This document shows positions 1 to 42,067 of a DNA stretch of 42,067 nucleotides, piece after piece (position 1 is the first letter of the stretch; every line of letters starts with the position of its first letter). A program made the position numbers and the translations under genes. Source of the stretch: a virus; the IMG/VR virus record IMGVR_UViG_3300030090_005473, positions 1 through 42,067 of that record. One strand, 5' to 3'. Below the pieces are notes generated by a model, which did no database searches, was not told where the DNA came from, and saw nothing but the letters and a program-made list of their open reading frames with translations.

Positions 1-1014
1 GTAAATGCATTTATTCTTCAACATAAAGAATATGAAGATTTGATTTTTTCTATTATAGATAGAAATTTAGAAATTAGAGCTTCTGAATCAGTTATCAATA
101 AAGTTATTCCAAACTTAATTCCAACTTTTGATGTTGCATTAGCAAATAAGTTTGATCCAAAAAGAGTTGATTGGAATGATGTATGGTTTGCATCTAGAAA
201 ATTAGATGGTGTAAGATGTATTACAGTTGTAGGATTAGATGGCGAAGTTAAATGTTATTCAAGAGTAGGTAATGAGTTTGAAACATTACAAGTTGTTAAA
301 GATGCAGTTAAACAATTAGGTGTTGTAGGAGTTGTATTTGATGGTGAGATTTGTTTAATGGATGAAGATGGTAATGAAGATTTTCAAGGTATAATGAAAC
401 AAATCAAAAGAAAGAATCATACTATTTCTAATCCAAAATATGTAATGTTTGATTACTTAACTAAAACAGAGTTCGATTCAAAAGAAAGTAAATCGACTTT
501 AGCAGAAAGAATTGCAAGATTTTCTAAATTAGATGAAAGAATTGAAGATCAAGAATCATTATCAGTTTTAGAGCAAATAGTTGTTAGTGATGATGATCAT
601 TTTGCTTCATTAAAAAGTAAAGCAGAAGATAAAGGATTCGAAGGAGTTATGTTAAGAAAGAATGTTGGATATGAAGGTAAGAGATCTCAAAACTTATTGA
701 AAGTAAAAAAGTTTTTTGATGCAGAATATGTAGTTGAAAGTATCGATTTTGAAGATCATAGAATCATTAGAGATGGCAAAGAAGTTACCGTTAGAATGAT
801 GGCTCAAGCTTATATTAATCATAAAGGATATGAAGTTAAAGTAGGTTCGGGTTGGAATCAAGAACAAAGATTGAAGTATGAAGCTAATCCAGAATTGATT
901 ATAGGTAAAACAATTACCGTTCAATATTTTGAAGAATCTAAAAATCAACAAGGAGAATTGAGTTTAAGATTTCCGACGGTAAAGCATGTTTATGAAAATG
1001 GTAGAACAGTTTAA
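1..1014 (+). CDS. ATP-dependent DNA ligase (5' end cut by window)
   Basis: Seals nicks in duplex DNA through a ligase-AMP intermediate, serving phage replication and repair. The frame is open from base 1, so the TTG at 40 is not needed as a start and the true start lies upstream. Visible nucleotidyltransferase motifs: motif I KLDGVR (AMP-accepting Lys about residue 67 of the visible chain), motif III FDGE, a motif IIIa-like KYVMFDYL, motif IV EGVMLRK and motif V LLKVKKF. A C-terminal part of about 100 residues fits an OB-fold. The visible 337 residues are typical of small phage/viral ligases lacking the extra N-terminal domain of large ones. It is followed 9 nt later by a small lipoprotein gene. 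Family assignment is firm; equivalence to T4 gene 30 is inferred only from context. Confidence 0.93.
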   Translation, partial: VNAFILQHKEYEDLIFSIIDRNLEIRASESVINKVIPNLIPTFDVALANKFDPKRVDWNDVWFASRKLDGVRCITVVGLDGEVKCYSRVGNEFETLQVVKDAVKQLGVVGVVFDGEICLMDEDGNEDFQGIMKQIKRKNHTISNPKYVMFDYLTKTEFDSKESKSTLAERIARFSKLDERIEDQESLSVLEQIVVSDDDHFASLKSKAEDKGFEGVMLRKNVGYEGKRSQNLLKVKKFFDAEYVVESIDFEDHRIIRDGKEVTVRMMAQAYINHKGYEVKVGSGWNQEQRLKYEANPELIIGKTITVQYFEESKNQQGELSLRFPTVKHVYENGRTV

Positions 1015-1023
1015 ATTATATAT

Positions 1024-1299
1024 ATGAAAAAAATTATTAAGACTTTTAAGAAATGGAACAAGTATTGGAAATTTATTGAAAAGGAAAGACTAGAGGCTAT
1101 GAAATATTGTGGTCGAGGATTCTTTTCTTTATTACTTGTTATAACTTTATCTAGTTGTGAAAAAGAATTATTAATAGAACAAGTTTGTTGTGATTGGGAC
1201 GCAGTAAACTTTGACCCTGAATACAATGGTCATAATGTAAATCAGCTATACTTTACAGGTAGTAATTTATGTAACAATGATCTATGTATTTATCCATAA
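1024..1299 (+). CDS. small putative lipoprotein with Cys-rich C-terminus
   Basis: 91 codons from the first ATG. An internal ATG at 1099 (residue 26) begins a textbook lipoprotein signal: short n-region MKYCGR, hydrophobic FFSLLLVITL, lipobox LSSC with the acylated Cys at residue 45. The 66-aa form starting at 1099 may therefore be the real product; the longer start keeps the usual tight spacing to the ligase gene. After the Cys, the tail has CxDxxAxNFDP (residues 56-65) and ends CIYP. This resembles the Cys-rich DPxAxNYDPxA...DGSCxYP repeat I know from marine Flavobacteriia surface proteins. Expected location: membrane-anchored, facing periplasm or cell surface. Function unknown; small phage lipoproteins can mask receptors (superinfection exclusion), which is only a guess here. 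Confidence 0.72.
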   Translation: MKKIIKTFKKWNKYWKFIEKERLEAMKYCGRGFFSLLLVITLSSCEKELLIEQVCCDWDAVNFDPEYNGHNVNQLYFTGSNLCNNDLCIYP

Positions 1300-1337
1300 T
1301 TATTAGGAATTACGAAATAAATTTTATATATTAAGAT

Positions 1338-2423
1338 ATGAATGAAAAAGTACGATTAGGTTATGCATGTGTCAATATGACATTGACTAACCGTCCAAAA
1401 AAGCTCGGAGGTAGAGTAACTACTTCTAGAGGTGCAAGAAAAGCAACATGGCAAGGCGGTTCTGATGATCCGAAAGATTGGGACTTAAGTATATTAGGTG
1501 AAAGAGCATTACTAAATGCAAATGATCTAATGACTTATTTACAATGGAATAAGGAACATGACATTACATTGTTTAGATTAGGTTCTGAATTATTTCCATG
1601 GCATGATCATTATGAATTACATGAACTGCCGCAGTTCGAAGAGATAGCTGCTAAATTATTAGAATGTGGTAACTATGCAAAAGCAAACGGAATGAGAATT
1701 ACTACTCATCCAGGTCCATTCCATGTTTTAGGATCTCCAACTAGTGAAGAATTAGTTAATAAAACTATTATAGGATTAGAACGTCATTCTGAATTATTTG
1801 ATCTTATGGGTTTTGATCCATCATTCGAAAATAAAATTAATATTCATGTAGCTGGAGCATATGGAGATCATGAAGGAACAGCTAAAAGATGGATTAAGAA
1901 TTGGCATCGATTATCCGATAATTGCAAAGCAAGATTAGTATTAGAAAATGATGATAAGCCGAGTATGTGGTCAACAAGAATGTTATATAATTATTTTCAT
2001 AAAGAAATAGGTATTCCAATTACATTCGATTATCACCATCATACATTTCATCCAGATGAATTAACTGAATTCGAAGCATTAGATTTAGCTAGCTCAACTT
2101 GGCCGAAAGGTATTAGACAATGTACTCATTATTCAGAATCAAGACGTAGAGAGAAACATAATAGACTATTAGAATTATGTGAGAATAATAATATTGATTT
2201 TGAAGAATTGGGAGATGAAGAAAAATGGCCAACATTTGCTCCATTAAAGAAAAAATGGATGAAAATTAAAGAACAAGCTCATTCAGATTACATTATTGAT
2301 GAGATTAGAACATATGATAAAGAATTAGATATCGTTGTTGAAGCTAAGGCAAAAGAGTTGGCTATTTTCAAATATAGAGATATTTATGTATATAACAAAA
2401 ATAAAAAAGGAGTTTTACTATGA
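1338..2423 (+). CDS. uvsE: UV damage endonuclease (UvdE/UvsE family)
   Basis: Nicks DNA 5' to UV photoproducts and starts repair independently of NER. The 361-aa protein has the family's TIM-barrel signature: N-terminal VRLGYACVN, FRLGSELFPW (79-88), THPGPFHVL (123-131), NIHVAGAYGDHEG (168-180), LVLENDD (200-206), FDYHHHTFHP (230-239) and a final THYSESR (263-269). Likely metal ligands among these are H124, H170, E203, D231, H234 and H264. Length is normal for the family. Its stop overlaps the next gene's start (ATGA). A phage-borne copy fits exposure to sunlight in surface water, and it sits beside DNA ligase, which could complete the repair. The leader has no clear Shine-Dalgarno. Confidence 0.93.
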   Translation: MNEKVRLGYACVNMTLTNRPKKLGGRVTTSRGARKATWQGGSDDPKDWDLSILGERALLNANDLMTYLQWNKEHDITLFRLGSELFPWHDHYELHELPQFEEIAAKLLECGNYAKANGMRITTHPGPFHVLGSPTSEELVNKTIIGLERHSELFDLMGFDPSFENKINIHVAGAYGDHEGTAKRWIKNWHRLSDNCKARLVLENDDKPSMWSTRMLYNYFHKEIGIPITFDYHHHTFHPDELTEFEALDLASSTWPKGIRQCTHYSESRRREKHNRLLELCENNNIDFEELGDEEKWPTFAPLKKKWMKIKEQAHSDYIIDEIRTYDKELDIVVEAKAKELAIFKYRDIYVYNKNKKGVLL

Positions 2424-2593
2424 AAGATAGAGAAAATGTATTAAGACAACTTGATGAAGTCGATAATATGATTATGATTTTAGATCAAACCGTTGAAAGA
2501 GGTATGGCTATAGATCCAGCTGAATTCAGAAGAAGATGTCGATTGATTCGTCAAAAGTTGCAACTAGTTACAGATAGAGTAACAGCGAGCTAA
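2420..2593 (+). CDS. small hypothetical protein, 57 aa
   Basis: Starts at an ATG overlapping the UV-endonuclease stop codon (ATGA), which suggests translational coupling, and ends 3 nt before the next ATG. The product (begins MKDRENVLRQLDEV, ends RVTAS) is charged and predicted fully helical. A heptad-like pattern (VLRQLDEVDNMIMILDQTV) suggests a short coiled coil or two-helix hairpin. There is an Arg-rich stretch FRRRCRLIRQK near residues 37-47. I do not recognise a family. Support for being real comes from the exact fit between neighbours and the coupled start. Confidence 0.7.
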   Translation: MKDRENVLRQLDEVDNMIMILDQTVERGMAIDPAEFRRRCRLIRQKLQLVTDRVTAS

Positions 2594-2596
2594 TGT

Positions 2597-3595
2597 ATGA
2601 AAAAAAGACTCTTTCCATTTTTAATAGGATTAGCTGCTTTAGCCGTTTCAGGCTCAGCAGCATTTTATTCTGTTTTTGGATTGAGCAAATTATTTGCAGG
2701 AGCTAGTCTGCAAGTAATTATTATGGCAGGCTCATTAGAGTTTGCAAAATTAGTTTGTGCATCCTTATTATATCAGTACTGGGGAACAATAAATAAGTTC
2801 TTAAGATTTTATTTATCTGTAGCAGTATTTGTTTTAATGGTAATCACATCGGGTGGTATTTATGGATTCTTATCTGGAGCATATCAAGAAACAGCAACTA
2901 AATCAGAATTTTTAGATAAATCATTATTAGTATTACAAACTAAACAAACAAGATTTGAAGAGAATAAAACCGATCTTAATTTAGAAAAAACACAATTAAA
3001 TAATACGATTTCTGATTTAAGAACTTCTCTTTCAAATCCAGCATCTGTATCATATTATTCAGAAGAAGCAGGACAAGTTATAACAACTACTTCTTCATCA
3101 ACAAGAAAGGCATTACAAAAAGAATTGGCAGCAACAATTGAAGATAGAAATAATATAAACTTAAAGTTAGAGGCTGTACAAGATTCTATAATGAGACTTG
3201 ATACAGAATTATTAGAACTCGAAATAGGTAATGAAGAACAAAGAGAACTTGGTCCATTAAAATATTTAGCAGAAACAACTGGTAAAGATATGGGACAAGT
3301 TGTTAACTGGTTCTTATTATTAATTATATTTGTATTTGATCCATTGGCAATTGCAATGGTAGTGGCTGCAAATTTTGCATTTGCACAAATAAAACCTAAA
3401 GAAGATATGGACATTCCAAAAGAAGTTCCAGATCTGAGAGAGCCTTTAGGTGAATGGGCAAACGAAGAAATAGAAATTGAAGAAGATGAATTAGATCCAG
3501 TCATTACTTCTGAGGATACTTATACTCCAGAGCCAAAAGAAGATATATACGAAGAAAAAGAGGATACAAAAAAACCAGGTTTTAGAAATTATTAA
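2597..3595 (+). CDS. four-TM membrane protein with central coiled coil
   Basis: 332 aa. Hydrophobic segments near residues 6-28, 36-58 and 69-93 are followed by a long polar coiled-coil region (about 95-215, rich in Glu, Lys, Leu and Gln). A fourth hydrophobic segment (237-263, WFLLLIIFVFDPLAIAMVVA) and a strongly acidic C-terminal tail (265-332, many Glu/Asp and Pro) complete it. Expected in the host inner membrane, with the coiled coil as a large loop. The TM-coil-TM plan recalls the DUF4407 family, but I cannot confirm that. It sits in the early block between DNA-repair and regulatory genes, so a role in takeover or membrane remodelling is more likely than a virion role; that is inference. 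Confidence 0.82.
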   Translation: MKKRLFPFLIGLAALAVSGSAAFYSVFGLSKLFAGASLQVIIMAGSLEFAKLVCASLLYQYWGTINKFLRFYLSVAVFVLMVITSGGIYGFLSGAYQETATKSEFLDKSLLVLQTKQTRFEENKTDLNLEKTQLNNTISDLRTSLSNPASVSYYSEEAGQVITTTSSSTRKALQKELAATIEDRNNINLKLEAVQDSIMRLDTELLELEIGNEEQRELGPLKYLAETTGKDMGQVVNWFLLLIIFVFDPLAIAMVVAANFAFAQIKPKEDMDIPKEVPDLREPLGEWANEEIEIEEDELDPVITSEDTYTPEPKEDIYEEKEDTKKPGFRNY

Positions 3596-3606
3596 ATTAA
3601 TATATT

Positions 3607-4131
3607 ATGAGAAAAAAAGTTACGCATAAATTCAAAACAAAAAGACGAGATGGCAAACGATTCATGATTTGTCGAAATAGTATTATAGATCAAAAACATT
3701 GGTCATTTCAATTTCTAGGAAATGGTCCTAGATGCAATCAATGGTCTGAGGTAGGCGAAGAAGCTTCTGCAGTACTATGTTATAAATGTGTTTGTCAAAC
3801 AGTAGGACCACCAGAAATAAAAGGTGGATATATTTCAAAAGGAAGACCTAGAGGTTGGCAATTTATGAAAGAATTTGTTGATCCACAAGGTAATGTCTTT
3901 CATAAAGGAAAAGAACAACCAGATCTTAAAGGAACATTAGAGCCTACAAAAATAGATAGAACTCCTAAAAAGAAATTATCTAAAAATGAAAAAGAAGAGT
4001 TAAGAACCAAAATATTACAACAAATGGCAATGGTTAGAGGTAATCTTAAGAAGGCTAGATGGAAGAAAGATATTAAATCGGGCAATTCACAATTAAAAAA
4101 ATTAGAACGTCAATTAAAAAAGATTCGATAA
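3607..4131 (+). CDS. Cys-rich basic hypothetical protein
   Basis: 174 aa, no family recognised. Residues 1-65 carry five Cys (C22, C43, C58, C61, C63), the last three as CxxCxC, so a zinc-binding fold is plausible. A Gly/Pro-rich middle follows (GPPEIKGGYISKGRPRGW). The C-terminal half is very Lys/Arg-rich and predicted helical (KNEKEELRTKI... to the end), ending LKKLERQLKKIR, which fits nucleic-acid binding. It starts 11 nt after the membrane-protein gene with no clear Shine-Dalgarno. Its stop codon lies inside a perfect 8-bp hairpin, making it the likely last gene of a transcription unit. Possible regulator or DNA/RNA-binding protein; not proven. Confidence 0.75.
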   Translation: MRKKVTHKFKTKRRDGKRFMICRNSIIDQKHWSFQFLGNGPRCNQWSEVGEEASAVLCYKCVCQTVGPPEIKGGYISKGRPRGWQFMKEFVDPQGNVFHKGKEQPDLKGTLEPTKIDRTPKKKLSKNEKEELRTKILQQMAMVRGNLKKARWKKDIKSGNSQLKKLERQLKKIR

Positions 4132-4137
4132 TCTTTT
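4118..4137 (+). terminator. candidate intrinsic terminator after the Cys-rich gene
   Basis: A perfect inverted repeat AAAAGATT-CGAT-AATCTTTT gives an 8-bp stem with a 4-nt loop. It overlaps the stop codon (4129-4131) of the upstream gene and ends in four T. The stem has a single G-C pair, so it is weak for a Rho-independent terminator. Its position, directly before a promoter-like TTGAC, supports a transcription-unit border. Confidence 0.42.
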
Positions 4138-4163
4138 GACTTACGAAAAAAAATCATTATATT
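4136..4163 (+). promoter_or_regulatory. candidate host-sigma promoter before clpP-like gene
   Basis: TTGACT at 4136-4141 and TATATTG from 4158. Read in the Bacteroidota way this is TTG-N19-TATATTG (consensus TTG-N19-21-TAnnTTTG); read as sigma70 it is TTGACT-N16-TATATT. It lies 22 nt upstream of the protease ATG in the only early-block gap larger than 40 nt, right after a terminator-like hairpin. Confidence 0.45.
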
Positions 4164-4185
4164 GTTTATATAAAGAAAGATAAGA

Positions 4186-4794
4186 ATGAGTATATACGAA
4201 GAGTCAGAAAAGAAACAACCGTTGATAGAAGAACAGCCAGAAGGTAAATTATATGAATCGTTACATAATCAATTAGGAACTCAATTAGATTATCAAGATT
4301 CTGTATTATTTATCAATGATGAAATAGGAGATCATACGTTAACAGATTTTATAATACGTATGAGAAGTTTACTACAACATAGAAAAAATAAAAATGCGCC
4401 AATCAATTTAATGATCAATAGTCCAGGTGGAGATATATATGAAATGTTTGGTATTATTGATTACATTGAAACATTAGATGTAAAGGTGAATACAATTTGT
4501 AGAGGGAGAGCATTTTCTGCCGCGGCCATAATTTTAGTATGTGGCACTGGTGCAAGAATGATGAGTAAACGATCAACGGTTATGTTTCATCAATCATCTA
4601 GTTTTTTAGGAGGTAAGATGTCCGACATTACAGCATATTTAGATAATGTTAAAAGTTTAGAAAAGACTATTTATGCGATGTTAGCTTCAAAAACAAAAAA
4701 AGATGCAGAATGGTGGAAAAATAAAATGAGATCGGATATGTTTTTAACAGCAGAAGAATTATTAGAAATCGGAGTAATAGATCAAATTATATAA
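4186..4794 (+). CDS. clpP: ClpP-like serine protease
   Basis: 202-aa peptidase of the ClpP (S14) fold. Core features: LFINDEIGD, the NLMINSPGGDIYEMFGI strand-turn (75-91), a nucleophile elbow GRAFSAAA with Ser111, a catalytic-His motif MFHQ with His135, and RSDMFLTAEELLEIGVID with Asp184 completing the triad. All three catalytic residues are present, so activity is expected. In cells ClpP degrades unfolded clients handed over by Clp ATPases. A phage copy might redirect host proteolysis, or act in capsid maturation as some ClpP-fold prohead proteases do. Its place in the early block, far from terminase and portal, favours the first. It is followed 3 nt later by the HD hydrolase gene. Confidence 0.9.
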   Translation: MSIYEESEKKQPLIEEQPEGKLYESLHNQLGTQLDYQDSVLFINDEIGDHTLTDFIIRMRSLLQHRKNKNAPINLMINSPGGDIYEMFGIIDYIETLDVKVNTICRGRAFSAAAIILVCGTGARMMSKRSTVMFHQSSSFLGGKMSDITAYLDNVKSLEKTIYAMLASKTKKDAEWWKNKMRSDMFLTAEELLEIGVIDQII

Positions 4795-4797
4795 ATT

Positions 4798-5553
4798 ATG
4801 AAAATATCAGCAGAACAAATAGTACAAAATTGGGAAGCCTTAATGAATATTATTGAAGATAATTTCAAAGGTGAAAGAAAAGAAAAATTAAAAGCAATGT
4901 ATGCAGATTTAGAAGATAGAATGTGTATGCAACCAGCATCGAGTGTCAATCATTATCATAATGCATTTGAAGGCGGATATGTAGATCATGTTTTAAGAGT
5001 AATTAAATGTGCTGAGAAGGTTCATTCATTATGGACTGAAATGGGAGCAGATATGTCTGGATATACAAAAGAAGAATTAATATTTGTTGCATTGAATCAT
5101 GATATTGGTAAGATGGGATTTCCTGGAGAAGGCAATGAAGTATATCTTCCTAATGATTCTGAATGGCATAGAAAGAATCAAGGAAAGATGTATAAGATTA
5201 ATCCTAACAATCCTTTTAGCCTCGTAAATGACCTATCTATTTGGTTATTGCAACATTATGGTATCAGCATCACTTGGAATGAAATGTTAGGTATAAAATT
5301 AACAGATGGATTATATGACGAATCAAACAAACCTTATTATATTTCAAGAACGGCAGATTCAAAATTAAAAACTAATATCGGATATGTAATGCATCAAGCA
5401 GATTCAATGGCTGCTAGAATTGAATATGAGATGTGGAGAAATAAAACACCTAAACAGTCTCCACCAATAAAGAAACAATATCCTAAAAAAGGATTATCAA
5501 ATCCTAATGTAAATGCACAAGAAATGTTTAAGGATTTATTTGGAGATAAGTAA
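4798..5553 (+). CDS. HD-domain phosphohydrolase
   Basis: 251 aa. Metal-dependent hydrolase of the HD superfamily: His64 in GGYVDHVLRV, the NHDIGK motif with His101-Asp102, and further likely ligands H153 (LLQHYG) and D202 (HQADSMA). HD enzymes usually remove phosphate from nucleotides or split cyclic or alarmone nucleotides. The substrate here cannot be read from sequence. The C-terminal 40 residues are Lys/Pro-rich and lie outside the domain. It follows the protease gene by 3 nt and its TAA overlaps the ATG of the next gene (TAATG), so it is co-translated with its neighbours. Candidates include a dNTPase supplying nucleotides or a (p)ppGpp/cyclic-nucleotide hydrolase disarming a host response. 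Confidence 0.87.
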   Translation: MKISAEQIVQNWEALMNIIEDNFKGERKEKLKAMYADLEDRMCMQPASSVNHYHNAFEGGYVDHVLRVIKCAEKVHSLWTEMGADMSGYTKEELIFVALNHDIGKMGFPGEGNEVYLPNDSEWHRKNQGKMYKINPNNPFSLVNDLSIWLLQHYGISITWNEMLGIKLTDGLYDESNKPYYISRTADSKLKTNIGYVMHQADSMAARIEYEMWRNKTPKQSPPIKKQYPKKGLSNPNVNAQEMFKDLFGDK

Positions 5554-5837
5554 TGATAACAACAATAATAATATTATCGGTGGTATTAGCAATTTCATTA
5601 TTTGTTAATATAAACCAATTACGTAAACAAGAAGCTCAGTCTGAATATATTGATGAATTAGAAAATTCAAATACTGAGTATTATACATTTTTTCAAAAAT
5701 TAAAAACTCAAATAGGCGAATCAAATTCTAAATTAAAGCAAATTGATAGATTAGGATCATTCGAAGCTGATGATGAAACAGGGTTTGTGTTTAGAGAGTT
5801 AAAAAATATTTATGAAGACTTAAATAGAGGTTTTTAG
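5553..5837 (+). CDS. one-TM small protein upstream of sigma factor
   Basis: 94 aa. A single N-terminal membrane helix (residues 2-19, ITTIIILSVVLAISLFVN) is followed by a charged coiled-coil region containing YIDELENSN and a conserved-looking acidic patch FEADDETGFVF (70-80). The start overlaps the HD gene's stop (TAATG) and the stop abuts the sigma-factor start with no gap. I recall similar small proteins next to the gp55-type sigma gene in marine T4-like phages, but no function is known to me. The close coupling suggests joint expression with the sigma factor. Confidence 0.78.
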   Translation: MITTIIILSVVLAISLFVNINQLRKQEAQSEYIDELENSNTEYYTFFQKLKTQIGESNSKLKQIDRLGSFEADDETGFVFRELKNIYEDLNRGF

Positions 5838-6617
5838 ATGAACAAAAGTCCAGTTGATTTATTTTATGAATGGCATGCTGCTGAATTAAAGGAGATCGAA
5901 GAAAACGGTCCTAGAAAAAGAAGAGGCCGTAAGCCATCCAAAAAACAATACTTTACATACATAACAGATAAAGCAATTATTGCATATAATAAAGAATCAG
6001 ACTGGACTAAACGCAATAAAGTTTTTTCTGAATTTATTAACTATCCATTTAATAAATTAGTTGAAAATATTTATCATACATTTAGATTTAGTTATTTTGA
6101 TGTGCCATATGAAGATATTAAAGCAGAAGTAGTAGCATTTTTAACTGAAAAGATAGGAAAATTTAAAGAAGGTAAAGGAAAAGCATTTTCATATTTTTCA
6201 ATTGTAGCTAAAAATTATTTAATTATTCAAAATAATGCTAACTATGCTAAAATGAAACAACGTGCAGAATTAAATGTAGTAGATGATTCTAGAAATTTAT
6301 CTGGAGAAATAGCATTAACAGAACATCAAGAATCGTTAAAAGATTTTACTAATCTATGGTGTGATTGGTATGATGAAAATCTAAATAAAGTATTTTCAAA
6401 CAAACGAGATATTATTGTAGCAGATACTATAATTGAATTATTTAGAATGCGAGATAATATTGAAAATTTTAATAAAAAAGCTCTTTATATCTTAATAAGA
6501 GAGAGGACCGGCCTTAAGACTCAAAACATTACAAAAGTAATAAATGTAATGAAAAGAGATTATGCTAAGATGTGGTCAATTTACAGTAAAAGCGGTCATA
6601 TAGTAGGCAATGCCTAA
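5838..6617 (+). CDS. 55: late-transcription sigma factor, T4 gp55-like
   Basis: 259 aa. T4 gp55 replaces the host sigma on RNA polymerase and directs it to late promoters. The central part (about 55-140) is the sigma region 2-like core: FNKLVENIYHTFRFSYFDVPYEDI, then FLTEKIGKFKEGKGKAFSYFSIVAKNYLI, the pattern I associate with gp55 of marine T4-like phages. A basic N-terminal segment RKRRGRKPSKKQ may contact DNA. Its start directly abuts the upstream stop. It is the last gene before the first candidate late promoter and the structural block, fitting its role as the late switch. Co-activators gp33 and gp45 are not in this window. Confidence 0.87.
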   Translation: MNKSPVDLFYEWHAAELKEIEENGPRKRRGRKPSKKQYFTYITDKAIIAYNKESDWTKRNKVFSEFINYPFNKLVENIYHTFRFSYFDVPYEDIKAEVVAFLTEKIGKFKEGKGKAFSYFSIVAKNYLIIQNNANYAKMKQRAELNVVDDSRNLSGEIALTEHQESLKDFTNLWCDWYDENLNKVFSNKRDIIVADTIIELFRMRDNIENFNKKALYILIRERTGLKTQNITKVINVMKRDYAKMWSIYSKSGHIVGNA

Positions 6618-6622
6618 TTCTA

Positions 6623-6650
6623 AAGTCCTTATATTTATATAAAAGGACTT
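6623..6650 (+). repeat. inverted repeat around candidate late promoter
   Basis: Perfect 8-bp arms AAGTCCTT (6623-6630) and AAGGACTT (6643-6650) with a 12-nt AT-only loop holding most of the late-promoter-like motif. There is no T-run downstream, so a terminator is unlikely. It could form a hairpin at the 5' end of the late transcript or be a binding site. Confidence 0.55.
6631..6644 (+). promoter_or_regulatory. candidate late promoter 1 (ATATTTATATAAAA)
   Basis: ATATTTATATAAAA lies 8 nt before the ATG at 6653, the first gene after the sigma factor. The same motif precedes seven other genes of the structural, resolvase and head block. By analogy with the T4 late -10 element TATAAATA it may be the gp55-directed promoter; the exact transcription start is unknown. 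Confidence 0.5.
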
Positions 6651-6652
6651 AT

Positions 6653-7072
6653 ATGAGTAGCGAATTCGAATTATTTAAGGGAACTAATTTTTCAGATTTG
6701 ATGCGTGATATTTATCATAACTCAAAAAAGAAAGGTAGACAGATTGATGGTTTAATAAAAGAATTACAACCGTTAATTAAAAATACAGGCGATGCAACTG
6801 TTATTGTTCCTATGATTAAAGATTATTTAGAAGTTTCAGTTAAAAATGATGATGCATTAGTCAAATTAGCAGCAGTAGTACAAAGATTAGTATCTGCTAC
6901 TAATAAAGACGATGATGGAAATGAATTTGGTTTAACCGATGAAGAACGTGCTAGACTAATCGAAGAAGCAGAATCAGAAATAAGTAAGTTAAAAACAGAA
7001 CAAAAAGAAATAGATTTAGACGATGTCAGTACTAAAGATAAAACTAGCCCAAGTGCTAGAGACGAGGGATAA
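6653..7072 (+). CDS. hypothetical protein at head of structural operon
   Basis: 139 aa, acidic, predicted mainly helical. The N-terminal part (SEFELFKGTNFSDLMRDIYHNSKKKGRQIDGLI) looks globular. Residues about 95-125 (DEERARLIEEAESEISKLKTEQKE) form a coiled coil, and the tail is polar. No family recognised. It is first in the baseplate operon behind a candidate late promoter, and its 3' end overlaps the gp5-like gene by 50 nt. In T4-like phages this spot often holds small baseplate-assembly or chaperone proteins, so a hub-assembly role is possible but unproven. Confidence 0.78.
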   Translation: MSSEFELFKGTNFSDLMRDIYHNSKKKGRQIDGLIKELQPLIKNTGDATVIVPMIKDYLEVSVKNDDALVKLAAVVQRLVSATNKDDDGNEFGLTDEERARLIEEAESEISKLKTEQKEIDLDDVSTKDKTSPSARDEG

Positions 7073-8060
7073 ACACCAATATAATAAATACGAATCAGAC
7101 GACGGCGTTACTTATCCTCCGGGAACTATTCGAATTCGATTTGGTAATCAGACAGCAGGTGGTAAAGAAGCATGGGCATACCCAGCTAGTCCAAATTATA
7201 TGCATGTTCCATTATACGGAGAGAATGTTTTAGTATTTGATGCTTCATGGGGGACAAATGCTGATACACGTGATTCTGATGAAGTATATTTTTATTTGAA
7301 TCTTATTAATACACAAAATATAGTTAATAATGCAATACTACCAACATTATTTGATTCTTATAATGAAGGTAATCCATTAACACCTAGTCCAATAGTACGT
7401 CCAAATGCGGGAGAAGAAACAGAACAAATTAGTTGGGAAGAAAAAGATATATGTCATATACAACCATTTCAAGGAGATATTTTACTTCCAGACAGACATG
7501 GTAGTATATTAAGATTTTCATCAACACATTTAGAAGGCGATCAAGGCGATTACAAAGAAAAAACATTTTGGGAGGGTACTACAAAAGGAGATCCATTTAT
7601 TTCTCTTACATGTGGTGCAGATGGAGCAACATCGGGTGGTTCGCAAGATAAACATTATACAATAGAAGATCCAGATAAAGATAAGTCGTTTATATACATG
7701 ACATCAACTCAAAAATTCAAAAAGTTTGAAACGGCTCAATCTAATCTAGGAAAGGAAGTTGATCCAGTAACTGATTATCAAGATAAATCACAAGTTATTA
7801 TTGGAGCAGAAAGACTTTTATTTAACGCTAAAGAAGATCAATTAATATTAGCATCAGCTAAAGATGTTAAAGTTGCAACTCCAAATTGGGCAATGGATAT
7901 GGACGAATTTTTTACAGAAGTGAAAAAATTAGTTGATACATGTGTTAAATTGGCAGAAGGAACATATGTATATGCAACACCTGCAGGACCAACTGGTCCA
8001 TCATCTGCATTAAGTGACTTAAAAGCAATTCAATCAAAAATAGATGGAATGACACAATAG
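7023..8060 (+). CDS. 5: gp5-like baseplate hub/spike protein with OB-fold
   Basis: 345 aa. T4 gp5 sits at the tail tip, where an OB-fold domain joins the hub to the piercing spike. The N-terminus (VLKIKLAQVLETRD, YPPGTIRIRF, NVLVF) and the motif PFQGDILLPDRHGSILRFSST (about 147-167) match the OB-fold of gp5 from marine T4-like phages. There is no lysozyme domain of the T4 kind and no long VxGxxxxx beta-helix repeat, so this is a reduced hub protein. The C-terminus is Pro/Gly/Thr-rich (TPAGPTGPSS). The start at 7023 lies 50 nt inside the upstream gene in another frame; I keep it because residues 2-12 belong to the first OB strand. Confidence 0.8.
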   Translation: MSVLKIKLAQVLETRDKHQYNKYESDDGVTYPPGTIRIRFGNQTAGGKEAWAYPASPNYMHVPLYGENVLVFDASWGTNADTRDSDEVYFYLNLINTQNIVNNAILPTLFDSYNEGNPLTPSPIVRPNAGEETEQISWEEKDICHIQPFQGDILLPDRHGSILRFSSTHLEGDQGDYKEKTFWEGTTKGDPFISLTCGADGATSGGSQDKHYTIEDPDKDKSFIYMTSTQKFKKFETAQSNLGKEVDPVTDYQDKSQVIIGAERLLFNAKEDQLILASAKDVKVATPNWAMDMDEFFTEVKKLVDTCVKLAEGTYVYATPAGPTGPSSALSDLKAIQSKIDGMTQ

Positions 8061-8070
8061 GAGAATAATT

Positions 8071-8337
8071 ATGCCATTAAATTTACCAGTATTAAAAAAT
8101 GATATAAAAAAGGCATTAGATAAGCAAAAAAATAATACGGGCGATCAAGATGCAGCAATCGAAGTACTAGCAAATGATTTATCATTAGCAATTGATAAAT
8201 ATGTTAGATCTGGATTAGTAATTACAGGTGTAGTAACCAATCCAGGACAAGCTGTAGCAACTGCAGGAACTGCGGTAGCCCAAGTAGGCACAACGATTGC
8301 TCCAGGAACAGGTGCAGGAACAGGGGCAGTTACTTAA
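8071..8337 (+). CDS. small structural-operon protein with Ala/Gly/Thr-rich tail
   Basis: 88 aa. Residues 1-45 are helical and charged (LPVLKNDIKKALDKQ; AAIEVLANDLSLAIDKYV). Residues 46-88 are a low-complexity tail of Val, Ala, Gly, Thr and Pro (ending GTGAGTGAVT) that could be a glycine-rich collar or a flexible plug. A good GGAG-type ribosome site (AGGAGAAT) precedes the ATG. I recall similar proteins beside gp5 in other marine phages without known function. The position directly after the hub gene suggests a virion or tail-tip role. Confidence 0.78.
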   Translation: MPLNLPVLKNDIKKALDKQKNNTGDQDAAIEVLANDLSLAIDKYVRSGLVITGVVTNPGQAVATAGTAVAQVGTTIAPGTGAGTGAVT

Positions 8338-8356
8338 TCATTATTTGCTTATCAAG

Positions 8357-8370
8357 ATATTTATTAAAAA
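8357..8370 (+). promoter_or_regulatory. candidate late promoter 2
   Basis: ATATTTATTAAAAA, 11 nt before the ATG at 8382 and followed by the GGG leader signal. This copy has the shorter TTATTAAA form, shared with the copy before 20092. Confidence 0.48.
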
Positions 8371-8381
8371 GGGAAAAACTA

Positions 8382-8822
8382 ATGGAATCAAAATCATTTG
8401 TAAAGTTATTACGTAAAATTATTAGGGAAGAAGTTAGTAGAGCTGTAAAGCAAGTATTAACAGAATCTAATACAAATCAAGTTACTGATAATATATCATT
8501 GACAGAAATGTCTGCGGAACCAATGCCGAGAAGATCACGTACTAAAAAGAAATATACAAAAAATCCAATGTTAAATGATTTATTAAATGAAACAGCAGCT
8601 ACACCTGCTACTCAAGAATTAACAGATTATAGTACAATGAATTTTAGATCAGAAATGGCAGAAGCATTTGGAATGCAAAGAGGACCTCGAGCATTAGCAA
8701 CAACAGATGTACATGGAAAGCCAATTAATATGTCTAATGAAAAAGTTGCAAAGACAGTTGATTTGATGACAAAAGATTATTCAGCATTAATGAAAGCGAT
8801 AGATAAAAAGAAAGGCAAATAA
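8382..8822 (+). CDS. structural-operon protein with targeting-like N-terminus
   Basis: 146 aa. The N-terminus is an amphipathic basic helix (SFVKLLRKIIREEVSRAVKQVLTE) ending in LTE at residues 26-28, similar in style to the N-terminus of the gene at 36848. Two further (L/I)xE-type triplets occur (SLTE near 42, LLNE near 67), sites a T4-type prohead protease could cut. The middle is Arg/Lys-rich (PRRSRTKKKYTKN) and the C-terminus helical and basic. No family recognised. It lies between the gp5-like and gp25-like genes, 3 nt before the latter. Either a baseplate accessory or a protein packaged in the head; I lean to neither. Confidence 0.76.
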   Translation: MESKSFVKLLRKIIREEVSRAVKQVLTESNTNQVTDNISLTEMSAEPMPRRSRTKKKYTKNPMLNDLLNETAATPATQELTDYSTMNFRSEMAEAFGMQRGPRALATTDVHGKPINMSNEKVAKTVDLMTKDYSALMKAIDKKKGK

Positions 8823-8825
8823 TAA

Positions 8826-9455
8826 ATGGCAAGACCGGTATATCAATATCAAGTATTAAATGACGGTAGTAGTCAGAGAATTGGTGTTAAATTACCATTT
8901 AATGTCGGTGCACAAGGTAAACCATATATGGCTAATTATGCATCAGGTTCAGCAAATGGTAAAGGTGTATTTGTATCATCTTATTCAACACGTGAACAAG
9001 CTGTTTCTAATCTTCTTAATTTAATACTAACTGAAAAGGGTGAAAGATATATGCAGCCTGAATTTGGAACAAATATACGTACAGTATTATTTGATAACAA
9101 TACGGTCCAAATCAGAAAAAAATTAAAAGATACTATAGCACAAGATATTGCATATTGGTTGCCATATATTAAATTACGAGGAATAGGAGTTGATTCAGAT
9201 GTTATTGGTCATACGATAAATATACGTTTGGTATGTGAAATTACTACCATTGGAGCAAATGTAGTGATAAATGTATTAGCCACAGAAAACACATTTACCG
9301 CGGCAGAAGTACCTATAACTACAGCAGAAGAACAATTAGTTCAAGTTGGTCAATTTGATGCTGATACAGCATTTGAATTAGGAACACAACAATTCAATAG
9401 TGTACCAGAAGTTGTAGGAAGCGGAACAGGTGGTAGTGCTGGGGGTGGATATTAA
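8826..9455 (+). CDS. 25: gp25-like baseplate wedge protein
   Basis: 209 aa. gp25 is part of the baseplate wedge/sheath-initiating core conserved in contractile injection systems. The family signature is clear: NLLNLILTEKGERYMQPEFGTNIRTVLF (about 61-88), then IAQDIAYWLPYIKLRGIGV and the INIRLVCEI strand. The N-terminal 50 residues are an added Tyr/Gly-rich segment, and a C-terminal tail of about 40 residues ends in a Gly/Ser stretch. T4 gp25 is 132 aa, so this version is longer at both ends. It is followed by gp6, the usual partner order. Confidence 0.88.
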   Translation: MARPVYQYQVLNDGSSQRIGVKLPFNVGAQGKPYMANYASGSANGKGVFVSSYSTREQAVSNLLNLILTEKGERYMQPEFGTNIRTVLFDNNTVQIRKKLKDTIAQDIAYWLPYIKLRGIGVDSDVIGHTINIRLVCEITTIGANVVINVLATENTFTAAEVPITTAEEQLVQVGQFDADTAFELGTQQFNSVPEVVGSGTGGSAGGGY

Positions 9456-9468
9456 ATAGGGTAATAGC

Positions 9469-11319
9469 ATGACAATGATTAAAAAAGAAGTTAAATATTT
9501 GAATAAAGATTTTGCACAATTTAGACAAAATCTAATAAACTTCACAAAACAATATTTTCCAAATACATACCAAGATTTTAATGAATCATCTCCCGGTATG
9601 ATGTTTATGGAAATGGCATCATATGTAGGTGATGTACTTTCATATTATACAGATACTTCTTTTCGAGAATCATTATTATCAACAGCAGAAGAATCTGCAA
9701 ATGTACTTATGTTGTCTCAATTATTTGGATACAAGCCAAGATTAAATGCTCCGGCAACATGTAAGTTAGATGTATTCCAATTAGTTCCTGCAATTAATTC
9801 TGGAGCTGATGCAACACCTGATATGAGATTTGCAGTAACTATAGAGACTAATATGGAGGTTGAAACAGAATCAGGTATCAAGTTTCATACAGAAGGTCCA
9901 ATTGATTTTAATAATGATCCAGAAATAACTGTTTATGAAATTGATAATTCAGGTAATGTTGCAAGATATCTTCTAAAAAAGACAATAGATGTAGTATCAG
10001 GAACAGTAAAAGAAAAGAATTTTGATTTTGGAGATCCATTACCATATGATAAAATTATTTTACCTGAAGATAATGTTATTGATATAATGAGTGTTGTTGA
10101 TAGTAGAGGACATAAATGGTCGGAGGTAGATTATTTAGCACAAGATACAGTATTTGAAGATATTCCAAATATACCATTTAATGATCCAGAACTATCTCAG
10201 TTTAAATCAACAGTGCCATATATATTAAAACTTAAAAGAACGCCGAGAAGATTTGTAACAAGAGTAAGAGATGATAAACAAGTTGAATTACAATTTGGTT
10301 CAGGTATATCATCAGATGCAGATGAAGAAATTATTCCAAATCCTAAAAATGTTGGCCATGGATTAGAATATTTAAGACGTACTACAACTAGTAATATTGA
10401 CCCAACAAACTTTTTATATACTAGTACATATGGATTAGTTCCATCTAATACTACAATAAGTGTAAAATATTCATACGGAGGATCGATTGAAGAAAATGTA
10501 GGCGTTGGAGAAATTGTAGATATTGTAAAAATAGAATATGGACCTGACATCCATGGAGTTGGATTAGATGATACATTCATGACAGTAGCTGTTACAAATC
10601 CAGAACCATCAACTGGTGGTCAAGGACGACAAAATTTAGATGAAATTCGTCAAAATGCTATTTCAACATTTGCTGCTCAAAACAGAGCAATTACAAGAGA
10701 AGATTATATTGCTAGATGTTATGCAATGCCAACTAGATATGGAGCAGTTGCAAAAGCATTTATTATAGGCGATACACAACAAAATACTGCGGATACAACA
10801 TATCCAAGAGAAACTATAGAAAATCCATTAGCATTAAATTTATATACATTAGGTTATAATAATAGTGGACATTTTATTGAACTTAATCAAGCATTAAAAG
10901 AAAATTTGAGAACATACTTATCAAATTATAGAATGTTAACAGATGCGATTAGTATTAAAAAAGCTCATATTATTAACATAGGTATTGAATTTGAAGTTAT
11001 ACCAAAGCCTAGATTTAATTCTAATGAAGTTATATTACGATGTATTGATAGATTAAAAACATTATTTCATTCAGATAGAATGCAAATTAATGCTCCAATT
11101 AATATAGCATCAGTTATATCTGATTTAGATCGATTAGAAGGTGTTGAAAGTATTCCAGATTTAAAGGTTGTTAATTTAGCTGGCGGACTTTATTCTCCAA
11201 ATCAATACATTATTTCAAAAGCAATTAAAAATAATATTTTGTATCCGTCATTAGATCCTAGTATATTTGAAGTTAAATATCCTAATAGAGATATTGAAGG
11301 AAGGGCAGTAAAACCATAA
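9469..11319 (+). CDS. 6: gp6-like baseplate wedge protein (baseplate J type)
   Basis: 616 aa. gp6 forms the ring that ties wedges together and moves when the baseplate opens. The N-terminus KKEVKYLNKDFAQFRQNLINFTKQYFPNTY, then MFMEMASYVGDVLSYYTDTSFRESLL (45-70), is the diagnostic gp6 start. The core has REDYIARCYAMPTRYGAVAKAF (about 405-426) and the C-terminal INIGIEFEV and INIASVISDLDRLEGVESIPDLKVVNL typical of baseplate J-like proteins. Length is close to T4 gp6 (660 aa). Leader AATAGGGTAATAGC puts GGG 7 nt before ATG. Confidence 0.92.
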   Translation: MTMIKKEVKYLNKDFAQFRQNLINFTKQYFPNTYQDFNESSPGMMFMEMASYVGDVLSYYTDTSFRESLLSTAEESANVLMLSQLFGYKPRLNAPATCKLDVFQLVPAINSGADATPDMRFAVTIETNMEVETESGIKFHTEGPIDFNNDPEITVYEIDNSGNVARYLLKKTIDVVSGTVKEKNFDFGDPLPYDKIILPEDNVIDIMSVVDSRGHKWSEVDYLAQDTVFEDIPNIPFNDPELSQFKSTVPYILKLKRTPRRFVTRVRDDKQVELQFGSGISSDADEEIIPNPKNVGHGLEYLRRTTTSNIDPTNFLYTSTYGLVPSNTTISVKYSYGGSIEENVGVGEIVDIVKIEYGPDIHGVGLDDTFMTVAVTNPEPSTGGQGRQNLDEIRQNAISTFAAQNRAITREDYIARCYAMPTRYGAVAKAFIIGDTQQNTADTTYPRETIENPLALNLYTLGYNNSGHFIELNQALKENLRTYLSNYRMLTDAISIKKAHIINIGIEFEVIPKPRFNSNEVILRCIDRLKTLFHSDRMQINAPINIASVISDLDRLEGVESIPDLKVVNLAGGLYSPNQYIISKAIKNNILYPSLDPSIFEVKYPNRDIEGRAVKP

Positions 11320-11329
11320 GGGATAAGAT

Positions 11330-12499
11330 ATGTATAGAGTTTATTACGCAGAAAGAGATACAACATTATATGAAAGACATCCAGAACAAAATACTGGTAT
11401 AGATCAAATATTAGATCTAGAAAAAATTGCATCTAGTTCTAGAATGAGCGGTGTCATTCAAAAACATACTACCAATACAAGAATACTTCTTGATTTTGGC
11501 TCTGAAATTAATAGACTAAAACAATCCATAGCAGATGGAGAAATACCTGCATTATCAAATCAAAATATAACATCAGCTTCTGTATTTTTATCTTTAAAAA
11601 CAACAGATGCTAATGATTTACTTACAACATATTCTATAGAAGCATATCCTATATCTGAATCATGGGATAATGGAAATGGAAGATTCGATAATACACCTAA
11701 AACAAAAATAGGATCTTCATGGTTTAATAGATCAGGAGATGCTGTAGCACAAACCGGTATTGCATGGAATATAGCCGATGCTGCTAGTAGTGGATCTTCA
11801 ATAGGTGTCAAAGAAAAATTAGGTGGCGGAACATGGATAACAGGTTCAGGTTATGAAGCGAGTCAATCATTTCAAAATGAATCACCAGATGTAAGAATGG
11901 ATGTTACAGATATAGTAAAAAAATGGACAGATGAAACAATAACAAATAATGGATTCATAGTTAAACGTCCATATGCAGATGAAATAGATGGTGAAGTAAG
12001 AGGTTCGATAAAGTTCTTTGGTAGAGAATCTCATACAATATTTGTTCCAAGATTAGAAGTATGTTGGGACGATAGTAGTAGACCAAATTCTGGAAGTGCT
12101 GTTACATCTAGTTTATTTGTTCCTTATTTCAAAAATATTAAAGCAGAATATAGGCCACATGAAATTGCAAGATTTAGAATCGGATGTCGTCCAGAGTTTC
12201 CGAGTAGAACATATCAGACAACATCATTTTATATAACAAATAATTTATTACCATTATCTAGTTCTTATCAAATTTATGATGAGATAACAAATGATATTAT
12301 TATAAAAGATGATTCAATAGGTTCTGGTAAAACATGGAATGATTCGAAAACAAAAATATCAACAGATTCTGATGGAAGTTATTTTGATATAAGAATGGAT
12401 TCATTCATGCCAGAAAGATATTATAAAATAAAGTTAACATGTAGAAGAGCAAACGATATACAAACGTTTGATGACTACTATTTCAAAGTGGTGAGATAA
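11330..12499 (+). CDS. virion protein with DNRLRE-like domain
   Basis: 389 aa. Residues about 1-215 resemble the DNRLRE domain, a beta-sandwich found in cell-surface proteins: LYERHPEQNTG near the start, a beta-strand run SASVFLSL, then ESWDNGNGRFDNTP with SSWFNRSGDA and GIAWN (109-150), and DVTDIVKKWTDE...NNGFIVK (191-211). The C-terminal part is beta-rich with a DDYYFKVVR ending, perhaps an Ig-like or fibre-attachment domain. It directly follows gp6 in the place where T4 has gp7/gp8, but I see no likeness to those. Likely role: baseplate-peripheral or adhesin-connecting protein. Confidence 0.82.
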   Translation: MYRVYYAERDTTLYERHPEQNTGIDQILDLEKIASSSRMSGVIQKHTTNTRILLDFGSEINRLKQSIADGEIPALSNQNITSASVFLSLKTTDANDLLTTYSIEAYPISESWDNGNGRFDNTPKTKIGSSWFNRSGDAVAQTGIAWNIADAASSGSSIGVKEKLGGGTWITGSGYEASQSFQNESPDVRMDVTDIVKKWTDETITNNGFIVKRPYADEIDGEVRGSIKFFGRESHTIFVPRLEVCWDDSSRPNSGSAVTSSLFVPYFKNIKAEYRPHEIARFRIGCRPEFPSRTYQTTSFYITNNLLPLSSSYQIYDEITNDIIIKDDSIGSGKTWNDSKTKISTDSDGSYFDIRMDSFMPERYYKIKLTCRRANDIQTFDDYYFKVVR

Positions 12500-12500
12500 A

Positions 12501-15203
12501 ATGGCAGAATCAGATATCAGAGGCAATAATAGATTTACGCAAAGACGAACTCCCGAACAGACAGAACCAAATGCAAATGACATTCTGTTAAGAATAATGA
12601 GAGAAGAGTTTCCGGATGATAGATTTTATTCTCAAAATTCATTAGGACCAAGACCTAGACAAAATCGTGAAGGACAAATATCTGCAGAAGAGCGAGAAAG
12701 AATACGTAATTTACCACAAGCTAATCGTAATGATGAAAATGTAATAGTATCATCGACTGAAGTAAATAGGTATGAATCATATAAATTAGAAAAATCTTAT
12801 CCAACATTAGATGAAGATGCATTGGATGACTTGATAGACGAAGAATGGGAGTTCTTTGAAGATCCAGAAGATGAACCAATTGTTCCAGATGTTCCTGCAG
12901 GACCTACAGGATTATTTTTAGTTAATGCAGAAAAAGATTTACAAGACTTTCATAGTTTATATATAGCTGATGGTCCACAAACTATAGATGAATCAAGCGA
13001 AAATATAACAGATACAGTATTCTGTGTATTTTATATTCAAGATGGAGTAGCATATGCAATACCAACATATAAAACATTAGAAGTAATGTTGGTTGAGCGA
13101 GGCAAGACATATGCAGACATATCAGAAGCAACTCCAGAACAAATAAAAGATTTTGATTTATTACTTGATGGTAATTTTAGTGGTGATGATGATTATGATA
13201 GCGAAGAACCAGATCGAGACGAACAAGATGATGATATGACTCCTTATGATGAGTTTATTGAAAGATCAATGCCAGTTCGAGATAGTGATTGGAATTATGA
13301 AATTAGATTTAGAAGTGGGTATTTACCTAAAGCTCCTTTTGTAAGAGATCCAGGCGATTATATTAAAGCTGATACACAACAAGGATTGAATCCTGAAGAA
13401 CAAGAATTATATGCTCAGTTTGATCCAGATGATTTATATTATAATCAAGTATTTCAAAAACAAACTGAAAAAGAACGTTTACGAGAAAAATTTGAAGGAA
13501 AGTTTGTTGTAGCAGATTGGCCAGCACCTGAATATATTGATGCAGAAGCAGATAGTGCACCACAAACAAGAACAGATGATGCTGGAGAGAATGTTCGTAT
13601 AATGGTATGTGGTCATTGGAAACAAGTTGTAGACGTAGGAGTATTTAAGTTATTTGCATATCTAAACGATATTAATATCGCTAATTTTGATTCAGGTGCA
13701 GGAGGAGGCTTAGGTTCTAATGATTCAAGATATGGAGAATTTGGTCTTATTCAATTATTAATAGACGGCGGCGGTATGAAAGTAATAACACCGGGAGGTG
13801 CTAGACCTGATAGAAATGATGTACAATCTGGTAATTCGGACATACGACAAGGTAATGAACCATTATGGAATGCATTTCCGCATATTGTTGATGTTGATGA
13901 ATTTAATGATATATCAGGTGTCGATTTAGCAGAATATAGAGCATACTTAAACAATTATAGTAATGGTGGTAAGCCATTTGATATAAAAGAATTAGCGCCA
14001 TATGAACCAAAAGGGTCTTTAAAGTATTACAATAGAGATTATTTTGATGTGTTAGTAAGAGAAGCAATTGCACAAGCAGAGATAGATGCTGTTAAAGATC
14101 AAATATTTGAAATATGGCCAGAAGTTTCAGCATTAGCAACTAGTGTTAAAAATGAATTTGATGCATTGCCATTAAATTATACAGAATATCTTAATAAAGA
14201 ATTAGGTGATAAAAGTCCATTATTTAAACTTTGGATAAGTAATAAAGGTGATTGGAAGTTTGTAAAAAAGAAAGGTAAAAAACGAATTAAAGTAAAACAA
14301 AGTCAAAGAAAGTTATTTAAGGTATGTGCAAAACAAATAAGAATAAAAACAAATCTTAAAGAAAAAGAAGAAAAGGATCTTGTTAAAAAATATAAATGGA
14401 TGAAAACAGTCCATCGTGATAAGTTTGCTGGATGGTTAAGTAATGAAGGAACAACAGCATTAGGTGTTGCAACAGGAGCCGGCGTAGTAATTGCAACGGG
14501 TTTTGCAACTGCAGCTCAAACAGGATTAGCATTGAGTCAAGCAGGAGGATTTGGATCTGGATTAGCAGCTGCATTAAGTGGAGGTAATCCTGCATTTTCA
14601 GCAATATATGCTAATCCAATTGTATTATATGCAGGAGCGGCAGTAGCATTGTTTATTTTAATAGATAAATTAGTAGGAGAAGTTGAGGCAAATAAATATG
14701 ATCTTCCGCCATGGAGATTTATGAGAGAAAAGGGTTATTTGAATTCATGTATATTCAATGAAATTTCTGGTACTGTTGAAGGATTCAAACAAGCATGTGC
14801 ATTAATTGATCAAATATTACCTGCAGTAAAATCTGATGTTGAAGAAATATATTCAGAATTAGGAAGACTCGAACAAGACTTATTGAATGCAGATTCTGTA
14901 GAAGAATTTCAAGCTGTGTATGAACAAATAATTAATCTTCAAGGATTTCTAGAAAACTTAAATGAGAATGGCATGTTTGCACAAGCATTACAGTGTAGAA
15001 TAGAAATAGATAATTATGTTATCGATCAATTAAAACGACAATATAATGCAATTCAATATTTACGTAAAAAGGTACATAAAAAAATAGGAAATAAAAAGAA
15101 ATTTGCTTTAGTATGGCCAAAAGGACCTAGACAGATATTAAACAAATATGTTCCAGGTTTAGAGTTCGATAATTTTCAACCAAAGGGAGCAAAAAAGCTT
15201 TAA
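12501..15203 (+). CDS. large structural protein with hydrophobic helices
   Basis: 900 aa, no family recognised. Order of regions: charged, low-complexity N-terminus (1-110); very acidic segment (about 225-255, many Asp/Glu); globular middle with VMVCGHWKQVVDVGVF-like core (about 365-385) and Gly-rich turns; basic stretch rich in Lys (about 590-640). Two hydrophobic Gly/Ala-rich segments follow (about 650-690, TALGVATGAGVVIATGF; about 700-723, PIVLYAGAAVALFILIDKLV), then a helical coiled-coil C-terminus (760-880). The hydrophobic segments are odd for a baseplate protein and could enter the host membrane during injection. The start is 1 nt after the previous stop. It may occupy the place of gp7 or gp8, but that is guesswork. 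Confidence 0.8.
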   Translation: MAESDIRGNNRFTQRRTPEQTEPNANDILLRIMREEFPDDRFYSQNSLGPRPRQNREGQISAEERERIRNLPQANRNDENVIVSSTEVNRYESYKLEKSYPTLDEDALDDLIDEEWEFFEDPEDEPIVPDVPAGPTGLFLVNAEKDLQDFHSLYIADGPQTIDESSENITDTVFCVFYIQDGVAYAIPTYKTLEVMLVERGKTYADISEATPEQIKDFDLLLDGNFSGDDDYDSEEPDRDEQDDDMTPYDEFIERSMPVRDSDWNYEIRFRSGYLPKAPFVRDPGDYIKADTQQGLNPEEQELYAQFDPDDLYYNQVFQKQTEKERLREKFEGKFVVADWPAPEYIDAEADSAPQTRTDDAGENVRIMVCGHWKQVVDVGVFKLFAYLNDINIANFDSGAGGGLGSNDSRYGEFGLIQLLIDGGGMKVITPGGARPDRNDVQSGNSDIRQGNEPLWNAFPHIVDVDEFNDISGVDLAEYRAYLNNYSNGGKPFDIKELAPYEPKGSLKYYNRDYFDVLVREAIAQAEIDAVKDQIFEIWPEVSALATSVKNEFDALPLNYTEYLNKELGDKSPLFKLWISNKGDWKFVKKKGKKRIKVKQSQRKLFKVCAKQIRIKTNLKEKEEKDLVKKYKWMKTVHRDKFAGWLSNEGTTALGVATGAGVVIATGFATAAQTGLALSQAGGFGSGLAAALSGGNPAFSAIYANPIVLYAGAAVALFILIDKLVGEVEANKYDLPPWRFMREKGYLNSCIFNEISGTVEGFKQACALIDQILPAVKSDVEEIYSELGRLEQDLLNADSVEEFQAVYEQIINLQGFLENLNENGMFAQALQCRIEIDNYVIDQLKRQYNAIQYLRKKVHKKIGNKKKFALVWPKGPRQILNKYVPGLEFDNFQPKGAKKL

Positions 15204-15214
15204 AGGTATAATAA

Positions 15215-18200
15215 ATGGCGTTAGAAAGATTTTCAAATATAGAAGAGATTAATGAAGTAAAAGGTAAACTTCAAGGTATCTATTGGAAGGCTGAAGATGT
15301 TGACCAATTAAAGCTCGATATGTCTGAAGTTAAGCCGGAAAAACGTCCGGTAGTAGAGATTCAGTTATACACTATTGATGGTACAAATACATATGTTGGT
15401 GGTGGCGTTATTGATGATTTCGAAATACTTAAAGATAAAATTTATATTAACTACGGTAAGGCATGTCAATCTATCGGTGTTGAACGTGGAAGATTTGAAG
15501 TAGTTGTTAATATATATAAAAATTTATTAGGATCTGAAGATTCGCCTGATTTATATCTAAAAGGTATAAGTCCAGATCGTAGAGAACTTTGGATTCAAGC
15601 TGATCCGGAAGCTGATTTAGATGTTGATCGATATCTCGAAGGTGTTGAAGATGGCGAAACTACAGAAGTATTATTCCAACATGATAAACATGGTAATATT
15701 GTTAAAGATAAAGAAGATAATCCACAGATTGAAGCAACAACAATAGAACCTTTATCAGAAGATATTTTTCTTAATTTTGGAGAAAATAAACTTTATAAAA
15801 TTATTAATCAAAAAGAATGGAATGCTGAAGATGACTTTGTTGCAAGAATGTACAAAGAAATGCCAGCGGATATTAATGTTAAAGATAAATGTTGGGTTGT
15901 TGAACTTTTAGCTGATTCATATGTTGATAATATAATATTAGAAGGTCCAGGAGCAACGGATCAAGAATTAAATAAATTATTAGGACCTAATTTTGATATT
16001 GATCCAATTGGTGGTACAGTATCAGAAACAGATTTTAAGAATTGGAATGATTTATTAGATGCAGGTGTATCTACTTCACAACAAATTGTAGATAGAATAT
16101 TTTCTGGCTCATTAGGAACTAATCTAAAAATTGATTATTCTGGATTCCAAAATTTTATTCATTTCTCTTCAGCCGAAGAACGTGTAAATAATTTTATATA
16201 TAAATTACAAAAATTAGAATTTTATGATGCACGATTAGCAACATTAAATTCAGCTACTGCAGATGCTGGTGGCGGTGTTGCAGATAATATACAAACAACT
16301 ACAAAACGAAAAGATGCATTAATTGGTACATTTGATGGATTTGAAAGATGGTTATATTATGAACCTACATCTTCGATATTTACTCATCATGAAAGTGTTT
16401 ATAATGACAATAATAATAAAGTAGGAGTATATCGTGCAGATGGTGGATTTATAGGAGCAGCTCCATATAGAATACCATCATATCCTAAATATATTGAAGA
16501 TGGCAATTATGTATTACATCCAACAACACACCATTTAGTAACAAGTTGGTCTGCAGGAGTGTTAGCAACTGCATCATTATATGATTCTGAAAATAATGAA
16601 TCTTTAGCAAAAACAATACCAGAACATATTAGATTAGATGAATCGAATGATCAATATACAGTATTTGTTAATATGATTGGTCAACATTTTGATATTTTAT
16701 ATTCTTATATTGATAATTTAACTAGAGTATATAAACCTGAAGAACATCCTAAGTTAGGTCAAAATAAAGATGTAATATATCAAGTAGCTCAATCGTTAGG
16801 TTGGAAATTACAAAATGGTAATCAGGCCGAGGCTCTTTGGAAATACAAATTAGGTCTTGATACTGGTTCGGTATATCAATCAACTGGATCATTATTTACT
16901 AAATCGAATGAAGATATAACAACAGAGGTTTGGAGACGAATAGTTAATAATTTACCTTTCTTACTTAAAACTAAAGGTACTGCAAGGTCGATCAAAGCGT
17001 TAATGAATACATATGGTATTCCTCAGACTTTATTAAGTATTAGAGAATATGGCGGTCCTAAAGTTGAAGAAGAAACACCATTATTAATCGAAGATAGATT
17101 TAATTATGCATTAGAATTTAATAAAAATGGGAACAGTATTCAATATGCAAGAACATTTAATTCTGCATCAATAACAATATCAAATAATCCTACAAGAACA
17201 TGGGGTGTAACTACAGAAGATAACTTTACAATCGATTTGACTGGTACTGGATTAACTAATGATCAGGTGTTAGCAAGACCAGCCGATACAATTGAATTAA
17301 GATTTAGGCCAGCACGAACAGGTTCATCTGCTAAAGAAATATTGTTAAGTAATGTGCATTCTACATTAAATGAAGGTTATTGGAATTTAGGTTTTGAAGG
17401 TTCGCCTACATCAATTTCTGGTAGTGATAAATATGCTAGATTATATTTTGAAATGCAAACTGGTTTCGAAACTGGCGAAACTGGAGGTGCTCGTGTTAAT
17501 GCTAATCGAGGTGGTGGAGGTGGAGGTGTACCTACCGGTGGTGATAGTACTAATGGTATTGTAAAAGTAACAACTGCTTATCTTCCATTATTCGATGGTA
17601 ATTTTTGGAATATGCGATTGTATACAGAATTTCCATTTGTAACAGGTTCGGTCGCAGAAAGTACACCTAGAATTTTTATAGAATGTCAACAAGCATCAGA
17701 TTATATAACAGATAAAATAATTCATAGAGCATCTGCATCATTATGGCCTGGAACGGCATCGAATGCAGAACATGGAACAGCATTGAATAGATGGACATTT
17801 GCAAATCATCCAGATAGTGGATCGAGAATAGTTATAGGCGGTAAACCTAGTAGTGTTTCATCAACAAATGTATTCCGTGGAATAAAGACCACTTCTCAAA
17901 CAACACAGATTAGATTCTCAGGATCAATGCAAGAATATAGAGAATGGATGGAGGTGTTAGATGAAGAAACATTTGGATTGCATACTACAAATCCTACATC
18001 ATATGTATCAAGATTATCTCCTACATCTTCGTTTGATACATTAATAAGACATTATCCATTTGGAACAGACTTAAATGCCATTGATATTTCAGTTGGTGGT
18101 ACTGGTGGTAATTTCTTTATTACATCAAGTCATCCAAATAGATCGATTTTAGATTTTTCTGAACCATTTAATCAAACTAATATTAATTCTTCATTTGCAA

Positions 18201-20050
18201 GAGCATCTGGGTTTGCTGGACCTGTCAATAATCAACGAGGTAATTTTGTCCCGGTTGAAGAAACATATTATATTCAAGGAATATCATTAGGAGCAACGTT
18301 ACCTAAATCTCAAAAAATAAGATTTGATGATAATCAATTAGTTCGAAGATTAAAACCAACTAATACATCAGAAAGATCTAGATTTGATTTTGCATCGTTA
18401 GATTCAAATCGATTAGGTTTATTTTATTCTGCTGCAGATCAAATCAATAAAGATATTTTTAATCATGTAGGTGATGTTGAATTAGATGATTTTGTAGGAG
18501 ATCCATTTGATGAATTCAAAGTAGAATATCCAGATTTAAGTAATTTTTCAAATGAATATTGGAAAAAATATTCTGATAGAAATGATCTAAATGCATTTAT
18601 TAAAATATTTAGTCAATTTGATTTTTCATTGTTTGAACAAATGAAACAATTAATACCGGAACGTGTTGATGAAGCAATGGGTGTATTAGTTGAACCTCAT
18701 GCATTAGAAAGATCAAAATATCATTTAACAAAACGTCCAGTTAAAGAACCATTACATTATGATGGCTCATTACATTATGCTATAACGCAGAGTGGTGAAA
18801 CAATACCATTAGAAGCAACAGTAGATAGGCCGGTTGGAACTTCTGGCGAATCTATTTATCATGTTGGAACTGGAGGTCAAGATGATGCTGGTAATTATTT
18901 AGCTCATATACCAAATGTGTTACCTGGAGAAGATCCATATGATCAAATCGATTATTGTACAAAAACAATTTTTCCGGTAGATGCAAGACCATCAATTACT
19001 AGTTCTTTTATTGGAGTGTATCAAACAGAAGATGTAGAAGATGGATTTATCACTCAAGCATCGAATCTCTTTAAATTTACTACTAAAACTCAAGCATTTG
19101 CTTTACTAGGTGGTTCACCTCAAATAACTGGATCATTTACCGATCCAGAAATTGGCGATTTTATTTTATTTCAAGAGGGCAGTCTTCAGCAAGACAAAGC
19201 ATCTAGAAAGCTAAGAGCGGCATATGAAACATATTTAAGATATGATTCTATACAAGATATTAGAGTTGAAATTCAACATAATGAAATAAATAATGCTGCA
19301 ACAACAGGTAGTTTATTTGTAAGATTGATTGAAACTGAGGCTGGTAATACAATGAAAGACTTTCCGCATAATACAAAAATGGGTAATCCTGGAACTGTTG
19401 ATGTAGCAGAAGTTAGTTCAACTTTAAGTAGATTTAAGCAGTTATCTGAAACACAAAGAAAAACAATATTTGGTAATAATCTTCAACCAGATACAATAAC
19501 TGAGTTTACATTTAATGATGTAAAAGTTCCGGCTCGATCTAGATTACAAGTTGAGTTTTGGTTCAATAATGGTGTTGCTCAGAGTATGAGACCAATGGTT
19601 ATGGATGTTCGAATGTTCCAAACTATAAATAAAGCGTGTCATAACCCAGAACAAATTGTTGTATTAGATCCAAGACCAAGTAGAATATTTAAACAACAAG
19701 TACTACATTATACACAAAATCCAGCTACAGAAGGAAAATCAAAATTTGATAGAAATCAACTTGCTTATTTAAGTGCTTCATTAGGTAAGGTGAGAGGCGT
19801 ACCGGTGCCATCAAAATTCAATCATTCAAGTAGTTTTTCAGATACACAATATAGAGATGATTTCTTTGCTCAAACAGAGAATTTATATGTCGAAGGATGT
19901 AAACTTACTGCTCCAGGAATGAATATATCATCGGATATAAGTGCTATCGATCAAAGACCGGTAATTGAGATATTTGAAACGAATCCAAATACATTAATAT
20001 TTAATCCAGAACCATCAGATCAGAATCCAGGGTTCCTAGAGGTTAGATAA
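15215..20050 (+). CDS. giant baseplate/tail-tip protein with LamG-like domain
   Basis: 1611 aa. Residues 1-480 are mixed alpha/beta. A conserved tail-protein region follows: FVNMIGQHFDILYSYIDNLTRVYK (about 483-506), then WRRIVNNLPFLLKTKGTARSIKALMNTYGIP (573-603) and IREYGGP, a pattern I know from large structural proteins of marine myoviruses. Next comes a beta-rich LamG/concanavalin-like part (about 628-930) interrupted by a poly-Gly loop near 763-775, with REWMEVLDEETFGLHTTNP at its end. The final 650 residues are beta-rich and unassigned. It is the largest baseplate-cluster gene, so it may be the wedge backbone (gp7-like role) carrying a glycan-binding module. Exact T4 counterpart uncertain. 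Confidence 0.83.
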   Translation: MALERFSNIEEINEVKGKLQGIYWKAEDVDQLKLDMSEVKPEKRPVVEIQLYTIDGTNTYVGGGVIDDFEILKDKIYINYGKACQSIGVERGRFEVVVNIYKNLLGSEDSPDLYLKGISPDRRELWIQADPEADLDVDRYLEGVEDGETTEVLFQHDKHGNIVKDKEDNPQIEATTIEPLSEDIFLNFGENKLYKIINQKEWNAEDDFVARMYKEMPADINVKDKCWVVELLADSYVDNIILEGPGATDQELNKLLGPNFDIDPIGGTVSETDFKNWNDLLDAGVSTSQQIVDRIFSGSLGTNLKIDYSGFQNFIHFSSAEERVNNFIYKLQKLEFYDARLATLNSATADAGGGVADNIQTTTKRKDALIGTFDGFERWLYYEPTSSIFTHHESVYNDNNNKVGVYRADGGFIGAAPYRIPSYPKYIEDGNYVLHPTTHHLVTSWSAGVLATASLYDSENNESLAKTIPEHIRLDESNDQYTVFVNMIGQHFDILYSYIDNLTRVYKPEEHPKLGQNKDVIYQVAQSLGWKLQNGNQAEALWKYKLGLDTGSVYQSTGSLFTKSNEDITTEVWRRIVNNLPFLLKTKGTARSIKALMNTYGIPQTLLSIREYGGPKVEEETPLLIEDRFNYALEFNKNGNSIQYARTFNSASITISNNPTRTWGVTTEDNFTIDLTGTGLTNDQVLARPADTIELRFRPARTGSSAKEILLSNVHSTLNEGYWNLGFEGSPTSISGSDKYARLYFEMQTGFETGETGGARVNANRGGGGGGVPTGGDSTNGIVKVTTAYLPLFDGNFWNMRLYTEFPFVTGSVAESTPRIFIECQQASDYITDKIIHRASASLWPGTASNAEHGTALNRWTFANHPDSGSRIVIGGKPSSVSSTNVFRGIKTTSQTTQIRFSGSMQEYREWMEVLDEETFGLHTTNPTSYVSRLSPTSSFDTLIRHYPFGTDLNAIDISVGGTGGNFFITSSHPNRSILDFSEPFNQTNINSSFARASGFAGPVNNQRGNFVPVEETYYIQGISLGATLPKSQKIRFDDNQLVRRLKPTNTSERSRFDFASLDSNRLGLFYSAADQINKDIFNHVGDVELDDFVGDPFDEFKVEYPDLSNFSNEYWKKYSDRNDLNAFIKIFSQFDFSLFEQMKQLIPERVDEAMGVLVEPHALERSKYHLTKRPVKEPLHYDGSLHYAITQSGETIPLEATVDRPVGTSGESIYHVGTGGQDDAGNYLAHIPNVLPGEDPYDQIDYCTKTIFPVDARPSITSSFIGVYQTEDVEDGFITQASNLFKFTTKTQAFALLGGSPQITGSFTDPEIGDFILFQEGSLQQDKASRKLRAAYETYLRYDSIQDIRVEIQHNEINNAATTGSLFVRLIETEAGNTMKDFPHNTKMGNPGTVDVAEVSSTLSRFKQLSETQRKTIFGNNLQPDTITEFTFNDVKVPARSRLQVEFWFNNGVAQSMRPMVMDVRMFQTINKACHNPEQIVVLDPRPSRIFKQQVLHYTQNPATEGKSKFDRNQLAYLSASLGKVRGVPVPSKFNHSSSFSDTQYRDDFFAQTENLYVEGCKLTAPGMNISSDISAIDQRPVIEIFETNPNTLIFNPEPSDQNPGFLEVR

Positions 20051-20063
20051 TTGAAGCATGAGC

Positions 20064-20077
20064 ATATTTATTAAAAA
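20064..20077 (+). promoter_or_regulatory. candidate late promoter 3
   Basis: ATATTTATTAAAAA in the 41-nt gap, 14 nt before the ATG at 20092, followed by AATAGGG with GGG 8 nt before ATG. Confidence 0.48.
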
Positions 20078-20091
20078 ATAGGGATATAACT

Positions 20092-20760
20092 ATGGGATAC
20101 TTAAATAATTCAACGATTACAGTAGATGCAATTCTTACTAAAAAAGGAAGAGAATTGTTGGCTCGAGGAAGAAATGAATTCAAAATTACACAATTTGCAT
20201 TAGCAGATGATGAGATCGATTACGATTTATATAATCCAGATCATCCATTAGGAACTGCATTTTACGGCGCGGCAATTGAAAACATGCCAATTGTAGAAGC
20301 ATTGCCAGATGAAACACAAATGCTAAAATATAAATTAGTTACTTTACCAAAAGGAACTGCACGTATTCCTGTAGTAAGAATACCTCAAAGAGATATTGAA
20401 TTAAATGCAAATGAAAGTATTACAATAACTCCACAAACAATTAATTTTGGTGGAGGTAATAGAAGATTTGGATATACTGCAATTTTATCAGATTCAGATG
20501 TATGTGATATAGTTGCAACTAGAGGAGCAAGAAACCAAGCTGCTTCAGTACCACAATTCATAGGAGATTCAGAAGCTGCTCAATCAATAACAGTATCCGG
20601 AACGCAGTTTGAAATTACTGCTGCAGAATTATTAGATGCAGATCAATCAGCTACAGTATTATTTATTGGAAATGAAACCGGCGGTAGAGCAGTATTAAAT
20701 ATAACAGTTAAGAAAGTAGAAGTGTCAACAATTGGATTGGCAACACCATTAAGAGATTAA
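20092..20760 (+). CDS. conserved virion structural protein
   Basis: 222 aa. The N-terminal half, GYLNNSTITVDAILTKKGRELLARG (2-26) then FALADDEIDYDLYNPDHPLG and IENMPIVEALPDETQMLKYKL, is a pattern I recall from structural proteins of many marine myoviruses; its function is unknown to me. The C-terminal half (about 155-215) is a beta-sandwich with SITVSGTQFEITA and ATVLFIGNETGG, resembling an Ig-like domain. It starts a new sub-operon behind a candidate late promoter. Likely a neck, baseplate or fibre-attachment protein. Confidence 0.85.
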   Translation: MGYLNNSTITVDAILTKKGRELLARGRNEFKITQFALADDEIDYDLYNPDHPLGTAFYGAAIENMPIVEALPDETQMLKYKLVTLPKGTARIPVVRIPQRDIELNANESITITPQTINFGGGNRRFGYTAILSDSDVCDIVATRGARNQAASVPQFIGDSEAAQSITVSGTQFEITAAELLDADQSATVLFIGNETGGRAVLNITVKKVEVSTIGLATPLRD

Positions 20761-20774
20761 GTAAGGGATAAATT

Positions 20775-22076
20775 ATGGCAAGATATGCAAGAGGAATAGG
20801 CAGAAGGGCTAGTATTAGAAGAGCCCCGGTATCATTTAGACGAAGAGGTGTACCGACTCGTGCCACATCACAAGTAGAATCGTTAGCTAGACAATTAGCC
20901 GATCAAATTCTTCGACAAAGAGAACAGGCAAGAGCTAGAGAAAGATTGGGTAGAATCTTTACAAGGTTCGATGCAACAGATGATATCTTACCTAATAATG
21001 TTGAGACTGTAACAAGAGGATTATTTGCAGGTAACACAGGTAGTTTAGTTAATATGTTTACTTCGTCAGTATTAACTGCAGTACAAAAAACTTACTTTCA
21101 AGAAATATTTTCAACAGGTGATCCTGCTGTAAATGCAAATGCCAATCCTGAATTATCTATGGCATATGGTCATTTTGATGGTTCTGGTTCAAAAGATACA
21201 ACAGGTAACTTAAATAATGATACTCCATCTAGAGCAATTTATAAACAATATGCTCAATTATTATTACCTCCTAATGATAAAAAGTTTACATTTGATGGAA
21301 CAGATTCAAATCAAATCTATGTACTTAACTTTAATAGAGCAAGAGTAAGAGAAAAATTAGATCCAGGAAATTTTGAAATAACATTAGCTGAACTATCTGG
21401 ATCTGGTCACTTAAATATAAATCATACCGGATCAAATGTACAAACATTAGCATCAGATGGAAATGCAGCGCATGCGCTTCGTTACTTTACTGTAATAGAT
21501 GATTCATCATTAACATCAGCTGGAGGAGTTTCTGAAGGAGGATTAGTTTACAATCTTGTATCTGGTTCAATTGATGAAGGAACTGCAATTCATAATTCTT
21601 CTGCACCAGTACATTATGGATTATTATATCCACAACATGGTGTAGCTATTTTGAATGGAGATAAATTAGATGCTGCTAGATCAGATGGAGGATTAAGATT
21701 TAATTCTGTTACTGCTTCAGCCGTTCAAGGTGATAATGCAATGAAATTGTTTACATCGATATCAGGTTCTAATATATTAACACCGGTAGGAGCAAATGGT
21801 GGTATTCAAGCAAGATCATCAGAACAAGTTAAATCAACTTATTATTTTGTTAGAGTTAAAAATGCAGAATATAATTATTCAAATAATCCATCATTTGTTA
21901 CTGGGTCGTTAGGACAATTATTCTTCAATACATTTATTAATGATCCGCAAGTATATATAACAACTGTTGGTATGTATAACAACAGAAGAGAATTATTAGC
22001 AACAGCAAAATTATCTCAACCATTGTTAAAAAATTATACAAGAGAAGCATTAATAAAAGTTAAGTTAGACTTCTAA
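20775..22076 (+). CDS. virion structural protein with Arg-rich N-terminus
   Basis: 433 aa. The first 60 residues are strikingly Arg-rich (RYARGIGRRASIRRAPVSFRRRG, then REQARARERLGR). The rest is beta-rich, with YGHFDGSGSKDTTGNLNNDTPSRAIYKQYAQLLLPPND (about 129-166) and IYVLNFNRARVREKLDPGNFEI (about 176-197), a motif I recall from structural proteins of marine T4-like phages. The C-terminus, INDPQVYITTVGMYNNRRELLATAKLSQPL, is shared in style with the end of the next gene (PYITTIGLYDESARMLAIGKLSTPV), so both proteins may share an assembly domain. The leader TAAGGGATAAATT places GGG 7 nt before ATG. Confidence 0.85.
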   Translation: MARYARGIGRRASIRRAPVSFRRRGVPTRATSQVESLARQLADQILRQREQARARERLGRIFTRFDATDDILPNNVETVTRGLFAGNTGSLVNMFTSSVLTAVQKTYFQEIFSTGDPAVNANANPELSMAYGHFDGSGSKDTTGNLNNDTPSRAIYKQYAQLLLPPNDKKFTFDGTDSNQIYVLNFNRARVREKLDPGNFEITLAELSGSGHLNINHTGSNVQTLASDGNAAHALRYFTVIDDSSLTSAGGVSEGGLVYNLVSGSIDEGTAIHNSSAPVHYGLLYPQHGVAILNGDKLDAARSDGGLRFNSVTASAVQGDNAMKLFTSISGSNILTPVGANGGIQARSSEQVKSTYYFVRVKNAEYNYSNNPSFVTGSLGQLFFNTFINDPQVYITTVGMYNNRRELLATAKLSQPLLKNYTREALIKVKLDF

Positions 22077-22096
22077 AACAAAATTTGTAAGATGAT

Positions 22097-23986
22097 ATGC
22101 CAATTATACCTTCAGTTTTTCAACCAATCAAACAAAATGATGTTCAACAACGGCCATTCAAAGCTTACAAGCGGTATAAATTAAGATCTGCTGCTATAAC
22201 AGACAATGGTAACGGATTCTTTATTCATTCCGGTATATTTAGACATTTCACTCCGCATATATTTGCAGATACTGGTAAAGGTGTAGGAGATAGAATATTT
22301 CCGGTTAATGCATTTGATAATACAAATATGCATATTGTATGGAATACTATTGATCATAGGTATTACCGAAAATTCGATCCAACAAGTGTTTTTGATTACA
22401 AAGATAAAAATAAACAAGATAGATTTTTATGGTATTCTGCTTCAATATTGACATTACCATATCATGATGTAGGTGAATCATTAAAGCCTGGAACATTTGA
22501 AGTGACTAGTTCGATAGGTGATGCACAAGTTAGATTACATGATGATGGAAATGGAAATTTAATAGATCCTAGAATTGATCATACAAGATTTGCATCTTCT
22601 AGTAGAAATTTCTTCTATATGTCATTTAATGATTTATATAGACAATTTGATGATGGATTATTAGATTTAGAAGAAACATCGATAGCAACATATGGAAAAT
22701 CAATTAATTATGTATTAAATAAAGTTCCAAAAAAAGCTCCAGTAAATGGAGAAATAGTTATTAGGCCTGGAATATCTGTTTCTGGTAGTAGAAGTAGTGG
22801 TTCTATTCATGATGCTATAGCATCTGGATTATCTGCACAATTTCCACAAATTCCTGTTAAAGGAAATGCTCCTTATATAAGAATTCCAAATGATGATAAG
22901 TTTGATCGTTTTGGTCGATGTGATAACTGGACAATATCTTTTTGGCATAAACCAGGAGAAACACTAACAGGCAATCCTCATGCTATCATGACTAAGTGGG
23001 GAGTAAAACAACAAACATATATTGATGAAAAAGATAAAAAACGAAAAGTTCGAGATATATTAAATACAACAAGAGCTACAACTACACCAGATTCAGTTGC
23101 AGATTTTCAATCAGAAAAAATAAGAACAAATTTACATGTTGTATATAGAGCTACTAATCCATCTGATGTAGATGCTAATGGAAGTGGTCAAATTTCGTAT
23201 TTATTCTTTCAGAGTGATGGTATTGATGCTGTTGAAATAACAGGAAGTACAGTTAAAAAATATGCTCCCGGTGCTAATACAATGGAATGGCAACATGTTG
23301 CTATCAAGAATGAAAGTGAAGTATGCAAAATGTATATTAATGGAAGTTCTACTAATACCATTAGTGCTTCATTACCAGCAATGTGTATTAATGAAGCAGA
23401 TATATTAATAGGAGCAATCAATAATAGAGCATCTAATACGTATAATGGTATAGGTAAAAATCAAGAAATTGCAGAAATAAGATTTTATGATTATGCAGCA
23501 TCAGACGAAGAAATATTAAATTTAGCTAATAATAATTACTTATCAGCATCATGTTATCAAACAAGAACAGTAGGAAATGTTTTTCATAAAAATGGTCAAG
23601 TTGTTTGTTCATCACCATTACCACAATATCATACTGGTTCTGGCGTGTTTGGAAATACTTGGAATGGGACATATCGTGGAACACATATGATATATGAAAA
23701 CGAAGTATTAGTTAGAGTGCCAAAAGATACATTCAATGTTACAATGAATCCTACAGCAAATTATCGTCCGGCTACAGTTGGTGAGATATGTGCACCTAAT
23801 CATCAAAATATTCCAACAGGAGAATTAAGAAAGCCTTTATTTGTTTCTGGAACATTAAAACCTTATATTACAACCATTGGTTTATATGATGAAAGTGCAC
23901 GAATGTTAGCTATAGGTAAATTATCTACACCAGTGCAAAAATTAGATGATGTTGATATGAACTTTATTGTTCGTTGGGATTACTAA
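22097..23986 (+). CDS. LamG-domain virion protein, probable adhesin
   Basis: 629 aa. Residues about 273-485 form a LamG/concanavalin-A-like jelly roll: DNWTISFWHKPGETL, then MEWQHVAIKN, CKMYINGSS, ILIGAIN and IAEIRFYDYAASDEEILNL, the classic strand order of this fold. Such domains usually bind glycans. The C-terminal 45 residues, PYITTIGLYDESARMLAIGKLSTPV, resemble the end of the preceding gene, suggesting related docking domains and a common origin. It is the last structural gene before the nucleic-acid island. Likely a peripheral tail adhesin binding surface polysaccharide. Confidence 0.85.
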   Translation: MPIIPSVFQPIKQNDVQQRPFKAYKRYKLRSAAITDNGNGFFIHSGIFRHFTPHIFADTGKGVGDRIFPVNAFDNTNMHIVWNTIDHRYYRKFDPTSVFDYKDKNKQDRFLWYSASILTLPYHDVGESLKPGTFEVTSSIGDAQVRLHDDGNGNLIDPRIDHTRFASSSRNFFYMSFNDLYRQFDDGLLDLEETSIATYGKSINYVLNKVPKKAPVNGEIVIRPGISVSGSRSSGSIHDAIASGLSAQFPQIPVKGNAPYIRIPNDDKFDRFGRCDNWTISFWHKPGETLTGNPHAIMTKWGVKQQTYIDEKDKKRKVRDILNTTRATTTPDSVADFQSEKIRTNLHVVYRATNPSDVDANGSGQISYLFFQSDGIDAVEITGSTVKKYAPGANTMEWQHVAIKNESEVCKMYINGSSTNTISASLPAMCINEADILIGAINNRASNTYNGIGKNQEIAEIRFYDYAASDEEILNLANNNYLSASCYQTRTVGNVFHKNGQVVCSSPLPQYHTGSGVFGNTWNGTYRGTHMIYENEVLVRVPKDTFNVTMNPTANYRPATVGEICAPNHQNIPTGELRKPLFVSGTLKPYITTIGLYDESARMLAIGKLSTPVQKLDDVDMNFIVRWDY

Positions 23987-23999
23987 TATTTATATTAAA
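23986..23999 (+). promoter_or_regulatory. candidate late promoter 4
   Basis: ATATTTATATTAAA, beginning at the last base of the upstream stop codon and 13 nt before the ATG at 24013; followed by TAGGGAATAAGTT with GGG 8 nt before ATG. The sequence AATATTTATATTAAA is identical to the copies before 28656 and 34512. Confidence 0.5.
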
Positions 24000-24012
24000 T
24001 AGGGAATAAGTT

Positions 24013-24432
24013 ATGGCATGGAGATCGAAATCCAAAGTTCGCAAGAACGCAATTAAACATGGTTATAGAAGTGGCTTTGAACATAAAGTAGCAGATCAAT
24101 TATCGGAAAATAAAACTAAATTTGAATACGAAACTACAGTTATAGATTATATAAAGCCTCAAACCAATCATACATATACAATTGATTTTACATTACCAAA
24201 TGGAATACTTATCGAAACAAAGGGTAGATGGGTATTAGAAGATCGTAAAAAACATTTGTTAATTAAAAAACAACATCCAGAATTAGATATTAGATTTGTA
24301 TTTCAATCAGCAAAAACAAAAATAAGAAAAGGTTCAAAAACTACTTATGCAGATTATTGTGACAAGCATGGTATATTATGGGCAGAAAAAGAAATACCAA
24401 AAAGTTGGTTGAATGAGAAAAAAAGCAAGTAA
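24013..24432 (+). CDS. endonuclease I-like Holliday-junction resolvase
   Basis: 139 aa, T7 endonuclease I type. These nucleases cut branched DNA during recombination and before packaging. The sequence has YRSGFEHKVADQL with Glu23, YTIDFTLPNGILIETKGRW with Asp58, Glu68 and Lys70, forming the expected E...D-x9-ExK active site, and DRKKHLLIKKQHPELDIRFVFQ downstream. A very basic N-terminus may contact DNA. Length is close to T7 gp3 (149 aa). It replaces or complements T4 gp49, which I do not see here. It is driven by a late-type promoter and followed by a terminator-like hairpin, so it seems to be a single-gene late unit. Confidence 0.88.
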   Translation: MAWRSKSKVRKNAIKHGYRSGFEHKVADQLSENKTKFEYETTVIDYIKPQTNHTYTIDFTLPNGILIETKGRWVLEDRKKHLLIKKQHPELDIRFVFQSAKTKIRKGSKTTYADYCDKHGILWAEKEIPKSWLNEKKSK

Positions 24433-24440
24433 AAAACTTG

Positions 24441-24457
24441 AGCTTACGAGCTTTTTT
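24441..24457 (+). terminator. candidate intrinsic terminator after resolvase gene
   Basis: Hairpin AGCT-TACG-AGCT followed by TTTTT. A longer alternative pairs AAAAAAGC (24419-24426) with GCTTTTTT (24450-24457). It lies just after the resolvase stop codon and at the head of the longest gene-free gap of the window (about 126 nt). Confidence 0.45.
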
Positions 24458-24558
24458 CGATATATTACATGTATATAATTTTTCATGAAAATTAATTTTG
24501 AAATGAAACATTGTTATTGAAGATGACAATGAAATATATAATATTATATAATTAATAA
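24458..24558 (+). promoter_or_regulatory. AT-rich leader of primase operon, probable promoter region
   Basis: About 100 nt between the terminator-like hairpin and the primase ATG. It is very AT-rich, contains TATATTACATGTATATAAT, and ends AATATATAATATTATATAATT before AATAAATG. It lacks the late ATATTTATATWAAA motif and the GGG leader signal, so it likely carries an early or middle promoter for the primase and gp47/46 genes. No exact promoter can be picked. Confidence 0.35.
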
Positions 24559-25485
24559 ATGAGCAAATTTTCGATAATCACTCTTCTTGAAACCGTTCTT
24601 GGAAAAGGCAAAATAAACTCAAATGATAATGTTGCATTTCATTGTCCATTTTGTCATCACAATAAAAAGAAAATGGAAGTTAATATTGTAACACAATATT
24701 GGCATTGTTGGGTATGTAATGCAGCCGGAAGAAAGCTAACTGTACTATTTCGTAAATTAAATGTACAAAGAGAAAAGATATCTAAATTAGTTAAGTTATT
24801 AGATGGAGTTGAATATAAGCCAACTAAAACAACTACAGATACTCCGGTATTACAACTTCCTGAAGGATATCGCCCATTATGGGTTCTTCAAGAGATGAGT
24901 CCTGAATATAGAAATGCAGTATATTATCTTAAAAAACGAAATATAACTATTCATGATATTTTGAAATATAGAATAGGATATTGTAGAAAAGGTCCATACA
25001 AAGGTAAAATAATTATTCCAAGTTATGATGCAAATGGTAGTTTAAATTATTTTGTAGCAAGAGCATATTATGAAGAAGATAAGTTTAAGCATAAAAATCC
25101 TCCGGCTTCAAAAGATATTGTAGGATTTGAATTACATATAAATTGGAATATGCCTATTATTTTAGTTGAAGGAGCATTTGATGCGATTGCAATACGTAGA
25201 AATGCAATTCCATTATTTGGAAAGACAATTTCAAATACATTGAAAAAACGAATAGTTGAAAAAGGTGTTAAAGAAATTTATATTTGTTTAGATAAAGATG
25301 CAAGAAAGCAAGCATTAGAAGCAGCAGAATATTTTATGGCAAATGGCATAACGGTATATTTTGTAGACTTGACAGAAAAAGATCCTAGTGAATTAGGATT
25401 TGAAAAAATTATATCTCAAATTCAAAACACTGAAATTTTGAGTAGTGAAAAATTAATGGAGCAGAAAATATTATGCGCAATATAG
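24559..25485 (+). CDS. 61: DNA primase, gp61/DnaG-like
   Basis: 308 aa. Makes RNA primers for lagging-strand synthesis with the replicative helicase. The N-terminal zinc-binding domain has CPFC (C29, C32) and CWVC (C50, C53). The catalytic core has NYFVARAYYEEDKFKHKNP, and the TOPRIM domain shows ILVEGAFDAIAI with Glu204 and CLDKDARK with Asp245 and Asp247. It is shorter than bacterial DnaG, as usual for T4-type primases (T4 gp61 is 342 aa). There is no helicase part. The stop overlaps the next start by 13 nt, so the nuclease follows by coupled translation. No GGG leader signal is present. Confidence 0.9.
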   Translation: MSKFSIITLLETVLGKGKINSNDNVAFHCPFCHHNKKKMEVNIVTQYWHCWVCNAAGRKLTVLFRKLNVQREKISKLVKLLDGVEYKPTKTTTDTPVLQLPEGYRPLWVLQEMSPEYRNAVYYLKKRNITIHDILKYRIGYCRKGPYKGKIIIPSYDANGSLNYFVARAYYEEDKFKHKNPPASKDIVGFELHINWNMPIILVEGAFDAIAIRRNAIPLFGKTISNTLKKRIVEKGVKEIYICLDKDARKQALEAAEYFMANGITVYFVDLTEKDPSELGFEKIISQIQNTEILSSEKLMEQKILCAI

Positions 25486-28400
25486 ACATAGGTTTAGAAT
25501 CGATCGATAAAATATATCATATAGCTGATGTTCATGTTCGAAATGTAAAACGACATAAAGAATATCAATTAGTTTTCAAAAGATTATACAAATATATTAA
25601 GAAAACAAAAACAGATAATTCTATTATTTATGTTGCTGGAGATATAGTACATGCAAAAACAGATATGTCCCCAGAACTAGTAGCAGTAGTATCTGATTTC
25701 TTTAAGAAATTATCAGATATAGCACCTACATTAGTAATAACAGGAAACCATGATTGTAATCTAAATAATAGTTACAGACTAGACGCCTTAAGTCCTATTG
25801 TTAAAGCCTTGAATCATCAAAATCTACACTATCTTAAAGACAATGGTATATATTGTATTTCCGGAGTACACTTTAACGTAATGTCGGTATTTGATAAGCC
25901 TGTTGATTATATAAAAGCAGAAGATTTTATAGGAGATTATAAGATTGCGCTCCACCATGGTTCGGTTCATAATGCATCAACAGATGCTGGGTTTACTTTA
26001 AGTAATACTCATGTAACTACAAATATATTCGAAGGACATGATTTAGTTTTATTAGGAGATATTCATAAACCACAGTATTTGAATGAAGATAAAACTATTG
26101 CATATGCTGGATCATTAATTCAACAAAATCACGGAGAATCATTAGGCCATGGTATCATGGAATGGGATCTTGCTTCTAAAAAATGTAAGTTTGTTGAAAT
26201 ACCAAATGATTATGGATATTATACATACCATATAGATAAAGGTAAAATAACAAACCCTAGTGATAAGATTCCAATACGTCCTAGATTAAGATTAAAAGTA
26301 AAAGATACTGATTCAGCTACTCTTAAAGAATTGGTTGCAAAAATTAAATCAGAATATCAAGTTCAAGATATTTCCATACAAAAAATAAATGCATTAAATA
26401 CAAATGATGTTAAAAATAAAATTAATTTTGGAAATATACGAGATGTAGAATGGCAAAATAAAGTTATTACAGAATATTTAACAGATGAATATGCATTAGA
26501 TGATACATTGTTAGATACGGTAAGACATATTAACAGAACAGTTCATTCTAAATTACCAACAAGTACATTAACAAGAAATATCACTTGGACTCCAAAAAAG
26601 TTTGAATTTTCAAATATGTTTAGTTATGGAGATAACAATCAAATAGATTTTTCAAACATGAATGGATTATATGGATTATTTGCACCAAATGCTTCAGGTA
26701 AATCAACATTGTTAGATGCATTATCATTTTGTTGTTTCGATAGATGTTCTAGAACAAAATTTGCTAAACATGTTTTGAATAATAAGAAAAGTAGATTTCA
26801 TTGTAAATTTGAATTTGAATTAGGTAAATACAAATATTTTATCGAACGTAATGCACGGAAACATAATAATGGCCATGTTAAAGTTAATGTCGATTTTTGG
26901 AGAATTGATAATGACGGTAATTATGAAAGTTTAAACGGAGATCAAAGAGATTCTACAAATAAAATAATTCAACAATATTTAGGAACATATGATGATTTTG
27001 TATTAACTGCATTATCATTACAAAATAATAATACTGGATTTATCGATAAAAGTCAAAGAGAAAGAAAAGAATTATTATCACAATTTTTAGATATTGATAT
27101 ATTTGAACAACTATATCAAATTGGCCACGATGAAATTAGAGAAACAGCGGCATTAATCAGAGAATATAAACGAAAAGATTTTTCAACAGATTTAGCATCA
27201 TCAAATGATATAATAACTCAATATACAGGCTCATATGAACAAATGAAAGTTGATAAAAATGAACATGAAGAAATGAAAACTAATCTTAATGATATTATTT
27301 TTACAATGACAAAGGAGCTTAAAAAAGTTGATGATACATTAGATAGTCCAGAAGATATTGATAAAGAAATTCAGAGTATAGAAGAAGATCTTGAAGACAT
27401 TATCATGTCAAGAGATACTCAAAAAGAAATAATTCGTGAACAGAAGAAACTAATAAAAGAAACAAATCAAAAAATAAATAAAGTTGACGAATCTAAACTA
27501 AATCAGTCTATTACAGATTTAGCTAATTATCAATCAGAAGTTATCAAATTGAATAATGATCTAAAGATGAAACAATTGAAAATTCAACATGCTGAAAAAA
27601 TGGTTTCTAAATTAGATAAACATGAATGGGACGAAGATTGTAGTTATTGTATGGCAAATCCATGGTTACATGAAACTAAACAAGTTGCAGATCTTTTACC
27701 AAAATTAAAAGAAGAAGAATTTGATATCATATCTCATATACAAGAAGTTGAAAGTAGTATAAATAGTATTGAAGAACAAAAACCAAAAGAAAAGTTATTT
27801 GCCTTAAATACTATAAAGCAATCATTGATAGAAAATGAAAGAACATTAAATAATCAAGAAAGAGAATTAGAACAATTCAAATGGCAAATCCATAAAGGAC
27901 GAGAAGACTTAAAATCTAAAAAATCTGAACTTAAAAAATCTCTAAAACAAAAAGATAATATAATATTCAATGAAAGTAAAAATAATGAAATTCAAGAAAT
28001 TAGAGATGAAATATCGACAGTTAGTTTAGAATTAGGACAATTAGATTCAAAATTATTATCATTGTCTGGTAAATTAAAAATGGCAGAAAAAACTAGAGAA
28101 GATGCTCAAGGTGGAATAGATAGATTAAAAGAATTAGAACAACAGTATCAAGGATATGAATATTATCAAAAAGCTGTTTATCGAGACGGCGTTCCATATC
28201 ATTTAATAACAAAAGCACTTCCGCAAATAGAATCTGAAATAAATAATATTCTTAATCAAATTGTTGAATTTACAATAGTATTACATACAGATGGTAAAAA
28301 TATAAATGCTCATATTGTTTATGATAATGACAATTATTGGCCATTAGAATTAACATCGGGTATGGAAAAGTTTATTTCATCATTAGCTATTAGAACTTCT

Positions 28401-28628
28401 TTAATAAATGTATCAAATCTTCCAAGACCAAACTTCTTAGCAATTGATGAAGGATTTGGCGTATTAGATTCAGATAATCTTAATTCAATGTTCATGTTAT
28501 TTGATTATCTAAAATCACAATTTGGCTTCTTAATGTGTATTTCTCATATAGATGCTATGAGGGATATTGTAGATAAACTGATAGAGATTAAGAAGGTAAA
28601 TGGATACTCTGAAATTGACTTCACCTAA
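25473..28628 (+). CDS. 47-46: fused gp47-gp46 recombination nuclease (Mre11-Rad50 / SbcD-SbcC)
   Basis: 1051 aa in one frame. In T4, gp47 (nuclease) and gp46 (ATPase) are separate and resect DNA ends for recombination-dependent replication. Here residues 1-340 are the phosphoesterase: ADVH (18-21), AGDIVH (55-60), GNHD (91-94), then LGDIHKPQ near 195-202 and AGSLIQQNHGE. Residues about 365-1051 are the SMC-like ATPase: Walker A GLFAPNASGKST (399-410), a long coiled coil (about 560-900) with a zinc-hook CSYC near 723-726, the signature LTSGMEKFISSLAIR (about 959-973), and Walker B FLAIDEGFGVLD (about 988-999). The joint has no stop or frameshift. All catalytic motifs are intact, so a single-chain complex is expected. 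Confidence 0.93.
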   Translation: MRNIDIGLESIDKIYHIADVHVRNVKRHKEYQLVFKRLYKYIKKTKTDNSIIYVAGDIVHAKTDMSPELVAVVSDFFKKLSDIAPTLVITGNHDCNLNNSYRLDALSPIVKALNHQNLHYLKDNGIYCISGVHFNVMSVFDKPVDYIKAEDFIGDYKIALHHGSVHNASTDAGFTLSNTHVTTNIFEGHDLVLLGDIHKPQYLNEDKTIAYAGSLIQQNHGESLGHGIMEWDLASKKCKFVEIPNDYGYYTYHIDKGKITNPSDKIPIRPRLRLKVKDTDSATLKELVAKIKSEYQVQDISIQKINALNTNDVKNKINFGNIRDVEWQNKVITEYLTDEYALDDTLLDTVRHINRTVHSKLPTSTLTRNITWTPKKFEFSNMFSYGDNNQIDFSNMNGLYGLFAPNASGKSTLLDALSFCCFDRCSRTKFAKHVLNNKKSRFHCKFEFELGKYKYFIERNARKHNNGHVKVNVDFWRIDNDGNYESLNGDQRDSTNKIIQQYLGTYDDFVLTALSLQNNNTGFIDKSQRERKELLSQFLDIDIFEQLYQIGHDEIRETAALIREYKRKDFSTDLASSNDIITQYTGSYEQMKVDKNEHEEMKTNLNDIIFTMTKELKKVDDTLDSPEDIDKEIQSIEEDLEDIIMSRDTQKEIIREQKKLIKETNQKINKVDESKLNQSITDLANYQSEVIKLNNDLKMKQLKIQHAEKMVSKLDKHEWDEDCSYCMANPWLHETKQVADLLPKLKEEEFDIISHIQEVESSINSIEEQKPKEKLFALNTIKQSLIENERTLNNQERELEQFKWQIHKGREDLKSKKSELKKSLKQKDNIIFNESKNNEIQEIRDEISTVSLELGQLDSKLLSLSGKLKMAEKTREDAQGGIDRLKELEQQYQGYEYYQKAVYRDGVPYHLITKALPQIESEINNILNQIVEFTIVLHTDGKNINAHIVYDNDNYWPLELTSGMEKFISSLAIRTSLINVSNLPRPNFLAIDEGFGVLDSDNLNSMFMLFDYLKSQFGFLMCISHIDAMRDIVDKLIEIKKVNGYSEIDFT

Positions 28629-28649
28629 TATTTATATTAAAATAGGTGA
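28621..28649 (+). repeat. inverted repeat around candidate late promoter 5
   Basis: Perfect 7-bp arms TCACCTA (28621-28627) and TAGGTGA (28643-28649) with a 15-nt AT-only loop carrying ATATTTATATTAAA. The left arm overlaps the stop of the gp47-gp46 gene. The arm sequence differs from the 6623-6650 repeat, but the arrangement is the same. Confidence 0.5.
28628..28641 (+). promoter_or_regulatory. candidate late promoter 5
   Basis: ATATTTATATTAAA, 14 nt before the ATG at 28656 of the fibre gene, switching from the replication genes back to late expression. Confidence 0.5.
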
Positions 28650-28655
28650 TATCAT

Positions 28656-31600
28656 ATGCCAGCAGGAACTTGGAATCTCGGTCGGTTACGAAAACGAGTA
28701 GATTATGTAGGTGTCAAAGATTTAGGCACTATTAGAATACGAGATAATTCTCCTTTCTCCGACCAATTCTTTAATATTACAGATTTTCCTACTACATTAA
28801 CAGGTGGAAAGAATCTTTTTAAGATCAAAGCATCTGCTAACACTTTAGTTAGAAATTCAAAAATTCATATTGAAATATTAGATTCAAATGGAAATCCGAT
28901 TTACTATGAACCAGTTCAATATTTAGAACAAGATGGTACACGTGTAATAGCTGTTTATTTATATCCTGATACACCATTTGGTGTTGCAACTGTATATGTA
29001 GCAGGTAGAGCAAGAGTTGATCCTAATAGCGGTAGAATTTTAAGGTCGAGTCAAGATGTACAAGATAGAGATTATTTAAACTATCCAAATGTATTATGGC
29101 AACGAACAGTAACATGTGCACCAGAAAGATTCAATTCAACAGAAATTATTTTTACTCAAAGACCAACTGTTACATTACGTGAACGTATTGAACCATATCT
29201 TGTTATTGAAAACTTAACAAATGTTGCAACACATAGTGTTGGTTGTGGTAGATATAATATTAATCCAATGCCACAAGCAACATCAACCAGTACTTTTACT
29301 AGTGTAACATCTGTTATAGGATTAGCAGGTGATTATGCAACGAAGTCAGTATTACAAGGAGGATTTGCTAAAGGAACGCCTAAGCTAAGCTCATTTACAA
29401 CCTTCGTTGAAGTAAATTCAACAATATCAAAAGCACTATCCGCAGGAGGCGGAAATGTATTTTCTAATGCTACATCATTAGCCGGCGACAAAGGAAGTGA
29501 CGTTGTATCTACATTTATTGATGAACAATCTGAAACTAATATAATCTATGCAACAAATGAATCTAGATTTACCACAGATTGTGATTTCTTTACAGCTGAT
29601 ATGGCATCTGGTGATGTAATTAAAGTTGTTGAACCAACAGTAACACCTGATTCAGCAGGAGCAAAAATTGGAGGAAACCATAACTTGCTTGTACCATATA
29701 ATCAAGCAAATAACGGAGGTTTTGGAGACGGGACTTTATCCAATAATGGTGCAGGTGTTACAAATGATTTATCAGGATCTTATTATCTTGCAATATCACA
29801 AATAATATCTTCAACCGAAGCTCGTGTAATAATGATTAATCAACCTCAATCATTTGCACATCCGAGTGACTTTGATCCTGCAGGAAAGTTTCAAGTTAAG
29901 TTAAATGCATTAGGAGGTAAAATAGCTGGTAATCTTGGATTTGTTGTTCCGCCAAGTCAATATGTAGACGTTGCCGCCGGCGCTAATTTTACAGCAAGTT
30001 ATACAGCTAATTTTGCAACATCAACATCAGAACAATCACAATCATTTGCAGAAATAACGCTAGGTAATTTAGAACCAGCAACTGGTGATGTATATAAAGT
30101 AAAAACATTTTATAAACCTGGAGGAGCATTTGGTGATTTTACAGACTTAGGCGAAACAGTAATTGAACAATTTGAAGTATTAACAGATTCAGGTTCAACA
30201 GAAACAACTGCATTAATAGGAGCAACAGCTAGAAGAATGGGATTCTTTACTAGTTTAGGAGAATTTCATAACTATTGGACAGCAAGTTTAAGTACTACTG
30301 CAACCGGTCCGATACTACCATCTAATCCATTAACACCAGACTTCTTACCAAATGATTTAATGAGTGGTATACGATTACAGCCTGAAGTAAATTTCTCTTC
30401 AGCTAGAACATTTGGTTACATACACCTTAAAGATGAATATAGACCATTTTTATCTGCCGGAACTCAATATGTGTTATCATTAAATGCATTTGCAGATACT
30501 AGTACAACAACATCTGACCCTCAAGTAGCTGCAGCACAGTTACCTAGAATGGATATTTATATTTCTGGTAGTGATGAAAATAGTGTTATTGCAGCAGATG
30601 AATTAACATTAGATGCATATGCAGCAACAGAGCCAGCCAATATTTATGCACCATTAGATAATACCAATGTACAAGTTCTAACATTAAATACAGGTGCCAA
30701 TCCTGCATCACAAGCTGTTGATATGCAAACCGGTGGAGATTTTGGAACACGTGTAGGAACAATATTATTACCAGAATCAGGTAGTAATTTTGGTATGGCA
30801 TTTAGATTTCAAAATGGTATATTTGATCAAAAAGCAGATGTATATTTAGTAGTACGAAATGGAAGATTTACAATATCAAATGTTAGTATAAAAACATTTA
30901 ATGAATCTAAGTTTACACCAAACTTTATGAGATTCCAAAAACGTATTCCATCTCAATTCTTAAATATCCCATTAACATTTAAACTTCAGTTTTTAGATTT
31001 CTTAAATAATCAAGCTGAAACAGAAATATTTATATATCCGGTATTATTTACTGGAGAAAATACATTAATTGCCGGACCTAATAACTTATTAACTGGTTCT
31101 GTATTTGTAGGTAACTCAATAGGTGCTGGTATAGAAATATCAGGACAAAATTCTGGATTTATTAGATCAGTAGGTTATGCAGGATTCAATTCTGCATCAA
31201 GAACAGATCAACCAGGTGGATTCTTAATGTATACAGGTTCTGTGTTACCAAATCTACCAGATCAATATCAAGGTGTTGGTATTGAATTAGTTGAACATTC
31301 GGAATCATTCTTAAGATTTGCAACAGATACTGTATCCGGAAAAGCACCAGGATTAGATGTTAGAACACCAAAATTCTTTTTAGGTGGTAATAGTAATTTT
31401 ATATCTGGGTCAAATGGTAACATAGAAATATCATCAAGTAATTTTCATCTGCAAAATGACGGTGATGTAATAATGCAAGGTACTATTACAGCAGAAGCTG
31501 GTGGTACAATTGGTGGATTTACTATTGGAGATTCTGCAATTTTTAAAGATGATATAGTAAGAATATCTTCTTCATTAAATACAAATGATCCAGCATCATT

Positions 31601-34499
31601 TATATCATCAAGTGCATTTAAAGTTAGCGCCGGAGGAAATATAACAGGTTCAGATATAAGATTAGATGGCGGACGAATTGGTGGATTTGAAATAGATGGT
31701 AATCGATTACTTTCTACAACAGCTCCAGGAGAAGGTGACTTAACTGTTAATAGAAGATCATTACAAATTTATGCAACTCCAACTTTTAAAGCCGTCCGTG
31801 TTCAAACAACCGGTTCAGCAACATTGCCTAGAATTGAAATGTTTTATTCTGCAGATAGTAATTTTGGTTTTAGAGCTATAGATGCTGACGGAACAACACC
31901 AATATTTTTAGGAAAATCAGGTAATGTATCATCTAATACAATAGCCGGCTGGACTATCGACGGCGAAAAATTTAGCGGTGGCCAAATGGTCATCAAAAAA
32001 TCAGGAACAATTGAATCATTAGGTTTTGCTAGTAATGTAGCAGGATCAGGATTTAGATTAACAGCAGACCAAGGAGGATTTTTAGAAGTTGAAAATGCAA
32101 GAATTAGAGGTACATTATCAACAGCGACATTTGAAAAAGAATCTGTAAATGCAGTAGGAGGTCAATTATATGTTGCAAATTCAACAGTATTAACAGGATC
32201 ATCTGTAGCACCAGGAGGAATACATTCGTCGACAACCACAACAATGTCTGTAGAAAATGTAACAGGGTTTGCTCAAAATGAAATATTAACTGCTAAAAAA
32301 GTATCACCGACAGGATTTGCAACAGAATATATTTTAGTAGAATCAGCATCTCGAACAAATTCATCAAGTGATACAGATTTATCCGGACTATTATTTGTAC
32401 AAAGAGGTTATAGTGGTTCAACTACTATAGGATCTACTTCAGGATCTTTAGGTGATCTGCCTAGTGCTGCTCAATCATATTCTGGTTCGCAAGTAATTGT
32501 ATCAACAGGTAAAATAGGTACTGGATATATTAGATTAAATGCTAATCCAAATGACCCTACTACACCATTTATTGATATTATAGAACGTACAGGTTCAAAT
32601 ATATATGACATAGAATTAAAAGCTCGATTAGGTGACTTATCAGGAATTGCAGATAATATAAATGGCACAGCAGTTTCAGGTTTTGGTTTATATACAGACA
32701 ATGCATTCTTGAAAGGAGGAATAGTTGCAACATATGGTTCGATAGGTGGATTTACAATAACTTCTGATGAGTTATCAGGAAATAATTTTTCAATTAGTAC
32801 ATCAGATAAAAGAATTACATTAGGAACAAGCAATGATGTCTTTATAGCAGATGCAGATTCCGGTATACAATTAGGACATGCAACGTTTGCAAGTGCTCCA
32901 TTTAGTGTTACACCGGGCGGTGTGTTAAAAGCAGAATCAGGTACAGTTGGTGGATTTACTCTAGGTAATTCAACTCTTACTACAGCTGGGGTTAGAATTG
33001 GAAACAACACTGAATTATTATTTATATCATCAAGTAAATTTAAAGTAGATCATAATGGTAACATGACCGCGAGTAATGCATTATTTGATTCAGTAACTAT
33101 TCAAGGTAATACTACTGGTAGTAATGCATTTTTCCAAAATGTAACTGTAGCTGGTAATATTTCAAATGTAATAACTGTAACCGCTGCTAATTCATCATCA
33201 TTTTTCTCTAATGTTGGTTCAGCTCGAGTTAATTTCTTAGCAGATGGCTCCGGAGGTGGAGGAATTGCAAGTACATATATTATTGATACTCCTCCATTTA
33301 ATACCAATGCACAATTACCTAAACCAATCGATGATATATTAATGCCATTAGCAGGTGCCGGCAATCAAGTATCGGTAACATTAGTAATTAGTACTGGAAG
33401 TGTTGAACTTAGTGGTGCTACCATGGGTACGATTGGTAATGGTATGGGAAGTAGTAAATCTGGTACATCATTTAATTTGAATGAAGGACAATCATATACC
33501 TTTACTAAAAATGCTGGAGGAATAACAACCTTCATGGGAGGTTCAGATACAGATGCTTCAAATGTAATGATTTTCAATATTGTTAGTGGTAGTGTATTTT
33601 CTGGTTCATTTGTTGGTGATGGTTCTGGATTATCAGGAACAGGTGGTGGCGGTGGGTCAGCTGATAATCTTGGTAATCATACAATGACACAAGATTTAGA
33701 TGCAGATGATAATTGTATATTTGATTTAAGATGTATAACTGGTTCAACAGTTAATAGTTCTGGTCGTACGCCTGAATTAGAAATTTTAGCAAATGTAACT
33801 GTTGATGGAAGTTTTAGAGCATTAGGTTCGGATATAACCATGGAAAGTGGTAGTATAATAATGTCGGGTGATATAAGTGGTAGTGCATCATCAACAGGTT
33901 CGTTTGCTCATATTATTACCGATGGAGATACAATTGAATTTATAAATAGAGGTACAAAATTAGGACAACTAAAAGTATCTGATGCAGATGGATTTTCATT
34001 CGATGCTGAAGGCGGCGGCTCTCGTAAAAAAGCTCGTATGGGAGACTTAATAGTTAATTCTGCAGTATCTGCTGGAGTAGTTTCAGGATCTTTCTTTAGA
34101 GGTGATAACATAGGTCAAATTATAGATAATATGGTATACTTAACTCCTATAGACTTTTTTAGTTATGATTCTACTGCAAATATTGGAACCATAACTGCTA
34201 GAGGTAGAGGTATTTTAGATAATGGTCGACGTGCTTTATGTCGTGCAGACTTCATAGTGCCATCAGGATATGAAGCTAAACATGTCTTAGCATATGGAAA
34301 TAATTCTAGAGATGTAATAAACGTTTACAAATTTACTTTTGGTACATTAACTAATACAATAGTAGTTTCCGGCGGAACAGTTAATACAACAGCAAACTTT
34401 TCATCTGCAGCAACTGCAGGAGAAAGAGTTGTTGTAGAATGGCAAAGTAGCGGAGGATCAGAATTATACGGAGCTCAAGTAACATTGTTACCAACATAA
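28656..34499 (+). CDS. giant fibre-like virion protein with IGGF-type repeats
   Basis: 1947 aa, Ser/Thr/Gly/Asn-rich and beta-rich throughout. Residues 1-200 (RIRDNSPFSDQFFNITDFPTTLTGGKN and following) look like an attachment domain. From about 945, imperfect copies of a (G)xIxGFxI unit occur: TIGGFTIG (about 951), RIGGFEIDG (about 1006), IAGWTIDG (about 1095), SIGGFTIT (about 1360) and TVGGFTLG (about 1428), often followed by FISSSxFKV. Such units are common in trimeric phage tail fibres and tip proteins. The region after 1630 has Gly-rich linkers (GTGGGGGS), and the last 120 residues form a beta-rich tip. Probable host-recognition fibre; not clearly equal to T4 gp34, gp37, gp10 or gp12. No intramolecular chaperone motif was recognised. 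Confidence 0.83.
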   Translation: MPAGTWNLGRLRKRVDYVGVKDLGTIRIRDNSPFSDQFFNITDFPTTLTGGKNLFKIKASANTLVRNSKIHIEILDSNGNPIYYEPVQYLEQDGTRVIAVYLYPDTPFGVATVYVAGRARVDPNSGRILRSSQDVQDRDYLNYPNVLWQRTVTCAPERFNSTEIIFTQRPTVTLRERIEPYLVIENLTNVATHSVGCGRYNINPMPQATSTSTFTSVTSVIGLAGDYATKSVLQGGFAKGTPKLSSFTTFVEVNSTISKALSAGGGNVFSNATSLAGDKGSDVVSTFIDEQSETNIIYATNESRFTTDCDFFTADMASGDVIKVVEPTVTPDSAGAKIGGNHNLLVPYNQANNGGFGDGTLSNNGAGVTNDLSGSYYLAISQIISSTEARVIMINQPQSFAHPSDFDPAGKFQVKLNALGGKIAGNLGFVVPPSQYVDVAAGANFTASYTANFATSTSEQSQSFAEITLGNLEPATGDVYKVKTFYKPGGAFGDFTDLGETVIEQFEVLTDSGSTETTALIGATARRMGFFTSLGEFHNYWTASLSTTATGPILPSNPLTPDFLPNDLMSGIRLQPEVNFSSARTFGYIHLKDEYRPFLSAGTQYVLSLNAFADTSTTTSDPQVAAAQLPRMDIYISGSDENSVIAADELTLDAYAATEPANIYAPLDNTNVQVLTLNTGANPASQAVDMQTGGDFGTRVGTILLPESGSNFGMAFRFQNGIFDQKADVYLVVRNGRFTISNVSIKTFNESKFTPNFMRFQKRIPSQFLNIPLTFKLQFLDFLNNQAETEIFIYPVLFTGENTLIAGPNNLLTGSVFVGNSIGAGIEISGQNSGFIRSVGYAGFNSASRTDQPGGFLMYTGSVLPNLPDQYQGVGIELVEHSESFLRFATDTVSGKAPGLDVRTPKFFLGGNSNFISGSNGNIEISSSNFHLQNDGDVIMQGTITAEAGGTIGGFTIGDSAIFKDDIVRISSSLNTNDPASFISSSAFKVSAGGNITGSDIRLDGGRIGGFEIDGNRLLSTTAPGEGDLTVNRRSLQIYATPTFKAVRVQTTGSATLPRIEMFYSADSNFGFRAIDADGTTPIFLGKSGNVSSNTIAGWTIDGEKFSGGQMVIKKSGTIESLGFASNVAGSGFRLTADQGGFLEVENARIRGTLSTATFEKESVNAVGGQLYVANSTVLTGSSVAPGGIHSSTTTTMSVENVTGFAQNEILTAKKVSPTGFATEYILVESASRTNSSSDTDLSGLLFVQRGYSGSTTIGSTSGSLGDLPSAAQSYSGSQVIVSTGKIGTGYIRLNANPNDPTTPFIDIIERTGSNIYDIELKARLGDLSGIADNINGTAVSGFGLYTDNAFLKGGIVATYGSIGGFTITSDELSGNNFSISTSDKRITLGTSNDVFIADADSGIQLGHATFASAPFSVTPGGVLKAESGTVGGFTLGNSTLTTAGVRIGNNTELLFISSSKFKVDHNGNMTASNALFDSVTIQGNTTGSNAFFQNVTVAGNISNVITVTAANSSSFFSNVGSARVNFLADGSGGGGIASTYIIDTPPFNTNAQLPKPIDDILMPLAGAGNQVSVTLVISTGSVELSGATMGTIGNGMGSSKSGTSFNLNEGQSYTFTKNAGGITTFMGGSDTDASNVMIFNIVSGSVFSGSFVGDGSGLSGTGGGGGSADNLGNHTMTQDLDADDNCIFDLRCITGSTVNSSGRTPELEILANVTVDGSFRALGSDITMESGSIIMSGDISGSASSTGSFAHIITDGDTIEFINRGTKLGQLKVSDADGFSFDAEGGGSRKKARMGDLIVNSAVSAGVVSGSFFRGDNIGQIIDNMVYLTPIDFFSYDSTANIGTITARGRGILDNGRRALCRADFIVPSGYEAKHVLAYGNNSRDVINVYKFTFGTLTNTIVVSGGTVNTTANFSSAATAGERVVVEWQSSGGSELYGAQVTLLPT

Positions 34500-34512
34500 T
34501 ATTTATATTAAA
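34499..34512 (+). promoter_or_regulatory. candidate late promoter 6, overlaps annotated start
   Basis: ATATTTATATTAAA, identical to copies 4 and 5, starting in the upstream stop codon. Its last base is the A of the ATG at 34512. If it is a promoter, transcripts would begin downstream of that ATG, and translation would have to start at the in-frame ATG at 34542. Confidence 0.48.
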
Positions 34513-36794
34513 TGAAAACACTAGGTCAACAAATAGTAGAAATGGCATTATCGGAATCACCGGTTAAAACTATATTAGTAGTTTATCCAGGCAGATTTCA
34601 GCCAATGGGACAACATCATGCTGCAGTATATAAAAAATTAGCTGCAAAATTTGGTAAATCAAATACATTTGTAGTAACATCAGATAAGGTCACATTACCT
34701 AAATCTCCATTAAATTTCAAAGAAAAATATTCAGTAATGAAAAAACATGGAATAACAAATGTTGTTCAAGTTCGAAATCCTTATCAAGCACAAGAATTGA
34801 CAAGTAAATATGATCCAGAAACAACTGCATTATTATTTGCAGTAGGTAAAAAAGATATGATGGAAAATCCTAGATTCAAAATAGGATTAAAGAAGAGCGG
34901 CGAGCCTAGTTATTTTCAAGATTATGAAAAAAATAAAAATAATTTACAACCATTTACTAAACATGGATATTTAGTTGTAGCACCTCATGTTGATATTCAA
35001 ATACCAGGATTTGGAGAAATGTCTGGAACTACTTTAAGACAAGTATTAGCAACTGCAGATGAAAAAACATTTGAAGATGTTATGGGATTCTTTGATCCTA
35101 AAATATATAACATGTTACAAACTAAGTTTTCTGCATTACGTACAGAAATGATTGAATCATTTATTATAAAAGAGGGTAGTTCAATCGGAGGAAGTAAAGC
35201 AATGGTTGATGATGGACCTCGATATTATTATGGAAATCAAAAAACATATCGAAAAAAATCAGAAGAAATGGCAAAACGATTAGGATATGAAGTTCTTAAT
35301 TATATTATAAAAGACGATCCTATAGAAGTTCATAACACAAATTATCCAGATGGCCCCCCATTAACTGTATCTTATTTTCCAACAGGAGTTAAAGGAGGCG
35401 AATATGCTGGTACAGATTATATTAAAGATTATAAAGGTAATCCTGCATATAAAATATGGCAAAAATATATTACACGTGTTGCAAAAATGACAGGATACAA
35501 ATTTTTAGATTTTCTAGGAGCAGATGTTTCTATAGATTCAAGTAAGGGAGAAGAATTGAAACCAACTACATTAAGAGAACAAGTATTAACAAAAAATTGG
35601 TGGTCAAATCAATTTGAATTAATTACAGAAGCAAAGGCAAATACACATTTAACTCATTTAGAAGAACTTGTTTTAACTCAAGGTAAAGCAGGATATAAAC
35701 AAGCCAAATCATTTTTAATAGAATTATTGAAAAATTTAGCTGGTAATTCAAATACTAAAATAAATACATCAGTTAAATGGGACGGAGCACCTGCAATATT
35801 TACAGGCATCAATCCTGAAAATGGAAAATTCTTTGTAGGTACAAAGTCAGTGTTTAATAAAGTACCTAAAATTAACTACACAATGGAAGACATTGATATG
35901 AATCATGGTCAAGCTCCTGGATTAGCAGATAAATTAAAATTGGCATTACAATATTTTCCAGCATTAGGTATAAAAAATATTCTGCAAGGCGATTTTATGT
36001 TTGATTCGAGTATGGTTAAAAATACAAATATAGATGGCAAACCACATTTATCGTTTAGACCAAATACTATAACATATGCAGTAGAATCAGATTCAGAATT
36101 AGGAAAAGATATTGCAGCCGCAAAAATTGGTATAGTATTTCATACAACATATCAATCATTACAGAGTGGTGCATCATTTGGTGCAGATGTCAGTGGATTA
36201 AACAAAACAAGAAATGTTTGGTTTGATGATGCATTCTTTAAAGATTCAACAGGTATTGTAACATTAACAGTTGAAGAAGCAAAAGAAGTTCAAACATTAA
36301 TAAAGAAAGCAGATTCAATTAAAATTAATTATGATAATTTACCAATGGCAGATCTCAATGTTTATCTAAATAAAGAAATAAAGTCAGGTCAATTTGTTAA
36401 TAATCCAAAAGTATCATTTAAAGCATTTCAAAAATGGTATCAAACAAATAGAATAGATAAACGAGTTGATAAATTAAAGTCTGAAAAAGGTAGAATGAAA
36501 GCGATTGCAGCCGGTCAAGAACAAATGAAAATGTTTCAACGAAGAAGACAAGACATATTAAATTTATTTCAAGTATCAAAATTATTATCAGAAGCCAAAC
36601 TTATATTTGTGAGAAAATATAATAATGCTATCTATAATACAAAACATTTTGTAGACGATGGAAAAGGAGGCTTGAGAGTTACTGCTCCAGAAGGATATGT
36701 TGCGGTTGATAGAATTGGTAATGGAGTTAAATTTGTAGATAGAGTAGAATTTAGTAGAGCTAATTTTGCTATGGATAAAGGCTTTACAAAATAA
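34512..36794 (+). CDS. putative head polyprotein: nucleotidyltransferase-like plus KxDG domain
   Basis: 760 aa. Residues 20-200 resemble a cytidylyltransferase-type Rossmann fold: ILVVYPGRFQPMGQHH (21-36, HxGH-like) and SGTTLRQVL (171-179, like the SxTxxR loop). Residues 222-370 are an unassigned alpha/beta part. Residues 374-690 contain VKWDGAPAIF (K422), FVGTKSVF and ILQGDFMF, recalling motif I (KxDG), IIIa and IV of ligase-type nucleotidyltransferases, though other motifs are unclear. I believe this part matches a phage family of unknown function (DUF6267-like; not checked). Sites of (L/I)xE form occur at LSE 13-15, IKE 219-221, ITE 371-373 and LSE 692-694, at domain borders. The N-terminus MKTLGQQIVEMALSE resembles T4 capsid-targeting peptides. 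ATG 34542 is an alternative start. Confidence 0.83.
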   Translation: MKTLGQQIVEMALSESPVKTILVVYPGRFQPMGQHHAAVYKKLAAKFGKSNTFVVTSDKVTLPKSPLNFKEKYSVMKKHGITNVVQVRNPYQAQELTSKYDPETTALLFAVGKKDMMENPRFKIGLKKSGEPSYFQDYEKNKNNLQPFTKHGYLVVAPHVDIQIPGFGEMSGTTLRQVLATADEKTFEDVMGFFDPKIYNMLQTKFSALRTEMIESFIIKEGSSIGGSKAMVDDGPRYYYGNQKTYRKKSEEMAKRLGYEVLNYIIKDDPIEVHNTNYPDGPPLTVSYFPTGVKGGEYAGTDYIKDYKGNPAYKIWQKYITRVAKMTGYKFLDFLGADVSIDSSKGEELKPTTLREQVLTKNWWSNQFELITEAKANTHLTHLEELVLTQGKAGYKQAKSFLIELLKNLAGNSNTKINTSVKWDGAPAIFTGINPENGKFFVGTKSVFNKVPKINYTMEDIDMNHGQAPGLADKLKLALQYFPALGIKNILQGDFMFDSSMVKNTNIDGKPHLSFRPNTITYAVESDSELGKDIAAAKIGIVFHTTYQSLQSGASFGADVSGLNKTRNVWFDDAFFKDSTGIVTLTVEEAKEVQTLIKKADSIKINYDNLPMADLNVYLNKEIKSGQFVNNPKVSFKAFQKWYQTNRIDKRVDKLKSEKGRMKAIAAGQEQMKMFQRRRQDILNLFQVSKLLSEAKLIFVRKYNNAIYNTKHFVDDGKGGLRVTAPEGYVAVDRIGNGVKFVDRVEFSRANFAMDKGFTK

Positions 36795-36815
36795 CATTGA
36801 TAAGTATATTATAGC

Positions 36816-36829
36816 ATATTTATATAAAA
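36816..36829 (+). promoter_or_regulatory. candidate late promoter 7
   Basis: ATATTTATATAAAA in the 53-nt gap, 18 nt before the ATG at 36848, followed by AAAAAGGGACGAATT with GGG 7 nt before ATG. Confidence 0.5.
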
Positions 36830-36847
36830 ACCAAAAAGGGACGAATT

Positions 36848-37378
36848 ATGAAAGAAAAATTATTGAGAGACATGATAAGAAAACAAATCAAATCATCTCT
36901 AACAGAAGCACCTGATATGGCTCGAAGCGCAGTTGGTGCTAGTCTAGGCCGAGTTGAAAAAATGGCCGGCGTTAAAATGTTAAAAAAAGCATTAGGTACA
37001 GGTTCACCAGCACAACAAGCAGCTGGTTTATTAAAAGTAGTTCAATCAATATCAGGTAATAATCCAACAGTAGGAAAGATGTTAGCTAGAATGATTATGA
37101 AAGGTGGTATTGCAGGAGCAGATACAGCACCAGTAGCAGAAGAAAATTATACCGCAGGAATTGATGATGGAAATGCAGCAATAGATGAAAATCAAGCATT
37201 ACAATCTAAAATGGGTAGAGTTGATAAAACACAAGCTATGAAACAATTAAAAAATCAATTAGGAAATAAACCAGCAACGGTTCAAACAGATTTTGTTATT
37301 GATTTGATTAATGGTTTAGATCTTAAGGATGCTGCTAAAAAAAGATTATTATTACAATTACGTAAAAATTTGAAATAA
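36848..37378 (+). CDS. putative head-internal protein with targeting-like N-terminus
   Basis: 176 aa, basic and Ala/Gly/Lys-rich, predicted helical. The N-terminus KEKLLRDMIRKQIKSSLTE is an amphipathic basic helix ending in LTE (18-20) followed by Ala, exactly the form a T4-type prohead protease would cut. The middle has two Gly/Ala-rich hydrophobic helices (VQSISGNNPTVGKMLARMIMKGGIAGA). The C-terminus, VQTDFVIDLINGLDLKDAAKKRLLLQLRKNLK, is a compact helical end. No family recognised. It sits between the putative polyprotein and terminase, beside the portal, so packaging into the head is plausible but inferred. Confidence 0.78.
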   Translation: MKEKLLRDMIRKQIKSSLTEAPDMARSAVGASLGRVEKMAGVKMLKKALGTGSPAQQAAGLLKVVQSISGNNPTVGKMLARMIMKGGIAGADTAPVAEENYTAGIDDGNAAIDENQALQSKMGRVDKTQAMKQLKNQLGNKPATVQTDFVIDLINGLDLKDAAKKRLLLQLRKNLK

Positions 37379-37382
37379 TATA

Positions 37383-38006
37383 ATGAGTAAGTTACAAAAT
37401 ATAAAAGCCGTTAAAGATTTATTGGCCGGCAGACATAAGACTCAAACAAGACAATCACATTATTTTGGAAAAACAAAAAAAGAAATTTCTGAAGATGATG
37501 TTATAGAAAGATTTGAAGATGGCAAGCCTAAAATATGGATCGAGACTGATGCAAACGGAACTAGAACACGTGTTACACAACATGAAGGGTTCAAATCAAG
37601 AGAACCAGAAAATTCAATATTAAAAACAATTCAACAAGCATTATCAGTGCCAGAAAAATGTCCCGAATGTGGCAAAGATATGCGTGAACATGAAAAAAGG
37701 TTGAATTTCAAATTTTACCATATGAGAGGCAAATGTTTTGAATGTGTCTTAAAAGAAGAAAGAAAAATTAAACAACAAGGACCAGAAGCTTGGACTAAAT
37801 ACCAAAATAAAATTATGGCAGCTAATATGGAATCTTGGTTTAAAGATGCAGATAAAGAAGTAGAAGTATTAAAAGATCAAATAGTTAGAACATGGCAAAA
37901 TGCAGACGGAAAATACGGTGAAGCAGATATGTCATCCTTTTTAGAAAAAATGGAAAAGGATTATTTAGAACTTAAACAAAATTTAAGAAAACAATACATG
38001 GAATAA
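37383..38006 (+). CDS. zinc-ribbon protein upstream of terminase
   Basis: 207 aa. A CPEC...CFEC pair (C93, C96, C118, C121) forms a likely zinc ribbon in mid-protein. The N-terminus IKAVKDLLAGRHKTQTRQSHYFGK is basic. After the ribbon comes a long charged helix (about 122-205) rich in Lys, Glu and Trp. I recall related proteins near terminase genes of marine T4-like phages. The place before gp17 is that of small terminase gp16 in T4, but a zinc ribbon is not typical of gp16, so I do not assign it. Starts 4 nt after the previous stop and ends 3 nt before the next start. Confidence 0.8.
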   Translation: MSKLQNIKAVKDLLAGRHKTQTRQSHYFGKTKKEISEDDVIERFEDGKPKIWIETDANGTRTRVTQHEGFKSREPENSILKTIQQALSVPEKCPECGKDMREHEKRLNFKFYHMRGKCFECVLKEERKIKQQGPEAWTKYQNKIMAANMESWFKDADKEVEVLKDQIVRTWQNADGKYGEADMSSFLEKMEKDYLELKQNLRKQYME

Positions 38007-38009
38007 CTT

Positions 38010-38516
38010 ATGAAACTGTCAAACTTAATAATAGAAAATACAGAAGCAGAATTAGAAGATGCATTTGATGATCTTGAAAAGGATATTCAAAAATTAGATT
38101 TAGATGCACCTGAATCAGAAGCCATCGGATTAACATTAGCTGGTGTTGCTTTATCATTTGGTGAAATATCAAGACTATTAGGAAAGTTTGTAAACTTGAT
38201 AAGTAAGATACCAGGATTCAAAAGTTTATCTGGAGATAGATTGATTGCATTTGGAGAAAAGTTTCATCATAAAATCATTGGAGCATTTGAAAAGGTTATT
38301 AAATTAGCCGGAGTTAAAGATACTGCAAAAGCACATAAAGCAGCAGAACTGCTACATATGGCGGTAGTTGCTTTATTATTATATAAAGGTGTAGGTGGTA
38401 TGGCTGGTAAATTTGCCAAAGGTAAATTTGCTGGAGCTACTTTTAAGGGTATATTAAATGCAATTAAAAGTAACGAGCTAGGAGTATTCCTTAAAGATGC
38501 ATTTAGTTCAATTTAA
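38010..38516 (+). CDS. hypothetical protein, hydrophobic helical C-terminus
   Basis: 168 aa. The N-terminus KLSNLIIE is followed by an acidic helix (NTEAELEDAFDDLEKDIQKLDLD), and IIE at 7-9 is a possible (L/I)xE cleavage site. Residues 39-165 are helical and amphipathic to hydrophobic: LTLAGVALSFGEISRLLGKFV, AELLHMAVVALLLYKGVGGMAGKF, then a Lys/Gly/Phe-rich stretch. The hydrophobic helix near 112-128 could span a membrane. Two readings are possible: a head-internal protein like its neighbours, or a membrane-active lysis accessory next to the holin-like gene. No family recognised. Confidence 0.75.
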   Translation: MKLSNLIIENTEAELEDAFDDLEKDIQKLDLDAPESEAIGLTLAGVALSFGEISRLLGKFVNLISKIPGFKSLSGDRLIAFGEKFHHKIIGAFEKVIKLAGVKDTAKAHKAAELLHMAVVALLLYKGVGGMAGKFAKGKFAGATFKGILNAIKSNELGVFLKDAFSSI

Positions 38517-38540
38517 TAAATTAAAAACGGAGAAATAGTT

Positions 38541-38936
38541 ATGGGTTTAGGATTAGGAAAATTATTTTCAGGTGGAGCAGCCGACTTAGTAGAAGGCGTG
38601 GGTGGTGTACTTGATAATCTAACAACTTCCAAAGAAGAAAAACTTGAAGCTAAACGTAAGATGAAACAATTGATTTCTGATTACGAAACTAAGATGGAAC
38701 AAAATATTACCGATAGATGGACATCGGATATGAATTCTGATTCTTGGTTATCAAAAAATGTAAGGCCATTAGTATTAATATTTTTAGTGGTATGTACAGT
38801 ATTAATGATTTTTATTGATGCTGGTACAATTGCATTTACAGTAGAAGAAAAATGGACAGATCTCTTACAATTAGTATTAATTACAGTGATTGGTGCTTAT
38901 TTTGGTGGACGTTCATTCGAAAAAAGAAAAAAATAA
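38541..38936 (+). CDS. holin-like membrane protein
   Basis: 131 aa. Resembles the three-TM holin family known from gene transfer agents: a Gly-rich N-terminus (GLGLGKLFSGGAADLVEGVGG), a charged helix, the conserved NVRPLVLIFLVVCTVLMIF (73-91, first clear TM) and LLQLVLITVIGAYFGGRSFEKRKK (108-131, second clear TM with a basic tail). Holins form lesions in the inner membrane and time lysis. The DSWLSKNVRP segment just before TM1 is typical of that family. A GGAG ribosome site precedes ATG. No endolysin gene is seen beside it in this window. Confidence 0.8.
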   Translation: MGLGLGKLFSGGAADLVEGVGGVLDNLTTSKEEKLEAKRKMKQLISDYETKMEQNITDRWTSDMNSDSWLSKNVRPLVLIFLVVCTVLMIFIDAGTIAFTVEEKWTDLLQLVLITVIGAYFGGRSFEKRKK

Positions 38937-38948
38937 GTCGTTCTTTTT
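38921..38948 (+). terminator. weak terminator-like hairpin after holin-like gene
   Basis: AAAAAGAA (38921-38928) pairs with TTCTTTTT (38941-38948) across a 12-nt loop, followed by a T-rich stretch. The stem is nearly all A-T and overlaps the end of the coding sequence, so it may be chance composition. Confidence 0.25.
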
Positions 38949-38949
38949 C

Positions 38950-38980
38950 TTGTTTTTCTGCAAATAATTTTTTATATTTA
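38950..38980 (+). promoter_or_regulatory. candidate host-type promoter before terminase gene
   Basis: TTG at 38950-38952 and TATATTTA at 38973-38980 with a 20-nt spacer fit the Bacteroidota pattern TTG-N19-21-TAnnTTTG except for the last base. The ATG at 38989 is only 8 nt beyond, so the transcript would be nearly leaderless. The same stretch also half-matches the late motif (ATATTTAGTAAAA). Confidence 0.35.
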
Positions 38981-38988
38981 GTAAAAGT

Positions 38989-40569
38989 ATGTCAGTAAAG
39001 AAAAGCATAAAAGAAATAGTACGAGATGAATATAAAAAATGTTCGGTAGATCCCGTACATTTTATGCGTAAATATTGTATTATTCAACATCCTACTAAAG
39101 GTAAGATGTATTTTAATTTATATCCTTTCCAAGAAGATACATTAGATCAATTAAAAGATAATAGATATAATATTATTCTTAAATCTAGACAATTAGGTAT
39201 TTCAACTTTAACAGCCGGATATTCACTTTGGTGCATGTTATTCAAATCAGATTATAATGTATTAGTAATTGCAACAAAACAAGATGTGGCAAAAAATCTT
39301 GTTACAAAGGTAAGAGTGATGCATGATAATTTACCTAGTTGGTTAAAAGGAAAGGCGTTAGAAGATAACAAATTAAGCCTAAGATTCAAAAATGGCTCAC
39401 AAATAAAAGCTATATCATCAAAAGGAGATGCAGGTAGATCTGAGGCCTTATCATTATTAGTATTAGATGAAGCAGCATTTATTGATAGAATTGATGAAAT
39501 ATGGACAGCAGCACAACAAACATTAGCAACTGGTGGAGGAGCTATTATGTTATCAACACCAAATGGTACAGGAAATTTATTTCATAAAACATGGTGTGAT
39601 GCTGAAGCGGGCGGTAGATTTAATCCTATCAAACTTCATTGGACAGTTCATCCTGAAAGAGATGAAAAATGGAGAACAATGCAAACAGAATTATTAGGAG
39701 AAAAAAGTGCTGCCCAAGAATGTGATTGTGATTTTATTAGTTCTGGACATACAGTAGTAGATGGTCCTATCATTCAATGGTATGAACAAACATATGTAGA
39801 AGAACCAAAAGAAAGACGTGGTTTCGATTCAAATTATTGGATATGGGAGTATCCAAATTATTCATCATCATATGTAGTTGTAGCGGATGTCGCGAGAGGC
39901 GACGGCGGAGATTATTCAGCATTTCATGTATTAGATATAAAAACAATGCAACAAGTTGCAGAATATAAAGGCAAAATAGGAACAACAGAATATGGTAATA
40001 TGTTAGTAGCTGTTGCTACTGAATGGAATAATGCATTATTAGTAATTGAAAATGCAAACATAGGTTGGGCTGTATTACAAGTTGCGATTGATAAAGGATA
40101 TGAAAATTTATATTATTCATACAAACAAGATGCATATGTAGATGAAGATGTACATTTAAGAAAAGGATATGACTTAAAAGGTAAAGCACAAAAAGTTCCT
40201 GGGTTTTCGACTACATCAAAAACAAGACCTTTGATTATTTCTAAACTAGAAACATATTTCAGAGAAAAATCTCCAATTGTAAAGTCAAAACGATTGGTAG
40301 ATGAATTATATGTCTTTATATGGAATGGTTCAAGAGCAGAAGCACAGAGAGGATATAATGATGATCTTGTAATGTCATTTGGAATTGCATTATGGGTACG
40401 TGATACAGCATTAAGATTACATCAACAAGGAATAGATTTATCAAGAAAGGCATTAGGACATTTTGGTAAATCTAAAGGAGTATATACATCAACAAAAGAT
40501 ACTCCTAAAGAATGGCAATGGAAATCAGGTGACAAGGATAATGGAGATTTAACCTGGCTTTTAGATTAA
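38989..40569 (+). CDS. 17: terminase large subunit, gp17-like
   Basis: 526 aa. Packs DNA into the prohead: an N-terminal ATPase and a C-terminal RNase H-like nuclease. ATPase motifs: SRQLGIST (66-73, phage Walker A), LLVLDEAAF (156-164, Walker B with D160 and catalytic E161) and LSTPNGTG (188-195, coupling motif). Nuclease: VVVADVARGDGGDYSAF (296-312, metal ligand D300) and NDDLVMSFGIALW near the end with the last acidic residues. Length is shorter than T4 gp17 (610 aa) but normal for marine T4-like phages. There is no intein or intron. It is followed 28 nt later by the portal gene; in T4, sheath gp18 and tube gp19 lie in between and are missing here. Confidence 0.95.
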   Translation: MSVKKSIKEIVRDEYKKCSVDPVHFMRKYCIIQHPTKGKMYFNLYPFQEDTLDQLKDNRYNIILKSRQLGISTLTAGYSLWCMLFKSDYNVLVIATKQDVAKNLVTKVRVMHDNLPSWLKGKALEDNKLSLRFKNGSQIKAISSKGDAGRSEALSLLVLDEAAFIDRIDEIWTAAQQTLATGGGAIMLSTPNGTGNLFHKTWCDAEAGGRFNPIKLHWTVHPERDEKWRTMQTELLGEKSAAQECDCDFISSGHTVVDGPIIQWYEQTYVEEPKERRGFDSNYWIWEYPNYSSSYVVVADVARGDGGDYSAFHVLDIKTMQQVAEYKGKIGTTEYGNMLVAVATEWNNALLVIENANIGWAVLQVAIDKGYENLYYSYKQDAYVDEDVHLRKGYDLKGKAQKVPGFSTTSKTRPLIISKLETYFREKSPIVKSKRLVDELYVFIWNGSRAEAQRGYNDDLVMSFGIALWVRDTALRLHQQGIDLSRKALGHFGKSKGVYTSTKDTPKEWQWKSGDKDNGDLTWLLD

Positions 40570-40573
40570 CAAG

Positions 40574-40587
40574 ATATTTATATAAAA
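40574..40587 (+). promoter_or_regulatory. candidate late promoter 8
   Basis: ATATTTATATAAAA in the 28-nt gap between terminase and portal genes, 10 nt before the portal ATG at 40598. Confidence 0.5.
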
Positions 40588-40597
40588 TTGGAAAATT

Positions 40598-42067
40598 ATG
40601 GCAGATACATCATTAAGAGCACGATTAGGTAGATTATTTGCAACTAATGTAGTTGTAAGAAGAATAGCAAAGAATCGATTAAAAGCAGTTGATACTAATC
40701 GATTACAATCTACTGGTAATATATCTAATAAAAGATATGTCGATCGGTTCTCTGGAGTTCATAGAGGAATGCCTGGTTATGGAACATATAATCAAAATCA
40801 AACATTCCATACATCAAAAGTAGAATTATTTACAGATTATGAAGCAATGGATATGGACCCTATTATAGCTTCAGCATTAGATATATATTCGGACGAATCA
40901 ACCGTTAAAGATGCAGATGGTGATACATTAACAATCAAATCAAATAACGATGAAATAAGAAAAATATTAAGAAACTTATTTTATGATGTATTAAATATTG
41001 ATTATAATTTATGGCCATGGATAAGAAATGCATGTAAATATGGAGATTTTTATTTACATTTAGATATTGAAGAAGAAATAGGAATTGTAAATGTAACTCC
41101 TATTTCAGCTTATGAAGTAAGAAGAGAAGAACAATTTGATCCAGAAAATCCATATGCATATAGATTTGTTTTAGAAAATACACATGGAGGAGGTTCTCAT
41201 AATTATGCTCTAGGACAAAGACAAGGAGCTATTCAAGAATTTGAACCATTTGAAATAGCACATTTTAGATTATTATCAGATACAAACTTTTTACCGTACG
41301 GTAAGTCAATGATTGAGCCTGCAAGAAAAATATTCAAACAATTAACATTAATGGAAGATGCAATGTTGATTCATAGAATAATGAGAGCTCCAGAAAGAAG
41401 AATATTCAAAATTGATGTAGGTAATATTCCGCCGGCAGAAGTTGATAATCATATTCAAAATATTATCAACAAAATGAAAAAGGTTCCTTACATAGATGAA
41501 AAGACGGGAGATTATAATCTTAAATTTAATATGCAGAATATGATCGAAGATTTCTTTTTACCTGTTAGAGGAGGAGAATCGGGAACAGCAATAGAATCAT
41601 TGCCAGGATTATCAAGTGATGGACAAATTGAAGATATTGATTATTTGAAAAATAAATTATTTTCTGCATTAAAAGTACCAAAAGCATTTTTAGGATATGA
41701 TGAAGGTGTAGAAGGTAAGGCAACATTAGCAGCAGAAGATGTTAGATTTGCAAGAACAATTGAAAGAATACAAAAAATATTTGTTTCTGAACTTACAAAA
41801 ATTGCAGTAGTTCATTTATATACTCAAGGATATAAAGATGAAGATTTAATTAATTTTGAGTTATCATTAACTAATCCATCTATAGTATATGAAAAACAAA
41901 AAGTTGAAACATTAAACGAAAAAATTGGATTAGCCACAAATATGAGAGACTCTAATTTATTCTCAGAAAGATGGATATATGAAAATATATTTGGATTAAG
42001 TCAAGATGAATGGACAGCAGAACAAGAACAAGTAATAGAAGATCTTAAGACATCATTCAGAAGAGAA
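40598..42067 (+). CDS. 20: portal protein, gp20-like (3' end cut by window)
   Basis: 490 codons are visible with no stop. The portal is the dodecameric ring at the head vertex through which DNA passes and to which terminase and neck attach. Recognisable gp20 parts: LFTDYEAMDMDPIIASALDIYSDE (about 76-99), FRLLSDTNFLPYGKSMIEPARKIFKQL, EDAMLIHRIMRAPERRIFKIDVGN, then SLPGLSSDGQIEDIDYLKNKLFSALKVPKAFLGYDEG and AEDVRFARTIERIQ, the most conserved stretch of the family. The initiator ATG follows a candidate late promoter. T4 gp20 has 524 residues, so little is missing. Confidence 0.95.
   Translation, partial: MADTSLRARLGRLFATNVVVRRIAKNRLKAVDTNRLQSTGNISNKRYVDRFSGVHRGMPGYGTYNQNQTFHTSKVELFTDYEAMDMDPIIASALDIYSDESTVKDADGDTLTIKSNNDEIRKILRNLFYDVLNIDYNLWPWIRNACKYGDFYLHLDIEEEIGIVNVTPISAYEVRREEQFDPENPYAYRFVLENTHGGGSHNYALGQRQGAIQEFEPFEIAHFRLLSDTNFLPYGKSMIEPARKIFKQLTLMEDAMLIHRIMRAPERRIFKIDVGNIPPAEVDNHIQNIINKMKKVPYIDEKTGDYNLKFNMQNMIEDFFLPVRGGESGTAIESLPGLSSDGQIEDIDYLKNKLFSALKVPKAFLGYDEGVEGKATLAAEDVRFARTIERIQKIFVSELTKIAVVHLYTQGYKDEDLINFELSLTNPSIVYEKQKVETLNEKIGLATNMRDSNLFSERWIYENIFGLSQDEWTAEQEQVIEDLKTSFRRE

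What the first reader, a model, noticed from the sequence alone, without database searches (positions are those of the whole stretch)
34512..36794. Putative head-packaged polyprotein with two nucleotidyltransferase-like domains and protease sites at domain borders
The 760-aa product joins a cytidylyltransferase-like domain (GRFQPMGQHH, SGTTLR) to a domain with a ligase-type KWDG motif. Triplets of the T4 prohead-protease form (L/I)xE followed by a small residue fall at 13-15 (before S), 219-221 (before G), 371-373 (before A) and 692-694 (before A), which are also where domain borders seem to lie. T4 packages processed internal proteins, including the enzyme Alt, by this route. A protein cut into three or four injected pieces, two possibly acting on nucleotides or nucleic acid, would be an unusual delivery system.
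Basis: partly seen in the sequence, partly recalled or inferred. Interest (0 to 1): 0.72.

Follow-up and report, generated by a model that had tools for sequence, protein, structure and literature searches.

The report
Modular phage polyprotein with packaging-protease sites
Marine T4-like viruses of bacteria appear to make one long protein with a head-entry tag and several swappable enzyme-like parts joined by conserved cutting sites, so that the virus's own packaging protease could carve it into separate tools carried into the next host; this is strongly suggested by sequence comparison but not yet shown in the laboratory.

Summary
In detail: window 34512-36794 encodes 760 aa with the stated motifs and all four (L/I)xE triplets. 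Comparison with 42 non-redundant full-length relatives turns three of the four sites into a strong signal. [LI]xE[AGS] occurs 4.03 times per 100 residues in inter-module linkers against 0.06 elsewhere. Sites 15, 221 and 373 are kept in 44/46, 47/48 and 37/38 relatives. Site 694 is rejected: it lies inside a confidently predicted helix of DUF6267 and E is present in only 25/75 relatives. The N-terminus resembles T4's capsid-targeting sequence (MKTYQEFIAE|A). Relatives carry the S77 (gp21-type) prohead protease. Modules are reordered, inserted or swapped at the LxE sites. Module 16-221 has an NMNAT/PPAT-like fold; module 374-760 is DUF6267, probably a remote ligase/capping-type nucleotidyltransferase; 222-373 is unknown. 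Distant phrog_395-type cytidylyltransferases of cyanophages have been found in virions (PMC3037559, PMC9146016, PMC10665884, PMC9602691). Best reading: a modular head-cargo polyprotein processed by the prohead protease into three pieces, not four. Cleavage, packaging of this protein, injection and enzyme activity remain untested.

The parts
34512..36794 (+). 760-aa polyprotein: CTS / NMNAT-like / unknown middle module / DUF6267
34512..34556 (+). residues 1-15 MKTLGQQIVEMALSE, putative capsid-targeting sequence ending in LSE|S
   Evidence: [LI]xE before the catalytic motif in 44/46 relatives; T4 IPII/IPIII MKTYQEFIAE|A, IPI ...ITE|A
34557..35174 (+). residues 16-221, NMNAT/PPAT-like nucleotidyltransferase module (GRFQPMGQHH, SGTTLR)
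   Evidence: phrog_395 E 3.7e-6; model pLDDT mostly 83-97 over about 20-210; Foldseek PDB hits nicotinate-nucleotide and phosphopantetheine adenylyltransferases
35172..35174 (+). E221, putative cleavage IKE|G at the NMNAT/middle border
   Evidence: [LI]xE in the linker in 47/48 relatives, background 22% per 32-aa window; model confidence drops below 50 from residue 220
35175..35630 (+). residues 222-373, middle module VDDGPRYYYG..., function unknown
   Evidence: alignment A3; low-confidence model; one remote phage hit
35628..35630 (+). E373, putative cleavage ITE|A before DUF6267
   Evidence: 37/38 internal and 70/76 N-terminal relatives have [LI]xE here, background about 9-10%; E 37/37 in aligned linkers; residues 358-378 pLDDT below 50
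35631..36791 (+). residues 374-760, DUF6267 module with KWDG (422-425), EG (727-728) and VKFVDR (739-744) motifs
   Evidence: Pfam DUF6267 E 9.4e-101; invariant K65, D67, G68, E370, G371, V373, K383 of the aligned segment
36591..36593 (+). E694, proposed site REJECTED
   Evidence: inside helix H322-349 of the model, pLDDT about 96-98; E in 25/75 relatives, otherwise D, Q, R
36848..37378 (+). downstream gene, 176 aa, N-terminus MKEKLLRDMIRKQIKSSLTE|A; candidate second tagged head protein
   Evidence: sequence; relative in L095 has ...ALVKE|S
38989..40569 (+). terminase large subunit (late head genes, context)
   Evidence: phrog_2 E 4.9e-45

Best explanation
The gene encodes a modular cargo precursor for the phage head. 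Its N-terminal 15 residues act as a T4-type capsid-targeting sequence that draws the precursor into the prohead core. The gp21-type (S77) prohead protease, expected just past the window's right end, then cuts after E15, E221 and E373, giving an NMNAT-like enzyme (206 aa), a middle protein of unknown function (152 aa) and a DUF6267 ligase-like protein (387 aa), which stay in the head and enter the host with the DNA. SHOWN by sequence comparison: modules, LxE borders, their conservation, module swapping, protease in relatives, T4-like tag. INFERRED: actual cleavage, packaging, injection, catalysis. The likeliest purpose is early service on nucleotides or nucleic acids in the host, such as NAD or RNA-end repair during host defence; this last step is a guess.
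For: (1) 42 non-redundant full-length relatives: [LI]xE[AGS] 4.03 per 100 aa in linkers, 0.06 elsewhere. (2) Per-site conservation 44/46, 47/48, 37/38; 25/25 when the last module is swapped for the GGAxGHM module. (3) In linkers E is 37/37 (DUF6267) and 56/61 (GGA), with an aliphatic residue at P3 in all DUF6267 linkers and at P3 or P4 in the GGA linkers, while positions further upstream vary. (4) Stand-alone DUF6267 genes begin with tags such as MKFTEYLTE|A, like T4 IPII/IPIII. (5) A tag-like peptide (e.g. LGQWLANQILLTE) is found 43 times at N-termini, 17 times just before the GGA module and 10 times elsewhere in 623,295 residues. (6) Order and content vary with borders kept: reversed order in L052/L054/L111, extra modules in L047 and L065. 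(7) S77 protease in 18 of 24 relatives' records, most of them fragments. Major capsid proteins of two relatives have LVTE|A and IEE|S near where T4 gp23 has LTE|A. (8) Models: ordered modules, disordered borders. (9) Gene sits beside terminase, with synteny kept in a 484-kb phage. (10) Cyanophage cytidylyltransferases with tag-like N-termini (MRFRQFIIE|A, MKNFSSFLTE|A) are virion proteins (PMC9146016, PMC10665884; also PMC3037559, PMC9602691).
Against: No proteomics on this protein or any fused relative. The window lacks the protease gene (fragment ends at the portal gene). Some stand-alone DUF6267 genes have no tag (MAKANTH..., MAKNTHLEH...), and the untagged S-SZBM1_141 was not found in the text of that phage's virion table, so DUF6267 itself has no virion evidence. 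The cyanophage virion enzymes belong to a distant branch (phrog_395), and authors note possible contamination. Five of 61 GGA linkers have M in place of E. The linker definition used motifs chosen after looking at the data. The window's HxGH motif reads GxHH, so catalysis is doubtful. Trees were not built, so counts are of non-redundant sequences, not independent events.
Confidence: 0.7

Rival explanations
1. The LxE triplets are relics of gene fusion: each module once had its own targeting tag, the tags became linkers, and the protein now works uncut.
For: Stand-alone DUF6267 has the same tag at its N-terminus; internal GGA linkers look like N-terminal tags; NMNAT and DUF6267 are neighbouring separate genes in cyanophages.
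Against: The E and the aliphatic residue before it are kept while the rest of the linker drifts; the NMNAT/middle border keeps LxE in 47/48 although no true stand-alone middle module was seen; the KxWW-type linker has no N-terminal counterpart.
Confidence: 0.17
2. The protein is head-targeted and loses only its N-terminal tag, like T4 internal proteins, with the modules staying joined as one multi-domain injected protein (polyvalent-protein style).
For: N-terminal site conserved 44/46; polyvalent proteins of phages are proposed to be injected multi-domain proteins (PMC5512222); T4 cargo proteins are trimmed at termini (PMC9026906).
Against: Internal sites match the same consensus and are as conserved as the N-terminal one; T4 gp21 cuts core proteins into multiple fragments (PMC9026906).
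Confidence: 0.15
3. An ordinary intracellular late enzyme of nucleotide metabolism, not packaged; LxE is a helix-capping feature of linkers.
For: In cyanophages the stand-alone genes lie beside replication genes; some DUF6267 lack the tag.
Against: 67-fold linker enrichment, T4-like tag, location among late head and tail genes in this lineage, virion detection of related enzymes (PMC3037559, PMC9146016, PMC10665884).
Confidence: 0.08

Closest known systems
T4 internal head proteins IPI, IPII, IPIII and Alt (gp21 substrates)
   Same: N-terminal targeting tag ending in (L/I)xE before a small residue; phage-coded S77 protease in relatives; cargo for the host
   Different: T4 cargo is trimmed at its ends; here conserved internal sites would release several different modules from one precursor
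Cyanophage virion-associated cytidylyltransferase/NMNAT (T4-GC190, phrog_395)
   Same: same superfamily, tag-like N-terminus, often beside DUF6267, found in virions
   Different: separate single gene, distant in sequence
Polyvalent proteins of phages and conjugative elements (PMC5512222)
   Same: multi-domain, mosaic, proposed to be injected with DNA
   Different: processing there is ascribed to embedded peptidase domains; here the cuts would be made in trans by the prohead protease at LxE linkers
phiKZ / SPN3US head ejection proteins
   Same: head proteins cleaved after glutamate by a gp21-like protease (PMC9026906)
   Different: other sequence motif (S/A-x-E in phiKZ) and unrelated proteins
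Pfam DUF6267 / phrog_455
   Same: module 374-760 is a member
   Different: function unknown; phrog_455 also holds cytidyltransferase sequence, so the association was already latent in that family

Membership tests
T4-type prohead-protease-processed internal head protein | N-terminal capsid-targeting sequence ending in (L/I)xE with small P1' | tested here: met
   MKTLGQQIVEMALSE|S; 44/46 relatives; T4 comparison
T4-type prohead-protease-processed internal head protein | S77 protease encoded in the same phage | tested here: inconclusive
   window is a fragment that ends before the expected place; found in 18 of 24 relatives' records, about 8-9 kb downstream in the L022 phage
T4-type prohead-protease-processed internal head protein | presence in the virion | not testable with these tools
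   only distant stand-alone cytidylyltransferases reported in virions (PMC3037559, PMC9146016, PMC10665884)
T4-type prohead-protease-processed internal head protein | demonstrated cleavage after E | not testable with these tools
   needs proteomics or in-vitro cleavage
NMNAT/PPAT-like nucleotidyltransferase superfamily | Rossmann-like fold of the family | tested here: met
   Foldseek E 4.7e-5, probability 1.00, to nicotinate-nucleotide adenylyltransferase
NMNAT/PPAT-like nucleotidyltransferase superfamily | HxGH motif | tested here: not met
   GxHH (PMGQHH) invariant in alignment A2; remote relative L337 has PFHRGH
NMNAT/PPAT-like nucleotidyltransferase superfamily | C-terminal S-x-T-x-x-R type motif | tested here: met
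   SGTTLR; S171, G172, T173, R176 invariant in alignment A2
DUF6267 | Pfam PF19782 above its cut-off | tested here: met
   338 bits against cut-off 27
DNA/RNA ligase - capping enzyme superfamily | motif I KxDG, motif IV EGxV, motif V lysine | tested here: met
   invariant K65, D67, G68, E370, G371, V373, K383 in A6
DNA/RNA ligase - capping enzyme superfamily | fold | tested here: inconclusive
   best Foldseek E 0.23, low probability, but most top hits are ligases or capping enzymes
Polyvalent proteins | several disparate domains in one phage protein | tested here: met
Polyvalent proteins | injected with the DNA | not testable with these tools
   no infection data

The most novel reading that the evidence does not exclude
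A true polyprotein strategy in tailed phages: one precursor, one targeting tag, conserved prohead-protease sites at the module borders and freely exchangeable cargo modules (NMNAT, DUF6267 or GGAxGHM ligase-like, zincin-like, HAD-like, ParB-like), delivering a matched enzyme kit at the moment of infection, perhaps against NAD depletion or RNA cleavage by host defences.
Probability: 0.4. Interest if true: 0.82.

Novelty: new variant of a known kind. Interest (0 to 1): 0.66.

Why it matters
If true, T4-like ocean phages load several different enzymes into the head in equal numbers from a single gene, using the capsid protease as the processing enzyme, much as RNA viruses use polyproteins. The LxE rule would then be a way to find and delimit cargo modules in many uncharacterised phage proteins, and would give DUF6267, a family of unknown function, a delivery route and a likely catalytic class. 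It also offers an explanation for why cytidylyltransferases keep appearing in cyanophage virions.

Tried and rejected
E694 as a cut site. PDB sequence search with the protein and with the DUF6267 profile: nothing meaningful. Profile comparison of DUF6267 with the GGAxGHM module: not significant (probability 0.2), although motif order is alike and one pairwise alignment runs into the swapped module; common origin left open. Structure of the middle module: low confidence with 34 sequences, so no fold claim. L182, with the NMNAT and middle parts in two frames, looks like a frameshift rather than a natural split. Plasmids: no relatives. Literature on DUF6267: none held. A pair-counting call on a protein alignment and a Pfam call with an out-of-frame stretch were mistakes without result.

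Full report
What is there. The window is a 42-kb viral contig with terminase, tail and other late genes. The ORF at 34512-36794 (+) encodes 760 residues. Pfam finds DUF6267 at 377-756 (E 9.4e-101) and a sub-threshold cytidylyltransferase match at 24-113; PHROGs finds phrog_455 and phrog_395. In the single sequence four sites are only modestly unusual (P = 0.016 by shuffling).

Conservation of the sites. Relatives were collected from IMG/VR and phage records. In dereplicated sets, [LI]xE precedes the NMNAT catalytic motif in 44/46, lies in the NMNAT/middle linker in 47/48 (background 22% for windows of that length), and precedes DUF6267 within 10 residues in 37/38 internal and 70/76 N-terminal cases (background about 9-10%). 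Over 42 non-redundant full-length polyproteins the density of [LI]xE[AGS] is 4.03 per 100 residues in linkers and 0.06 elsewhere. The linkers were defined by motifs chosen after inspection, so the ratio is descriptive. Within linkers the glutamate and the aliphatic residue two before it are nearly or fully invariant while residues further upstream vary. E694 fails: it lies in a helix predicted with pLDDT about 96-98, and the position holds E in 25 of 75 relatives.

Modularity. In many relatives the C-terminal DUF6267 of NMNAT-middle proteins is replaced by another module beginning GGAxGHMxHPFDD with its own KTDG and EGxVF...YKLTG motifs, at the same LxE border. In L052, L054 and L111 the order is reversed. 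L047 has an inserted module containing HELEH, and L065 a HAD-like stretch with a weak polynucleotide-kinase match. A 484-kb phage record adds a ParB-like module and keeps the neighbours. The cultured Microcystis phage Mel-JY01 has NMNAT-like followed by IIAE|GG and the GGA module. A small module INIGDTVLMGKFKNK... present in many relatives is missing from the window's protein.

Head targeting. T4 IPII and IPIII begin MKTYQEFIAE|A, IPI MKTFKEF...ITE|A. The window's protein begins MKTLGQQIVEMALSE|S. Stand-alone DUF6267 proteins begin MKFTEYLTE|A, MYSFKQYLNE|A and the like. A tag-like peptide recurs immediately before the GGA module (43 N-terminal, 17 before GGA, 10 elsewhere in 623,295 residues). 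T4's IPIII tag needs only its first ten residues, and gp21 cuts after L/I-x-E (PMC9026906). S77 proteases are present in 18 of 24 relatives' records. In the L022 phage the protease lies about 8.4 kb beyond the gene; the same spacing here would put it outside the window. Major capsid proteins of relatives carry the same kind of site.

Virion evidence from the literature. Cytidylyltransferases of the related but distant phrog_395 type were detected in virions of S-SM1 (PMC3037559), S-SZBM1 (PMC9146016), S-CREM2 (PMC10665884) and S-SCSM1, with S-CBWM1 cited (PMC9602691). The S-SZBM1 and S-CREM2 enzymes start with tag-like MRFRQFIIE|A and MKNFSSFLTE|A. The S-SZBM1 DUF6267 protein has no tag and was not found in the held virion table. 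The authors of two of these papers themselves mention possible carry-over from the lysate.

Structure and chemistry. Residues about 20-210 are predicted with high confidence and match NadD, NadM and PPAT structures, but the HxGH motif is GxHH here, so activity cannot be assumed. DUF6267 is predicted well (mean pLDDT 84). It has invariant KxDG, EGxV and a late lysine, and its best fold matches are mostly DNA/RNA ligases and capping enzymes, none significant. The middle module has no assigned fold.

Judgement. The most economical account is a capsid-targeted precursor cut by the prohead protease at E15, E221 and E373 into three cargo proteins. The sequence evidence for borders and tag is strong; cleavage, packaging, injection and function are inferred. 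The kind of system, prohead-protease-processed head cargo, is known; its use on a multi-enzyme, module-swapping precursor was not seen in the papers searched, which cover only openly licensed articles.

Noticed in passing
window 36848-37378: Next gene also starts with a tag-like peptide (MKEKLLRDMIRKQIKSSLTE|A), kept in relatives (LVKE|S, LKE|S); a candidate second internal head protein.
   Followed up: partly
window 8382-8822: 146-aa protein with N-terminal ...VKQVLTE|S and a second LTE shortly after; another possible protease substrate.
   Followed up: no
L194:4463-5662 and relatives: GGAxGHMxHPFDD module, about 400 aa, widespread in marine phages, no significant Pfam or PHROG family found; KTDG and EGxVF/YKLTG motifs in ligase-like order.
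   Followed up: partly
L047:5998-8847: Inserted module with HELEH, a possible zincin metallopeptidase, bordered by LILE|G and IHE|G.
   Followed up: no
L003:6673-7335 (Pelagibacter phage HTVC008M): Zeta-toxin/polynucleotide-kinase-like ATPase beginning MIPFILKE|G, two genes after DUF6267.
   Followed up: partly
L303, L305, L312, L326 GGA borders: Five of 61 GGA linkers have LLLM|GG in place of LLxE|GG; an internal start codon or loss of the site.
   Followed up: no
window 1338-2423 and 4186-4794: UvdE-type UV endonuclease and ClpP-like protease genes among the phage genes.
   Followed up: no
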